Part shown: one piece after another, positions 1 through 64,000 of the stretch
Position numbering within the stretch: position 1 is the stretch's first letter
How the letters are laid out: each line of letters begins with the position of its first letter
NCBI RefSeq assembly: GCF_018130695.1
Contig: NZ_JAFCJX010000028.1
Coordinates: forward strand, 1-64,000
Reading direction: 5' to 3'
Origin: Bradyrhizobium jicamae
Lineage (GTDB): Bacteria; Pseudomonadota; Alphaproteobacteria; Rhizobiales; Xanthobacteraceae
Length of the DNA: 64,000 nucleotides
The notes under the pieces: generated by a model
Told to the model about the DNA's origin: nothing
The model's input: the letters and a program-made list of their open reading frames with translations, nothing else
The model's database searches: none
Translations under genes and position numbers: made by a program

Positions 1-199
1 CGTATAAGCCGTAAAGCCATCGCGCAGGGAAGGCCGGATGCCTCCGCCGAACCTGTATGCTCGTGCGCGCACTTCTTCTGTGCACAATGCGCACGGGACC
101 GCGGGTGCGGCGCGCACCCGGTCTTCCCTGCGCCCTCGCTATCGAGAGAGGGCGGAACGAGATGAATACCTCGGGCAAATCATGTCGCGAGAATGCGGA
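1..199. repeat. Dispersed repeat, left copy (inverted mate at 54539-54735)
   Basis: Seen directly: bases 1-199 match the reverse complement of 54539-54735 over essentially their whole length, about 85 percent by eye. They share the edge CGTATAAGCCGTAAAGCC and the inner end TCATGTCGCGAGAATGCGGA. The left edge is cut by the window, so the element may continue outside. Both copies carry a similar open frame that reads like a short protein (NLYAR...RTRSSLRPR), but two diverged copies in opposite orientation in intergenic DNA fit a non-coding repeat better than a gene. Confidence 0.8.
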
Positions 200-212
200 C
201 ACATGTCCGGCT

Positions 213-305
213 GCCGTAGGGTGGGCAAAGCGATAGCGTGCCCACCATCACGGGCACGTCGTGGATGGTGGGCACGTCGCTATGCTCCTTTGCCCACACT
301 ACGGC
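213..305. repeat. Large palindromic repeat
   Basis: An imperfect inverted repeat: the arm GCCGTAGGGTGGGCAAAGCG, continuing to about 249, pairs with GATGGTGGGCACGTCGCTAT onward to CACACTACGGC, leaving a loop of about 14 bases. It lies just beyond the stop of the sugar permease gene on the minus strand and could act as a 3' mRNA hairpin for that operon. Elements with this GTAGGGTGGGCAAAG edge are common in Bradyrhizobium intergenic DNA as far as I recall; this cannot be verified here. Confidence 0.75.
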
Positions 306-337
306 AAGATCGCACGGGCCACATCAGTCAGACGCAC

Positions 338-1369
338 TCACTCCGCCGTTTGCTCCCGCAGCCGCTGCGCGTAGACGTTGATCACCAGCGCCGCGAGCAG
401 GATCAGGCCGCGGATCAGGATCTTCAGGAAGCTGTCGATATTGACGTGGTCGAGACCGTTGTTAAGCACGCCGAGCACGAACAGGCCGACGATGGTGTTG
501 CCGATGCCGCCGCGGCCGCCGAACAGGCTGGTGCCGCCGACCACGACGGCGGCGATGGAGTCGAGCAGGTAGGTGTCGAACTCGTTCTGCTGGGCGCTGC
601 CGAAATGCGCCACCCCGAGCATGCCGCCGATTCCGGAGCAGACCGCCGAGATCACCATCACGCTGCCGAGGATCAGCTTGACGTTCAAGCCGGCGAACTC
701 CGCGGCCTCGCGGTTGCCGCCGACCATATAGACGTAGCGGCCGAAGCGCGTGTAGGTCAGCACCAGATGGCCGCCGAGCAGCATGATCGCCGCGACGATC
801 ACGATCCAGGGAATGCCGCCGATCGAGCCGGAGCCGAGCGTCGTGATCAGCGGTGGCACCTTGTAGGCGATCTGGCCGCGCACCAGCAGCGCCGAGATGC
901 CGGCCGCGATCTGCATCATCGCGAGCGTCATGATGAAGGAGGGGATGCCGATCACGGTCAGGCCGAACGCGTTGACCGCGCCGAGCAGCGCGCACAGCGC
1001 GATCGCGAGCAGGATCGCCGCGATGCCGGGCAGCGGCACATTGGCGATGTTCACATAGGATTCCTGCAGCGTGAAATAGGCGACCGCGATGCCCGTGACA
1101 TTGGCGATGCTGGCGATCGACAGGTCGATCTCGGCGCAGAGGATCACGAAGGTGAGGCCAACCGCGATGATGCCGGTGACGGAGACTTGCGTCAGGATGT
1201 TGCCGAGATTGTCCAGCGTCGCGAAGGAGGGGCTGGCGACGGCGAAGAACAGGCTCAGGAAGATCAGCGTCAGGAACGGCGCGATGTTGCGCATCTGCGA
1301 GCGCAGGAAACTGCCAACGCCGCGCGGCGCCTTGTGATCCGTCCGGGCGGCTGCGCCGTCAGTTGCCAT
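338..1369 (-). CDS. Ribose-type sugar ABC transporter permease
   Basis: Inner-membrane permease of a CUT2 (ribose/xylose/inositol-type) ABC importer. The 343-residue protein starts with a short polar cytoplasmic N-terminus and then runs as about nine to ten hydrophobic segments, ending just after the last one, as in the BPD_transp_2 family of RbsC. The segment ILCAEIDLSIASIANVTG (about residues 80-97) matches the family region normally reading GGIDLSVGS. I chose the ATG at 1369 over a TTG one codon upstream. It is the last gene of a minus-strand operon, 12 bases after the ATPase gene. The sugar transported cannot be read from the sequence. Confidence 0.9.
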   Translation of the reverse strand: MATDGAAARTDHKAPRGVGSFLRSQMRNIAPFLTLIFLSLFFAVASPSFATLDNLGNILTQVSVTGIIAVGLTFVILCAEIDLSIASIANVTGIAVAYFTLQESYVNIANVPLPGIAAILLAIALCALLGAVNAFGLTVIGIPSFIMTLAMMQIAAGISALLVRGQIAYKVPPLITTLGSGSIGGIPWIVIVAAIMLLGGHLVLTYTRFGRYVYMVGGNREAAEFAGLNVKLILGSVMVISAVCSGIGGMLGVAHFGSAQQNEFDTYLLDSIAAVVVGGTSLFGGRGGIGNTIVGLFVLGVLNNGLDHVNIDSFLKILIRGLILLAALVINVYAQRLREQTAE

Positions 1370-1381
1370 CAATCCACTCCA

Positions 1382-2884
1382 TCATGCCGCTTCCAGAAGG
1401 CGGTCCTTGCTGACCGCTTCGCCCTTGAATTCGCGCACGACCTCGCCGCGCTTCAAGACCAGGATCCGGTCGGCCAGCGACAGCACCGTTTCCGGCTCGG
1501 TCGACAGCACGATGATCGCCAGTCCCTTGGAGCGGAGATCGCGCACGATGTTGATCACGTCGTTCTTGGCGCCGACATCCATGCCGCGGGTCGGCTCGCA
1601 CAGCACCAGCACCTTGGGCGGCCAGCTCAGCCATTTCGCCAGCGCCACCTTCTGCTGGTTGCCGCCCGAGAGCATGCCGAGGTCGAGGCCGACGACCGGC
1701 GGGCGGATCTGCAATTGCTCGACCTGGCGCTGGGCGATCGCGCGCTCCGTCGCCGGCTTGAGCAGCAGTGCGGAGATACGATCGAGGATGCTGATCGAGA
1801 TGTTCTTGTAGACGGGCTCCTGGTGGAACAGCATCGCGCGCCGGCTCTCCGGCACCAGCGCCACGCCGGCGCGGCGGGCGGCGGCGGTGCTGCGGAACGC
1901 GCGCGTCGTGCCGCCGACGGCAAGCGTTCCGGCATCGGGCTTCAGCTTGCCGAACAGGATGCGCGACAGCTCAAGCTGGCCGCAGCCCATGAAGCCGTAG
2001 ACGCCGACCACCTCGCCGGCGCGGGCTTCGAAGGAAACATCCCGCAAGCTGCGGCCGAGCGAAAGCTGGTCGACCTTGAGCACGGTCGATCCGTCTTTCG
2101 CCGGCGGCAGCATCAGATCCTCGGTGTAGCTGTGCTCCAGCGCCTCGCCGCCGCGGCCGATCATGGCCTCGATCAGCGCGCCCTTGGTGGTCGCGGCAGC
2201 CGCCGTCTCCGCGACCTTCCGCCCGTTGCGGAACACGGTCACGGTGTCGGAGACGCGCAGGATGTCCTCGATGAAATGCGAGATGAAGACGATGCTGGTG
2301 CCTTGCTCACGCAATTTTCGCAGCGTGGTGAAGAGCCGTTCGACCTCCGGCGGGGACAGCGCGGAGGTCGGCTCGTCCAGAATCACGATGCGCGCGCCGG
2401 AGAACAGCACGCGGGCGATCTCGATCAGCTGCTGCAGGCCGATCGGGAGATCGCCGAGCCGCGTCATCGGATCGACGTCGATGCCGAAGCGCGACAGCTG
2501 CTCGCCAGCCTCGCGCGCCATCCGCCGCCACTGCACGAGGCCCAGTGCATTGGTCGGCTGGTTGCCGAGGAAGACGTTCTCGGCGACGGTGAGATCAGGG
2601 GCGACGCTCAATTCCTGATGCACCATGGCGATGCCGGCCGCATGCGCATCGCGGGCGGAGCGGAAGCGCGTTTCCTTGCCGTCGATCGCGAAGCGGCCGG
2701 AGAATTCCGGGTGCACGCCGGCGATGATCTTCATCAGCGTGCTTTTGCCGGCGCCGTTCTCGCCGACGAGACCGTGAATCTCGCCGGGATAGAGCGCAAA
2801 GTCGACCCCACGAAGGGCTTCGACACCGCCGAAGGCCTTCGTGATCCCTGTCAACTCGAGGATCGGAGCGCGATCCTGCGACAT
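1382..2884 (-). CDS. Sugar ABC transporter ATP-binding protein (two ABC domains)
   Basis: ATPase that powers import by the permease downstream. Its 500 residues form two tandem ABC domains, as in RbsA/XylG/MglA. Domain 1 has a full Walker A, GENGAGKS (41-48), and Walker B, VILDEPTSAL. Domain 2 has the degenerate Walker A region GFMGCGQ, a good signature LSGGNQQKVALAKW and the Walker B-like VLVLCEPTRG. Degeneracy of the second site is normal in this family. The gene begins 9 bases after the substrate-binding protein gene and precedes the permease gene by 12 bases, so the three are very probably one transcript. Confidence 0.92.
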   Translation of the reverse strand: MSQDRAPILELTGITKAFGGVEALRGVDFALYPGEIHGLVGENGAGKSTLMKIIAGVHPEFSGRFAIDGKETRFRSARDAHAAGIAMVHQELSVAPDLTVAENVFLGNQPTNALGLVQWRRMAREAGEQLSRFGIDVDPMTRLGDLPIGLQQLIEIARVLFSGARIVILDEPTSALSPPEVERLFTTLRKLREQGTSIVFISHFIEDILRVSDTVTVFRNGRKVAETAAAATTKGALIEAMIGRGGEALEHSYTEDLMLPPAKDGSTVLKVDQLSLGRSLRDVSFEARAGEVVGVYGFMGCGQLELSRILFGKLKPDAGTLAVGGTTRAFRSTAAARRAGVALVPESRRAMLFHQEPVYKNISISILDRISALLLKPATERAIAQRQVEQLQIRPPVVGLDLGMLSGGNQQKVALAKWLSWPPKVLVLCEPTRGMDVGAKNDVINIVRDLRSKGLAIIVLSTEPETVLSLADRILVLKRGEVVREFKGEAVSKDRLLEAA

Positions 2885-2893
2885 CGGTTGCGC

Positions 2894-3916
2894 TCAGATC
2901 AGGAAGTGATCCTGCATCCACTGCATTCCCGCCGCATTCGCCTTGGTCACGACCGGACCGTCGGTGACGACGCTCTTCGGAATGCCCTGGCCGCTCTTCT
3001 CGCCGCCGACCACGGCCGCGACACCCGCGATGATCGCGCCGCCATGGATGCGGCAGGACGGATTGCGGACGGTCGCGTACATGCGGCCTTCGCTGACCGC
3101 CTGGATCGCCGGCGGCATGGCGTCGACGCCGCCGATCAGGATGTTGGTGCGGTTGCGCGCCTTCATGATGTTGTAGGCGGCGAGCGCCATGTCGTCATTG
3201 TGGAAGAACGCGGCGTCGATCTGCTGATACTTGGTCAGGTAGGTCTCCCAGAGGCGCGCGGTCTTGGAGACGTCCCAGTCGGCCGGCTGGGTGTCGAGCA
3301 CCTCGATGTTGGGGAATTGCTTCACGACATTGGTGAAGCCCTTGGCGCGGCCCTGCGCGCCGGTGTGGCCGAGGGCGCCTTGCGTCATGATGATCTTGCC
3401 CTTGCCGCCCATCGCGTTGCACAGCGCCTGCGTCACGGAGGCGCCCATGAACTCGTTGTCGGGGGCGAGGAAGGAGTGGACGTTGATCTGGTCGAGCGGC
3501 GCAATCAGCGTGTCCATGTCGATCACGGGCGTGCCGGCGTCGATCATCTTCTGCACGGGCTGGGTGAGGGTGCCGATGCCGAAGGCCTGGATCGCGACGA
3601 AATCCCATTTCTGCGAGGCCATGTTGTCGATCGCGGCGCGCTGCTTCACCGCATCGAGCTGGCCGTCGAACCAGGTGACTTCGACGTTGAACAGCTTGCC
3701 CCAGAATTCCGCGGCCTGCTTGCCCTGCGCGCACCACGTCGCCTGCAGGCCGGCGTTGGAGAAGGCGGCCTTCAGCGGCTTCTCGGAGCGTCCGACTTCG
3801 GCTGCGAGCGCGGGGTTGATGCCCATCATGCCGAGCAATGCAGCCGCGGCGCCGCCGGCTGCCGCGCCCTGAAGAAGATCACGCCGTGTTGTCGAGGAAT
3901 TGTCCGTCCCTGGCAT
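2894..3916 (-). CDS. Sugar ABC transporter substrate-binding protein (Tat-exported)
   Basis: Periplasmic sugar-binding protein of the ribose-binding (Peripla_BP_4) type, 340 residues. The N-terminus has a twin-arginine export signal, TTRRDLLQG, then a hydrophobic stretch and cleavage near ALAAEV. The body has the family's alternating layout, for example IDAAFFHNDDMALAAYNIM and NILIGGVDAMPPAIQAV. I chose the ATG at 3916 because AGGGAG lies just upstream; an in-frame ATG at 3931 would place that site inside the coding region. First gene of the operon; its promoter should lie in 3917-4033. Tat export of a sugar-binding protein suggests folding before export, but that is inference. Confidence 0.92.
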   Translation of the reverse strand: MPGTDNSSTTRRDLLQGAAAGGAAAALLGMMGINPALAAEVGRSEKPLKAAFSNAGLQATWCAQGKQAAEFWGKLFNVEVTWFDGQLDAVKQRAAIDNMASQKWDFVAIQAFGIGTLTQPVQKMIDAGTPVIDMDTLIAPLDQINVHSFLAPDNEFMGASVTQALCNAMGGKGKIIMTQGALGHTGAQGRAKGFTNVVKQFPNIEVLDTQPADWDVSKTARLWETYLTKYQQIDAAFFHNDDMALAAYNIMKARNRTNILIGGVDAMPPAIQAVSEGRMYATVRNPSCRIHGGAIIAGVAAVVGGEKSGQGIPKSVVTDGPVVTKANAAGMQWMQDHFLI

Positions 3917-4033
3917 CGTTTGCTCCCTCATTCATTTTTCGCCGTCGGCGTCAGTTGCACGCGCCGCGGATCAAGGGAGTGTGTCACAATCGGAATGCTT
4001 GCGCTACGCTTTCGCAGCTGCTGCGCGGCGAAA

Positions 4034-4441
4034 CTATGTCGCGTGTTGCGAAACGACGGAATCGATGTCGCGGAGCAGCTTGTGCCACGCAGCATCGATG
4101 TCGTCGGACCAGTCGCTGCCGAGCAATTCGCGCAAGGCATCCCTGATCACGCCGAAGAAAGCGACGAACAATTCGCGCGGCGTGCCGTAGGCATCGTGCG
4201 ACGACACCTCGCATTCGATCAGACGAAAGTGACCGGAGCGCGCGCCGGCGAAATCGAGCAGCGCTTCGATCGTGAGCGACAGCATCGATCCCTGCACCGT
4301 CGCGCTGCCTTCGCTGCGAAACATCGCGCGCGCTTCCGGATGCTCGCGAAACAAACGCGCATAGACGAGCGGTGTCAGGTCATCGCAGCGTTCGCTTGCG
4401 AGCTCGAAACTTCTCTCGATTGGATTTGACGATGGAGTCAT
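4034..4441 (-). CDS. Single-domain globin-like protein
   Basis: A 135-residue all-helical protein matching small bacterial globins (Vitreoscilla/flavohaemoglobin-like fold). Seen: an N-terminal SFELASERCDDLTPLVYARLF, a PEARAMF segment as at the C helix, H82 in a position suited to the proximal haem ligand, and a tail with W followed by D and V residues near DIDAAWHKLLRDI. The open frame continues upstream to 4669, but that part crosses a strong terminator hairpin, so the ATG at 4441 is the likely start. It is transcribed in the same direction as the sugar importer, 117 bases upstream of it. Function (oxygen, NO, redox sensing) is not readable. Confidence 0.72.
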   Translation of the reverse strand: MTPSSNPIERSFELASERCDDLTPLVYARLFREHPEARAMFRSEGSATVQGSMLSLTIEALLDFAGARSGHFRLIECEVSSHDAYGTPRELFVAFFGVIRDALRELLGSDWSDDIDAAWHKLLRDIDSVVSQHAT

Positions 4442-4462
4442 TGCAAAGAACGATCGCCACAT

Positions 4463-4492
4463 AAAAAAAGAGCAGGGCTCGTAGCCCTGCTC
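4463..4492 (-). terminator. Rho-independent terminator, minus strand
   Basis: A perfect 10-base stem, GAGCAGGGCT / AGCCCTGCTC, with a 3-base loop, followed on the minus strand by seven T residues. It would stop a transcript coming from about 4500-4650 just before the globin gene. No protein gene lies immediately upstream on this strand. Confidence 0.85.
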
Positions 4493-4629
4493 CAAAAATT
4501 GTGTCGACCCTGTTTTCCCCAAAAATGCGATTTGATCTTGGTTGATGGGGTGACGCTGCTTGTGCGCGTCGGGCTCCTCCCGAGACTTGGACCACCAGGA
4601 CACGCCTTGCGGCTGGCCTGAGGCCGAAT

Positions 4630-4639
4630 TGGTAGACCA
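4630..4639. promoter_or_regulatory. Possible GntR-family (UxuR/FadR-like) operator
   Basis: TGGTAGACCA, within AATTGGTAGACCATC, has the half sites TGGT and ACCA around a 2-base centre. This resembles operators of FadR-subfamily GntR regulators of sugar-acid metabolism such as ExuR/UxuR (TTGGTATACCAA). One short match only. Confidence 0.35.
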
Positions 4640-4899
4640 TCTTTTTCGACTTGTCACCATTTTCGGCAACGATTGTTCAAATTTAGAGCTTCCTGCGAAA
4701 TGATTGGGATTTCACCACTATCGGTTGCAGAAAAGCGCGGAAAACGTGTGGCAGGGTACGGGAATACGGCGTCGTTGGGGCCGGCGTCGCCCGTTCGCCA
4801 CAGCCGATTTATTCCCGCGATCGGGGCCAAAGTTGCGGAAACGCAATCTCGACTCCGGACTCCCATGGTGATTAGGTCGGATTCGGGACGGGTTTTGCG

Positions 4900-5271
4900 A
4901 TGCGCCGGCGGCTCAAGCTCTTTTTGCCAATCTTCCTGGTTGCGCTCTTGGTGCAGATCTTCGCACCGATCGGCGCCTGCTGGGCGGCGAGCCTTGCCGG
5001 GTCGGACCCACTGGCCGGGGCGGTTATCTGCCACGGCAACATGGCGGCTGGAACCGGGCAGGGCGACCAGACCGGCCATGCGGCCTATCAGGGCTGCTGC
5101 TCCGTCTGCAGCGTCCTGCAAACCGGGGCCCCCGTCGATACGCCCGAGATCGCGGTGGTCGCGGTCGAACGGCAGGCCGTCGAAATGGCCTGGCTCGATT
5201 TCGCCCCCGACCTTGCCGGCGCCACGGCGTACTCCCACGCGCAGGCGCGCGGCCCTCCGATCGCTTCCTGA
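4900..5271 (+). CDS. DUF2946-like small exported Cys/His protein
   Basis: 123 residues with a hydrophobic signal segment (LFLPIFLVALLVQIFAPIGAC, written here only as evidence of export) and then a metal-ligand-like patch: VICHGN, HAAYQGCC and SVCSV. This is the pattern of DUF2946 proteins, which are usually found beside copper-responsive TonB receptors and copper chaperones. It is the first gene of the copper-handling cluster, 89 bases before the receptor. A role in periplasmic copper binding is inference from context and the Cys/His residues. Confidence 0.7.
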   Translation: MRRRLKLFLPIFLVALLVQIFAPIGACWAASLAGSDPLAGAVICHGNMAAGTGQGDQTGHAAYQGCCSVCSVLQTGAPVDTPEIAVVAVERQAVEMAWLDFAPDLAGATAYSHAQARGPPIAS

Positions 5272-5360
5272 CCATCCTCTCGCGGCCGTTAGCGGGCTTG
5301 CCCGCGCCGGCCTGTGCCATTGGAAGACCGGCTGCCGTGCCGGTGTTAGGGACGTTTCCC

Positions 5361-7838
5361 ATGTTTCGATATCATGCCCTCGGCGGCGTGAGCGCGATCG
5401 CGATTCAGGCGGGCTTGGTGGCCGTGCCTGAGCCGGTCCATGCGCAGACCGGCAAGACCGAAGCGCTGCCGCCCGTCATCGTCGATGCGCCGCAGGCGGC
5501 TGCGCATCGTGCCGCGCGCAAACCGTCCCAACAGGCGGCCGCCGCGCGACGGCGAACCATGCCGGTCGTGGCCGCGGAGCAGAACCGGGCGAGGGTCGTC
5601 ATCCCCACCGATGGTGACCATGCCTCGCTCGGCACGCCGGCTGCGGTGGCGCGGTTCCAGCTGCCGCAGAAGTCCACCAGCATCACGGCGAAACAGATCG
5701 AGGAGACCGTCAACCTCAAGGACGCCGAGGATGCGATCAAATACATGCCGAGCCTGTTCGTGCGGAAGCGCAATGACGGCGACAACCAGGCGGTGCTGGC
5801 GACGCGCAGCTGGGGCCTCAATTCGAGCGCCCGCTCGCTGATCTATTACGACGACCTGCTGATCTCGGCCCTGATCGGCAACAACAATTCGGGCGCCTCG
5901 CCGAAATGGAATCTGATCTCGCCCGAGGCGATCGGCCGGGTCGATTTCCTGAACGGCCCGTTCGCTGCGGCCTATCCCGGCAACTCGATCGGCGGCGTGC
6001 TGCTGATCAGCTCGAAGATGCCGGACAAGCCGTTTGCGGTCGCGAAAGAGACGGTCTCGGTGATGCCGTGGAATCAATACGGCACCAAGGACACCTATGT
6101 GACCAGCCAGACGAGTGCGGCGGCGGGCAATCGGGATGGGAAGCTGTCATGGCTGGTTAGCGCCAATTATCTCGACAGCTTTCAGCAGCCGCTGACCTAT
6201 ACGACCAACGCGACGATTCCGGCCGGCACCACCGGCGCATTCCCCGCGCTGAACAAGCAGGGCGTCCCGGCCAATGTGGTCGGCACCGGTGCGCTTGCGC
6301 ATTCGCAGCAGACGTCGGCCAACTTACGTCTCGCCTATGACGTCTCGCCGCTGGTGCAGGCAACCTATTCGCTGGGTGTCTGGAATAACCATCAGGTCTC
6401 CGATCCCCAGACCTATCTGCGGTCGACCGCGACCGGCGCGCCGACATTTGCCGGCATCTCCGGCTTTGCGAATGGCAAGTACATCTGGGATCAGACCCAT
6501 CTGAGCAACGCCGTGGCGCTGAAGAGCGACACCAAGGGCGTGTTCGACTTCGACCTCTCGGTCTCCAGCTACAATTACCTGCAGGACACCCAGCTCAATC
6601 CGTTCACGGTGGCTGCAGGTACCGCTTTTTCGCAGAACGGCAAGATCACCCGGATGGACGGCACCAACTGGCAGAATGCCGATGCCAAGGGCATCTGGCG
6701 ACCGTTCGGTGCTGATGGGGCACACGAGATCAGCTTCGGCATTCACGGCGACCGCTACCGCCTGGAAAATCCCGTCTACGCGTCGGCGGTGTGGAACGCC
6801 ACATCCTCGACCGGCACCGGCGCGCTTTATTCAAGCGGCATTGGCGAAACGCGGACCGGCGCGCTGTGGCTGCAGGATGCCTGGAAATTCGCGCCCGGTC
6901 TGAAGCTGACGCTCGGCGGACGGCTGGAGAACTGGCGCTCGCTCGACGGCTTCAACCTCGCCACCACGACGACGGGCGCTGGCGCCATCACGTCGGTCGC
7001 TGCGATCAACCAGCCGAGCCTGGGCTCGACGAACTTCTCGCCGAAGGCCTCGCTGTCGTTTGATCCGAACAAGGAGTGGAATGTCACTGCGAGCTTCGGC
7101 GAAGCCTATCGCTATCCGACTGTGACCGAGCTCTATCAGAACCTCACCGTCGGCGGCGTTGCGACCTTCGCAAATCCCTTCCTCAAGCCCGAGCACGATT
7201 TCACCGGCGAATTGAGCATCGAGCGGAAATGGACCGATGGTCGGGTGCGGCTGACCTTGTTCGCGGAGCGCACCGACAACGCGATCATCTCGCAGACCAA
7301 TCTCGTGACCAATCCTGTGACGGGAGCGCAGACGCCGACCACCGTCATCAGCAATGTCGACGCCATCCGTATGCAGGGCGTCGAACTGTCAGCCGAGAAG
7401 GACAACGTGTTTGTGAGGCGCCTGCAACTGTTCGGCAGCGTCACCTATGTCGATTCCGAAATCCTGGCTGACGCGAGCTGGGCCGGCGTCAATCCGCTGA
7501 CCAATGCAAAGACGACCGTCGTCGGCAAGCGTGTCCCTTATGTCCCCGACTGGCGCGCCAAGGTCGGGGCGACCTACCGGCCGAACGAGAGCTGGGCCTA
7601 TACGGTCGCGGCGCGCTACAGCGGCAAGCAATATTCGACGCTCGATAACACAGATATTATCCCGCATGTGTACGGCGCCTTCGACAATTTCTTCGTCGTG
7701 GACATGAAAATCCATTACAACGCGACCAGGAATTTCGCGTTCGATTTCGGCATCGATAATCTCTTCAACCAGCAATACTTCCTGTTCCACCCGTTCCCCG
7801 GCCGAACCTACGTTCTCGCCGCGAAGTACACGTTCTAG
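5361..7838 (+). CDS. TonB-dependent outer-membrane receptor, probably for copper
   Basis: 825-residue outer-membrane receptor. It has a signal peptide ending near PVHAQ, a roughly 110-residue basic low-complexity linker, a plug domain (starting near STSITAKQIEETVNLKDAED, with the typical VDFLNGPFAAAYPGNSIGG) and a long beta-barrel. The protein ends in F (VLAAKYTF), the usual barrel-assembly signal. I chose the ATG at 5361, preceded by AGGGA; a TTG frame extends upstream. The four genes that follow encode copper proteins, so copper or a cuprophore is the most likely substrate; siderophore import is the alternative. Confidence 0.88.
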   Translation: MFRYHALGGVSAIAIQAGLVAVPEPVHAQTGKTEALPPVIVDAPQAAAHRAARKPSQQAAAARRRTMPVVAAEQNRARVVIPTDGDHASLGTPAAVARFQLPQKSTSITAKQIEETVNLKDAEDAIKYMPSLFVRKRNDGDNQAVLATRSWGLNSSARSLIYYDDLLISALIGNNNSGASPKWNLISPEAIGRVDFLNGPFAAAYPGNSIGGVLLISSKMPDKPFAVAKETVSVMPWNQYGTKDTYVTSQTSAAAGNRDGKLSWLVSANYLDSFQQPLTYTTNATIPAGTTGAFPALNKQGVPANVVGTGALAHSQQTSANLRLAYDVSPLVQATYSLGVWNNHQVSDPQTYLRSTATGAPTFAGISGFANGKYIWDQTHLSNAVALKSDTKGVFDFDLSVSSYNYLQDTQLNPFTVAAGTAFSQNGKITRMDGTNWQNADAKGIWRPFGADGAHEISFGIHGDRYRLENPVYASAVWNATSSTGTGALYSSGIGETRTGALWLQDAWKFAPGLKLTLGGRLENWRSLDGFNLATTTTGAGAITSVAAINQPSLGSTNFSPKASLSFDPNKEWNVTASFGEAYRYPTVTELYQNLTVGGVATFANPFLKPEHDFTGELSIERKWTDGRVRLTLFAERTDNAIISQTNLVTNPVTGAQTPTTVISNVDAIRMQGVELSAEKDNVFVRRLQLFGSVTYVDSEILADASWAGVNPLTNAKTTVVGKRVPYVPDWRAKVGATYRPNESWAYTVAARYSGKQYSTLDNTDIIPHVYGAFDNFFVVDMKIHYNATRNFAFDFGIDNLFNQQYFLFHPFPGRTYVLAAKYTF

Positions 7839-7878
7839 ACGCCAGAATGCGCGACCAGCAAAGACAAGGACAAAACTG

Positions 7879-8388
7879 ATGAACGAACTTTTCCGCATCC
7901 TCTCTCTCTCCGCCGTCGCCATCACCGTGCTGGCCGCGCCCGCGCGTGCCGAGGACGTCAAGGCCGGCGATCTCGTGATCACGCAGGCCTGGACTCGCGC
8001 GACGCCGAACGGCGCCAAGATCGGCGGCGGCTATGTCACGATCGAGAACAAGGGCACGACGCCGGATCGGCTGGTCGGTGGTGCCGGCGACATCGCCGGC
8101 AAGGTCGAGATCCACGAGATGGCGATGGACAATGGCGTGATGAAGATGCGTCCGATCGACAAGGGCCTGACCATCGAGCCCGGCAAGACGGTGAAGCTCG
8201 CGCCCGGCGGCTACCATCTGATGATGTTCGACCTGAAGGCGCCGCTGAAGCAGGGCGACAAGGTGCCGGTCACGCTGCAGTTCGAGAAGGCCGGCAAGGT
8301 GTCTGTGACGCTCGACGTGCAGGGCGTCGGCGCGCAGGCCCCTGGCGGCGGTGACGATCATTCCGGCCACATGATGAAGAAGATGTGA
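7879..8388 (+). CDS. PCu(A)C-family periplasmic copper chaperone
   Basis: 169 residues with a signal peptide cut near APARAED. It has the copper-site pattern of the family: H79, M90, H113 and M115 (H-x10-M, then HLM). This family delivers Cu(I) to the CuA site or to cbb3-type cytochrome oxidase with Sco proteins. The C-terminus adds a His/Met tail (DDHSGHMMKKM) that could bind further copper. It starts 40 bases after the receptor gene and ends directly against the next gene, consistent with one operon. Confidence 0.92.
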   Translation: MNELFRILSLSAVAITVLAAPARAEDVKAGDLVITQAWTRATPNGAKIGGGYVTIENKGTTPDRLVGGAGDIAGKVEIHEMAMDNGVMKMRPIDKGLTIEPGKTVKLAPGGYHLMMFDLKAPLKQGDKVPVTLQFEKAGKVSVTLDVQGVGAQAPGGGDDHSGHMMKKM

Positions 8389-8393
8389 GGCGG

Positions 8394-8921
8394 ATGATGA
8401 GAGCATCCCTCCTCATCGCCGCCGCAGCGACGTTCGCAGCAGCGCCGGCGCTGGCGCATGTCACGCTCGAAGGCAAGCAGGCGACTGTCGGCGCCTCCTA
8501 CAAGGCGGTGTTCGCCGTGCCGCATGGCTGCGCCGGCTCGCCGACGACAAAAATCCGCGTGCAGATTCCGGAAGGCGTGATCGCGGTGAAACCGATGCCG
8601 AAGGCCGGCTGGACGCTCGACACCGTGACCGGCAAATACGCCAGCGAGTATGACTATCACGGCGCCAAGATCACAGAAGGCGTCAAGGAGGTGGCGTGGA
8701 GCGGCGGCAAGCTTCTCGACCACAATTACGATGAGTTCGTGATCAGCACTTATCTGACACCCGGCCTGAAGCCGAACACGACGCTGTATTTTCCGGTGGT
8801 GCAGGAATGCGAGCAGGGCGTCAGCCGCTGGATCGATATTCCGGCCGAAGGGCAGGGCGGCGGCCATGATCACGGCAGCAAGACGCCGGCGCCCGGCGTC
8901 AAGCTGATGCCGAAGCCGTAA
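8394..8921 (+). CDS. YcnI-like (DUF1775) copper-binding protein
   Basis: Exported protein of about 175 residues whose mature form should begin at His of HVTLEGKQAT, as in YcnI proteins where the N-terminal His is a copper ligand. PHGC and GWTLDTV are typical of the family. A GTG at 8385 overlaps the previous stop; I prefer ATG at 8394 or 8397, close to GAGG. A His-rich stretch (GGGHDHG) lies near the C-terminus. Likely works with the neighbouring PCu(A)C and CopC domains in periplasmic copper transfer. Confidence 0.88.
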   Translation: MMRASLLIAAAATFAAAPALAHVTLEGKQATVGASYKAVFAVPHGCAGSPTTKIRVQIPEGVIAVKPMPKAGWTLDTVTGKYASEYDYHGAKITEGVKEVAWSGGKLLDHNYDEFVISTYLTPGLKPNTTLYFPVVQECEQGVSRWIDIPAEGQGGGHDHGSKTPAPGVKLMPKP

Positions 8922-8931
8922 GAAGATCGTG

Positions 8932-10494
8932 ATGCGGCTGATCGCGGGCCTGACTGCGCTGCTGCTGACGCTGTGCCTTGCGACCTCGGCCCATGCGCAT
9001 GCGGTGCTGATCGGCGCCGAGCCGGCCGACGGCAGCGTGCAGGCGGAAGCGCCGAAGACGGTGGTGCTCCGCTTCAATGAGGCGGTGGCGCCGACCGCAG
9101 TCAGCCTGCTCGATGCCGCGGGCAAGCCGCGCAACGTCTCGATCCACGCGGTTGATCAATCCGTGATCGTGACGCTGCCAACTGAACTGCCTGAGGGCAC
9201 GCAGGTCGTCAGCTATCGCGTCGTCTCGCAAGACGGCCATCCGGTCGCGGGCTCGCTGGTGTTCTCGGTGGGCAAGGTCACCGGGGCTGCGGTGCCATCC
9301 GGTGGCGGCATCCTCGATGCGTTGATCTGGCTCGCGCGGCTCGGCGTCTATTTCGGTCTGTTCGCCGGCGTCGGCGGTGTGTTCTTCGCGGCCTGGATCA
9401 GCCATGGGCCCGCGGGCGAACGGCTGATCATGCGGGCGCTCGCGATCGGCCTCGTCAGCGCGATCGCCTCGCTCGGCCTGCAGGGCGTCGATCTCCTGAA
9501 CCTGCCGCTGTGGGGCGTCGTAACCTCAGCTGCATGGGCGACCGCGTTCAGCACCAGCCTGTTTCCGGCCATGCTGCTGGCGATCGCCGCCATGGTGATC
9601 GCGGCGATTGCCTGGCGCAGCCCGTCGATCGCTTCCTCATGGCGGCGCACGGCGGTCGCGATGATCTGCGTCGGGCTGTCGCTCGCGGTCAGCGGCCACG
9701 CCGCCACCGCCTCACCGCAATGGCTGACGCGAACGGCGCTGTTCATCCATGGCATTGGCCTGGCCTATTGGATGGGCGCGCTCGCACCGCTCGCGGTGCT
9801 GGCCTGGCTGCGCCATGAATCGCAGCTGCGGGTGCTCCGACGCTTTTCGACGCTTGCGCTGCCTGTCGTCGCCTTGATCGCGCTCTCCGGCCTGACGCTC
9901 GCCGTCATTCAACTCGAAAGCGTCAGTGCGCTGATCGACACACGCTACGGCAACATCCTCATTTGGAAGTTCGTACTCGTCTTGCTGTTGCTGTTGTTCG
10001 CCGCGCTGAACCGCTGGCTGTTCGTGCCCGAGATCGAGCGCGTGTTCCACCGGACGCGGCCATTGCAGCGATCGATCGCGATGGAATTCGTGCTGATGAT
10101 CGCGATCCTCGGCCTGGTGTCGCTGTGGCGCTTCACGCCGCCGCCGCGGGCGCTTGCGATGTCGACGGATGTTCCGCTCGCGGTTCACATCCACACCGAT
10201 GCGGCGATGTTCCAGGTGCTGATCGGGCCCGGCAAGGTCGGACAGAATGAGTTCACGCTGCAGCTGATGAACGGCGACGCCAGCCCCCTGATTGCCAAGG
10301 AGGCGACGCTGACCCTGAGCCTGCCGGCGCGCGGCATCGAGCCGATGGAACGCAGCGCCACGCTCGGGTCCGACGGCTACTGGCACGTCCGCAATGTCGC
10401 GCTGCCGGCCGCCGGCCGCTGGCACATGCAGATCGACGCGCTCGTCACCGACTTCCAGAAAGTGACGCTGGAGGACGATTTCGACGTGCAATAG
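8932..10494 (+). CDS. CopC-CopD fusion copper resistance/import protein
   Basis: 520 residues. After a signal peptide the mature protein begins [12 protein letters not shown], the CopC copper-binding beta-sandwich (roughly 24-125) with the closing [16 protein letters not shown]. From about residue 130 there are about eight membrane segments of a CopD/YcnJ-type domain, then a soluble C-terminal beta-rich domain (about 410-520). Natural CopC-CopD fusions resemble YcnJ, a copper importer. An alternative GTG lies one codon upstream. Last gene of the copper cluster. Confidence 0.9.
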
Positions 10495-10639
10495 TCCGGG
10501 ATCTTCGATTGCGCGGTCAAATGCCCGAAATTCGGCCGAATTTGCCGGTCATTCAGACGCCGCGGCCTTGTATTTTCGCATCCGATCCGGTTTCACTGCA
10601 GCTCATTCCTCGTACCCCCTGATTCTCCGAGAAGCGCCC

Positions 10640-11959
10640 ATGCGATTGTCGCGGTTTTTCCTGCCCATCCTGAAAGAGAACCCGAAAGAGGCGGAGATCG
10701 TCTCGCATCGGCTGATGCTGCGCGCGGGCATGATGCGGCAGGAGGCGGCCGGCATCTATGCCTGGCTGCCGCTCGGCTTCCGCGTGCTGAAGAAGATCGA
10801 GCAGATCGTGCGCGAGGAGCAGGATCGCGCCGGCGCGCTGGAGCTCTTGATGCCGACCTTGCAGCTCGCCGATCTCTGGCGCGAGAGCGGCCGCTACGAC
10901 GCCTATGGTCCGGAGATGCTGCGCATCGCCGACCGTCACAAGCGTGAGCTGCTGTACGGGCCGACCAACGAGGAAATGATCACCGAGATATTCCGCGCCT
11001 ATGTGAAGTCCTACAAGAGCCTGCCGCTCAACCTCTATCACATCCAGTGGAAGTTCCGTGACGAGCAGCGCCCGCGGTTCGGCGTGATGCGCGGCCGCGA
11101 ATTCCTGATGAAGGATGCGTACTCCTTCGACATCGACGAGGCCGCGGCGCGCCGCGCCTACAACAAGATGTTCGTGGCCTATTTGCGCACCTTCGCGCGG
11201 ATGGGCCTGAAGGCGATCCCGATGCGCGCCGAGACCGGCCCGATCGGCGGTGACCTCAGCCACGAGTTCATCGTGCTGGCCGAGACCGGCGAATCCGGCG
11301 TGTTCATCAATCGCGACGTGCTCGACCTGCCGGTGCCGGCCGAGGACGTCGACTATGACGGCGATCTGACCCCGATCATCAAGCAATGGACCTCGGTCTA
11401 TGCCGCGACCGAGGACGTGCACGACGCTGCGCGCTTCGAGAGTGAGGTGCCCGCCGACAAGCGCGTCAACACCCGCGGCATCGAGGTCGGCCAGATCTTC
11501 TATTTCGGCACCAAATATTCCGACAGCATGAAGGCGCTGGTCGCCGGCGCCGACGGCGTCGACGTGCCGATCCATGGCGGCTCCTACGGCGTCGGCGTCT
11601 CGCGTCTGGTCGGCGCGATCATCGAGGCTTGCCATGACGATGCCGGCATCAAATGGCCGGAAGCGGTGGCGCCGTTCCGCGCCGCGATCCTCAACCTGAA
11701 GCAGGGCGATGCCGCGGTCGATGGCGCCTGCGAGAAGCTCTATGCCGAGCTCTCCGCGAAGGGCGTCGACGTGCTCTATGACGACACCGACCAGCGCGCC
11801 GGCGCAAAGTTCGCCGCCGCCGATCTGATCGGTATTCCCTGGCAGATCCTGGTCGGCCCGAAGGGGCTTGCCGAAGGCAAGGTCGAGGTGAAGCGTCGCA
11901 GCGACGGCTCGCGCGAGAACCTGAGCCCTGCCGACGTTGTGGCGAAACTCGCGGGTTAA
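10640..11959 (+). CDS. proS: Prolyl-tRNA synthetase (short alphaproteobacterial form)
   Basis: Class II aminoacyl-tRNA synthetase charging tRNA-Pro in the cytosol. The 439-residue length is the short form that lacks the central editing domain present in the roughly 570-residue E. coli enzyme. Motif 2 is in [20 protein letters not shown] and motif 3 in [14 protein letters not shown]; the C-terminal anticodon-binding domain runs from about residue 340. I chose MRLSRFF at 10640, since upstream in-frame sequence has no family similarity. It stands 145 bases after the copper cluster and 72 before lolC. Confidence 0.96.
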
Positions 11960-12031
11960 AGTTTATTCACCACGCGGATATCGGCGGGGGTTTCCGGCCA
12001 CATTTGGCCCGAATCATGGGATTATCGACAG

Positions 12032-13315
12032 ATGGATGAGACCATGACCGAGCCAGTTGTCCGCACCCCGCCCTTTGCGCCCTTCGAGTGGCTGCTGTCC
12101 GGACGCTATCTGCGCGCGCGGCGCAAGGAAGGCTTCATTTCGGTCATCGCCGGCTTCTCGTTCCTCGGCATCATGCTCGGCGTCGCCACGCTGATCGTGG
12201 TGATGGCCGTGATGAACGGCTTCCGCAAGGAGCTGCTCGACAAGATCCTCGGCCTCAACGGGCACATCCTGGTGCAGCCGCTGGAATCGCCGCTGACCGA
12301 CTGGAAAGACGTCGCCGATCGCATCAGCCAGGTCCCGGGCATCCGGCTTGCGGCGCCGGTCGTGGACGGGCAGGGGCTTGGCTCCTCGCCGTTCAACGCC
12401 GCCGGCGTGTTCATCCGCGGCATCCGCGCCGAAGACCTCAACAACCTCACCTCGATCGCCAAGAACATCAAGCAGGGCTCGCTCGAGGGCTTTGACGAGG
12501 GCCAGGGGGTCGCGATCGGCCGCCGGCTCGCCGACCAGCTCTCGCTGCATGCCGGCGACAGCATCACGCTGGTCTCGCCGAAGGGCGCCGTGACGCCGAT
12601 GGGCACCACGCCGCGCATCAAGCCCTACAAGATATCAGCCGTGTTCGAGATCGGCATGTCCGAATACGATTCGACCTTCGTGTTCATGCCGCTCGCCGAG
12701 GCGCAGGCCTATTTCAACCGCAACAACGACGTCTCCTCGATCGAGGTGTTCACCAACAATCCCGATCGGATCGTGGCCTTCCGCACCTTGGTGACGGAGG
12801 CGGCCGGACGTCCGGTGTTCCTGGTCGACTGGCGGCAGCGCAACTCGACCTTCTTCAACGCGCTGCAGGTCGAGCGCAACGTGATGTTCCTGATCCTCAC
12901 CATGATCGTGCTGGTGGCGGCGCTCAACATCGTCTCCGGCCTGATCATGCTGGTGAAGGACAAGGGGCAGGACATCGCGATTCTGCGCACCATGGGCGCC
13001 TCGCAAGGCTCGATCATGCGCATCTTCCTGATCACCGGCGCCTCGATCGGCGTGGTCGGCACGCTGGTCGGCCTGATGGTCGGGCTCCTGATCTGCTTCA
13101 ACATCGAATCGATCAGGCAATTCCTGTCCTGGCTGACCAATACGGAATTGTTCGACCCGACGCTGTATTTCCTGTCCAAGCTGCCGGCGGAAATCGATTT
13201 CGGCGAGACGCTGGCAGTGGTGATCATGGCATTGACGCTATCTTTCCTGGCGACGCTGTATCCGTCGTGGCGCGCCGCGCGCCTCGATCCCGTCGACGCG
13301 CTTCGGTACGAGTGA
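12032..13315 (+). CDS. lolC: Lipoprotein-releasing ABC transporter permease (LolC/LolE type)
   Basis: 427-residue inner-membrane subunit of the complex that releases outer-membrane lipoproteins to LolA. It has the MacB/FtsX-like plan: one N-terminal membrane segment (about 30-55), a periplasmic domain of about 220 residues and three C-terminal segments (from about 270). [15 protein letters not shown] is the conserved cytoplasmic helix that contacts the ATPase. Many alphaproteobacteria have a single LolC/E homodimer, so C or E cannot be distinguished. It lies 7 bases before lolD. Confidence 0.92.
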
Positions 13316-13322
13316 GGCGCGC

Positions 13323-14021
13323 ATGGCGGAGGGGGCGGAAGACACACCGGTCATCTATCTTCACGAGATCAAACGGCAATATCGGCAGGGCGAAGCGACG
13401 CTGACGATCCTGGACGGTGCCAAGCTCGCGCTGTGGCCGGGCCAGTCGGTGGCGCTGGTGGCGCCGTCGGGTTCCGGCAAGTCGACGCTGCTGCACATCG
13501 CCGGGCTCCTGGAAAGCCCTGACGACGGCGAGGTCTATGTCGCGGGCACGCCGACCTCGCAGCTCGCGGACGTCGATCGCACCCAGATTCGCCGCTCTGA
13601 CATCGGCTTCGTCTACCAGTCGCACCGCCTGCTGCCGGAATTCTCCGCGCTCGAGAACGTGATGCTGCCGCAGATGATCCGCGGCCTGAAGCGCTCCGAG
13701 ACGATCAAGCGCTCGACCGAGATCCTGGCCTATCTCGGTCTCGGCGACCGCATCACCCATCGTCCGGCCGAACTCTCCGGCGGCGAGCAGCAGCGCGTGG
13801 CGATCGCGCGTGCGGTGGCGAATGCGCCGCGGGCGCTGCTGGCGGACGAGCCGACCGGCAACCTCGATCCGGCCACGGCCGATCACGTCTTCAATGCGCT
13901 GATGCAGCTCGTGAAGGCGACGCGGGTTGCGATGCTGATCGCGACCCACAACATGGAGCTGGCGGCGCGCATGGATCGCCGGGTGTCGCTGGCGAACGGC
14001 CAGGTCGTCGAGATGGACTGA
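13323..14021 (+). CDS. lolD: Lipoprotein-releasing ABC transporter ATPase LolD
   Basis: 232-residue ATPase. Walker [14 protein letters not shown]-loop [11 protein letters not shown], signature [14 protein letters not shown], Walker [13 protein letters not shown] and switch His in IATHNMEL are all intact. The DEPTGNLD form and length fit LolD/MacB-type ATPases. It directly follows the permease and together they export lipoproteins from the inner membrane. Confidence 0.95.
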
Positions 14022-14024
14022 CGG

Positions 14025-14282
14025 TCAGTAAGACCGGCGCGGCCTGGCCGGCCGCCGCACCGGGCCGACCGACGCATTCGCCGCGTAGGGATTGTTGACG
14101 CATATCGCCGACAGGCCCGACGCCGATGCCGCGCATTGCGCGAGCGAGGTGAAGCTGCAGTCGTAATCCTCGCCGCCCCAACGGTAATTGTGCTGACAGA
14201 CCGGATAGCGCGGATCGAAGGTTTGTGCGTGCGCCGTTGCCGAAGCGGTCAGGGCCAGCATTCCAATGAGCAAAATGCGCAT
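14025..14282 (-). CDS. DUF3551 small secreted protein
   Basis: 85 residues with a signal peptide cut after SATAHAQ. The mature part has the DUF3551 Cys pattern: YPVCQH, DYDCSFTSLAQCAA, and SAICVNNPYA. I chose the ATG at 14282; the open frame extends to 14456 without signal-like sequence. Function unknown; this family is expanded in Bradyrhizobiaceae. Paralogue of the next gene (14309-14608), 26 bases apart and on the same strand, so a tandem duplication is likely. Confidence 0.8.
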   Translation of the reverse strand: MRILLIGMLALTASATAHAQTFDPRYPVCQHNYRWGGEDYDCSFTSLAQCAASASGLSAICVNNPYAANASVGPVRRPARPRRSY

Positions 14283-14308
14283 CTGCGGCTCCCGTCCAAA
14301 CGAATAGA

Positions 14309-14608
14309 TCATTCCGTGTGAATGAACAGGTCGAAGAAGGTCGGCTCGCGCGGCGGACGACGCGGTGCGTTGAGATAGGAGCGCGGGCTCGAGTCGCCGG
14401 CGTAATAGGGATTGGCGATGCAGTTCAGCGTGCGGCCCGACGCGGTAGCCAGACACTGCTCATAGGTGGAGTAGCTGCAGTTGCTGAGTCCCGGATAAGC
14501 GTCGCCCTGCAGACAGAAGGGATAGCGCACGCCCACGGCATGCGCGGGAGCGACGCAAAACGCTGCGAGTGCGATTGTCGATGCCGCCGCCAGAATCAGT
14601 TTGCGCAT
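14309..14608 (-). CDS. DUF3551 small secreted protein (paralogue)
   Basis: 99 residues with a signal peptide cut after APAHA. The family pattern is YPFCLQG, NCSYSTYEQCLATASG and LNCIANPYY, closely parallel to the adjacent gene; the tail is longer and Pro/Arg-rich. Start MRKLILAAA at 14608, with GGAG upstream (from GCGCTCCTTC on the plus strand). Unknown function, probably periplasmic with disulfides. Confidence 0.82.
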   Translation of the reverse strand: MRKLILAAASTIALAAFCVAPAHAVGVRYPFCLQGDAYPGLSNCSYSTYEQCLATASGRTLNCIANPYYAGDSSPRSYLNAPRRPPREPTFFDLFIHTE

Positions 14609-14920
14609 GTGCGCTCCTTCGTCGCGATGAATTCCTTTGAGATGATCAAAATCGGACAAGCAGGTTCCCGTCAACACGCGTCTCATGCGTCAATTGTGTA
14701 AGTGAATACCGCTGACTGTGCGCGCGAAGTTCGATTGTGAAAACATTGCGGCGACGAGGCGGCGGAAATGCAAAAAGCCCTTGTAACGCAACATTAACTT
14801 ACATTTTCAGTAGAGTCGTTTGGCATCGTCTGTTGCGCTGAGGCTACAGCAATTCCGACGAAGACTGCTATGTCCGTGTCACGGCCTTGGGGGCCAGTAA
14901 AAGTTGGAACGGGAAAAAGA

Positions 14921-15667
14921 ATGAAAAAGGTTTTGCTTGTGTCGGCCAGTCTGATTGCGCTCAGCGCAACGGCGCCGGCTTTCGCCGCTGATCTCGCTGC
15001 GCGTCCTTACACCAAGGCTCCGCCTCCGATGGTCGCCGCGATCTACGACTGGAGCGGGTTCTACATCGGCGTGAACGGCGGTTGGGGTTCGAGCCACAAC
15101 AGCTGGGATTCGGTCGCACCGTTCCTGGTTGGTCCGGAAGGCAGCCATGACGCGACCGGCGGCACCGTCGGTGGTCAGATCGGCTATCGCTGGCAGGCCG
15201 GCACCTGGGTGTTCGGTCTCGAAGCGCAGGGCAACTGGGCTGACTTCTCGGGCAGCAACACCAGCCTGCTGTTCCCCGGCTTCGTCAACACCTCGAAGAT
15301 CGACGCGTTCGGTCTCTTCACCGGTCAGATCGGTTACGCCTTCAACAACGCTCTGCTCTACGTCAAGGGCGGTGCGGCTGTGACCTCGAACAAGAACTAC
15401 ATCAACACCGCGGCTGGTGCTCGCTTCGGCACCGCAGGCGACGACACCCTCTGGGGCGGCACCGTCGGCGTCGGTCTCGAATACGCCTTCGCTCCGAACT
15501 GGTCGGCCGCGATCGAGTACGATCACCTGTTCATGCAGGATCGCACCGTTAACTTCACCTCGCCGGCCGGCGCGCTGGTCGCCAGCGATCGCATCGGCCA
15601 GGACGTCGATCTCGTCACCGTCCGCCTGAACTACAAGTTCGGCGGCCCGGTCGTCGCGCGCTACTGA
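14921..15667 (+). CDS. Outer-membrane beta-barrel protein (Omp25/Omp31/RopB-like)
   Basis: 248 residues. It has a signal peptide ending APAFAAD, a short linker with AARPYTKAPPP typical of rhizobial Omp25/Omp31 proteins, then a small (about 8-strand) barrel beginning YDWSGFYIGVNGGWG and ending LVTVRLNYKFG. Codon use is biased to C/G-ending codons, as expected for an abundant protein. I chose the ATG at 14921, preceded by GGGAAAAAGA. A strong terminator follows. Confidence 0.92.
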   Translation: MKKVLLVSASLIALSATAPAFAADLAARPYTKAPPPMVAAIYDWSGFYIGVNGGWGSSHNSWDSVAPFLVGPEGSHDATGGTVGGQIGYRWQAGTWVFGLEAQGNWADFSGSNTSLLFPGFVNTSKIDAFGLFTGQIGYAFNNALLYVKGGAAVTSNKNYINTAAGARFGTAGDDTLWGGTVGVGLEYAFAPNWSAAIEYDHLFMQDRTVNFTSPAGALVASDRIGQDVDLVTVRLNYKFGGPVVARY

Positions 15668-15692
15668 TCGTCTGCCTCCCAAGGCGATTTCG

Positions 15693-15724
15693 AAGCCCCG
15701 GGCGTTGCCCGGGGCTTTTTTATT
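15693..15724 (+). terminator. Rho-independent terminator after the porin gene
   Basis: Stem AAGCCCCGGGC / GCCCGGGGCTT with loop GTT, followed by TTTTTATTT; it starts 26 bases after the stop codon. Confidence 0.93.
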
Positions 15725-15922
15725 TGCCCGGCCGTCGGAGAAGGGCAGGCCGCTTACATGTTGTGCTTGGCGAGTCGCTGCCAGCTCCCGCCACGATTAA
15801 CCAAGGGAGTTCTTTCGGGGGCAGTTTTCAAACGGACCCACGACCATCGCTTGACTCCTGAAACAAAAAGAGAACAATGTTCTTCATATGTTCCGGTTGA
15901 GATTCAGTCTTGGGAGACGGTC

Positions 15923-16021
15923 ATGTTGAAGATCTTCGTGGAAGAAGCGGCGGCCCTGGCATCGATCACGCTGTTCGTTGGAATGATCGCGGTCTGGGCT
16001 CAGCTGATTCCCCAGCTCTGA
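15923..16021 (+). CDS. Single-span membrane micro-protein
   Basis: 32 residues starting MLKIFVEEAAALASI, with one hydrophobic span over most of its length and ending LIPQL. GGGAGACGG sits just before the ATG at 15923, a good ribosome binding site. I recall similar short proteins in Bradyrhizobium but cannot confirm. Function unknown. Confidence 0.6.
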   Translation: MLKIFVEEAAALASITLFVGMIAVWAQLIPQL

Positions 16022-16186
16022 GAACTGAGCCTTGGGGAAAAGCAGGACGACTGCTGACAGCGCCGCGTTCCGCGTGGACTCCTCAATCCTGAGGCTCCAC
16101 CATTGGGCGGCGAGTCGGGCCTGACTTTTCGAACGTCAGGGTTGGCGATCGCACCCATCCCTGATGCAAGTGACCTCCAATCAGCC

Positions 16187-19100
16187 ATGTCGAATGCCGG
16201 CTTCGTTCATCTTCACGTTCATTCGGCGTATTCGCTGCTGAAGGGTTCCATCAAGATTGCCAAGCTCGGCGAGCTTGCCAAGAAAGACCACCAGCCCGCG
16301 CTGGCGCTCACCGACACCGACAACATGTTCGGTGCGCTGGAATTCTCCGACAAGATGGCGGGCTACGGCATCCAGCCGATCGTCGGCTGCGAGCTCGCGA
16401 TCGATTTCGGTGATGTCGATCCGACCGCGCGCAACGTGCTCGCGAACGGGCCGGCGCGGATGGTGCTGCTGGCGGCGAAGGAGCGCGGCTATCGCAGCCT
16501 GATGCGGCTGAACTCGCGCGCGTTCCTGGAGACGCCGGTCAACCAGACGCCGCACATCAAGATCGACTGGCTGAAGGATGATGCCGAGGACCTGATCGCG
16601 CTGACCGGCGGGCCGGACGGGCCGATCGCGCTGGCGCTGCAGGCCGACCAGGCGGCGCTCGCGGCGACGCGCTGCGATCGCCTCGCCGAATTGTTCGGCG
16701 ATCGCCTCTACATCGAGCTGCAGCGTCATGGCGTCGACAAGGAACGCCGCACCGAAGGCGGCCTGATCGACATCGCCTACGCCAAGGGCCTGCCGCTGGT
16801 TGCGACCAACGAGCCGTATTTCGCCAGCAACGACGACTATGAGTCGCACGACGCCCTGCTGTGCATCGCCGGAGGCCATCTGATCGCCGAGACCGACCGC
16901 ACGCAGCTGACACCCGATCATCGCTTCAAGACCCGCGCCGAGATGGCCGTGCTGTTCGCCGACATTCCGGAAGCGCTGGCCTCGACGGTCGAGATCGCCG
17001 AACGCTGCTCGTTCCGGCCGCGGACGCGCAAGCCGATCCTGCCGTTCTTCACCGTCGGCGCCGCAGGCAGCTCGGACGCCGCCGCGGTCGAGGCCGCCGA
17101 GCTGAAGCGCCAGGCGGAGGAGGGGCTCGCCAACCGTCTGCGCGTGCACGGCCTATCGCCGCAGACGACGGAAGAGGACTACAACAAGCGCCTGGCGTTC
17201 GAGCTCGACGTCATCATGCGCATGAAATACGCGGGCTACTTCCTGATCGTGTCCGACTTCATCAAATGGGCGAAGTCGCAGGGCATTCCGGTCGGACCGG
17301 GCCGCGGCTCGGGCGCAGGCTCGCTGGTGGCCTGGGCGCTGACCATCACCGACCTCGATCCGATCCGCTTCGGCTTGCTGTTCGAGCGCTTCCTCAATCC
17401 CGAGCGTGTCTCGATGCCGGACTTCGACATCGACTTCTGCCAGGACCGCCGCGGCGAGGTGATCCAGTATGTGCAGCAGCGCTACGGCCGCGATCAGGTG
17501 GCGCAGATCATCACCTTTGGTACACTGCAGGCCCGCGGCGTGCTGCGCGACGTCGGTCGCGTGCTGCAGATGCCCTATGGCCAGGTCGACAAGCTGACCA
17601 AACTCGTGCCGCAGAATCCGGCCGCACCGGTGACCCTGGCGCAGGCGATCGAGGGCGAGCCGAAGCTGCAGGCGTTCCGTGACGAGGATCCGGTGGTGGC
17701 GCGCGCCTTCGACATCGCGCAGCGCCTGGAAGGCCTGACCCGCCACGCCTCGACGCATGCGGCCGGCATCGTGATCGGCGATCGTCCGCTCAGCGAGCTG
17801 GTGCCGCTCTATCGCGACCCCAAATCCGACATGCCCGTCACCCAGTTCAACATGAAATGGGTCGAGCCGGCGGGTCTCGTCAAATTCGACTTTCTCGGCC
17901 TGAAGACGCTGACCGTGCTCGACGTCGCGGTGAAGCTCTTGAAGCCGCGCGGCATCGACGTCGATCTGGCGACGCTGCCGATCGACGATGCGCCGAGCTA
18001 TGCGATGCTGGCGCGAGGCGAGGTGGTCGGCGTGTTCCAGGTGGAAAGCCAGGGCATGCGGCGCGCGCTGGTCGACATGCGTCCCGACCGTTTCGAGGAC
18101 ATCATCGCGCTGGTGGCGCTGTATCGTCCGGGCCCGATGGCCAACATCCCGACCTATTGCGCGCGCAAGCACGGCGACGAGGAGCCGGAATATCTGCATC
18201 CGGTGCTGGAGCCGATCCTGAAGGAGACGTTCGGCGTCATCATCTATCAGGAACAGGTGATGCAGATCGCGCAGGTGATGTCGGGCTATTCGCTCGGCGA
18301 CGCCGACCTGTTGCGCCGCGCGATGGGCAAGAAGATCCGCGCCGAGATGGACAAGCAGCGCGACATCTTCGTCGCCGGTGCGGTGAAGAACGGCGTGCCG
18401 AAGGGGCAGGCCGAGACCATCTTCGAGCTGCTGGCAAAGTTCGCCGACTACGGCTTCAACAAGAGCCATGCGGCGGCCTACGCGCTGGTGTCCTACCACA
18501 CCGCCTACATGAAGGCGCATTATCCCGTGGAGTTTCTGGCGGCGTCGATGACGCTCGAGCTCAACAACACGGACAAGCTGTCGGAATTCCGTTCCGAGGC
18601 GCAGCGGCTCGGCATCAAGGTCGAGGCGCCCAACATCAACCGTTCCGGTGCGACCTTCGAGGTCGGCGAGAAGACCATCTATTACGCGCTCGCCGCGCTG
18701 AAGGGCGTCGGCATCCAGGCCATCGAGCAGATCATCGAGGAGCGCAACAAAAAGGGCGCTTTCACCTCGCTGGCCGATTTCGCTGCGCGCGTCAGCCCGC
18801 GCGCGATCAACAAGCGCATCATCGAAAGCCTCGCCGCCGCCGGCGCCTTCGACACGCTCGAGCCGAACCGCGCGCGTGTGTTCGCCGGCGCGGATGCGAT
18901 CCTGGCCGCCTCGCAGCGCAGCCATGAGGCGGCAACCTCGGGCCAGAACGACATGTTCGGCAGCGCGCCGGATGCGCCGAGCATCATGCTGCCGCAGGTC
19001 GAGCCGTGGCTGCCGGCCGACCGGCTGCGCCGAGAGTATGACGCGATCGGATTCTTCCTGTCCGGCCATCCGCTCGACGATTACGCGACCGCCCTGAAGC

Positions 19101-19705
19101 GGCTGCGCGTGCAGTCCTGGGCGGAGTTCTCGCGCGCGGTGAAGACCGGCGCGACCGCAGGCAAGGTGGCGGCCACCGTGGTGTCGCGCATGGAGCGGCG
19201 CACCAAGACCGGCAACAAGATGGGCATCATGGGGCTCTCCGATCCGACCGGCCATTTCGAGGCGGTGCTGTTCTCCGAAGGGCTTGCGCAATACCGCGAT
19301 GTGCTCGAGCCGGGCGCAGCCGTGCTGCTGCAGCTTGGCGCCGAGTTGCAGGGCGAGGACGTGCGCGCGCGCGTGCTGCATGCCGAGCCGCTCGACCACG
19401 CCGCGGCGAAGACGCAGAAGGGCCTGCGCATCTTCGTGCGCGACACCAAGCCGCTCGACTCGATCGCGCGCCGGCTGAACATGCCGGAGGCGGCAGCGCC
19501 CGCGCCTGCGAGCAAGCTGCCTGCGGCCAAGCAGGCCCCAGCGCCGGCACCGCTCGCGGGCTCCGACGGCGACGTGACGCTGGTGATGATGCTCGACCTG
19601 CAGACCGAGGTCGAGATGAAGCTGCCCGGCCGCTACAAGGTCTCGCCGCAGATCGCCGGCGCGATCAAGGCGGTTGCCGGCGTCGTGGACGTGCAGACGG
19701 TGTAG
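16187..19705 (+). CDS. dnaE: DNA polymerase III alpha subunit
   Basis: Replicative polymerase, 1172 residues from ATG 16187. N-terminal PHP domain (HLHVHSAYSLLKGS), catalytic palm with PDFDIDFCQDRRGEV, GPGRGSGAGSLVAW, and further residues in KFDFLGLKTLTV; then the helix-hairpin-helix region and a C-terminal OB domain, with an Ala/Pro-rich linker near 1105-1130. The open frame begins at 16103, but the DnaE family starts at the MSNAGFVHLHVH position. Essential gene, transcribed alone. Confidence 0.97.
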   Translation: MSNAGFVHLHVHSAYSLLKGSIKIAKLGELAKKDHQPALALTDTDNMFGALEFSDKMAGYGIQPIVGCELAIDFGDVDPTARNVLANGPARMVLLAAKERGYRSLMRLNSRAFLETPVNQTPHIKIDWLKDDAEDLIALTGGPDGPIALALQADQAALAATRCDRLAELFGDRLYIELQRHGVDKERRTEGGLIDIAYAKGLPLVATNEPYFASNDDYESHDALLCIAGGHLIAETDRTQLTPDHRFKTRAEMAVLFADIPEALASTVEIAERCSFRPRTRKPILPFFTVGAAGSSDAAAVEAAELKRQAEEGLANRLRVHGLSPQTTEEDYNKRLAFELDVIMRMKYAGYFLIVSDFIKWAKSQGIPVGPGRGSGAGSLVAWALTITDLDPIRFGLLFERFLNPERVSMPDFDIDFCQDRRGEVIQYVQQRYGRDQVAQIITFGTLQARGVLRDVGRVLQMPYGQVDKLTKLVPQNPAAPVTLAQAIEGEPKLQAFRDEDPVVARAFDIAQRLEGLTRHASTHAAGIVIGDRPLSELVPLYRDPKSDMPVTQFNMKWVEPAGLVKFDFLGLKTLTVLDVAVKLLKPRGIDVDLATLPIDDAPSYAMLARGEVVGVFQVESQGMRRALVDMRPDRFEDIIALVALYRPGPMANIPTYCARKHGDEEPEYLHPVLEPILKETFGVIIYQEQVMQIAQVMSGYSLGDADLLRRAMGKKIRAEMDKQRDIFVAGAVKNGVPKGQAETIFELLAKFADYGFNKSHAAAYALVSYHTAYMKAHYPVEFLAASMTLELNNTDKLSEFRSEAQRLGIKVEAPNINRSGATFEVGEKTIYYALAALKGVGIQAIEQIIEERNKKGAFTSLADFAARVSPRAINKRIIESLAAAGAFDTLEPNRARVFAGADAILAASQRSHEAATSGQNDMFGSAPDAPSIMLPQVEPWLPADRLRREYDAIGFFLSGHPLDDYATALKRLRVQSWAEFSRAVKTGATAGKVAATVVSRMERRTKTGNKMGIMGLSDPTGHFEAVLFSEGLAQYRDVLEPGAAVLLQLGAELQGEDVRARVLHAEPLDHAAAKTQKGLRIFVRDTKPLDSIARRLNMPEAAAPAPASKLPAAKQAPAPAPLAGSDGDVTLVMMLDLQTEVEMKLPGRYKVSPQIAGAIKAVAGVVDVQTV

Positions 19706-19788
19706 CGCGCGGTTTCATCCAAAGCCCTATTGCAACCGCACCGTGTTCCTCACTATGCTCGCTCCTGGGCATAGGGGACTGGGCATAA

Positions 19789-20313
19789 ATGTTCTTGCGA
19801 AGTGTGGGTGCGTTACTCGTGGCCTTGCTACTTGCTGGCTGCGAGACCGAGCGGCATGGATTGGACTATTCGGAGTTCGTGCGGAAGATCGGGCCGCCGA
19901 GCGCCGGAAAGGCACGGATCGTCGTGCTTCGCGAAAAGGGCTACGCCGGGATCGCCGATCAAGGCTGGGACGTGAAGCTGGACGGCGGACCGATGGCCGA
20001 TCTCAAGACCGGCACCTACGTTTTCCTCGATCGTCCGGCAGGCCAGCATCAGATCTCGGCGACTGCGGCGATGTTCCCGGGGACAAGCCAGGTGGACATT
20101 TCCGTCCAATCCGGGCGTACCTATTTCTATCTCGCCAGGCCGAGTGAACGGTCGAAGGTTCTCGGCGGGATGGCCGCGGCCGGTGGGGTCGCCGGCCTGC
20201 TGGTGGGCGCGGCGCTGACCTCCAACAACGGCAATCAGGGACCGCTGGACTTCTTTCCCCTGGAGGAAGACTCCGCGCGCATGACGATCACCGAGCTGAA
20301 GTTGGCAACCTAG
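19789..20313 (+). CDS. DUF2846-like lipoprotein
   Basis: 174 residues. The lipobox LLLAGC puts the lipidated Cys at residue 18. The beta-rich centre (ARIVVLREKGYAG, then DGGPMADLKTGTYVFLDRPAG) is the DUF2846 pattern, followed by a Gly/Ala-rich hydrophobic segment ([20 protein letters not shown]). No catalytic residues recognised. Start ATG at 19789, 83 bases after dnaE, possibly with its own promoter. Confidence 0.75.
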   Translation: MFLRSVGALLVALLLAGCETERHGLDYSEFVRKIGPPSAGKARIVVLREKGYAGIADQGWDVKLDGGPMADLKTGTYVFLDRPAGQHQISATAAMFPGTSQVDISVQSGRTYFYLARPSERSKVLGGMAAAGGVAGLLVGAALTSNNGNQGPLDFFPLEEDSARMTITELKLAT

Positions 20314-20400
20314 GGCCGGTCAGGGCCGCTCTCGGGCCCAAAAGCAGTGTCTGGACGGGGTTTTGGGGCTGAAAACGTCCCCAAAACCGGCCTTATTTCC

Positions 20401-20428
20401 TTGCTTCTGGCCCAAATCGCGCTATATA
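20401..20428 (+). promoter_or_regulatory. Candidate sigma-70 promoter of the rpsB block
   Basis: TTGCTT and TATATA are separated by 16 bases, 112 bases upstream of rpsB. The long leader that would result leaves room for regulation, but I recognised no specific S2-binding structure. Confidence 0.45.
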
Positions 20429-20540
20429 GCGCGCCATCTCACACGGAAACATGGCTCTCAAAGGCCGTCCGGTGGCAACCGGGCCGATCAGGCTCGTTTG
20501 CTCACACGTTTCCGGAGGAACCAACCGGAGAATTGAACCT

Positions 20541-21530
20541 ATGTCGCTGCCCGATTTCAATATGCGTCAGCTCCTGGAAGCTGGCGTTCACTTTGGCCAC
20601 CAGGCCCACCGCTGGAACCCGAAGATGGCGGATTACATCTTCGGCGCCCGCAACAACATCCACATCATCGACCTCGCGCAGACCGTGCCGATGATGCACC
20701 GCGCGCTGCAGGCCGTCAGCGACACCGTCGCCAAGGGCGGCCGCATCCTGTTCGTCGGTACCAAGCGCTCGGCGCAGGACGGCGTTGCCGAGGCGGCGAA
20801 GCGTTCGGCGCAGTATTTCGTCAACTCGCGCTGGCTCGGCGGTACGCTGACCAACTGGAAGACGATCTCGGGCTCGATCAAGCGCCTGCGTCACCTCGAC
20901 GAGGTGCTGTCCTCGGGCGAGGCCAACTCCTACACCAAGAAGGAGCGCCTGACGCTGCAGCGCGAGCGCGACAAGCTCGATCGCTCGCTCGGCGGCATCA
21001 AGGACATGGGCGGTCTTCCCGACATGATCTTCGTGATCGACACCAACAAGGAAGACATCGCGATCCAGGAAGCCCAGCGGCTCAACATCCCGGTCGCCGC
21101 GATCGTCGACACCAACTCGGACCCCAAGGGCATCACCTATGTGGTGCCGGGCAATGACGACGCCGGCCGCGCCATCTCGCTGTATTGCGACCTCGTCGCA
21201 CGCGCCGCGATCGACGGCATTTCGCGCGCCCAGGGCGATTCCGGCATCGACATCGGTGCGTCGGCGACCCCGGTGCAGGAAGAGCTCCCGGCAGCCGCCA
21301 CCGGCTTCCAGGGTCTCGCCGGTCCCCGCGGCACCGCCGACAACCTCAAGAAGCTCACCGGCGTGTCCGGTACGATCGAGAAGAAGCTGAACGACCTCGG
21401 CATCTTCCACTACTGGCAGCTCGCCGAGCTCGACCACGACACCGCCCACAAGATCGGCGAAGAAGTCGGTCTGCCGAGCCGTGCCGACGCCTGGGTGGCC
21501 CAGGCCAAGACGCTCGCCGAAGCGGAATAA
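20541..21530 (+). CDS. rpsB: 30S ribosomal protein S2 with C-terminal extension
   Basis: Small-subunit ribosomal protein S2; 329 residues against about 240 in E. coli. The core (about 1-225) shows [19 protein letters not shown] and [15 protein letters not shown]. After a linker, residues from about 265 form a helix-hairpin-helix-like module ([20 protein letters not shown] ... [10 protein letters not shown]). Such extended S2 proteins occur in alphaproteobacteria. An in-frame upstream start at 20451 lies in the leader; ATG 20541 matches the family and follows GGAG. First gene of the translation/envelope block. Confidence 0.96.
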
Positions 21531-21540
21531 CGGTTACGCG

Positions 21541-21562
21541 GTGTGGCCGGGAACTCCCGGCC
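21541..21562. other. Inverted repeat between rpsB and tsf
   Basis: A perfect 10-base stem, GTGGCCGGGA / TCCCGGCCAC, with a 2-base loop, 10 bases after rpsB and not followed by a T-run. It may be an attenuator or mRNA-processing hairpin. Confidence 0.5.
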
Positions 21563-21656
21563 ACCGCTTCTGTTCCAAGACAACGATTTCCCTGTCGCGA
21601 ACCGGCGGCGTCATCAGGCGCCGCGGTTTCATTTCAGGCAAGAAGGACATTGAACG

Positions 21657-22580
21657 ATGGCAACGATCTCTGCAGCGATGGTCAAGGAGCTCCGCGAGTC
21701 GACCGGCGCGGGCATGATGGATTGCAAGGCGGCGCTGACCGAGAACAACGGTGACATGCAGGCCGCCCAGGACTGGCTGCGCAAGAAGGGCCTGTCGAAG
21801 GCCGCCAAGAAGTCCGGTCGTGTCGCGGCCGAGGGCCTGATCGGCGCGCTGACCCAGGGCACCAAGGGCGTGCTGGTCGAGGTCAACTCCGAGACCGACT
21901 TCGTCGCGCGCAACGAGCAGTTCCAGGGGCTGGTCAAGATGGTCGCCCAGGTCGCGCTGCACAACAAGGCCGACGTCGACGTGATCAAGGCCGTCAAGGT
22001 CGGCGACGTCACCGTCGAGGCCGCGATCAATGATGCTATCGCCACTATCGGCGAGAACATGACGCTGCGCCGCGCCGCTTCACTCGAGGTCGGCAAGGGC
22101 GTGGTGGGCAGCTACGTCCATAACGCGGTGGTCGAAGGCGCCGGCAAGATCGGCGTGATCGTGGCGCTGGAGTCGGTCGGCAAGGCCGACGAGCTCGCCG
22201 TGCTCGCCCGTCAGCTCGCGATGCACGTCGCGGCTGCCAAGCCGCTGGCGCTGGATCCGGCCGGCCTCGATCCGGAGACCGTCAAGCGCGAGAAGGACGT
22301 GCTGGCCGACAAGTACCGCCAGCAGGGCAAGCCCGCGAACGTCATCGAGAAGATCGTCGATTCCGGCCTGAAGACCTACTACAAGGAAGTCTGCCTGCTG
22401 GATCAGGCCTTCATCCACGACAGCGGCAAGTCCGTTGCCCAGGCGGTGAAGGAAGCTGAGGGTAAGGTCGGCGGGCCGATCAAAATTGCCGGCTTTGTGA
22501 ACTATGCTCTCGGTGAAGGAATCGAGAAGCAGGAGAGCGACTTCGCCGCCGAAGTCGCCGCCGCCAGCGGCAAGAAGTAA
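21657..22580 (+). CDS. tsf: Elongation factor Ts
   Basis: Nucleotide exchange factor for EF-Tu, 307 residues. The N-terminal UBA-like module has the signature [20 protein letters not shown], followed by [18 protein letters not shown], both diagnostic. ATG at 21657 follows GGCAAGAAGGACATT. Located between rpsB and pyrH as in most bacteria. Confidence 0.98.
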
Positions 22581-22592
22581 TCGCTGACGATC

Positions 22593-22619
22593 AGCTTCCG
22601 GTGCAGAGTACCGGAAGCT
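22593..22619. other. Inverted repeat between tsf and pyrH
   Basis: A 10-base perfect stem, AGCTTCCGGT / ACCGGAAGCT, with a 7-base loop, 12 bases after tsf. Only TT follows, so it is a weak terminator or attenuator at best. Confidence 0.45.
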
Positions 22620-22652
22620 TTGCCTGCCGCGGGACAAGGAAGCGATCGCATC

Positions 22653-23369
22653 ATGGCTGAGCCGGTCTATCGTCGCGTGGTGATCAAATTGTCCGGCGAA
22701 TATCTGGCCGGCAGCCATGGGTTCGGGATCGATCAGCCGACCATCGACCGCGTCGCCGACGATCTGATCGCAGCGCGCCAGCTCGGCGTCGAAGTCGCCG
22801 TCGTGATCGGCGGCGGCAATATCGTCCGCGGCGTCGAGGTCTCCTCCCGCGGGGTGTCGCGGCCGACCGGCGACACCATGGGCATGCTCGCCACCGTAAT
22901 GAACTGCCTCGCGCTCGAAGCGGCAATCGAGCGCAAGGGAACCCCGGCGCGGACGCTGTCGGCGTTCGTGATGCCTGAGATTTCCGAGCTGTTCACCCGC
23001 AGTGCAACGCACAAATATCTGGCCGAGGGCCGGATCGTGCTGCTCGGTGGCGGAACCGGTAACCCGTACTTCACGACCGACACCACGGCCGTGCTGCGCG
23101 CCGCCGAAATCGGCGCCCAGGTGGTGCTGAAGGCCACCAACGTCGATGGCGTCTACAGTGCCGACCCGAAGAAGGACCCCAAGGCCAAGCGTTTCGACCG
23201 CCTGACGCATTCGCAGGCGATCGAGGGCGGCTACAAGGTCATGGATGCGACCGCTTTCGCGCTTGCCCGCGAGACGTCGCTGCCTATCATCGTGTTCTCG
23301 ATCGCCGAACCGGGGTCGATCGGGGCGATTTTGCGCGGCACCGGCCACGGGACGGTGGTCGCCGGTTGA
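22653..23369 (+). CDS. pyrH: UMP kinase
   Basis: Phosphorylates UMP to UDP in pyrimidine synthesis. 238 residues of the amino-acid-kinase fold: [37 protein letters not shown] and [13 protein letters not shown]. Start ATG 22653; the upstream in-frame start at 22620 falls in the hairpin region. Position between tsf and frr is conserved. Confidence 0.97.
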
Positions 23370-23424
23370 CGCTGGCCGCGCAGGCTTCGCGTCGCCGACA
23401 GGTTTCTTGTGAAGGGAGAACGTC

Positions 23425-23988
23425 ATGGCCACGCCTGGTTTTGACATCAATGAATTGAAGCGCCGCATGCAGGGCGCCACCGCATCGCTGAAGCACGAGC
23501 TCGGGGGCTTGCGCACCGGCCGCGCCGCGGCCTCGATGCTGGAGCCGGTGCAGGTCGAAGCCTACGGCTCGCATATGCCGCTCAACCAGGTCGCGACCAT
23601 CAGCGTGCCGGAGCCGCGCCTGCTCTCGGTGCAGGTCTGGGACAAGTCCATGGTCAAGGCGGTGGAGAAGGCGATCGTCGATTCCAATCTCGGCCTGTCG
23701 CCGGCGACCGAAGGGCAGGTGCTGCGCCTGCGCATTCCTGAGCTGAACCAGGAGCGCCGCAAGGAACTCGTTAAGGTCGCGCACAAATACGCCGAAGCCG
23801 CCAAGGTCGCGGTCCGTCACGTCCGCCGCGACGGGCTCGACATCATCAAGAAGCTCGAGAAGAACCACGAGATCTCCGAGGATGATCAGGAGCGCCTCTC
23901 GAACGAGGTGCAGAAGGCGACCGACGGCGTGGTCACCGAGATCGATCAGTTGCTTGCCGCCAAGGAAAAGGAAATCCTGACGGTCTGA
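23425..23988 (+). CDS. frr: Ribosome recycling factor
   Basis: 187 residues, the usual length (about 185). Family hallmarks: [14 protein letters not shown] near residue 30, [14 protein letters not shown], and [18 protein letters not shown] near the C-terminus. Splits post-termination ribosomes with EF-G. GAAGGGAGAA precedes the ATG. Confidence 0.98.
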
Positions 23989-24003
23989 GTCGGAAATATC
24001 AGG

Positions 24004-24762
24004 ATGTCGAAAGCCGCCGCCCCAGCATCAGACGGACCGGATCGCTCCGGTGCTCCCTTGCATGTGGCTGTTATCATGGACGGCAACGGCCGCTGGGCCG
24101 CCGCGCGCGGGCTGCCGCGGGCGGAAGGGCATCGCCGCGGCGTCGAGGCGCTGCGCCGCGTGGTGCGTGCCTCCCATGAGCTCGGCATCCAGTATCTGAC
24201 GATCTTTTCTTTCAGCTCGGAAAACTGGTCGCGGCCGGCGACCGAGATCGGCGATCTCTTCGGCCTGCTGCGCCGCTTCATCCGCAACGATCTGGCGACG
24301 CTGCATCGCGACGGGGTGAGGGTGCGCGTGATCGGCGAGCGCGACGGGCTCGAGCCGGACATCTGCTCGCTGCTGAATGAGGCCGAAGAGCTGACGCGCG
24401 GCAACACCAAGCTGACGCTGGTGGTCGCCTTCAACTACGGCTCGCGCGCGGAAATCGCGGCTGCAGCGCGACGTCTCGCGCAGGAGGTGGCCGAGGGCAA
24501 GCGCGACGCCAGCTCGATCGACGCCGACGCGCTCGGGCAATATCTCGACGCGCCCGACATTCCCGATCCGGACCTGATCATCCGTACCAGCGGTGAGCAG
24601 CGGCTGTCGAACTTCCTGATGTGGCAGGCGGCCTATAGCGAATTGGTGTTCGTGCCGATCCATTGGCCTGACTTCGACAAGGCGGCGCTGGAGGGCGCGA
24701 TCGCGGAATACGCCAGGCGCGAGCGCCGTTTCGGCGGTCTGGTCGCGAAAACCGGATCGTGA
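24004..24762 (+). CDS. uppS: Isoprenyl transferase (undecaprenyl diphosphate synthase)
   Basis: Makes the C55 lipid carrier for peptidoglycan and O-antigen. 252 residues; the catalytic region [27 protein letters not shown] and [12 protein letters not shown] are the conserved cis-prenyltransferase motifs. Starts 16 bases after frr and overlaps cdsA by four bases, implying translational coupling. Confidence 0.97.
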
Positions 24763-25622
24763 CCGAGCGCGAAGCCGCGCCTGCGGCAGCCAGCGAGCCG
24801 GCGTCCCGCAACCTGTTGCTGCGCGTCGTCGCAGCCTTGGTGCTGGCGCCCGTCGCAATCGCACTGGCCTATGCCGGTGGTGTCGCCTGGACGTTGTTGG
24901 TGACACTGGTGGCGATTGGGCTGTTCGTGGAATGGCTTCTCGTCACCGGGCTCGGGCGCGATTTCAGTGTCGCGCTGCCTGGTGTGATCGCGCTGCTGCT
25001 TTCCGGCCAATACCTGGTGACCGGCAACCTTGATGCGGCCATGCGCGTCCTCGCCGTCGGCGTAATTGTCGTGGCGCTGACTTCGGGCGTACTGCGCAAC
25101 TGGGCTGTTGCGGGATGGGCTGTTGCAGGATTGCTCTATGCGGCGGGGGCTGAGATCGCATCGGTGGTGCTGCGCCTCGATCCGGTAAAGGGCTTCGCCG
25201 CGCTGATGTTCGTGTTGCTCATCGTGTGGGTTACCGATATCGGCGGCTACTTCGCGGGTCGCAGCATCGGCGGGCCGAAGCTCTGGGAAAGGGTCAGTCC
25301 GAAGAAGACCTGGGCCGGCGCGGCTGGCGGCTTCATTGCCAGTCTGCTTGTTGCCGCCGGCTTTGCCGCCTTCGAGATCGGGACTACCGGACCGCTGTTG
25401 CTGCTCGGCGCTGCACTGTCGGTGGTTTCGCAGCTCGGCGATCTCTTCGAATCCGCGGTCAAGCGCCGGTTCGGCGTGAAGGATTCGAGCCAGATCATTC
25501 CCGGCCATGGCGGCCTGCTGGATCGCCTGGACGGTTTTGTCGCAGCCGTCGTTGTGGCGGCGATTGTTGGTTTTCTCCGTGGCGGTGCCGATGGCGTCGG
25601 CCGCGGTCTTATGGTTTGGTGA
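24759..25622 (+). CDS. cdsA: Phosphatidate cytidylyltransferase
   Basis: Makes CDP-diacylglycerol for phospholipid synthesis at the inner membrane. 287 residues, about seven to eight membrane spans, with the full family signature at the C-terminal end: [20 protein letters not shown] followed by [11 protein letters not shown] start at 24759 overlaps the uppS stop (GTGA); no nearby ATG exists. dxr follows after four bases. Confidence 0.96.
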
Positions 25623-25626
25623 TCAG

Positions 25627-26850
25627 ATGAGCGCAGTTCCATTGCGTAACAACAAGGCCGCCGCCTCAGACGTGCGCGCCGTCACGGTCCTCGGTGCCAC
25701 CGGCTCGATCGGCGACAGCACCATGGATCTGCTGCGCGGCGCGCCCGGGCGCTACCGCGTCGAAGCCCTGACCGCCAACAGCAATGTCGAGGGATTGGCC
25801 AAGCTCGCCAAGGAGTTCGGCGCGCGCTTTGCGGCGGTGGCCGATCCGGCGCGGCTCGCTGAATTGAAAGATGCGCTGGCGGGGACGCGAATCGAATGCG
25901 GCGCCGGCGAGAGCGCGATCATCGAGGCGGCGGCGCGGCCTGCGGACTGGGTGATGGCGGCCGTCAGCGGCGCGGCCGGTTTGAAGCCCGCGCTCGCGGC
26001 GGTCGATCGCGGCGCCTCAGTCGCGCTCGCCAACAAGGAGTGCCTGGTCTGCGCCGGCGATTTCTTCATGCAGCGCGCGCAAAAGGCCGGCGCCTGCATC
26101 CTGCCGGCGGATTCCGAGCACAATGCGCTGTTCCAGGCGCTGGCCTCGGGCAATCGCGAGGAGCTGGTGCGCGTGATCATCACCGCATCTGGCGGTCCGT
26201 TCCGCACCTGGGCGCCTGCCGACATCGAGCAGGCGACGCTGGAACAGGCGTTGAAGCATCCGAACTGGAGCATGGGGCAGAAGATCACGATCGATTCGGC
26301 CTCGATGATGAACAAGGGCCTCGAGGTGATCGAGGCGTCCTATCTGTTCGCGCTGACGCCGGACGAGATCGACGTGCTGGTGCATCCGCAGTCGATCATC
26401 CACGGCATGGTCGAATTCTCCGACCGCTCGGTGATGGCGCAGCTTGGCGCGCCCGACATGCGAATCCCGATCGCGCATTGCCTTGGCTGGCCCGACCGGA
26501 TCGTCGGCCCGTCGGCCCGGCTCGATCTCGCCAAGATCGGCCAGCTCACTTTCGAGGCGCCGGATTACCAGCGGTTCCCGGGATTGCGGCTGGCCTATGA
26601 GGCGCTGCGGACCGGGCAGGGGGCGACCACCGTCTACAACGCCGCCAATGAGGTTGCCGTCGCCGCCTTCATCGGCGGCAAGATCAAGTTCGGTGCCATC
26701 GCCCGGCTGGTCGAGGCGACCATGAACGACTGGGTCCGGGCCGGAAATCTCGCGCCGCTGGAATCGGCGGACGATGCGATTTCCGTTGACCATAATGCGC
26801 GAAATAAAGCTGCCGCCCTATTGCCTCAAATTGCCTTAAAGGCATCCTAG
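25627..26850 (+). CDS. dxr: 1-deoxy-D-xylulose 5-phosphate reductoisomerase
   Basis: Second step of the MEP isoprenoid pathway, NADPH-dependent. 407 residues; NADPH-binding [10 protein letters not shown] near residue 22, metal and substrate residues in [13 protein letters not shown] and [19 protein letters not shown]. Start ATG 25627, four bases after cdsA; the longer open frame upstream overlaps cdsA out of frame. It feeds the same polyprenyl route as the neighbouring uppS. Confidence 0.97.
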
Positions 26851-26893
26851 AGGGTTGGGGGCGGAGCCATTGGCTCTTGCCGAGGGGAATTTG

Positions 26894-28033
26894 ATGCTCG
26901 AATTTTTACTCCATAGTTTCAATACGTTGAGCAATGGGCTCATCGGCACCGTCGTCCCCTTCCTGATCGTCCTGACGGTCGTCGTCTTCTTTCACGAGCT
27001 CGGTCACTTCCTGGTCGCGCGCTGGGCCGGCGTGAAGGTGTTGACGTTCTCGCTCGGCTTCGGACCTGAGCTGGCCGGCTTCAATGACCGCCACGGCACC
27101 CGCTGGCGGGTATCGGCGATTCCGCTCGGCGGCTACGTGAAGTTCTTCGGCGACGACACCGAAGCCTCGACACCATCCACCGAGACCCTCTCGACGATGA
27201 CGCAGGAGGAGCGCGCCAGCAGCTTCCATCACAAGAGCGTCGGCAAGCGGGCGGCGATCGTCGCGGCCGGGCCGATCGCAAATTTCATCCTTGGCGCCCT
27301 GATCTTCGCAGCCATGGCGCTGTATTTCGGCAAGCCGAGCACGGTTGCGCGGGTCGATGGCGTGCAGGCTGAAAGCGCCGCCTCCGCGGCAGGCTTCAAG
27401 GTGGGTGACGTCATCACCGCCATTGATGGAACCGAGATTCAGACCTTCAGCGATATGCAGCGAATCGTTGCTTCAAGTGCCGGATCGGCGCTGGTGTTCC
27501 AGGTGAAGCGGGACGGCGCGACGATTTCGGTCAACGCGACGCCGGCTCTCAAGGATGTGAAGGACGCGTTCGGCAATAGTCATCGGGTCGGCGTGCTCGG
27601 CATCGAGCACAAGCCCCAGACCGGGGAGGCGGTGAGCACGCCGGTCGGGTTCTTCGAGGCCCTGAAGATCGGGGTCGAGCAGGTCTGGTACATCATCTCC
27701 GGCACCTTCAAGTTCCTCGGATCGATCTTCACCGGGACCGGCAGCGCCAAGGAAGTCAGCGGCGTCATTGGCATCGCAAAGCTGTCCGGGCAGGCCGCAA
27801 GTGCCGGATTTCAGTTCATCGTAAACCTCTGCGCGATACTGTCGGTCTCGATCGGGCTTCTGAACCTGTTTCCAATCCCGCTGCTCGATGGTGGCCATCT
27901 TCTGTTCTACGGGGCGGAAGTCGCGCGCGGCCGGCCGCTCTCGGAGCGGACGCAGGAGGTTGGTTTCCGAATCGGTCTCAGTCTGGTGCTGATGTTGATG
28001 GTGTTCGCGACCTACAACGACCTCGTACGTTAG
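26894..28033 (+). CDS. rseP: Site-2 intramembrane zinc protease RseP
   Basis: 379 residues. Zinc motif HELGH at about 34-38 in the first membrane helix, a periplasmic PDZ domain (about 125-200, GFKVGDVITAIDGTEI) and the second metal motif NLFPIPLLDGGHLLFY near residue 335. Cleaves anti-sigma factors and signal-peptide remnants. Placed immediately before bamA, a conserved order linking envelope stress and outer-membrane assembly. Confidence 0.96.
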   Translation: MLEFLLHSFNTLSNGLIGTVVPFLIVLTVVVFFHELGHFLVARWAGVKVLTFSLGFGPELAGFNDRHGTRWRVSAIPLGGYVKFFGDDTEASTPSTETLSTMTQEERASSFHHKSVGKRAAIVAAGPIANFILGALIFAAMALYFGKPSTVARVDGVQAESAASAAGFKVGDVITAIDGTEIQTFSDMQRIVASSAGSALVFQVKRDGATISVNATPALKDVKDAFGNSHRVGVLGIEHKPQTGEAVSTPVGFFEALKIGVEQVWYIISGTFKFLGSIFTGTGSAKEVSGVIGIAKLSGQAASAGFQFIVNLCAILSVSIGLLNLFPIPLLDGGHLLFYGAEVARGRPLSERTQEVGFRIGLSLVLMLMVFATYNDLVR

Positions 28034-28218
28034 GCGCCATCCCAGAAGCGGGCTTTTTTGTGACGTTGCCGATGGGCAACGTCTTGGGATGAAATTGGAA
28101 TTGCAGCGCGGTAGATCGTTTGCCCCTAGGGGGAAATTGGCTACAAGCTGGGCAGGTTGGGAATCTGTCGGTTCGTTGGGGAACGGTCCGACATCTAAGA
28201 GATAAGGGCGCGTTGCGC

Positions 28219-30765
28219 ATGATGTTTGGAATGCGAGTTCGGGGGGGCTTGTTCGCGACCCTGATCATGTTCGCCGTGCCGGTGGCTGCCACCTTGGCGG
28301 CTACGCTTGTGTCTGTGCCGGCGGTCGCCCAGACCGTCGAATCGATCGCGGTTGAGGGGAACCGTCGCGTCGAGATCGAAACCATTCGCTCCTATTTCCG
28401 GCCCGGTCCGGGCGGGCGGCTGAGCCAGGCCAACATCGACGACGGCCTCAAGGCCCTGATCGAGACCGGCCTGTTCCAGGACGTGCGAATCGACCAGCGC
28501 GGCGGTCGCATCGTCGTGGTCGTGGTCGAGAACCCCGTGATCGGCCGCATCGCCTTCGAGGGCAACAAGAAGGTCAAGGACGAGCAGCTCACCGCTGAAA
28601 TCCAGTCCAAGCCCCGCGGCACCTTCTCGCGCCCGATGGTGCAGTCGGATGCCCAGCGCATCGCCGAAATCTACCGCCGCTCCGGCCGCTATGACGTGCG
28701 CGTCAATCCGCAGATCATCGAGCAGCCGAACAACCGCGTCGACCTCGTGTTCGAGATCTCGGAAGGCGTGAAGACCGGCGTGCGCTCGATCGAGTTCGTC
28801 GGCAACGTCGCCTATTCGTCCTACCGCCTGCGCGACGTCATCAAGACCCGCGAATCGAATCTGCTGAGCTTCCTCGGCGGCAACGACGTCTACGATCCCG
28901 ACCGCGTCGAAGCCGACCGCGACCTGATCCGCCGCTTCTACCTCAAGAACGGCTATGCCGACGTGCAGGTGGTCGCAGCCCTCACCGAATATGATCCGGA
29001 GAAGAAGGGCTTCCTGGTCACCTTCAAGATCGAGGAAGGCCAGCAGTACCGCGTCGCCTCCGTCAACTATTCCTCATCGATCGCGACCCTCGATCCGAAC
29101 GCGCTGAGCTCGTACTCGCGTGTCCGCGTCGGCAATGTCTACAACGCCGAGGCGCTGGAGAAGTCGGTCGAGGAAATGCAGATCGAGGCCTCGCGGCGCG
29201 GCTACGCGTTCGCGGTGGTGCGGCCGCGCGGCGACCGGAACTTCGAGGCGCACACGGTCTCGATCACCTTCGCGGTGGACGAGGGCCCGCGCACCTATAT
29301 CGAGCGCATCAACATCCGCGGCAACACCCGCACCCGCGACTATGTGATCCGCCGCGAGTTCGACATCTCGGAAGGCGACGCCTACAACCGCGCTCTCGTC
29401 GACCGCGCCGAGCGCCGCCTGAAGAACCTCGACTTCTTCAAGAGCGTGAAGATCGTCACCGAGCCCGGCTCGTCGAGCGACCGCGTCGTCCTGATCGTCG
29501 ATCTCGAGGAGAAGTCGACCGGCGACTTCTCGATCTCGGGCGGTTACTCGACCACCGACGGTGCGCTGGCCGAAGTCTCGATCTCCGAACGCAACTTCCT
29601 CGGCCGCGGCCTGTTCGCCCGCGCATCGGTCACCTACGGCCAGTATGCGCGCGGCTATTCGCTGTCGTTCGTCGAACCCTATCTGCTCGACTATCGCGTC
29701 GCGCTCGGTCTCGACTTCTACCAGCGTCAGCAGCTCGCCAACAGCTACATCTCCTACGGCACCAAGACGCTGGGCTTCAGCCCGCGGCTCGGCTTCCAAC
29801 TGCGTGAAGACCTCTCGCTGCAGCTGCGCTACTCGATCTATCAGCAGGAAATCACCCTGCCGTCGACGCTGGCCAACTGTAACATGAACACCTCGAACTC
29901 TCTGCTGGCGTTCAACCCGTCGCCGGCCTGGGTGAACACGCCTGGCAACGTTGTTCCTGCAGGCGTGACCGATGCCTCGGGCCAGGGCCTGTGGTGCTAC
30001 AGCGACGGCGAAGCCTCGCTGCCGGTCCGCAAGGAGCTGGCAGGCGGCAGGACGCTGACCTCGGCGCTCGGCTACTCGCTGAACTACAACACGCTCGACA
30101 ACAACAAGAACCCGACCGACGGCCTCTTGATCGACTTCAAGCAGGACTTCGCGGGTGTCGGCGGCGACGTCAGCTACATCAAGACCGCGATCGATGCGAA
30201 GTACTACACGCCGCTGGTGTCGGACATCGTCGGCATCATCCGTGGCCAGGCCGGTATCCTGAATCAGTTCGGCAACTCCGAGCTGCGCATGCTCGACCAC
30301 TTCCAGATGGGCCCGAACCTGGTCCGCGGCTTCGCGCCGAACGGCATCGGTCCGCGCGACATCAATCCGTACGGCACGCAGGACGCGCTCGGCGGCACCA
30401 AGTATTGGGGCGTGTCGGCGGAACTGCAGATGCCGTTCTGGTTCCTGCCGAAGGAAGTCGGACTCAAGGGCGCGATCTACGCCGACGCCGGCGGCTTGTA
30501 CGATTACAAGGGGCCGACCTCGTGGGCGCAGACGGGCGAAGTCAACGTGCCCGGCTGTATCAAGCCGACCAACAACCCGGCCACCCCGGGAACTTGCCTT
30601 GGTCTGCAGTATGACGACAGCAAGGTCATTCGCAGCTCGGTCGGTGTCGGCCTGATCTGGGCCTCGCCGTTCGGTCCGCTGCGCTTCGACTACGCAGTGC
30701 CGCTGACCAAGGGCCAGTACGATCGCGTGCAGGAATTCAGGTTTGGCGGCGGAACCACGTTCTAA
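28219..30765 (+). CDS. bamA: Outer-membrane protein assembly factor BamA
   Basis: Central subunit of the beta-barrel assembly machine. 848 residues: signal peptide cut near [17 protein letters not shown], five POTRA domains (about 38-430) and a 16-strand barrel with the conserved VRGF loop ([12 protein letters not shown]) and a C-terminal Phe (FRFGGGTTF). I chose the ATG at 28219, giving a clean signal peptide; an in-frame start at 28120 lies in non-conserved leader. 185 bases separate it from rseP, so it may have its own promoter. Confidence 0.97.
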
Positions 30766-30797
30766 GGTGGTTGCGCGGCCGGACTGCGACGGATGGA

Positions 30798-31859
30798 ATG
30801 GCGCAGCCGATCTTCTTCAAGAGTCCTCCTTCGTCGACGCTGGCTGACATCGCCGCGTTGACGAAGGCGAATTTGGTCGACCCGTCACGGGCCGGTCACA
30901 GGATCCGGGGACTGGCCTCGCTCGACGAGGCCGGTCCGATGCATCTGGCCTTCTTCGACAACCTCAAATACGCCGACCAACTCGCGGCCACGAAGGCCGG
31001 CGCGTGCCTGGTCAGCCCGCGCTTCGAGGCCCAGGTGCCGAAGGGCGTGGCCGTGCTGCGGGCTGCCAAGCCGTTCCACGCCTTCGTCCAGATCGCCCGG
31101 GAATGGCACGGCGACGCGCTGCGGCCGCAAACCTGGTTCGGCACCGAGACCATTGCGCCGAGCGCCATCATCGATCCCTCCGCCCAGCTCGAGGACGGAG
31201 TTGTCGTCGATCCCCTGGCCGTGATCGGGCCGCGGGTCGAGATCGGTACCGGCACGGTGATCGGCGCAGGCGCAGTGATCGCCGCCGACGTGAAGATCGG
31301 CCGCGACTGCAATGTCGGCGCCAAGACCACGATCCAGTTTGCGCTGATCGGCAACAACGTGCTGATCCATCCCGGCTGCAATATCGGCCAGGACGGCTAC
31401 GGCTTCATCTTCTTCGGCCCGTCGGGCCATCTGAAGGTGCCGCAGACCGGGCGAGTCGTGATCCAGAACAATGTCGAGGTCGGCGCCGGTTCCACCATCG
31501 ACCGCGGATCGCTGCGCGACACCGTGATCGGCGAGGGCACCAAAATCGACAATCAGGTCCAGATCGGCCACAATGTGACCATTGGCAGGCACTGCCTGCT
31601 CGCGGCCCAGATCGGTCTCGCGGGCAGCCTGACGATCGGCGACAGCGTCGCGCTGGGCGCCAAGGTGGGCATCAACAACCACCTCAAGATCGGCGACGGC
31701 GCGCAGGTCACCGCAATGAGCGGGGTCAAGGACGACATCCCGCCCGGCGGTCGCTGGGGCGGTTTCTTTGCGAAGCCGACCAAGCAGTGGTTTCGGGAAA
31801 TTCTCGCGGTGGAGCGCCTGGTGCGCGACAACGCCGCGAATACGAAGGATGAAGAGTGA
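30798..31859 (+). CDS. lpxD: UDP-3-O-(3-hydroxyacyl)glucosamine N-acyltransferase
   Basis: Third step of lipid A synthesis. 353 residues: N-terminal uridine-binding domain (about 1-110), then a left-handed beta-helix of hexapeptide repeats (for example [20 protein letters not shown]), catalytic His expected in the stretch [15 protein letters not shown]. Start ATG 30798, 32 bases after bamA. Overlaps fabZ by one base (TGATG). Confidence 0.96.
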
Positions 31860-32317
31860 TGGAGGAGGCCGCGGTCAGGTTCGAGCTCGTGGATATCAAC
31901 GATATCCTGAAGACGCTCCCGCACCGTTTTCCGATGCTGCTGATCGACCGGGTCGTCAAGATCCGCACCGATTACAGCGGCATCGGCATCAAGAACGTCA
32001 CCTTCAACGAGCCGGCGTTCCAGGGACATTTCCCGGAGCGGCCGGTCTACCCCGGCGTGATGATGATCGAGGCGATGGCGCAGACCGCCGGCGTGATCGG
32101 CATCAAGTCGGTCGAGGGCACCGAGAAGCCGCGTGCGGTGTATTTCCTCACCATCGACAAATGCAAGTTCAGGAAGCCGGTGCTGCCCGGCGACACCATC
32201 GAGTATCACATGCGCTCGCTCGGTCGTCGCAAGGCGATGTGGTGGTTTCACGGCGACGCCAAGGTCAACGGCCAGGTCGTCGCCGAGGCCGATGTCGGCG
32301 CCATGCTGACGGACTGA
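31859..32317 (+). CDS. fabZ: 3-hydroxyacyl-ACP dehydratase FabZ
   Basis: Dehydrates hydroxyacyl-ACP in fatty acid elongation and competes with lipid A enzymes for the same substrate. 152 residues with [13 protein letters not shown] and the active-site segment [20 protein letters not shown] (catalytic His and Glu). ATG 31859 overlaps the lpxD stop; a GTG one codon upstream is possible. Unusually, an opposite-strand gene follows before lpxA. Confidence 0.97.
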
Positions 32318-32335
32318 ACTGCAGCCTGTTGCGCG

Positions 32336-32653
32336 CTACGCCGGGCAGGCGTAGCGGCCGTCGGCGCCCGCGATCCGCAAGGTGCGATTGACGAACAGGC
32401 CCATCGATGGCGCATTCATCAGCGCATCGTAGGTCTCATTTGGCACGCTGCAATAGTGCTGGTAGGCGCCTCTGACAGCGACGAGCAAGGTGCGCCGGGC
32501 GGCGTCGTAGCAGACGCGCTGGACCATGCTGCTGCGGTTGATGTCGCAGCACGCGAAGGTCGCGAGGTCGACGCTCGCATTGCCGATCTCGATCGTCTCC
32601 GAACTGATCGGCGCGGCAAGCAGCTGGTAGATCAGCGCGACGGCCCGGACCAT
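32336..32653 (-). CDS. KTSC-domain-like small protein
   Basis: 105 residues; from about residue 40 the pattern SSMVQRVCYDAARRTLLVAV, GAYQHYCSVP, YDALMNAPSMGLFVNR matches the KTSC domain (Y-D ... Y-x-Y ... VP ... L-x-x-A-x-S-x-G), a short domain of unknown function often near lysyl-tRNA synthetases or phage genes. The N-terminal 40 residues are Cys-containing but not a clear signal. It lies opposite to the lpx genes, between fabZ and lpxA, which are normally adjacent. Confidence 0.65.
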   Translation of the reverse strand: MVRAVALIYQLLAAPISSETIEIGNASVDLATFACCDINRSSMVQRVCYDAARRTLLVAVRGAYQHYCSVPNETYDALMNAPSMGLFVNRTLRIAGADGRYACPA

Positions 32654-32792
32654 GGATGCCCTGTTTGGGATGCCCCTGTTTGCAACAGGCCGTCATGATA
32701 CGTCACTGGACAGGCCGGGCATAGGCACGCTAACCACCGGCAAATGCGACGCTTTGGCGCTCTCGCGCTGTTAACTTTTGGATGTCCCCGAG

Positions 32793-33587
32793 ATGAGCAA
32801 GATCGATCCCACCGCGCGGATTGCCGATGGCGCCGTGATCGGCGCGGGCACCGAGATCGGTCCGTACTGCATCATCGGGCCCGACGTCGTGATCGGCGAG
32901 AACTGCAAGCTGATCGCGCATGTCCACATCACCGCGCAGACCACGATCGGTGACGGCTGCATCATCTATCCCTTCGTCTCGCTCGGCACGCCGCCGCAGA
33001 GCTTGAGCTATCGCGGTGAACTCACGCGGCTCGAGATCGGCAAGGGCTGCACGATCCGCGAATCCGTCACCATGAACGCCGGCACGGTTGCCGGCGGCGG
33101 CGTGACACGGGTCGGTGACCGCGGTTACTTCATGAACTGCGCCCATGTCGGCCACGACTGCCAGGTCGGCAATGATGTGATCTTCGCGACGTCGGCGACG
33201 CTCGGCGGCCACTGCGAGATCGGCGATTTCGTCTTCATCGGCGGGCTGTCGGCGGTGCACCAGTTCACGCGGATCGGCCCGCAAGTCATGGTGGGCGGCG
33301 TCTGCGGCGTGCGTGGAGACGTCATCCCGTTCGGTCTCGTCAACGGGCAATATGCCGTCCTCGAAGGCCTCAACATCATCGGCATGAAGCGCCGGCAGTT
33401 CACCAAGCAGCGCCTCGCCACCGTGCGATCATTCTACCAACAGCTTTTCCATGGTCCCGGCATCTTTGCCGAGCGGCTCGCTTCCGTGCAGCCGTTGGCG
33501 GGGGAGGATCCGGCGATCGCCGAGATCCTGGCCTTCATCGATGGCGGCAAGCACCGCGCGCTCTGCCTTCCCGCCGACGGCAATTGA
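32793..33587 (+). CDS. lpxA: Acyl-ACP-UDP-N-acetylglucosamine O-acyltransferase
   Basis: First acylation of lipid A. 264 residues: hexapeptide-repeat beta-helix from the N-terminus (SKIDPTARIADGAVIGAGTE), catalytic His in MNCAHVGHDCQVG, and a C-terminal helical domain. Start ATG 32793. Because fabZ is 475 bases away with an opposing gene between, lpxA-lpxI-lpxB probably have a promoter within 32654-32792. Confidence 0.97.
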   Translation: MSKIDPTARIADGAVIGAGTEIGPYCIIGPDVVIGENCKLIAHVHITAQTTIGDGCIIYPFVSLGTPPQSLSYRGELTRLEIGKGCTIRESVTMNAGTVAGGGVTRVGDRGYFMNCAHVGHDCQVGNDVIFATSATLGGHCEIGDFVFIGGLSAVHQFTRIGPQVMVGGVCGVRGDVIPFGLVNGQYAVLEGLNIIGMKRRQFTKQRLATVRSFYQQLFHGPGIFAERLASVQPLAGEDPAIAEILAFIDGGKHRALCLPADGN

Positions 33588-33594
33588 TGATGCG

Positions 33595-34464
33595 ATGGCC
33601 GCCAGCATGACGTCAGCGGCATCCGAAATCGTTTCACCGGTCGGCGTGATCGCTGGCGGCGGCGCGATGCCGTTCGCGGTGGCGGACTCGCTTGCGGCTC
33701 GCGGCATTACGCCGGTGCTGTTCGCGCTGCGCGGCGCCTGCGATCCCGCGCGCGCCGAACGCTTTCGCCATCGCTGGATCTCGGTCGGCCAGGTCGGCCG
33801 CGCCACGCAATTGTTTCGCGAGGAGGGCTGCCGCGACCTGATCTTCATCGGCACGCTGGTGCGTCCGGCGCTGTCGGAGATCCGCATCGACTGGGGCACG
33901 CTCAGAGTTCTCGGACGCATCATGCGGTCGTTTCGCGGCGGTGACGATCATCTGCTGTCCGGCATCGGCAAGATCTTCGAGCAGCAGGGCTTTCGCATGG
34001 TCGGGATCAAGGACGTCGCGCCCGACCTGTTGATGCCGGAAGGCGCAATCACCCGCGCCGTGCCGAAGGGGCCGGCCGTTGCCGACATCGCGCGGGGGCG
34101 GGCGGTGCTCGCAGCTCTCGGCCCGTTCGACATTGGTCAGGCCGCGGTCGTGATCGACGGCCACGTCGTGGCGGTCGAGGACATTGAGGGCACCGACGGA
34201 CTGCTCGCCCGCGTCGCAAAGCTCCGTGCGGACGGCCGGATTCGTGCCAGCGGCGGCCGCGGCGTGCTGGTGAAGGCGCCCAAGAGTGGCCAGGATCTGC
34301 GCTTCGACCTGCCGACCATCGGCGCGCGCACCGTCGAGGGCGCGGCTAAAGCCGAACTTGCCGGCATCGCCGTGATCGCCGGCAACACGATCGCGGCCGA
34401 GCCGCAGGCCATGATCGAGGCCGCCGACAAGGCCGGCCTGTTCATCCAGGGGCTGCCGGCGTGA
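33595..34464 (+). CDS. lpxI: UDP-2,3-diacylglucosamine diphosphatase LpxI
   Basis: Hydrolyses UDP-2,3-diacylglucosamine to lipid X, the alphaproteobacterial replacement for LpxH. 289 residues of the DUF1009 family: VGVIAGGGAMPFAVADSL at the N-terminus and VVIDGHVVAVEDIEGTDG in the C-terminal domain, with GRGVLVKAPKSGQDLRFDLP following. Start ATG 33595, eight bases after lpxA. Overlaps lpxB by one base. Confidence 0.96.
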   Translation: MAASMTSAASEIVSPVGVIAGGGAMPFAVADSLAARGITPVLFALRGACDPARAERFRHRWISVGQVGRATQLFREEGCRDLIFIGTLVRPALSEIRIDWGTLRVLGRIMRSFRGGDDHLLSGIGKIFEQQGFRMVGIKDVAPDLLMPEGAITRAVPKGPAVADIARGRAVLAALGPFDIGQAAVVIDGHVVAVEDIEGTDGLLARVAKLRADGRIRASGGRGVLVKAPKSGQDLRFDLPTIGARTVEGAAKAELAGIAVIAGNTIAAEPQAMIEAADKAGLFIQGLPA

Positions 34465-35651
34465 TGGCGCCGCGTCCCACCGCTACGTCAGGGCGGAAGA
34501 TCTTTCTGATCGCGACGGAAGAGTCCGGCGACCGGCTCGGCGCCAATCTGATGAAGGTGCTGCGCCAGCGCCTTGGCGATGCCGTCCGCTTCGAGGGCGT
34601 CGGCGGCCGGGCGATGGCGCAGGAAGGGCTGGCCTCGCTGTTTCCGATCGAGGAGCTCTCGATCATCGGCCTTGCCGCCGTCGTCAAGCAATTGCCAAAG
34701 ATCCTGCGGCTGATCCGCGCGACCTCGGACGCCGTGATCTCGGCCAGGCCCGACATCCTCGTCATCATCGACAGCCCCGACTTCACCCATCGCGTGGCGC
34801 GGCGCGTCCGTAGCCTCGATCCAAATATCCCCGTTGTCGACTACGTCTCGCCGTCGGTGTGGGCGTGGCGGCCGGGCAGGGCGCGCGCGATGCTCGGCTA
34901 TGTCGATCACGTGCTGGCGCTGCTGCCGTTCGAGCCGGAGGCCTACGAGCGGCTGAAGGGTCCGCCCTGCAGCTATGTCGGCCATCCCCTGACCGAGCAA
35001 TTGGCCTCGCTGCGCCCATCGGCAACCGAGCAGGCGCGGCGGGACGCGTCTCCGCCGGTGCTGCTGGTCCTGCCGGGCAGCCGCCGCAGCGAGATCCGCC
35101 ATCACATGGCGGTGTTCGGCGGGACGCTGGGCAGGCTCCGCGACGAGGGGACGTCGTTCGAGGCCGTGCTGCCGACCATGCCGCATCTCGAAGCCGCGGT
35201 CGCGGAGGGGCTGAGGGACTGGCCGGTACAGCCGCGCGTCGTGATCGGCGAGCAGGAGAAGCGCGCCGCGTTCCGCAGCGCGCATGCCGCGCTCGCCAAG
35301 TCGGGAACGGTGACGCTGGAACTGGCATTGGCCGGCGTGCCAATGGTGACGGCCTATCGCACCGGCGCGATCGAAGCGGCGATCCTGCGCCGCGCCATCA
35401 AGGTCAATTCGGTGATCCTCGCCAATCTCGTGATCGGCGACAACGTCATCCCGGAGTATTTGCAGGAGGACTGCACGCCGGAGAAGCTCGCGGCCGCCTT
35501 GCGAGATCTGCTCGGCGCCTCCGACCTGCGCCGGCGTCAGCTTGAGGCCTTCGCGACAATCGACGGCGTCATGTCGACCGGCAACCAATCGCCCTCTGGC
35601 CGGTCCGCGGAGATCGTGCTGGCCACGATGCGGAAGTCGCGGGACGCATAG
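34464..35651 (+). CDS. lpxB: Lipid A disaccharide synthase
   Basis: Joins lipid X and its UDP precursor (glycosyltransferase family 19). 395 residues: ATEESGDRLGANLM at the N-terminus, YVSPSVWAWRPGRARAM, LPFEPEAY, VGHPL, LPGSRRSEI, and KSGTVTLELALAGVPMV in the donor site. ATG 34464 overlaps lpxI; a GTG lies one codon upstream. End of the lipid A block. Confidence 0.97.
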   Translation: MAPRPTATSGRKIFLIATEESGDRLGANLMKVLRQRLGDAVRFEGVGGRAMAQEGLASLFPIEELSIIGLAAVVKQLPKILRLIRATSDAVISARPDILVIIDSPDFTHRVARRVRSLDPNIPVVDYVSPSVWAWRPGRARAMLGYVDHVLALLPFEPEAYERLKGPPCSYVGHPLTEQLASLRPSATEQARRDASPPVLLVLPGSRRSEIRHHMAVFGGTLGRLRDEGTSFEAVLPTMPHLEAAVAEGLRDWPVQPRVVIGEQEKRAAFRSAHAALAKSGTVTLELALAGVPMVTAYRTGAIEAAILRRAIKVNSVILANLVIGDNVIPEYLQEDCTPEKLAAALRDLLGASDLRRRQLEAFATIDGVMSTGNQSPSGRSAEIVLATMRKSRDA

Positions 35652-35725
35652 CCGACAACGCGCCGACCGCGTCACTCTGCCACGTAAAGATGGCGTGAAC
35701 ACCGTGAGGTTGCATCAATTATAGA

Positions 35726-35752
35726 TTGTACATTGCCACGACACTTTATAAG
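35726..35752 (+). promoter_or_regulatory. Possible promoter of the decarboxylase-oxidase cassette
   Basis: TTGTAC and TATAAG with a 15-base spacer lie in a short AT-richer stretch, about 40 bases before the decarboxylase ATG. The spacing is short of ideal. Confidence 0.3.
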
Positions 35753-35789
35753 GTTGAGTCGTTGATGCCGATGCACGTCGCGGGGCGCA

Positions 35790-37520
35790 ATGACAAACCA
35801 GCCATCCACAATCCAGCCATTCACGGTTGCCGACTATCTTCTCACCCGATTGAAACAGCTTGATGTCACCGAGGTCTTTCAGATCCCCGGTGATTATGTG
35901 AAGCATTTTACTCAAGCGCTGGAGCATTTCCCCGGCATCAATGCCATCGGCGCCATCAACGAGCTGGACGCCGCCTATGCCGCCGACGCCTATGGCCGCA
36001 CGCGGGGGCTCGCCGCGGTCTCGCTGCAGTATGGCGTCTCCACCTTCAGCGCGCTCAACGCGATCGCCGGCGCCTATGTCGAATTCTCGCCGATCGTGGT
36101 GATCAGCGCGACGCCGGGTGCGGATGCCCGGCAGATCGGCAAGATGTATGACGTGCTGTACCACCACTCGACCGGCAATCTGCGGGCCGACCAGGAGGTC
36201 TTCCGGCAGGTCACGGTGGCGGCGGAGACGCTCTCCACCTCGGTCGGCGCGGCCGAGAAGATCGACAATCTGCTGATTGCGGCGATCACCTACAAGCGGC
36301 CGGTCTACATCGAGTGCTACAAGGAAGTCTGGGGCGAGCCCTGTCCGCGGCCGTCCCACGACAAGCTGCACCCGCTCAAATTCACCAGCGAGCCATTGGC
36401 GCTGGAGAACGCGGTGGATGCGGCCTGGGTCCAGATCACGACCGCGAAAAATCCCATGATCTTCGCCGGTGTCGAGGTGCTGCGTCACGGCCTGTCCGAT
36501 CTGCTGCAAGAGATCATCGACGCCAGCGGCTTCCTCTACACCACCACGACGCTCGGCAAGACGGTGCTGGACGAGAAGGGCCCGAAATTCATCGGCACCT
36601 ATTCCGACGCGGCCTCGATCGAGAGCGTGCATGATCTCGTTGCCGAGGCGGACTGCTTCCTGACGCTCGGCGCCATCATCACCGACGACTATCTCTGGTT
36701 CATCGAGAACAAGTACGCCGACATGGTGCTCGCAACCACCACGCAGATCCGCGTCGGCTATTTCATCTTCGACGGCGTGACCATGAAGGATTTCATGGAA
36801 GCCTTGCTCAAGCGCTTCAAGTCGACCAAGGGCTATCCGCTGTCCGCCGTCGCGCCGCCGCAGCCGGCCTATCCGGAGCCGTGGGCTTCCAATTCCGATC
36901 CGCAGTGGAACGACAAGCCGGAGATCATCACCTACAACCGTTTCTTCCAGCATTCGATGAAGTTCCTGCAGGATCACAAGATGCTGGATCAGATCGTGAT
37001 GACCTACGGCGTCAGTTCGGCGCTGTATGTGGCGACCAATGCCTACGGCCTGTCCAAGGGCAGTTTCATCGGATCGGCGGCGTGGCAGTGCATCGGCTTC
37101 GAGACCGGTGCAGCTTCCGGCGCGCAGTTCGGCAGCGGCAAGCGCGCCTGGACCATCGCCGGCGACGGCGGCTTCATGATGGTCTGTCAGTCGCTGTCGA
37201 CACTGGCGCGCAACAAGCTCAACGCCGTGATCTTCGTGATGAGCAACGCGGTCTACGCGATCGAGCAGGTCTATGTCGACATCACCGCGTTCGAGCCGGG
37301 CCCTGAGCACAAGTTCGATACGTTCGATATCCTGCCGAAATGGGACTATCTGGCGCTGGCCAAGGCCTTCGGCGCCAAGGGCTACCGCGTGACGACGATC
37401 AGCGAGCTGAACGCGGTGCTGCATGAGCTCAAGACGACGACCCACCAGCCTTCGCTGGTCGAGGTCGTCATCCCCGAGAAGGACTTGCCCCGGCAGATGC
37501 TCCGGCTGGGCGTGGAGTAG
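35790..37520 (+). CDS. ThDP-dependent 2-oxoacid decarboxylase (pyruvate/indolepyruvate decarboxylase-like)
   Basis: 576 residues with the full plan of pyruvate and indole/phenylpyruvate decarboxylases. Seen: the ThDP-activating Glu in INELDAAYAADAYGRTRG (about residue 57), the His-His pair in YHHSTGN, the cofactor motif GDGGFMMVCQ ending in SNAVYAIEQ with the catalytic Glu, and the downstream WDYLALAKAFGAKG. All catalytic residues expected of a decarboxylase are therefore present. Substrate is not determined: pyruvate, phenylpyruvate and indolepyruvate are possible. The coupled FAD oxidase gene argues for an amino-acid-derived 2-oxo acid. Located between lpxB and gltA, outside the conserved block. 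Confidence 0.88.
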   Translation: MTNQPSTIQPFTVADYLLTRLKQLDVTEVFQIPGDYVKHFTQALEHFPGINAIGAINELDAAYAADAYGRTRGLAAVSLQYGVSTFSALNAIAGAYVEFSPIVVISATPGADARQIGKMYDVLYHHSTGNLRADQEVFRQVTVAAETLSTSVGAAEKIDNLLIAAITYKRPVYIECYKEVWGEPCPRPSHDKLHPLKFTSEPLALENAVDAAWVQITTAKNPMIFAGVEVLRHGLSDLLQEIIDASGFLYTTTTLGKTVLDEKGPKFIGTYSDAASIESVHDLVAEADCFLTLGAIITDDYLWFIENKYADMVLATTTQIRVGYFIFDGVTMKDFMEALLKRFKSTKGYPLSAVAPPQPAYPEPWASNSDPQWNDKPEIITYNRFFQHSMKFLQDHKMLDQIVMTYGVSSALYVATNAYGLSKGSFIGSAAWQCIGFETGAASGAQFGSGKRAWTIAGDGGFMMVCQSLSTLARNKLNAVIFVMSNAVYAIEQVYVDITAFEPGPEHKFDTFDILPKWDYLALAKAFGAKGYRVTTISELNAVLHELKTTTHQPSLVEVVIPEKDLPRQMLRLGVE

Positions 37521-37525
37521 CAATC

Positions 37526-39529
37526 ATGGCCAAGACCTATTCGATCTTCGGCGCCGGCGCGTCCGGCCTGTACACCGCCTGGCGCCTGCTCGATGGCAAG
37601 CCAGTGGGCGAGGGAGCCAAGGCGAAGCAGCTCGCCCATGGCGATACGCTCGAGCTCTACGATTGGGGCAAATACGATTTCTCCAAGGAGTATCCGGGGA
37701 CGCGTGCCGCCGGCGCGCGGGTCTGCACCTGGCACTACAAGGACCAGAAGGACAGCTCCTACCTCGAGCTCGGCGGCATGCGCTATTCCGACTGGAACGG
37801 CGACAACGGCGGCGCTGCCGGCGGGCATCGGGTGGTCACGACCGTGATCAAGCAATTGGGCCTCGACCAATATGCAGTGCCGTTCAACACCTCGCCCAAT
37901 CCGCTGTATTATCTGCGTACACGGAACATGTATCTGAACAGCATCACCTCGGCCAATCCGGCGCCGTACAAGGTCGATCACTACGGCGCCGACGATTCAC
38001 CCGATACCGGCTTCACCACGGTGGAACTGCTGGCGGGCACCGCGAAGAATCTGCCGCAGACCCGTGCGGCCTGGTGCGAGTTCTACCAGGACGGCCACAT
38101 CGTCGCCGACCTGCCGCAGACCGCAGTGTATCAAAAGGGCCAGCTGTTCAAGGACATCGGCTACTGGAACCTGATGTACGACCAGTTGGGATCGGAAGGT
38201 TTCAGCTATGTCGCCGACGGCAACGGCTACACCTCGAACGTCATCAACTGGAATTCGGCGGTCGCGCTGCAATCCAACAATGAATTTACGCCGGGCACCG
38301 AATACAAGACGCTGACCACGGGCTATTCCAGCATCTTCAACGCGCTGTTCGATGCGATCGTGGCGCTCGCAAAAGCCAGGGGCGTGCGCTTCGACTATCA
38401 CCCCGACACGCGGCTGCATTCGATCCTCAAGACCGGCGACGGCATCCGCTATGCCATTGCGACGCGCAAGACACCGAACAAGAAATCGGCGACCCGGACC
38501 ACGAACGCCGCCTGGCTCGCGATGCCGCGCTATGCGATCGACCTGGTGGCGCAGGCGACGCGCTATGAGGACCATGAGGGCCTCGACGTATTGAACCACC
38601 AGAAGGTCCAGTTCTTTCTGGAGTCGGCAATCATGCAACCGTCCTACAAGGTCGGCATGTTCTTCGACCAGGAATGGTGGACCGACACGACCAATCCGGC
38701 TCTGCAATATCCGGCCCCGATCCTGGCCTATGAGGTGACGCTGCAGGTGCTGGCTCGCCTCGCGAAGCAGGAGTTTCCGGCCCACTACATCGCAGCGATG
38801 AAGAACAGTCCGGCGATCCTCGAGACGCCGTACGCGTCGACGTCCGATTTCGTCCACGCGGTCGAGCATGCGATCCAGGAGCGGTTGACCGTGAAGCAGG
38901 AGGAGCAGCTGCTGGCTGCTGCCAAGCGCAACACCATCGGCCCGAGCGTCACCGACACGCCGATCCGCCAGGTCGTCTATTTCGGCAACAACGCGCGGGA
39001 CCAGCATGCCAAGCCGGTGTTCGGCCTGCTCGCGAGCTATGACGACGAGATGTACACCGGCTTCTGGCAGGACCTCGAGCTCGGACCGGAGGCCGGGCGC
39101 AAGGTCCCGATCTCCGAGGACATGCAGCCGCTCGACGGGCCGCGCAAGGCACCCGACATCATGGTCAAGATGCTGCGTGCCCAGCTCGCGGCCGTGCATT
39201 TTGGTCCGCAATCCGATTATACGGCGGTGCCGGAGCCGCTCGAAACCAAATACATGGACTGGTCGCTGCCGCCGTTCAACGCCGGCTACCACGCCTATGC
39301 CGCGCATTACGACGTCTGCGACGTGCAGCAGAAGATCCGAAAACCTTCGCAACTGATCGATGGCGCGGACGCCGACATCTTCATCGTCGGCGAAACCTAT
39401 TCCAACGACCAGGCCTGGGTGGAGGGCGCGTTCTGCACGGCTGAGTCGGTGCTGAACGACTTCTTCGGCATCGCGCCGATCATCGACGACAGCAACTATC
39501 CCTTCATCTGTCCGTCGCGCAAGAAGTAG
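37526..39529 (+). CDS. FAD-dependent amine/L-amino-acid oxidase-like protein
   Basis: 667 residues. The N-terminal dinucleotide fold YSIFGAGASGLYTAWRLL (GxGxxG) ends in an acidic residue in LELYDW, and YLELGGMRYSDW corresponds to the GG motif of flavin monoamine and L-amino-acid oxidases. The C-terminal part has VEGAFCTAESVLNDFF, the FAD-closing segment of this fold (usual form G-A-x-x-S-G). It is longer than VioA/RebO-type tryptophan oxidases. The start is five bases after the decarboxylase stop with GGAG upstream, so the two are co-translated. An oxidase making a 2-oxo acid for its partner is the simplest reading; this is inference. No signal peptide seen. Confidence 0.8.
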   Translation: MAKTYSIFGAGASGLYTAWRLLDGKPVGEGAKAKQLAHGDTLELYDWGKYDFSKEYPGTRAAGARVCTWHYKDQKDSSYLELGGMRYSDWNGDNGGAAGGHRVVTTVIKQLGLDQYAVPFNTSPNPLYYLRTRNMYLNSITSANPAPYKVDHYGADDSPDTGFTTVELLAGTAKNLPQTRAAWCEFYQDGHIVADLPQTAVYQKGQLFKDIGYWNLMYDQLGSEGFSYVADGNGYTSNVINWNSAVALQSNNEFTPGTEYKTLTTGYSSIFNALFDAIVALAKARGVRFDYHPDTRLHSILKTGDGIRYAIATRKTPNKKSATRTTNAAWLAMPRYAIDLVAQATRYEDHEGLDVLNHQKVQFFLESAIMQPSYKVGMFFDQEWWTDTTNPALQYPAPILAYEVTLQVLARLAKQEFPAHYIAAMKNSPAILETPYASTSDFVHAVEHAIQERLTVKQEEQLLAAAKRNTIGPSVTDTPIRQVVYFGNNARDQHAKPVFGLLASYDDEMYTGFWQDLELGPEAGRKVPISEDMQPLDGPRKAPDIMVKMLRAQLAAVHFGPQSDYTAVPEPLETKYMDWSLPPFNAGYHAYAAHYDVCDVQQKIRKPSQLIDGADADIFIVGETYSNDQAWVEGAFCTAESVLNDFFGIAPIIDDSNYPFICPSRKK

Positions 39530-39550
39530 GCGGTAGGGCCAAGCAAAACG

Positions 39551-39585
39551 AAAAAGCCGGACGCGGTGACCGCGTCCGGCTTTCT
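39551..39585. terminator. Bidirectional rho-independent terminator
   Basis: A perfect 11-base stem, GCCGGACGCGG / CCGCGTCCGGC, with loop TGA, flanked by AAAAA on the left and TTTC on the right. It separates the plus-strand oxidase gene from minus-strand gltA and fits both. Confidence 0.92.
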
Positions 39586-39609
39586 CATGGGCACCAGGTG
39601 CCGCGTGCT

Positions 39610-40911
<1,302 letters not shown>

Positions 40912-41071
40912 CGTGAAATCCCCGATGAAATCGTTGCGAAAACCGACCTTGCCCGGCGGCCGATGTGCGGCGCATGGCGGGGCGGGACGGCTTGTCTAGA
41001 AGGCGTCGGATGATGCGTAGCTTATTGCAATGTGCACTGCAAGATGGACCCTGGGCGGGATCCCGCCGGGC

Positions 41072-42496
41072 TCATCCGGCGGCCTGATCGGCCAGCCGGT
41101 CGAGGCATTCCTGGCGTCCCAGCACGGCCAGAACGTCGAAAATTCCCGGCGATGTCGTGCGTCCGGTGAGCGCCACCCGCAGCGGCTGGGCGACCGCGCC
41201 GAGCTTCAGATTGTTCGCTTCCGCGAAATTCCGCATGGCGGCCTCGGTCGTCTCCGCGCTCCAGTCGGTCACGGCCTCCAGCGCCGTCCGCAGCTGCCCG
41301 ATCAGCTTGCGCGTCTCCGGCGTCAGCAGGGCTACGGCCTTCGGCTCGAGCTCGAGCGGACGGTCGGCGAAGATGAAATAGGCGCCCGCGATCAGCTCGA
41401 TCAGCGTCTTGGCGCGCTCCTTCAGGCTCGGCATCGCGCGCAGCAATTGCGCGCGCGTGGTGTCGTTGAGCTTGGCTTTCAGCGCCGCGCCGTCGGGCAC
41501 GTAGTCCAGCACATTCTCGAACTGGGTCACGAGGGATTGATCGTCGCTATGGCGGATATAATGGCCGTTGAGGTTCTCCAGCTTGGCAAAGTCGAACCGC
41601 GACGCGGAGCGGCCGATCGCCGACAGGTCGAATGCGGCGATCATCTCCTCCGTCGAGAAGATCTCCTGGTCGCCATGGCTCCAGCCGAGCCGGACCAGAT
41701 AGTTGCGCAGCGCCGCGGGCAGGTAGCCCATGGCACGATAGGCCTCGACGCCGAGCGCGCCGTGGCGCTTCGACAGCTTGGCGCCGTCAGGCCCGTGGAT
41801 CAGCGGGATGTGGGACATGCTGGGGATGGTCCATTCCAGCGCATCGTAGATCTGCTTCTGGCGTGCGGCATTGATCAGATGGTCGTCGCCGCGGATCACA
41901 TGGGTGACGCCCATGTCGTGGTCGTCGACCACGACGGCCAGCATGTAGGTCGGCGTGCCGTCGCCCCGCAGCAGCACGAGATCGTCGAGGTTCTCGTTCT
42001 GCCAGACCACACGGCCCTGGACGTGGTCCTCGATCACGGTCTCGCCGGTCTGCGGCGCCTTCAGGCGGATGGTCGGCTTGACGCCATCAGGCGCCGTCGC
42101 GGGATCACGGTCGCGCCACATCCCGTCATAGAGGCGGGTGCGGCCTTCCGCGCGCGCCTTCTCGCGCATCGCGGTCAGCTCTTCGGCGGTGGCGTAGCAG
42201 TGATAGGCGCGGCCCGAGGCCAGCAGGCTCTCGGCTACCTCGCGGTGGCGGGCGGCGCGACTGAACTGGTAGATCACCTCGCCGTCCCAATCGAGCTCCA
42301 GCCACTTCAGGCCGTCCAGGATGGCGGCGATCGCAGGCTCCGTGGAGCGCTCGCGGTCGGTGTCCTCGATCCGCAGCAGCATCTTGCCGCCGTGCTTCCT
42401 GGCATAAAGCCAGTTGAACAGCGCGGTGCGGCCGCCCCCGATATGGAGGAAGCCGGTCGGCGAGGGGGCAAAGCGGGTGACGATGGAATCGGTCAT
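41072..42496 (-). CDS. gltX: Glutamyl-tRNA synthetase
   Basis: Class I synthetase, 474 residues. HIGH-like motif [20 protein letters not shown] at the N-terminus, KMSKS-like [12 protein letters not shown] near residue 240. I chose ATG 42496 ([15 protein letters not shown]) because the family starts here; ATG 42511 five codons upstream is also possible and neither has a clear ribosome binding site. Divergent from glnS, with the shared upstream region between 42497 and 42639. Confidence 0.96.
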
Positions 42497-42639
42497 GATC
42501 GGACTGGACATATGCGGGAACGGGCGTGGCTTATAGCAGGAACCGGGCATAACTAAAGCCTGCCGGCCCAGAAAGCAGGCTTGGCTCAAACGGGCGAATT
42601 TGGCAGAAGGTCCGCTCAGAGCTTCCAGGGAACCCTTTG

Positions 42640-44322
<1,683 letters not shown>

Positions 44323-44353
44323 CGTCCGCGAGCGCGACGAACTGGAGGGGATG

Positions 44354-44755
44354 ATGCCAAGCAACGCCGACGACATCGCCTCCGGGATGATCGCAAAGTG
44401 GTCCGCAGGCTTCGGCAAGCTCGATGCCGAGGTGCTGTCATCGCTCTACTCGAAGCACGCCTTCTTCTTCGGATCGAACCCGACGCTCTATCGCGGTCGC
44501 GACGGCGTGAAGAGCTACTTCAACGGCCTGCCGCGCTGGACCTCGCAACGTGTCGCATTTAGCGAGGTCAGTGCCGAGCAGGTCACGCTTGACCTCGTCA
44601 ACATGGCGGGGATCGCGTCGTTCGATCTCGACGGCGGCACATCGTCGCTGTCGGTGAAGATCACCTGGGTGATCGTGCGCGAGGACGGCGACTGGAAGAT
44701 CGCCTGCCATCACGTGTCGTCGCGGACGCCGTTGATTGACGGGGCGGGCCGGTAG
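44354..44755 (+). CDS. SnoaL-like / NTF2-fold protein
   Basis: 133 residues of the NTF2-like fold seen in SgcJ/EcaC-type proteins: ASGMIAKWSAGFGKLDAEVL, LYSKHAFFFGSNPTLYRGRD, VKSYFNGL, and the closing ITWVIVREDGDWKIACHHVS. GGAGGGG is placed well for ATG 44354 and too near for 44351. No catalytic residues identified; 31 bases after glnS, possibly co-transcribed. Confidence 0.75.
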   Translation: MPSNADDIASGMIAKWSAGFGKLDAEVLSSLYSKHAFFFGSNPTLYRGRDGVKSYFNGLPRWTSQRVAFSEVSAEQVTLDLVNMAGIASFDLDGGTSSLSVKITWVIVREDGDWKIACHHVSSRTPLIDGAGR

Positions 44756-44801
44756 TTCTTGTCGAACCAACAAACCCGCCTGTCGTCGCGCCTTCACTTC
44801 A

Positions 44802-45059
44802 TTACTTGGTGCAGGTTTTCTCGGCAGTCATGGCTGTTTGTGCTTCTGCCTGTGTCCGATGCGCCATGCCGATGACCTTCATGTTGCCGCCAGCGGCAGG
44901 CTGGGCGCTGACAATCTGACATTTCATCGTCGTGGTATCTTGAGCCAGGTAGAACGAGGAACCTGATGGCGGAGCCTGACCGGTTGTTTTGTCCTGCTGC
45001 GCGAAAGAAGGTGCCGAGAATGCGAGGATAGCGACCGTCGCTAGAAGAATTTTCGTCAT
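44802..45059 (-). CDS. Small secreted protein of unknown function
   Basis: 85 residues with a signal peptide cut after APSFAQQ. The mature part, SSFYLAQDTTTMKCQIVSAQ ... MAHRTQAEAQTAM ... TCTK, matches a small exported type I recall in Bradyrhizobium (FYV-QDT-K-C pattern, two Cys). AGGAGGT is well placed before the ATG at 45059, so the longer frame to 45173 is unlikely. Confidence 0.7.
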   Translation of the reverse strand: MTKILLATVAILAFSAPSFAQQDKTTGQAPPSGSSFYLAQDTTTMKCQIVSAQPAAGGNMKVIGMAHRTQAEAQTAMTAEKTCTK

Positions 45060-45326
45060 GGTGTCTACCTCCTGGTCTTGGACAGCGGGCAAATGGAGGC
45101 AGCCGATAATGGTTCCTGCGACGCGGGATTTATTTTCTGCGCGCTCCGTGGGCCGCTCTCGGGCCTGTCTCATGCGCCGCTGAGCCGTCGCGGCCTGGCT
45201 CGCAGGTATGAATCGCCTTGGCTGTCGCCGAATGTCGTGCGCGCTCGATCTCGATGGCGCACCCCCTTCAGGATCTCGGCACGAAGCTACGGGATCGTCC
45301 CACGTCCTGGCGAGTTGGTAGGGTCC

Positions 45327-45524
45327 CTAGGGCGTTCGGGGAGTATCAGGACTTCCGTCTGTACGTGTGATCAGCTCGAAAATGGCGACATGGGTGTTTT
45401 CCACCCAATACTCCAGCGTGTCACCGCAGATCGTACAGGATGCGTGACCGGTATGCGGCACCAGGAACTTCTCGTCAGTGCGATGATACTCGGCGCCGCA
45501 ATTGTTACATCTGACAATCGCCAT
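45327..45524 (-). CDS. Small zinc-ribbon protein
   Basis: 65 residues with two CxxC knuckles, CNNCGAEYHRTDEKFLV and ASCTICGDTLEYW, a rubredoxin-like or zinc-ribbon fold. Similar short proteins (MAIV-C--CGAEFER ... CPVCG--LE-W) are frequent in rhizobia. Probably cytosolic; function unknown. Confidence 0.72.
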   Translation of the reverse strand: MAIVRCNNCGAEYHRTDEKFLVPHTGHASCTICGDTLEYWVENTHVAIFELITRTDGSPDTPRTP

Positions 45525-45892
45525 TTCGGAAGTATGCGCCTCCGCTCGCCCGTTTTCCAGTACGGATGGCTGCCATATTCAAACTCTCCACGCTGGACAC
45601 TTCACCGCGCAGCAGGAAGACGTGATCGCACTTGAGTGCATGCGTCGCCGCGCCTGCGGTCTCAGCTCTGGCGCAGCCCGTGCATCAGCTTCATGGCGTC
45701 TGCTGCCAGGTTTTGGCCAGTTCGGCTTCGCCTTTGGTCTCAAGCTCGATGGCGTTCTGGGCCGCTTCCGCAATGGCCGGGCAGGGAGGCCGGCTGCCGG
45801 ATCGCGAGGGGCAGCGGCAACACAACGCAGGCTGGACGGATGCCTTTTCCATCGGCGGCCCACCATATCCATGGAAGAGGGAGGTGAGCATT
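45525..45892. other. Intergenic region with a possible gene relic
   Basis: No intact gene seen. On the minus strand near 45691-45780 a frame reads AIAEAAQNAIELETKGEAEL then AKTWQQTP and a stop; after a one-base shift it continues MKLMHGLRQS and stops. This could be the tail of a decayed phasin-like gene. Evidence is weak. Confidence 0.3.
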
Positions 45893-46255
45893 ATGCGCAT
45901 TCAACACTGGCAGGACGCTGCCAGCCTCTTGGTCGGCGTTTGGTTGGTCGTGTCGCCGTTTGCCCTGGGATTCTCCGGGGTAGCGCTCTGGATCTCAATC
46001 GCGCTCGGGCTTGGCGTCGTGCTGTTTGCCGTCGAGGCATTCATCGTTCCATCCTATCTGGAGGAATGGGGCGAGATGCTGATGGGACTGGCTCTGATAC
46101 TGGCGCCCTGGACGTTCGGTTATGAAGCTGGATCGGTCACGACGAGCAGCGTGCTGGCCGGCATCGTGGTGATCCTGCTCGCTGGCTGGGAACTGCTGAC
46201 GGATTGTGATTTCGCCACCTGGTGGCATGATCGCTGGCATCACCGGGCCGGCTGA
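45893..46255 (+). CDS. SPW-repeat membrane protein
   Basis: 120 residues, about four membrane spans in two similar halves; WLVVSPFALGFSG and LILAPWTFGYEAG are the paired SPW-type motifs. The first half begins WQDAASLLVGVW. GGGAGGTGAGC precedes the ATG at 45893. The C-terminus is His/Trp-rich (FATWWHDRWHHRAG). Function unknown. Confidence 0.82.
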   Translation: MRIQHWQDAASLLVGVWLVVSPFALGFSGVALWISIALGLGVVLFAVEAFIVPSYLEEWGEMLMGLALILAPWTFGYEAGSVTTSSVLAGIVVILLAGWELLTDCDFATWWHDRWHHRAG

Positions 46256-46455
46256 GAAGCAAAGCCGATCGAACTATCGACCTGACCGCCATCAACTGGC
46301 GGCCGGAGACGGGGGATTGGCGTGGGGCTTCGGACGAAATCACGGCCGAAGGAAGAGGCAGAGCGGCACGACGTTGCAAAAACGCCGTCCGCTCTTGCCG
46401 AAGGCGAACAGTGACACTGGCAGCAGGCGGGTGACTCCTGCAGCGGCGTATTTCC

Positions 46456-47784
46456 TCACGCTGCCGTTCTCGCCTCGATCTGCTCCCAGATCCTGGTCCG
46501 GCGCGTCTCCGGCATCAGGAAGACGGCAAGCACGAAGCAGACGGCGGGGACGACGATCGGATAGATCAGCGCATAGCCGATGCTGCCGGTGGCTGCGAAA
46601 GCGGCAGACGTGATGAACGGGACCAACCCGCCGCCCCAGCCGTTGCCGATGTGATAGGGCACCGACACTGACGTGTACCTGATCCTGGCGGGGAAGTATT
46701 CCGCCAGGAACGCGCCGACCGGCCCGTACACCATCCCGACATAGCAAACCAGGATGAAGATGATAAAGACCGCGATCGGATAGTTGATGTTGCCGGGCTG
46801 CGTGACCGTTCCGAGCCACAGATACAGCGGGTAGTAAGTGAGCGCGGCTAGCAGCATGCCGCCCAGGATCACCGGCTTGCGGCCGATCTGATCGGACAGC
46901 CAACCGAAGAAGATCAGGCTCGGGGTGGCGATCAGCAACGCTGCGCCCACGATGTAGGCTGACGTCACGGGGTCGACCTTGGAGACCTGCTGCAGGAAGT
47001 ACAATGCCCAGAACTGGCCGCTGTACCAGACCACGCCTTGTCCGATCAGGACGATGATGGCGATCCCGATGTATTTGATGTTGGCGCTGAGGAAGGCCTC
47101 CCTCCAGGGATTCCGGGTCATCTGGCCGCGCGCCTTGATCTCCTGGAAGATCGGGGTCTCCTGCAGTTGCAGGCGGATGTAGATCGCGATGGCCACCAGC
47201 AGGAACGACAGCAGGAATGGAACGCGCCATGCCCACTCGTCGAAGGCCTTGTTGCCGAACCATGTCCGGGTCAGGACGATCACGGCCAGCGACACCACGA
47301 TCCCGAGCGTCGGCGAGGTCTGCAGCCAGCCAGTGTAGTAGCCGCGTCGGTCGTCGGGCACATGTTCGGCGACATAGGTGATGGCGCCGCCATATTCGCC
47401 GCCCAGGCACAGACCCTGGATCATTCGCAAGCCGAACAAAAGGAAAGCGGCCGTGAGACCGATCGATTGGTAGGTCGGGATCAAGCCGATCGCGCCCGTT
47501 CCCAATCCCATGCCGGTGAGCGTGATAAGGAAGGTATACTTGCGCCCCACCCGGTCGCCCATCCATCCGAACAGGAATGCTCCGAGCGGACGGATCAGGA
47601 ATCCTGCGGTGAACAGCGCGATCGTGCTCAGCAGGGCTGCAACGGGATGGGATTGCTCGAAGAACTTGACCGACAGAACTGCGGCCAGGCTGCCAAAGAT
47701 ATAGAAGTCATACCATTCGATGATGTTTCCCACGGATGCTGCGACAATCACGCGGCGAAAATCCCTCGGTACTTGAACTGCCAT
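46456..47784 (-). CDS. MFS transporter, metabolite:H+ symporter (MHS) family
   Basis: 442 residues, twelve predicted spans. N-terminal NIIEWYDFYIFGSLAAVLSV and GWMGDRVGRKYTFLI are characteristic of MHS transporters (ShiA, ProP, KgtP, CitA relatives); the second half has GWLSDQIGRKPVILGGMLLA. Likely substrate: an organic acid, betaine or similar, imported with protons; cannot be narrowed. GGGAG precedes the ATG. Monocistronic. Confidence 0.9.
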   Translation of the reverse strand: MAVQVPRDFRRVIVAASVGNIIEWYDFYIFGSLAAVLSVKFFEQSHPVAALLSTIALFTAGFLIRPLGAFLFGWMGDRVGRKYTFLITLTGMGLGTGAIGLIPTYQSIGLTAAFLLFGLRMIQGLCLGGEYGGAITYVAEHVPDDRRGYYTGWLQTSPTLGIVVSLAVIVLTRTWFGNKAFDEWAWRVPFLLSFLLVAIAIYIRLQLQETPIFQEIKARGQMTRNPWREAFLSANIKYIGIAIIVLIGQGVVWYSGQFWALYFLQQVSKVDPVTSAYIVGAALLIATPSLIFFGWLSDQIGRKPVILGGMLLAALTYYPLYLWLGTVTQPGNINYPIAVFIIFILVCYVGMVYGPVGAFLAEYFPARIRYTSVSVPYHIGNGWGGGLVPFITSAAFAATGSIGYALIYPIVVPAVCFVLAVFLMPETRRTRIWEQIEARTAA

Positions 47785-48172
47785 GTGCGTCTCCCATCAA
47801 ATCAAACGTCAATCCGCGCGTTTTGAGCGCTCTATTCGCTCGCGGAATGCGCTTGGGCGCGACGCGACAGGCGAGAGTTGCGAGTTGCGTCCGCAACGCC
47901 TTGTCTCAGGGGAATTCTGAGCCACCTGAGAAGAGCTCCAGCGGTCATCCGTACCGCGAGCTATGACCGCCTCTCGCCCGACTGTCCGGGAACGGAGGCG
48001 CAGGATCAGTCTAATCCCGATGGTCCTGGCGTCTTATGAGACTTTCGGCTCGATTGCTTGGCTGCAGGCCGAAGTTTGCCGACGCCAGCGCTGCATTCCG
48101 CTTCTGTTCCGCTAGCCCGGACGTGACACCTTCCGGTAGCTTTGGGTCTCGACAGGGATCGCAAGGCGAGGG
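47785..48172. other. Intergenic region between divergent MFS and comEC genes
   Basis: 388 bases that must hold both promoters. I found no gene, no clear sigma-70 boxes and no long palindrome. Confidence 0.5.
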
Positions 48173-50455
48173 ATGGCAGAGCAGGGCACGACGCCGGGCG
48201 GCAAACGCGGCTATGCCGGCACGTGGCCGCCGCGCGCGGTTGCGCCTGCCGGCGGCTATGTGCCGGCGCCCGTCAGCATCTGGTCGCCCTTCGTCGAGAC
48301 GTTGCGGCAATGGGCGAAGGCCGAGGCCGGCGCCGGCCGGCTGTTGCCGTGGGTGCCGGTGGCGTTCGGATCAGGCATTGCCTTGTACTTCGCGGCCGAG
48401 CACGAGCCGGTGCTGTCGGCCGCGGCCGTCGTTGCGATCACGCTGTGCGGTGTTGCGCTGCTGCTCCGGCGGCAGAAGCTGTTTCCGGCGCTGGTGATGC
48501 TGGCCGCGGTTGCGGCGGGCTTTGCCACCGCGACATGGAAGACGGCGCGCATTGCGCACACCGTGCTGGCGCGGCCGATCTTCTCGGCCTCGCTGACTGG
48601 TTTCGTCGAGACCCGCGACATCAGGGAGAAGACGGATCGGTTCGTGCTGCGTGTCGTCAGCATGGAGAGCCAGCGCGATGCGACAAGGCTCGTGCGCGTG
48701 CGGCTGTCGGTGAAGAAGGGCACGGCGCCCGACGTCGGCAGCTTTGTCGAATTGAAGGCGCGGCTGTTGCCGCCGCTCGGGCCGCAGCGGCCGGGCTCCT
48801 ATGATTTCGGCCGCGATCTCTACTTCCAGGGCATCGGCGCCTCCGGCTTCGTAATGGGCGCGATCAAGGTCAGCGAGCCCCCGGCCAGCGGCGGCCTCGC
48901 GCTGCGTTACGCCGCGTTCATGCAGGGCCTGCGCGACGCCATCGATGCGCGCATCCGCGCCACGCTCGACGGCGACAAGCGTGCGATTGCAACCGCGCTC
49001 TTGACCGGCCGGCGCGATGCGATCTCCGAGCCGGTCAACGATGCGATGTTCATCTCCGGGCTCGGCCACGTGCTGTCGATCTCGGGCTACCACATGGCGG
49101 TCGTCGCAGGCGTCGTGTTCTTTGCGGTCCGCGCGCTGCTGGCGCTGTTTCCGGCGCTGACGGTGAGCCATCCGATCAAGAAATGGTCGGCGATGGCTGC
49201 GCTGGTCGCCGCGGCGTTCTATCTGCTGCTGTCGGGGGCGGAGGTCGCGACCCAGCGCTCGTTCTTCATGACGGCGGTGGTGCTGATCGCGGTCATGGTC
49301 GATCGCCGCGCGGTGACGTTCCGCACGCTGGCGGTGGCCGCGCTGATCGTGCTCGCGATCGCGCCGGAGGCACTGGTGCATCCGAGTTTCCAGATGTCGT
49401 TCGCGGCGACGCTCGGGCTCGTCGCGCTGGTGCAGATCGGAATGCCGAACCTGTTCGCCTCGCCCGATCACTCCGCGACCGCGCGCGTCGCGCTGTGGGG
49501 CGGGCGGGAGATCAGCATGCTGGTGCTGGCCTCGCTGGTGGCGGGGCTTGCGACCACGCCCTATGCCGCGTTCCACTTCCACCGCGTCACGCCCTATGGG
49601 CTGCTCGCCAATCTGGCGGCGATGCCGGTGGTCTCCGCGATCGTGATGCCGGCCGGCCTGCTTGGGCTGGCGCTTATGCCCTTCGGTTTTGACGGCATTT
49701 GCTGGACCGTGATGGGGTGGGGCATCGACTGGATGATCGCGGTCACGCAATGGGTAGCTAGCCTGCCCGGCGCCGTCGGCCGGGTCACGGCGTTCGGCAT
49801 CGGCCCGCTGATTGCGGCAAGCGCGGGGCTGATCCTGCTCGGCCTGCTGCGGACGCCGCTGCGCTGGTCCGGCGTGGCGCTACTGGTGGTCGCCGCCGTG
49901 TGGGCCGCGCGTGTCCCGCAGCCGGACATCCTGATCTCCGGCGACGGCCGCAACGTCGCGGTGCGCGGCACCGACGGGCGGCTGCATCTGATGCGGACGG
50001 GCAAGGACGCGTTCCTGGTGAAGGAGTGGCTGGCGGCAGATGCCGATGCGCGCACCGCAAGCGATGCCTCGCTGGCGGAGGGGGTCTCCTGCGATGACGG
50101 GGGCTGCGTGACGCAGACGACCTCTGGTGGCTTCGTCGCCCTGGCGGGTCGCCCTGAGGCGCTGGCGGAGGATTGCGAGCGGGCGGCGCTGATCGTCACC
50201 GCGCGCCCCGTGCCGCAGGGCTGTGCGGCCGCCGTGATCGACGCCGCACGGTTGCGCCGGCAGGGCGCGCTGGCGCTCAAGAGGGGCAGGGATGGCTTTG
50301 TGGTCGACGCCGTCAAGCCCGGCGGGATCGACCGGCCGTGGTCGCCGGCGGTTCCCGGCGATGGCGAGCCTGAGACCACGCTGCGGATTCCCGGGGCGGC
50401 GCGGCCTGCCGTTGATGCGACGCCGGCGGAGACCGACTTGCAACCGGATGACTAA
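48173..50455 (+). CDS. comEC: ComEC/Rec2-family DNA uptake channel protein
   Basis: 760 residues. A polar N-terminus (about 60 residues), membrane spans with a DUF4131 beta domain (about 140-235), then the Competence domain (about 250-560), including ALLTGRRDAISEPVNDAM, LGHVLSISGYHMAVVAGVVF and LLLSGAEVATQRSF. The C-terminal soluble part (about 580-720, ILISGDGRNVAVRGTDG) corresponds to the metallo-beta-lactamase-like domain, but I see no HxHxDH metal motif. In other bacteria ComEC carries single-stranded DNA across the inner membrane. Confidence 0.9.
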   Translation: MAEQGTTPGGKRGYAGTWPPRAVAPAGGYVPAPVSIWSPFVETLRQWAKAEAGAGRLLPWVPVAFGSGIALYFAAEHEPVLSAAAVVAITLCGVALLLRRQKLFPALVMLAAVAAGFATATWKTARIAHTVLARPIFSASLTGFVETRDIREKTDRFVLRVVSMESQRDATRLVRVRLSVKKGTAPDVGSFVELKARLLPPLGPQRPGSYDFGRDLYFQGIGASGFVMGAIKVSEPPASGGLALRYAAFMQGLRDAIDARIRATLDGDKRAIATALLTGRRDAISEPVNDAMFISGLGHVLSISGYHMAVVAGVVFFAVRALLALFPALTVSHPIKKWSAMAALVAAAFYLLLSGAEVATQRSFFMTAVVLIAVMVDRRAVTFRTLAVAALIVLAIAPEALVHPSFQMSFAATLGLVALVQIGMPNLFASPDHSATARVALWGGREISMLVLASLVAGLATTPYAAFHFHRVTPYGLLANLAAMPVVSAIVMPAGLLGLALMPFGFDGICWTVMGWGIDWMIAVTQWVASLPGAVGRVTAFGIGPLIAASAGLILLGLLRTPLRWSGVALLVVAAVWAARVPQPDILISGDGRNVAVRGTDGRLHLMRTGKDAFLVKEWLAADADARTASDASLAEGVSCDDGGCVTQTTSGGFVALAGRPEALAEDCERAALIVTARPVPQGCAAAVIDAARLRRQGALALKRGRDGFVVDAVKPGGIDRPWSPAVPGDGEPETTLRIPGAARPAVDATPAETDLQPDD

Positions 50456-50680
50456 TTAGGTGTCAGAAGGGCCGCTCGGGAGATCGAAGGCGCCGAGGTG
50501 GTACTCGTCGGAATCGGGCCCGCCGCCGGGGAGCTTGACCAGGGTGAAGGCGGCGTCGGGGTATTGCTCCCAGATCTTCAGGTCGTCGGCCGTCACCGTC
50601 AGCCAGCCGAACCGGAACATGTACCGGCCCGGCTCGGTGACGCGTCCGGCGCGTTGCCATGTGACCTTTTCGACCATCAT
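50456..50680 (-). CDS. Conserved-looking small hypothetical protein
   Basis: 74 residues: MMVEKVTWQRAGRVTEPGRY then MFRFGWLTVTADDLKIWEQY and a Pro/Gly-rich tail. GAGGG lies just before the tandem ATG codons at 50680/50677, and the open frame beyond is not needed. The dense Trp/Tyr content and good start suggest a real gene; no family recognised. Ends one base after comEC on the other strand. Confidence 0.6.
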   Translation of the reverse strand: MMVEKVTWQRAGRVTEPGRYMFRFGWLTVTADDLKIWEQYPDAAFTLVKLPGGGPDSDEYHLGAFDLPSGPSDT

Positions 50681-50819
50681 GTCCCTCGATCGGACGCGAT
50701 GATGCGCCAAGGCCGCGATCGACGCAATTTCTTCATTTGCCCCGGAACGCGCGCTCCGGGGCCAGTTCGAAATCGCTTTGGTCATGCGCTGCGGGATCGT
50801 TGCCGCAGCCAAGACGGTC

Positions 50820-51248
50820 TCAACTCAAAAACAGCGATGCGAATGCGGATGGCCTGGTCTCGACCGCCTTCGGCTTCTGTTCGGCGGGCTGACCCTGCAC
50901 TGGCAGTTGCAGCACGGTGACCTTCTGTCCCTCGCAGAGCTGCGTCACCAGCACGTGGCTGCCATCGGGGAATTCGACGGCGTCGTGATGGCGGTCGGGC
51001 ACGTCGGGCTGCACCTCGTTGAACACGCCGACGCGATAGCCGACGGTCTTGGTCCAGATCCAGCGGCTGTCGTAGCGGACGTTTTCGGCGAAGGCGAGCT
51101 CAGTGCCCGGCAGCATGCAGACTGCGACAGCGCGATCGCTCTCGGATGCGAAACCGCGCGTCGAGGTGCCGCGGAAGGTGGTGGTGACCAGCGTCTCGCC
51201 GACAACGGCAGGGCGCGATTGCACCGCATGCAGGCTATAGTCACACAT
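50820..51248 (-). CDS. Hypothetical protein (MCDYSLH family)
   Basis: 142 residues starting MCDYSLHAVQSRPAVVGETL. It continues TTFRGTSTRGFAS and AVCMLPGTELAFAENV, then VPDRHHDAVEFPDGSHVLVT and a Lys/Pro tail. GAGGAG precedes the ATG at 51248. I recall close relatives in Bradyrhizobium annotated only as hypothetical. No signal peptide. Function unknown. Confidence 0.7.
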   Translation of the reverse strand: MCDYSLHAVQSRPAVVGETLVTTTFRGTSTRGFASESDRAVAVCMLPGTELAFAENVRYDSRWIWTKTVGYRVGVFNEVQPDVPDRHHDAVEFPDGSHVLVTQLCEGQKVTVLQLPVQGQPAEQKPKAVETRPSAFASLFLS

Positions 51249-51430
51249 CGGATGGCTCCTCGGTTCGAGATAGCGACCCGTGCCTCTCTCCGAGGCGCAG
51301 GCCTCTACCAGAGTGGACAATAGCATCTAAGCATCACCCTGCTTCTTGGCAATTGTGGGGTACTTGACGCCTGTGAAATCACAAACGCGCTAACGACGTG
51401 TTGGTTCAAAAACTGCGGGCCAATGCAAAC

Positions 51431-51454
51431 AAGCCCCAGCTTGGGGCCGGGGCT
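51431..51454 (-). terminator. Probable lexA terminator
   Basis: AAGCCCC / GGGGCTT stem with an internal GGCCCCAAGC loop, followed on the minus strand by GTTTGC. It lies 39 bases past the lexA stop. The T-run is short, so confidence is moderate. Confidence 0.6.
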
Positions 51455-51492
51455 TGTTGGTGCTGAAGTAAAGTGCAGTCGCGGCAGCGCGC

Positions 51493-52194
51493 TCAGTATT
51501 TGCGGTACAGCCCGATCAGCTTGCCCTGGATGCGGACGCGGTTGGGCGGCAGGATGCGCACCTCATAGGCGGTATTGGCGGGCTCGAGCGCGATCGAGGC
51601 GCCGCGGCGGCGGAAGCGCTTCAGGGTGGCTTCCTCCTCGTCGATCAGGGCCACCACGATGTCGCCGGTGTTGGCGACGTCGTTGCGCTGGATCAGCGCC
51701 ATGTCGCCGTCGAGGATGCCGGCATCGACCATGGAGTCGCCGCGCACCTCCAGCGCATAATGCTCGCCGGAGCCGAGCATGTCGGGCGGCACGCTGATGG
51801 TGTGGCTGCGGGTCTGCAGCGCCTCGATCGGGGTACCGGCGGCAATCCGGCCCATCACGGGGACGGCGACCGGGCGGTTGCCGTCATCCTCGGCGATCGG
51901 CGGCGTGCTGGCGCGCTTGCCCAGCGTGCCCTCGATGACGCTCGGCGTGAAGCCGCGGCGGTTGCCGCCGGCGGCCGACAATTCCGGCAGCTTGATCACC
52001 TCGATCGCCCGCGCGCGGTTGGGCAGGCGGCGGATGAAGCCGCGCTCTTCCAGCGCGGTGATCAGACGGTGGATCCCCGACTTCGAGCGCAGGTCGAGCG
52101 CGTCCTTCATCTCGTCGAAGGAGGGCGGCACGCCGGCCTCTTTCAGCCGTTCATTGATGAAACGCAGAAGCTCGTACTGTTTGCGCGTAAGCAT
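51493..52194 (-). CDS. lexA: SOS regulator LexA
   Basis: Repressor of the DNA-damage response, cleaved when RecA is activated. 233 residues: N-terminal winged helix with [20 protein letters not shown], cleavage site Ala-Gly in [11 protein letters not shown], catalytic Ser in [14 protein letters not shown] and catalytic Lys in [13 protein letters not shown]. All residues needed for self-cleavage are present. A GTTC-N7-GTTC operator lies 138 bases upstream, so autoregulation is expected. Confidence 0.97.
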
Positions 52195-52331
52195 CGCGAG
52201 TATTCCCCCGGTTGGTATCGGTCTTCGGTGTCCGAGCGTTCATTCCGAGTGTTCGACTGACTCAACCTCGGGAGCGGCGCTCCCACTTTTGGACACTAGG
52301 GCTCGAAACAAATCATGAACGGACACTATAT

Positions 52332-52346
52332 GTTCGATACATGTTC
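52332..52346. promoter_or_regulatory. LexA operator (SOS box)
   Basis: GTTCGATACATGTTC, an exact alphaproteobacterial GTTC-N7-GTTC box, lies between moeA and lexA, upstream of the lexA start on the minus strand. Confidence 0.85.
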
Positions 52347-52408
52347 CGCAACCACTTAATTTCAGGTGAATGCGATCAGGTTTCCCTATGGCACACGCGA
52401 CGCGCGGC

Positions 52409-53647
52409 TCATTCCGGGAGCGTCAGGATCTCGCAAACCGAGCCGCGCGCGGTGGCCTTCGCAAACGGCGGACGCACGAGAAGTGCCCGTGCCGCAGCGA
52501 GATTTCCCAACAACGAGCTGTCCTGCTTGTCGACGGGCGTTGCGATCAAATGGCCGTCGTCGCGCTTCTCGATGGTGGCGCGCAGATAGTCCTCGCGCTG
52601 GTCGTTGGGGCCAAGGTCGCGGCCGAGCAGGGCGCTCTTTCTGACGTGATGGACGTCGCTTTGGCCGCTCAAAGCCCGAATCAACGGCACCAGAAACAGG
52701 TAGGCGCAGACGTATGACGACACGGGATTGCCGGGCAGGCCGATCACCCGCATGGCGCCGAGCCGGCCGTGCATCATCGGCTTGCCCGGCCGCATCGCGA
52801 TCCGCCAGAACGCCATCCTGACGCCCTCGGCTTCCAGCGACTGCTTGACCAGATCGTGGTCGCCGACCGAGGCGCCGCCGGTGGTGATCAGGATATCGGC
52901 GCCCGACTCAGAGGCGCGGCGGATGCCTGATGTGGTGGCCGCGACGGTATCGGCGGCAACCCCGAGATCGATGGTGTCGGCGCCTTCGGCCCGCGCCAGA
53001 GCGCGCAGCGCATAGCCGTTGGAATAGATGATCTGGCCGGGACTAGGCTCGGAGCCCGGCATCACCAGTTCGTCGCCGGTCGCGAGCACGGCGACCTTGG
53101 GCCGGCGCCGCACCGGCAGTTCCGGATAATTCATCGAGGCCGCCAGCGACAGTGCGCGGTCGGAGAGGCGGCTGCCTTTGGCGAGCAGCACGTCGCCTTC
53201 CCGAAAATCGACGCCGGCGGGGCGGATGTGCCGTCCCTTGGCGGCAGCCTCGGTGATGGTGATGTGGTCGCCGTCGGTGGCGGTGTCTTCCTGGATGATC
53301 ACGGCATCCGCACCATCGGGGATCACGCCGCCGGTGAAGATGCGCACGGCTTCGCCTGCGCCGACCTTGCGCTCGAACGGCCGGCCGGCTGCGACCTCGC
53401 CGATCACCTTGAGCCGCGCCGAGAGGTCGGCGGCGTCGGCGGCGCGCACCGCGTAGCCATCCATCGCCGACATCGCCTGCGGCGGCTGGGTGCGCTTGGC
53501 GGCGAGGTCGCGCGCCAGCGTGCGGTGATAGGCGGCATCGAGCGCGACCATTTCTTCAGGCATCGGCTCGGCGCCGGCCAGGATCGCAGCTAACGCATCG
53601 GCAACCGGCATCAAGGCCACGGGCGCACTCGCTTTTTCTGGGAGCAT
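52409..53647 (-). CDS. moeA: Molybdopterin molybdenumtransferase MoeA
   Basis: Inserts molybdate into adenylated molybdopterin. 412 residues with AMSAMDGYAVRAADAAD, TTGGASVGDHDLVKQSLE and VIGLPGNPVSSYVCAY. The ATG at 53647 lies inside a dispersed palindromic repeat (GATCATGCTC arm), so the native start could be further in, for example MPVADALAAILAGAE at 53611. Separated from lexA by about 215 bases containing the SOS box. Confidence 0.93.
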   Translation of the reverse strand: MLPEKASAPVALMPVADALAAILAGAEPMPEEMVALDAAYHRTLARDLAAKRTQPPQAMSAMDGYAVRAADAADLSARLKVIGEVAAGRPFERKVGAGEAVRIFTGGVIPDGADAVIIQEDTATDGDHITITEAAAKGRHIRPAGVDFREGDVLLAKGSRLSDRALSLAASMNYPELPVRRRPKVAVLATGDELVMPGSEPSPGQIIYSNGYALRALARAEGADTIDLGVAADTVAATTSGIRRASESGADILITTGGASVGDHDLVKQSLEAEGVRMAFWRIAMRPGKPMMHGRLGAMRVIGLPGNPVSSYVCAYLFLVPLIRALSGQSDVHHVRKSALLGRDLGPNDQREDYLRATIEKRDDGHLIATPVDKQDSSLLGNLAAARALLVRPPFAKATARGSVCEILTLPE

Positions 53648-53690
53648 GATCTCAACGGAAAACCGGTACCCACTTTTCCGGATCACGCTC
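53642..53690. repeat. Dispersed palindromic repeat between moeA and the HAD gene
   Basis: Outer arms GAGCATGATC and GATCACGCTC and inner arms CGGAAAA / TTTTCCG surround ACCGGTACCCAC. This is the GGAAAAGTGGGTACCGGTTTTCCG-type element that I recall as abundant in Rhizobiales intergenic DNA. Here it contains the annotated moeA start and the stop codon of the neighbouring gene. Confidence 0.75.
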
Positions 53691-54324
53691 CGCGTGGAAG
53701 TATCTCTAGCTCAGTCAGTGCCCGTGCCACGTCATCCATCGATGTCACGTGGACGGCACAAAGGCCACGCGCCCGTGCGCCCTCGATATTGGCGGCCGAG
53801 TCGTCGAAGAACAGGATCCGCGACGCCGGCACGCCGATCGCTTTGACCACGTGATCATAGGCCTCGGCGTCGGGTTTTCTCAAGCCGATCGAAGAGGACA
53901 GGAAGATCTCGCGGAAATGGCTCAGGACCTCGGCATATTCTTTCGAGAAATGCGCGATATGGGCCGGGTTGGTGTTGGAGAAGGCGTACAGTGGCAGCCG
54001 CTGGCCGGCCGCGGCCAGCATCTGCGCAATGCCGGGCATCTCGCCGGTGAAGATCGAATTCCAGCCGCTCAGGAACTGCGCATCCGTGATGCCGATGCCG
54101 AGCGAGCCGCGCAGATTGTCGAAGAAGGTGGCGTCGTCGATCCGACCGGTCTCGTGATGCCTGAAACTGTCGTCGACGACGAAGCGCGTTGTCAGGTCGG
54201 TGGCGGCGCAGCCGGCATGCGCCGCCCATGTCGCCATCACCTGGTCGAAGCTGATATCGATCACGACGCGGCCGATGTCGAACAGCAGCACGTCGATGGA
54301 GCCGGGGGAGATTTGCGCGGTCAT
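53683..54324 (-). CDS. HAD-superfamily hydrolase (YihX-like)
   Basis: 213 residues. Motif I is VLLFDIGRVVIDI: nucleophile Asp followed by Gly at the second position, as in YihX-type sugar-phosphate phosphatases (FDLGNVIVDI). AFSNTNPAH is motif II, LRKPDAEAYDHVVKAIGV motif III and ILFFDDSAANIEGARARG motif IV. Substrate unknown, possibly a sugar phosphate. The stop codon lies within the repeat shared with moeA. Confidence 0.88.
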   Translation of the reverse strand: MTAQISPGSIDVLLFDIGRVVIDISFDQVMATWAAHAGCAATDLTTRFVVDDSFRHHETGRIDDATFFDNLRGSLGIGITDAQFLSGWNSIFTGEMPGIAQMLAAAGQRLPLYAFSNTNPAHIAHFSKEYAEVLSHFREIFLSSSIGLRKPDAEAYDHVVKAIGVPASRILFFDDSAANIEGARARGLCAVHVTSMDDVARALTELEILPRGA

Positions 54325-54388
54325 TGCTGCACGGTGTTACGAAAATTGCGGGCAGGCGGCAATGGGTGGAGCAGGGCAGTCTCAGCAT

Positions 54389-54502
54389 CGTCATCCTGGC
54401 GGAAGCCAGGGGATCCATTACCACCGAGTTGTGAAAGGGGTCGTGGCCCCAGCGTCGCGTAGCAATTCGCATTCGGGGTAATGGGCTTTCGCCAGGACGA
54501 CG
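54389..54502. repeat. Palindromic dispersed repeat
   Basis: The ends CGTCATCCTGGCG and CGCCAGGACGACG are inverted; the inner arms CCATTACC and GGGTAATGG also pair. The middle contains a smaller hairpin (GGGGTCGTGGCCCC). It directly abuts the next repeat. Confidence 0.7.
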
Positions 54503-54538
54503 AATGTGTGGCACGCGCCAATCTCGACAACTCGCAGT

Positions 54539-54735
54539 TCCGCATTCTCGCGACATGATTTGTCCGAGGTTTTCCGTTCGTTTCGCCCTCTCTCTAGATC
54601 GAGGGCGCAGGGAAGACCGGGTGCACGCCGCACCCGCGGTCTCGTGCGCAATGAGTAGAAAGTTGCGCACACGAGCATACAGGTTTGGCTGAGACATCCC
54701 GGCCTTCCCCGCGCGATGGCTTTACGGCTTATACG
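54539..54735. repeat. Dispersed repeat, right copy (inverted mate at 1-199)
   Basis: Reverse-complement match to bases 1-199 over the whole length, about 85 percent by eye with a few small indels. The two copies face opposite ways about 54 kb apart, so recombination between them would invert the intervening DNA. Confidence 0.8.
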
Positions 54736-55068
54736 TGCTCGCCCTGGTGAGACTCTGCTTTTGTGCCACCATCATCCGCGATCGGCTTTGGACCTCTCGC
54801 GGGCTTACCACCAACATCGGGGCGGCAGGCCCACACGACTTCGCCGTACGCCTTGCGCGCGCACATCTATCGCACGTTCGGCGTCCACCGCATCCCGACC
54901 CGCGTTCCGGACGTTGCGCAACGCCCCTCGTGTCGGGTGAGACGGGAGGAATTATACGTCTGATTTGGCCTTCGGATAAAGAGAAATATTTTTGCGTTCG
55001 GGGCTTGACACGATTCCGTCATTCCGAACTGATTTGCCCGTCGTGTCGAAATTGTCACAGTCCGGTGT
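54736..55068. repeat. Probable continuation of the long dispersed repeat
   Basis: No gene seen. Segments such as GCGGGAGGAATTATACGTC's surroundings, GGGGCTTGACACGATTCCGT and TGATTTGCCCGTCGTGTCGA read like parts of a long repeat I recall from Bradyrhizobium genomes, continuing from the unit at 54539. The left copy of that unit is cut by the window, so I cannot compare this part internally. Confidence 0.4.
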
Positions 55069-55113
55069 GCTCGGCAGGGAGCCAACGGGGCATCTGCACC
55101 GTGCTCTGCAAGC

Positions 55114-55674
55114 CTACTTGCCGGTCAGGGACAGGCTGATGCGCGTGACAATGCCGTCCCATTTTCGCTCTTCTCGCGCCGGATAGTTGATCAAGACGCA
55201 GTGGATCAACTCCTTTGAGAAGTTGCATCTGTCGTACCAGACCTTGTCCCCCTTGTAGCTCGAAACGACAAAGAAGCGGGGAGTCACACGTTTGTACTGG
55301 ATATTCGGTGGAGGATTCTTCTTCGCAAGATACGCTGCCGGCGAGTCCTGCGAGACATTGGCGACGGACTGTATCGTCAGATCGGCTCGCCCGTCCGCGG
55401 TCCGAAAGCGCTGCCCATAACCCTCCGGCCTGTCCACGGCTTCCGTAAAGATCGATGAGGGAAAATCGACCGAGGTCGCCGTCTGCGGGATCGTGAAGGT
55501 CGTCCACGTTACAGTCTCCGCTCGCGCGGTCGGACCTGGGATCGTGAGCGAAACAGTCAGGCCGAACAGCGCGAGAAGGCGACGACGCCGATTTGCCGCG
55601 CCGTCGCAGTCATCGGCGACACGGCTGGACCAATCGGTATCGACGGCTCTTCGCAGCGGTGCAGTATCGGCCAT
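55114..55674 (-). CDS. Exported protein of unknown function
   Basis: 186 residues from ATG 55674. A long polar lead, then RRRRLLALFGLTVSLTI and cleavage near TARAETVTW. The mature part is beta-rich: SVDFPSSIFTEAVDRPEGYG, RFRTADGRADLTIQSVANVS, FFVVSSYKGDKVWYDRCNF, with two Cys that could pair. The sequence suggests a periplasmic domain, but I do not recognise the family. A nearer start downstream would give a more usual signal peptide. Confidence 0.65.
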   Translation of the reverse strand: MADTAPLRRAVDTDWSSRVADDCDGAANRRRRLLALFGLTVSLTIPGPTARAETVTWTTFTIPQTATSVDFPSSIFTEAVDRPEGYGQRFRTADGRADLTIQSVANVSQDSPAAYLAKKNPPPNIQYKRVTPRFFVVSSYKGDKVWYDRCNFSKELIHCVLINYPAREERKWDGIVTRISLSLTGK

Positions 55675-55863
55675 CCCTGATGCTCCGAGAGGCATATTTG
55701 CTGGCAACTCAGCATACCCGTGAAAGTTTCCAATTCCTCCCGCGGGGGCTCTCCCTGCTTCGCTCCGCCTTCGATCGATTGCGACTTGTTGCTACCCGCC
55801 CGGATCGGAACGGACCGGCGCGCTCGCGCGTTCGCAGGAGGTTACCTTGGCTGTGTGTCGAGC

Positions 55864-56079
55864 ATGCACAACGAAGCACTTCAGGATGAGTTGAGGCGGC
55901 TGGAGCGCGAGGTCGTTGAAGCCGAGCGTCGGCTTGCGGAGCAGGAAACGCTGCTCGTCGACTTGAAGAGGCAAGGCCAGGATACCAACAAGGCCAGCGC
56001 CGAGCTCGAAATGATGCGCGACCAGCAGCGTCGTCGCCAGGCAGACCGGCTGCGCCTTCTCTCGCTGCTGCAGCCATAG
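55864..56079 (+). CDS. Small coiled-coil protein
   Basis: 71 residues, almost all charged heptads: LQDELRRLEREVVEAERRL, then LVDLKRQGQDTNKASAELEM and a basic tail. Predicted to be one long helix or coiled coil. Similar short coiled-coil proteins occur in bradyrhizobia. The open frame starts at 55720, but the ATG at 55864 gives the coherent part. Confidence 0.6.
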   Translation: MHNEALQDELRRLEREVVEAERRLAEQETLLVDLKRQGQDTNKASAELEMMRDQQRRRQADRLRLLSLLQP

Positions 56080-56246
56080 CCTTCTGTTTGGCATTCTGTT
56101 TGGAACGAAGACTCCCTCTCACGAATCTATTCGGCGCCGACCGGCTCAATTCGGACTCCTCAGCCCATTGGGCAGGCGGCCGGCGGCCCTGGCACGTTGC
56201 GCAAGGCCGGGGCCGTTGGCATTCGGAAGACTGTACGGTGATCAAG

Positions 56247-56438
56247 ATGGCCGACCGGCTAAAACTCTATCACTTGTTTGCGGTTGACGCCGCCGGCGTT
56301 GCGACCGCGACCTATGAATTCAATTGCAGCGACGAGGAAGAAGCCAGGATCCGCGCCAGGACGTATTTGGGGCGACATGACATGCTCGAGCTCTGGATCG
56401 CCCACAAGAGGATCGCGCGGTTGAACCGCGGCGAATGA
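56247..56438 (+). CDS. Small hypothetical protein
   Basis: 63 residues: MADRLKLYHLFAVDAAG, then TYEFNCSDEEEARIRARTYL and ELWIAHKRIARLNRGE. The plan (short beta start, acidic helix, closing W-x-x-x-R-x-x-A-R-L) is that of a small family common in Bradyrhizobium. GTG at 56238 is an alternative start. Function unknown. Confidence 0.65.
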   Translation: MADRLKLYHLFAVDAAGVATATYEFNCSDEEEARIRARTYLGRHDMLELWIAHKRIARLNRGE

Positions 56439-56557
56439 CTGCCGAGCAAGGTCTGTCTGTCGCTCATGCCAGCCGTCGGCACGTCACCGAATTAGGCTAG
56501 CGTTTTGGGGCGCGGCGTCCTCAGCCCCAAATCTTAGATTGCCGCGCGCCTCCCAAC

Positions 56558-56589
56558 GGCCCCGGCCGGCCTAGGCCCGGGCCTTTTTT
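56558..56589 (+). terminator. Rho-independent terminator
   Basis: GGCCCCGGCC / GGCCCGGGCC stem (nine of ten pairs) with a 6-base loop, then TTTTTT. It follows the 56247-56438 gene on the plus strand by about 120 bases. Confidence 0.8.
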
Positions 56590-56606
56590 CTGCCCGATGT
56601 CGGCAG

Positions 56607-56711
56607 CTAGGGGGCGATCACTGCCAGGAGCACAATGACGGCGAGCGACATAAGGATCATAAGCAGATCGATTGTGAGCCAATTGGGCATGCCGTCTTGA
56701 GGATCTTCCAT
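56607..56711 (-). CDS. Single-span membrane micro-protein
   Basis: 34 residues: MEDPQDGMPNWLTIDLLMIL followed by MSLAVIVLLAVIAP and stop. One hydrophobic span, acidic N-terminus. GGAGG is placed nine bases before the ATG. Function unknown. Confidence 0.6.
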   Translation of the reverse strand: MEDPQDGMPNWLTIDLLMILMSLAVIVLLAVIAP

Positions 56712-57169
56712 GGCATGAGCCTCCATGTGGAATGGATGCTGAAACGGAAGAACGCGGAGCGATATGATCTGCTTCACCTTGTGAGACCTTTTGAAGTGAA
56801 AATAGTATACGCGGATTCACATGGGTGATGGATCGGAAGGGGGTATCGGGAAAAGCTGGAAAGTCCGGGGAGCTGGGTCTTTTCATCTCGCAGGTTTTTC
56901 AACCCGGAGGGCCGTTGCGGAAGCACCGGCCCTTTCGCTCTAAGGCTGATCGGCGGTTGGATGCCGTTCACGCCGCGCGTCCAAGAGACGGTCCCGGCAA
57001 ACGCCCCCCGGCCGGGGCCGTTCCCGCGCGCGCCACTCACTCGCGAGAGCGAATTACGGCAACGGCTCTTTTGAAGTGCTCCTTCAGAGCAGTCATCGGT
57101 TCCGCGGCACATGGCTAAACTCCCTTGGCCGACCGGGCCTAGCTACCCAGCCCCGGACCCGGAGAGCAG

Positions 57170-57203
57170 GCGGCCCCGTTTTCGCGATGCAAAGCGGGGC
57201 CGC
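57170..57203. other. GCGGCCCC hairpin
   Basis: Perfect 9-base arms GCGGCCCCG and CGGGGCCGC; with the adjacent TTTT/AAAG the pairing extends to 12 of 13 bases. Followed by TTTGGCG only. Confidence 0.6.
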
Positions 57204-57493
57204 TTTGGCGCATTTGCGCAAATTGTGGTCTTGGCCGACTTATCGTGCTGACTATTTCTGTAGAGGCTCTGATGCTTCACTGAGCCGAATAAAAACCGCC
57301 TTCTGCGTGATCGCCTTTGCGGGACGGCAGGAGGCGGTGGGGTTAGACGGCATTCCATGCGCGAGCGCCTCATGCTGACGCTCGGACGAATTCTGATATT
57401 GTCGGGAAGAAGTGGAAATCGACGCCCGCGCGAAACTAGCTAGCTGGCGGATCGTTAGCTGATCGGGTGCCCCGACCGCATCGGCATCCAAGG

Positions 57494-57545
57494 ACGGCCC
57501 CGGCCACCAAGCCCCCCCAACCCCAAGCCGGGGCCGTTTCTTTTA
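57494..57545 (+). terminator. Candidate terminator with 11-base stem
   Basis: ACGGCCCCGGC / GCCGGGGCCGT, perfect, around a C-rich 22-base loop, then TTCTTTTAG. No protein gene identified upstream on the plus strand. Confidence 0.6.
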
Positions 57546-57840
57546 GACAAAGAGAGACCGCCAACGTGGTGACCTCTGAATCTATTCAGGCGGGCGCAGC
57601 GGGGACTTGGTGTAATCGGGAGAGGAGTGGCTGTCAGCACCAGCTGATCGCAGCCATACAGACCGCGAAAGTAAAAAAGTCCTGGCCCCAGCGAAATCGC
57701 CAGAATGGTTGCCGTGCCTCCCAACGCAGGAACCTCGGCGCGGGTCCTATGCCCTTGCCCGGCGATCGGATAACTGGAATTGCGATGAACCAGCGATGTT
57801 GGACCGCCGGGGTGCCTGCTTTTCAAAGGGACAGTGAGGG

Positions 57841-57939
57841 ATGGATCATTCGTGGATCGTCGCAATACTGATTGGTCTCGCCGTGGCGCTAGGGCTCGCC
57901 ATCGATTTTTTGCTTCACCCTGAAGTTATCGGCGGCTAG
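57841..57939 (+). CDS. Single-span membrane micro-protein
   Basis: 32 residues: MDHSWIVAILIGLAVALGLA followed by IDFLLHPEVIGG and stop. One membrane span. GTGAGGG directly precedes the ATG. Resembles the other micro-proteins of this zone in plan, not in sequence. Confidence 0.55.
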   Translation: MDHSWIVAILIGLAVALGLAIDFLLHPEVIGG

Positions 57940-57962
57940 TGCCTCCGATCCTCCACTGAGAA

Positions 57963-58257
57963 TTATGCCGCGCGCGCCGCAGGCCTTGCAAACGAGCCGA
58001 GGCCCCAGGTCCGACACCCGATCGGGTCAGCGGTCGACGTCGTCCGACGGCAGGCTGATGTTGCAGCTGCACCTTTAATCGACGCAGAGCGCGATCGGGC
58101 CGCGAACGCCGGTCGCGCGCATCTCGCCCAGCGTGATCTTGACCGGGCGGCCATCGGGCAGGGTGGTGCGGTTTTCAGGCGGGCAATGCGCATGGCGCGA
58201 TGATTGCGCTGCGAGCGGTGAGAGTGGAGCCGCTGCAAGTCGGGCCACGGTCCGCAA
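57963..58257 (-). pseudogene. Decayed small zinc-ribbon protein gene
   Basis: The frame reads PDGRPVKITLGEMRATGVRG, then PIALCVD and TAA (58075-58077), continuing in the same frame as RCSCNISLPSDDVDR, TGA (58027-58029), PDRVSDLGPRLVCKACGARG. The intact family, as I recall it from rhizobia, reads LTLGEMREMGVRG ... YRCSHS ... DDVRLSDLEPRFVCKACGKRG. Similarity therefore continues past two in-frame stops, the mark of a pseudogene. The true start is uncertain. Confidence 0.7.
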
Positions 58258-58969
58258 TTGTCACGAGATATTGGTGAAGCGTTCCGAAATCGCCTCGGTT
58301 TTCGCTGTTACGGAAGATCGCGACAGCCGCGGGGAAGCGGCCCCAGCTGGGGCTGGGGGCTTCTGGGGCCGCCCATTTCAACCGCTGGCGACCTAGGACA
58401 AGCAAGCCAACGGTGAGTCACGTTACCGCGGCTCGGTTGAATCGCTCCGAACTAGTTTGGATTACCTCTGTGGGCGGTGCCGCTGAATGCCGATGTGGCG
58501 CGCGCATCCAGCGTCGTCATGGCAAAGTTCTCGTGGCAGCAATGCGGAAGTCGCGCGCCAAGCTGGCGCGGCCGCAATAACGCATGTTAAGATTGCCAAA
58601 TTTTCCTGGATTCAGAACCTCTGCCGCACTGCACACTCGGTCCGCCGGTTCAGTTACGTGGGAGCTCGCAGGAGTGGCCCTGCCGCAAGGCAGATGCATG
58701 ACAATGTTCAATAGTGAACTGACTGGGGTGTGCCTAAGCCGTAAAGAACGGGCATTGCCCAAACATGTGAAATTGCTTGTTGGACTTCGAGCCCGGCCCC
58801 TGTGCCGGGCTTTTTGTTGACCCGCGTCGGTGCCGGCGTTTCCGGTCGTTCGGGCGTACTGACTTACTGGCGCCGCCGGAGTTGCAGCAGCGGCGTTGGA
58901 CGATCTTGGCGTGGTTGTCGAGCGCGTCTGCGCTCGGTATCTTCCGCTGGTGCAGAGTCGAGGTGTGGA
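58258..58969. other. Stretch without a supported gene
   Basis: Open frames look like noise. Contains the hairpin at 58337-58372 (GCGGCCCCAG/CTGGGGCCGC, perfect 10 bases) and a strong terminator at 58790-58816 with no recognisable gene upstream, so a small RNA ending there is possible. Confidence 0.45.
58790..58816 (+). terminator. Rho-independent terminator of an unknown transcript
   Basis: AGCCCGGC / GCCGGGCT, perfect 8-base stem with 6-base loop, then TTTTTG. Confidence 0.8.
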
Positions 58970-59206
58970 ATGCCGCGGCTTCTTCCGTCAAAATCCTGCT
59001 CGAAGTGCCAAGGTCCGCTCCGCCGCGAGCCGTGCCTGCTGGGTGCGATCTATGTTTGCGAGCGATGCGATCGCGGCGATCCGATGGACAGTGCCGATCC
59101 GTGGATCAACGGTGAGCTCAAGCCTCCAGCTACATCTCTGGCGCAACGTTCTGAAGCGCGCACGCAAATGGGCGGAGGAGATCTGTCGGCTCGGCACTCG
59201 AGTTAG
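58970..59206 (+). CDS. Small zinc-finger-like protein
   Basis: 78 residues. Two CxxC knuckles, KSCSKCQGPLRREP and YVCERCDRGDPMDS, and then WINGELKPP. This order (CxxC, YxCxxC, DPM, W--GEL-PP) matches a short protein type widespread in Bradyrhizobium. GAGG precedes the ATG. The C-terminal 25 residues are polar and unlike the family. Function unknown. Confidence 0.68.
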   Translation: MPRLLPSKSCSKCQGPLRREPCLLGAIYVCERCDRGDPMDSADPWINGELKPPATSLAQRSEARTQMGGGDLSARHSS

Positions 59207-59370
59207 CTGCAATTTCTTCTCCTTCCCCTTGAGCGCGCAAGATCGGGATGAGGAGGGCCATGCCCTGCGGCTTGGCCGCGCCCCGGTCGAGAGCTCCGCC
59301 CACCATCGTCGGAGCTACACGTTTTTACCGCTTGTTAGAAACCTAATGCCCGCTTCCGCAATTGTTGGAG

Positions 59371-59592
59371 ATGCAGAGCGCTCATGACATCCACGTGGTG
59401 CGCGTCACGACCGACGACGGAGAACGCCAGCTCTGGCTCGCGGCGACCGAGCGCGACGAAGCCGTGGACCGGGTGCTTGACGCGATCCCGGAAGGGTGGA
59501 CGGCCACACTGATCGAGCGGAAGCTGAGCGACGAGCACGCTGCGAGCCTGAACATGGCGCCCGGAGAAATCCGTCACCATCAACTGTCGTGA
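59371..59592 (+). CDS. Small hypothetical protein
   Basis: 73 residues: HVVRVTTDDGERQLWLAATE, RDEAVDRVLDAIPEGWTATL, then DEHAASLNMAPGEIRHHQLS. The pattern LWL-A--RDEAV--VL--IPEGW---L and L-M-PGE-R is that of a small rhizobial family of unknown function. The ATG at 59371 has GGAG too close upstream; TTG 59362 is an alternative start. Confidence 0.68.
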   Translation: MQSAHDIHVVRVTTDDGERQLWLAATERDEAVDRVLDAIPEGWTATLIERKLSDEHAASLNMAPGEIRHHQLS

Positions 59593-59686
59593 GGGCGGCC
59601 GTCATCCCGGCGGCATCTGCCAATTTCGCAGGCCAGACCAACTTAAGTTAGCGCTGGATCCGGCGCCATGGCACAAGCTGGCGGCC

Positions 59687-59773
59687 ATGAACAGCACCGG
59701 CCTGCACGTCGCGCTTGCATTGATCTGGGTCGCGATCCTCGCGCTCAGCCTGGCCTGGATCCTCGTGAGCTAG
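59687..59773 (+). CDS. Single-span membrane micro-protein
   Basis: 28 residues: MNSTGLHVALALIWVAILAL then SLAWILVS and stop. Almost entirely one membrane span. Upstream sequence has only a weak ribosome binding site. Confidence 0.45.
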   Translation: MNSTGLHVALALIWVAILALSLAWILVS

Positions 59774-59797
59774 CCGCCTCTGCGGGGAGATCCTCAA

Positions 59798-60220
59798 TCA
59801 CTGCCGGTTGCCTCGCTTGGTCCGTTGCGGGGCCGGTGCGGAGCTCTCGGCTTTCGCGGATTCCAGGGAGTTGACCCGCGCGCTGAGCGCACCGAGTTGG
59901 TCAGACAGCAGCTTTTGCTCGCCCCGCTGGGCTGACGTCTTCTGTTGGACGTCATTGATTTGAGCCGTCAGCTTTTCCTGGGCCGACCGGATTTCCTGCA
60001 ACGCCTGTTGAACCGACGACAGGCTCTGCTTGATCTGGTCGATCGCCGGGTCTGGAGCAGCGGCGACCGCGGCGTGGTCTTGCGAGTCGGCCAGCCTTGT
60101 CGCGCTGCTGTAGCTCATCCACAGCGCGGCTGAGGCGATGAGGAGGGCGAGGAGCGCCACGAGGAGTGCCGGCAGTGCCGCGCGTGGCCGTGGGTCGGCG
60201 AACATTGAATGGTCGGTCAT
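59798..60220 (-). CDS. Membrane-anchored coiled-coil protein
   Basis: 140 residues from ATG 60220. An N-terminal anchor LPALLVALLALLIASAALWM, then a long coiled coil (IDQIKQSLSSVQQALQEIRS, AQEKLTAQINDVQQ, QLGALSARVNSLES) and a basic tail. Likely an inner-membrane protein with a periplasmic coiled coil. The frame extends to 60358 without support. Function unknown. Confidence 0.7.
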   Translation of the reverse strand: MTDHSMFADPRPRAALPALLVALLALLIASAALWMSYSSATRLADSQDHAAVAAAPDPAIDQIKQSLSSVQQALQEIRSAQEKLTAQINDVQQKTSAQRGEQKLLSDQLGALSARVNSLESAKAESSAPAPQRTKRGNRQ

Positions 60221-60244
60221 GGCGAGGCTCCAATTGCCGAAGAG

Positions 60245-60270
60245 CCCGGTCCGTTCGGACCGGGCTCGTA
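60245..60270. other. Perfect inverted repeat
   Basis: GAGCCCGGTCCG / CGGACCGGGCTC with a 2-base centre, between two minus-strand genes; no T-run follows. It may be a weak terminator for the DUF1236 gene upstream. Confidence 0.5.
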
Positions 60271-60381
60271 GTTGAGCTGAGTGCACGTGCGCCAACCGAT
60301 ATCCGGCGCCAACGTCCACGATGACGGCAGGAATCGCCCAAAGCAAAATCACGGGCATTGTCGAAAGGCGTTCGTGCGTGC

Positions 60382-60720
60382 TCAGTCGACCTCGTGCACC
60401 ACGGTGCGCGACGCGGGATCAACCAGCATCACGCGATCGCCGGAATACACATAGCGATACTTGGTGACGGTGGGACCCCAATCCGACGGCACGGCCTGCA
60501 GCTCGACATCGGCCGGGACCTTGGCGCCGACGATGATCCTCTCACGTGACTCGACCGGGCGGATCTTGTGCTCGGTGACGTAGCTCTTGATCTTGGTGCG
60601 GTATTGCGGCTCGATCTGGATCGACGACGTCGCCGCGCCGGTGGTCACAGTGGTCTGCGCGTGGGCGGCCATGGGACCCGCGAGCGCCGTTGCCATGGCG
60701 AGCATGACGATTTTCTTCAT
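60382..60720 (-). CDS. DUF1236 secreted protein
   Basis: 112 residues with a signal peptide cut after MAAHAQ. Mature part: EPQYRTKIKSYVTEHKIRPV, VGAKVPADVELQAVPSDWG, YRYVYSGDRVMLVDPASRTV: the DUF1236 pattern, common in Bradyrhizobiaceae, usually periplasmic. AGGAGG lies before the ATG at 60720 (CCTCCTG on the plus strand). Function unknown. Confidence 0.85.
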   Translation of the reverse strand: MKKIVMLAMATALAGPMAAHAQTTVTTGAATSSIQIEPQYRTKIKSYVTEHKIRPVESRERIIVGAKVPADVELQAVPSDWGPTVTKYRYVYSGDRVMLVDPASRTVVHEVD

Positions 60721-60887
60721 GAGTGTCCTCCTGTTGCCGCATCAGATGCGGTGCCGGGCACAACAGGTCGGCTCCAACATGGTTCCTATGGAACTTCAGA
60801 GATCGGGAAAATGCGGCATGCGGATACGCAGAAGCGCGAGGTCACGTCCGAAGCGAATGGTTCAGTATCGATCTGTGCGATGAGACT

Positions 60888-61016
60888 TCAGCGCTTCTTC
60901 AGCGTGCTGCGAAACGCCCACCTCAGCCCGAGGCGCAGGGCCAGAATGAGAATGGCGAGCACGACAATAATGCCCAGCATGATTTCGAATGCGATCTCAA
61001 ACATAACGAAATCCAT
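60888..61016 (-). CDS. Single-span membrane micro-protein
   Basis: 42 residues: MDFVMFEIAFEIMLGIIVVL, AILILALRLGLRWAF, RSTLKKR. A membrane span followed by a basic tail that fits the positive-inside rule (C-terminus in). No clear ribosome binding site for the first ATG; the second, four codons in, is possible. Confidence 0.5.
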   Translation of the reverse strand: MDFVMFEIAFEIMLGIIVVLAILILALRLGLRWAFRSTLKKR

Positions 61017-61368
61017 TTTTGTCTAGATGGTGCGGAACCTACCTTGCAATCGATGCCTGCTTGTTCGTCGGCCGCACAGGCGTCGCCTGCAGCCCCGATC
61101 TCCTGTGCAGCATCCAGGCGGCGCGGTCACAACATGCGCGCACGATCGGGGTTCCCCTAAGGGTGGGAAAAAGATGTAGCAGCTTTGGCGCAAGCGCAAC
61201 TGAGCGATGGCGGCGCACCTCCATACCTGCTCTCCGTCGATAGGCCGCGCGATGGGCATCCGCGGCGCGCCGCCGGCGACGAAACACGTTTGAAACAGAG
61301 CTGAAACCAGATTGCGTGAACCCAGCCAAATCTTCGCCCGTCTAACGGGGGTGATTGAGGAGATAGCC
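61017..61368. other. Intergenic stretch without a supported gene
   Basis: 352 bases between a minus-strand and a plus-strand micro-gene. Open frames show no family features; no long palindrome seen. Confidence 0.5.
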
Positions 61369-61479
61369 ATGCGCAAGATGATTCAGGTTGGTTCCAAGGA
61401 AGAAGTCGAATTGCTGCTCGCCCTGTTCGGTTCGCGCAACGAGCCGTCCAAGGAAAAGGCGCCGCGGTCGCCGCGCTGA
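61369..61479 (+). CDS. Small basic hypothetical peptide
   Basis: 36 residues: MRKMIQVGSKEEVELLLALF followed by GSRNEPSKEKAPRSPR. A short amphipathic helix and basic tail. TGAGGAGATAGCC before the ATG is an excellent ribosome binding site, the main reason for the call. Confidence 0.55.
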   Translation: MRKMIQVGSKEEVELLLALFGSRNEPSKEKAPRSPR

Positions 61480-61765
61480 CATCGCTTTCGGAGGTTTGCT
61501 CTGCGCATCGTTTCGACGCGACGCGCGGAGCGAGGCGTTACGGCGTCGGTTCGCTCATTGGCTTGCCCTTGTCGATGATGGGCCGTCAGCATCTTGAGCG
61601 GCTTGTCGCCGCCAATCTTGTAGCGCGCATGCGCTACGTCCCGCACGTTGATCACGGCGCACCGGCCGGAAACGGTACTTCCATGCCGTCTGGCATGACG
61701 CGTGTGGCGCCTTCCAGAACATAGACGCGTAATCGCTCATTCGGGCGACGGCACCGTTCCTTGGC
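61480..61765 (-). other. Possible relic of a small gene
   Basis: On the minus strand a frame reads NERLRVYVLEGATRVMPDGM, EVPFPAGAP, stop; the overlapping frame then reads INVRDVAHARYKIGGDKPLK, MLTAHHRQGQANE and runs on into sequence opposite the 61369 gene. Both parts look protein-like but no good start or family was found, so this may be a frameshifted gene. Confidence 0.3.
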
Positions 61766-62860
61766 TTAAAGCCCGTGGCGGCGGCTGCGTTCAGCGCGCA
61801 GCGAGGTGGCGACGAAGCCGACGTCCTCGAGGCCGCGACGCATGTCGTTGGAGCAGGCGAGCAGGGTGACCGCAGCCGCGCCGAGCGCGACCACCGCTGT
61901 CACGAGCAGGGGGCTGGCGCAGAAGCTGCTGACGAAATCGTCGATCGGCGCGGCGCCGGTCGACCGCTGCATCACGCAGGCAGCGGAGGATAGTAGCCAG
62001 CCGCCGAGCAGCAGGCCCGCCGCGTTCGCCGCCGCAAGCGCGATCACGGTGATGGCGAGGCCTTTCCTGATCGAGAGCACGAGGTCGGTCAGCTTGACGA
62101 CGACGCAAAACGCGACGGTGAAGGCGATAGCCGCAACGCCTGCGGATGCGCCGCCACCGATCGCCCGCGCCAGACCGCTCAGGATCACGAGCGCAGCGGC
62201 GATCGCGAGCAGCAGCAGGTTGACCTTGACGAATTCGGGGAATTTGCAGCGCAGCCAGCGGCCGTTCAGCTTCTCGATGAGGTCGAGCACGGCGCAGGCG
62301 ATCAGACCCACGGCGAATCCGCCGAGATGGATCTGCCAGTTGATGCCGGAGTTGCTGAGCGCGAATGCGACGTTCAATCCGATGTTGATCACGAAGAAGT
62401 CGGCGCGAACCTCGAGCTTGCCGAGGATGTACAGACAGAGCAGCGCGCCGAGCAGGCCCGAGGTCGCGCCGGAGGCGCCGACGGTCAGATATGGGCTGTG
62501 ATGCAGGGCGTCACCGATGATGGCGCCGAGAATCATCGAGGCGAGATAGATGAACAGGAAGTAGGCCGCGCCGACGCGCCGCTCCAGATGCGCGCCCCAC
62601 AGCACCAGGCACAGCATGTTGGTGGTGAGGTGCACGAAATTGACGTGCAGGAAGCCGTAGGCGACGAGCCGCCAATAATCATGCCGCGCCAGCGCCGTCG
62701 AATACATGCCGCCGTAGCGAAACAGCAGATCCGACGATGCCGACGGACCTTCGGACTGGATGAAGCAAAAACCCGACAGCAGCACGGTCGCCGTCATCAG
62801 GGCGTAGACCGCGGCGTGAGGGGTTTCGAAGAAGCCGGGGCTGGCGCGGTACGATGCCAT
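61766..62860 (-). CDS. Rhomboid-family intramembrane serine protease
   Basis: 364 residues. Rhomboid signatures: HLTTNMLCLVLWGAHLERRV (HxxxN helix 2), catalytic Ser in TVGASGATSGLLGALL, and catalytic His in WQIHLGGFAVGLI. Six core spans lie within about residues 25-210. A C-terminal extension of about 150 residues carries four more hydrophobic segments, unusual for a bacterial rhomboid. The catalytic dyad is complete. Substrate unknown. Confidence 0.88.
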   Translation of the reverse strand: MASYRASPGFFETPHAAVYALMTATVLLSGFCFIQSEGPSASSDLLFRYGGMYSTALARHDYWRLVAYGFLHVNFVHLTTNMLCLVLWGAHLERRVGAAYFLFIYLASMILGAIIGDALHHSPYLTVGASGATSGLLGALLCLYILGKLEVRADFFVINIGLNVAFALSNSGINWQIHLGGFAVGLIACAVLDLIEKLNGRWLRCKFPEFVKVNLLLLAIAAALVILSGLARAIGGGASAGVAAIAFTVAFCVVVKLTDLVLSIRKGLAITVIALAAANAAGLLLGGWLLSSAACVMQRSTGAAPIDDFVSSFCASPLLVTAVVALGAAAVTLLACSNDMRRGLEDVGFVATSLRAERSRRHGL

Positions 62861-62940
62861 CGGGGAATCGCGAGCAGGAGGCGGGAGCTTGAGCGTAGCG
62901 GAGTTGTCGCGCGATTGCAGCCGAAGGTGCGCGGCGGGGA

Positions 62941-63111
62941 ATGGTGCGGGGCTACTGGCCCGATCACAAGCCGTTGTTCGCGTGGTTCTTCTGTCGGGTG
63001 CCGCTTCCGGAATATGTCCGCCGGCAGGCCGATATCATGACCATGGCGGTCGGCCTGATCGTCCATGGTGATCGGCTTGAACAGGTCGTGAGGGAAAACA
63101 AGCGGATTTGA
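62941..63111 (+). CDS. Short hypothetical ORF
   Basis: 56 residues: MVRGYWPDHKPLFAWFFCRV, PLPEYVRRQADIMTMAVGLI, VHGDRLEQVVRENKRI. GCGGGGA directly before the ATG. The composition is protein-like and it lies between divergent neighbours, but no family is recognised. Confidence 0.4.
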   Translation: MVRGYWPDHKPLFAWFFCRVPLPEYVRRQADIMTMAVGLIVHGDRLEQVVRENKRI

Positions 63112-63373
63112 TCGCCATCGGCCGGAAAATCCTCAATGATCTCAATTGGCCGAAGGGGTGTGGCGCGGGACTTCGGAACCGGCCGTCGGCCTCGCAAAAC
63201 GGGCTCCAAAATTGGCTCGACCGGGCCGAAAAGGCTTTCCTGACGGGCCGTAATGGTCCGGGGCGGTCGGCCTTGATCCGACCAAAAAGCCAGTGTGAGT
63301 TGCCGATACCGGGGTGGGTGGCCGATTTGTGTTTCAGAACATTGCCGGCCCGAGCGCAAAAAGGACGCGGATA

Positions 63374-64000
63374 ATGCGGAAGAATGTCGGCTTTCTCCTG
63401 GGTACGGTTGCGGGCGCGTGTCTCACTCTCCTCGTTACCGCGCCGCAGGGGGCGAACCTCGTCGCCGTCGCCAAGGCCGCCGTCCGATCCGACACCTATT
63501 CGCAGCTCAATCTGTTCGGCGAGGTGTTTGAGCGCGTCAAAACCGACTACGTCGAAAAGCCCGAGGATTCCGCGCTGGTCGAGGGCGCCATCAACGGCAT
63601 GATTTCCTCGCTCGATCCGCATTCGCGCTACATGAACGCGAAGGGCTGGGCCGACATGCAGGAGACGACGCGAGGCGAGTTCGGCGGGCTCGGCATCGAG
63701 GTCACGATGGAGGACGGCCTCGTCAAGGTCGTCGCGCCGATCGACGATACGCCGGCCTCACGCGCGGGCATCATGTCCGGCGACGTCATCACTGCGATCG
63801 ACGACGACTCGATCCAGGGCATGACGCTGGACCAGGCCGTCAACAAGATGAAGGGCGCGCCCGACAGCAAGATCAAGCTGAAGATCATCCGCAAGGATGC
63901 CGACAAGCCGATCGATGTCGCCATCGTCAGAGAGATCATCCGCGTCCGCCCGGTGCGCTTCCACGCCGAGGGCAACGACATCGGCTATATCCGCATTACC
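63374..64000 (+). CDS. ctpA: Carboxy-terminal processing protease (S41, CtpA-type), 5' part
   Basis: The first 209 codons; the gene runs off the window. N-terminal signal or anchor (VGFLLGTVAGACLTLLVTAP), the S41 N-domain with LFGEVFERVKTDYVEKPED and LDPHSRYMNAKGWADMQETT, then the PDZ domain (about 85-165, FGGLGIEVTMEDGLVKVVAP and AGIMSGDVITAID). The catalytic Ser/Lys region lies beyond the edge. AAGGA precedes the ATG. Confidence 0.92.
   Translation, partial: MRKNVGFLLGTVAGACLTLLVTAPQGANLVAVAKAAVRSDTYSQLNLFGEVFERVKTDYVEKPEDSALVEGAINGMISSLDPHSRYMNAKGWADMQETTRGEFGGLGIEVTMEDGLVKVVAPIDDTPASRAGIMSGDVITAIDDDSIQGMTLDQAVNKMKGAPDSKIKLKIIRKDADKPIDVAIVREIIRVRPVRFHAEGNDIGYIRIT

Follow-up and report, generated by a model that had tools for sequence, protein, structure and literature searches.

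A many-copy intergenic element of Bradyrhizobium with the features of a structured noncoding RNA gene

Introduction

Dispersed repeats of the ERIC type are imperfect palindromes of ~127 bp that are intergenic, can fold as RNA, and are not known to have a promoter of their own. Long structured RNAs of bacteria are also known, and HEARO, GOLLD, and ROOL are among those included in Rfam. The element of Bradyrhizobium jicamae described here resembles ERIC repeats in being dispersed, intergenic, and foldable as RNA, and is set apart from them, by their description, in size and promoter. It is like HEARO, GOLLD, and ROOL in that it would specify a long structured RNA, but it reaches no Rfam gathering score. 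With rRNA genes and rrn leaders it has in common a boxA-like motif (in part of the copies), a multicopy state, and homogenisation within the genome; apart from this motif no likeness to the B. jicamae rrn locus was detected, and it encodes no rRNA.

Within the genus itself, the closest described repeats are the REP/BIME families, i.e., the GTAG and CGTC REPs, which are palindromes of 20-40 nt (PMC3733652), and Br-REP1 and Br-REP2 (PMC5082802). The element is similar to them in being intergenic, in occurring in many copies, and in its presence in Bradyrhizobium and Rhodopseudomonas, and REP-like palindromes appear to sit in the 3' tail of some of its copies. It differs from them in its length of ~450-480 bp, its promoter-like site, and its two-domain fold, and does not conform to a REP unit of 20-40 nt. 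A larger repeat around Br-REP2 is mentioned in PMC5082802 and is not displayed there; the element may be part of that repeat. No description of the element was recognised in searches of the open-access literature, and a word search of PMC4842269 returned no mention of repeats.

To the repeat we assign a probability of about 0.78 of being a multicopy gene whose product is a structured noncoding RNA, ~430 nt in length, and the copies of which would be homogenised by recombination, with flanks sometimes exchanged; this assessment is based on comparative sequence analysis. The initial annotation had taken the repeat for dispersed DNA that can recombine and does not encode a protein family; this reading is supported in part, recombination being suggested by comparison, but the repeat has the appearance of a structured RNA gene with a promoter and not that of inert repeat DNA.

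Results and discussion

The window pair and the bounds of the element

The window, i.e., the whole stretch of 64,000 nt that was analysed, contains two copies, and its positions 1-199 (plus strand) and 54539-54735 (minus strand) match at 88% identity with an E value of 2.5e-63, in a search in which 40 of the 233 candidates were scored. The inverted orientation, the spacing of ~54 kb, and the end-to-end likeness (~85% by eye) given for this pair in the initial annotation were all borne out; the size of the repeat unit needs correction: in internal copies conservation runs ~280 bp further 5' than the noted bounds, the unit is ~450-480 bp long rather than 200 bases, and the noted pair represents the 3' half of the element alone. 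Copy 1 is cut short because window position 1 is also position 1 of its contig (C21), which leaves it the 3' structured domain (5-198, plus strand) and places its promoter and 5' domain outside the contig. Copy 2 is a complete element at about 54539-54990 on the minus strand, with a 3' structured domain at 54540-54731 and a 5' structured domain at 54732-54945. Promoter scan and direct reading both place a predicted -10 hexamer TATAAT at 54951-54956 and, 17 bases from it, a weak predicted -35 hexamer TTATCC (3/6 consensus) at 54974-54979, on the same strand.

Each copy has a conserved 3' neighbour, namely, a transport permease gene (BPD_transp_2; 338-1372, minus strand) for copy 1 and a HAD-like hydrolase gene (53683-54324, minus strand) for copy 2. 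The site beside the permease gene is also occupied by the element in three other genomes (G073, G094, and G132), and an element or partial element adjoins the hydrolase gene in several relatives. A tRNA-Arg gcg (12317-12413), the only tRNA predicted for the window, is located inside a predicted coding gene (12032-13315) and is therefore probably a false call.

Copy number and distribution

Two search patterns found 71 and 82 sites in the B. jicamae draft genome (8.68 Mb, 66 contigs), the union being 86, which is an upper figure as one copy may span two contig ends and two weaker pattern matches may be due to chance; reversed control patterns gave 0 matches in this genome. This genome-wide count confirms a dispersed repeat, and the window pair are ordinary members of a many-copy family, with nothing special about them. 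A contig end lies within 400 bp of at least 31 of the 86 sites, and 6 sites are on contigs without length data. In one further genome (G025), more than two dozen matches to a variant core motif, CATTGCGCGGGGAATGCCGG, which is two bases off the pattern, were noted as a possible large subfamily.

By blastn, the element was found in 34 of 60 relatives (B. jicamae included), i.e., in 34 of the 36 genomes of the genus and in 0 of the 24 from other families. A covariance model built on the 3' domain gave matches in 102 of the 198 genomes of the family and in 26 of 47 genera (B. jicamae again included), which is a lower bound owing to stricter filters. When 16 genomes of other genera were searched again, 4 had a single match and the rest 2 to 22, counts to which the self-complementary stem contributes some matches in antisense, and the 5' domain is visible by eye in many of 27 loci from other genera. 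The 22-base core motif, among the matches listed (80 of 117 stretches), occurs in many Bradyrhizobium, in Afipia clevelandensis, and in Rhodopseudomonas pseudopalustris and R. infernalis. The family extends across many genera, and in Bradyrhizobium it comprises tens of intergenic copies.

An order-wide search with the model gave matches in 12 of 297 genomes, 2 of them outside the family (3 matches in G398 of family f16, 1 in G553 of family f14), possibly reflecting transfer, remnants, or misassigned contigs. The listed core-motif matches also include a metagenome bin titled Chloroflexi, for which chance, contamination, or transfer may be responsible. A constant partner gene in low-copy genera was rejected, as the ten scanned neighbours differ; they include genes for DnaJ, PRC-barrel, GNAT, a solute-binding protein, a TPP enzyme, a 17-kDa antigen, and Usg, the last of which recurs in two genomes of one genus (g48).

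Common sites and concerted evolution

In the topology of a midpoint-rooted FastTree phylogeny of 75 copies from 21 genomes, the 28 full-length B. jicamae copies that were used form one clade. Flank alignments identified 76 same-site pairs between genomes, 57 of them comparable within the element. The mean identity of these 57 pairs, which are non-independent, is 75.1%, against 74.9% when every between-species pairing of copies in this set of genomes is taken, and the within-genome means are 85.4% and 83.9%. Same-site identity is below the mean to the copy's own paralogues in 30 of 30 pairs involving a B. jicamae copy, and over all pairs it is exceeded in 48 of 52 by the best paralogue within the first genome. 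Some closer genome pairs retain a same-site excess (0.889 and 0.893 vs genome-pair means of 0.840 and 0.837). Flanks at common sites are ~76-95% identical, and since the elements between these conserved flanks are no more alike at the same site than elsewhere, the sites are old and the sequences have been homogenised within genomes. On this comparison, the element is undergoing concerted evolution. Copies hold fixed sites over the long term, while gene conversion, probably through homologous recombination, would homogenise them within each genome.

A non-autonomous mobile element, MITE- or SINE-like, would account for the same clades by lineage-specific bursts of copying instead of gene conversion, with the fold serving its own spread. 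This alternative is in keeping with the many intergenic copies, their intermixing with other repeats on the 3' side, the differences in copy number among genomes, and the species-specific clades. However, many sites are common to species and the sequences there are no more alike, so that fresh insertions would have to target the same sites repeatedly. In addition, a blastn search with one B. jicamae copy as query found nothing among 72,556 records of plasmids and 50,697 of phages, and on this search a plasmid or phage element was rejected. We consider a mobile element unlikely and favour an RNA gene that stays in place and is homogenised there.

Exchange of flanks between copies

Flanks were compared using 70 distinct B. 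jicamae copies or parts, and 20-kb loci for 15 of 32 matches in G004, 14 of 35 in G132, 40 in G094, and 20 in G164. Between the single-contig genomes G004 and G132, both flanks are kept at 7 of 7 common sites, with no re-pairing. Taken two by two (six combinations), the four genomes have both flanks in common at 26 site pairs, the 3' flank only at 14, and the 5' flank only at 1, with 10 further pairs showing weak or cross-side matches alone. In the comparison with B. jicamae, 7 copies of G094 have both flanks beside B. jicamae copies, and for 5 of the 7 (L401, L408, L431, L442, and L444) the two flanks are found at two different B. jicamae copies. Two of these are weaker cases, as the 5' match is 6 kb from the element in L408 and 355 bases in L444, and the L442 arrangement of G094 is also that of the single-contig genome G132. 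Of the remaining two, L410 has both flanks at one B. jicamae copy and L445 is undecided, its B. jicamae counterparts being at contig ends. In the comparison with G164, one B. jicamae copy (L463) retains both flanks at the same copy.

Re-paired flanks in 5 of 7 copies are what crossing over between copies predicts, although the B. jicamae genome is a draft assembly and may contain false joins at repeats. The comparison suggests that copies recombine, and crossing over would then sometimes swap their flanks. The window pair had been proposed as a substrate for inversion; the re-paired flanks agree with recombination between copies, but no inversion between these two copies was observed.

Fold and strand

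For the fold, 30 copies from 21 genomes (at most 2 per genome, 3 from B. jicamae) were aligned as two halves, and RNAalifold yielded structures of 37 pairs for the 3' domain and 41 pairs for the 5' domain. Counted on the alignments from which the fold itself was derived, 98.5% of cells are paired in the 3' domain and 94.0% in the 5' domain, and both-sided changes occur at 8 and 19 pairs, respectively. In both domains all of 500 shuffles, which ignore relatedness, fell short of the observed share of paired cells, of the count of pairs changed on both sides, and of the covariation score; the tally of further pair types was reached by 186 of 500 shuffles of the 3' domain. Sliding the structures by 1-3 columns left 28-57% of cells paired. 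Over both halves there are 342 G-U pairs and 21 A-C mismatches, an excess that points to RNA of the same strand as the element. The helices covary and tolerate G-U on a single strand, as those of structured noncoding RNAs do. An RNA of ~430 nt would fold into a 5' and a 3' domain through covarying helices, with selection acting on the fold.

Known families in Rfam do not account for this fold. Nothing in the window reached the gathering score of an Rfam 15 family, and a low-threshold Rfam search with one B. jicamae copy and five other loci gave weak matches far below that score. An rRNA operon or leader fragment was also rejected, as a blastn comparison between one copy and the 16S locus, flanks included, returned nothing better than E 1.1.

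Promoter and boxA-like tail

The 75 nt preceding the conserved GAGGGG motif were scanned for sigma-70-like sites. In 101 of 145 copies the -10 of the best site starts 24-26 nt upstream of GAGGGG, and a score of at least 9/12 is reached by 52 of 145 copies, compared with 7.5% after shuffling and none of 138 internal control stretches. A complete copy would carry a predicted sigma-70-like promoter that may drive it; no terminator was identified for the element.

A motif within one change of GGCTGTTTGACA, which resembles a boxA of the rRNA-leader type, starts at most 208 nt 3' of the element in the sense orientation in 22 of 135 Bradyrhizobium copies. It is absent within 400 nt of the other 113, and none of the 135 shows it in the opposite orientation or 5' of the element. 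Among copies from other genera, 7 of 27 have the motif within 150 nt; it also occurs in the B. jicamae rrn leader, and it is absent from the whole window, both copies included. In some B. jicamae copies, palindromes appear to separate the element from the boxA. A boxA leading into a downstream gene found no support, as the 3' gene faces the element in 17 of 23 boxA-bearing copies. For part of the copies, the RNA would end in a tail resembling the rRNA leader, which may bind NusB-S10.

Genomic setting and polarity

The copies are intergenic. Where both sides had a predicted gene (codon-usage model trained on the window), the flanking genes converge on the element in 39 of 114 cases and diverge from it in 19 of 114. 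Among 89 copies of four genomes, GC content is 63.7% on the 5' side and 64.9% on the 3' side, and 61 of the 89 are richer in GC on the 3' side (p 0.0006 by a sign test, an optimistic value as sites are common to several genomes); this polarity is absent in G132 (3' higher in 6 of 14) and weak in B. jicamae (27 of 46). Within 8 kb, the predicted coding fraction is 71% on the 5' and 82% on the 3' side, and 3 of ten genes picked from variable 5' neighbourhoods, in two loci, encode transposases. Mean flank GC skew is near zero and gave no sign of a replication-strand bias of copies. In the window, ~5.4 kb 5' of copy 2 (54991-60381) contain no gene by the codon-usage model at a GC content of 61.4%, which fits the low-GC, variable 5' side seen at other copies.

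Directly 3' of copies lie palindromes of other repeat families that vary from copy to copy in a mosaic manner. In the window these are a long inverted repeat just 3' of copy 1 (212-306; arms 212-230 and 288-306, 95% complementary), of a type that also trails several other copies, and another 3' of copy 2 (54388-54503; arms 54388-54407 and 54484-54503), which by eye resembles the Bradyrhizobium REP palindromes of PMC5082802.

The intergenic location and the excess of convergent over divergent neighbours would also suit an element acting at the DNA level, e.g., a structural repeat of the nucleoid or of replication, or an intergenic terminator, in which palindromes function as DNA and no specific RNA is made. 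The strandedness indicated by the G-U excess and by the sense-only boxA, the promoter-like site, and the multibranched 5' domain, which is more than a simple palindrome, argue against this, and we regard a DNA-level role as very improbable next to an RNA gene that acts as RNA.

The shared reading frame

That a protein family might be encoded has practically nothing in its favour other than the frame of the initial annotation, which may be annotated as hypothetical genes elsewhere and which is open over the short stretch shared by both window copies: in each a stop lies just upstream, and among the 41 B. jicamae copies having both anchors, the stretch between these leaves a remainder of 0, 2, or 1 on division by three in 15, 15, and 11 copies and contains a stop in 8. 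With frame shifts from copy to copy there is no conserved reading frame, and the element is not protein-coding, as the initial annotation had also held.

Significance

A more far-reaching proposal is that these copies constitute a new class of abundant, rRNA-like RNA gene, with dozens of dispersed copies held similar by gene conversion, transcribed from own promoters, handled by Nus antitermination, fulfilling a dosage-dependent role in the genus and its relatives, and forming borders with accessory DNA on the 5' side and exchange of flanks; we offer this as a speculative extension that is rather doubtful at present. At a practical level, the element helps to explain the break points of the draft assembly, given the many sites close to contig ends, and it warns against calling proteins from its sequence. 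It would also offer a natural system in which to measure gene conversion between dispersed bacterial repeats. If transcribed, it would represent a very high-copy RNA gene family, without an Rfam entry, in an agriculturally important genus.
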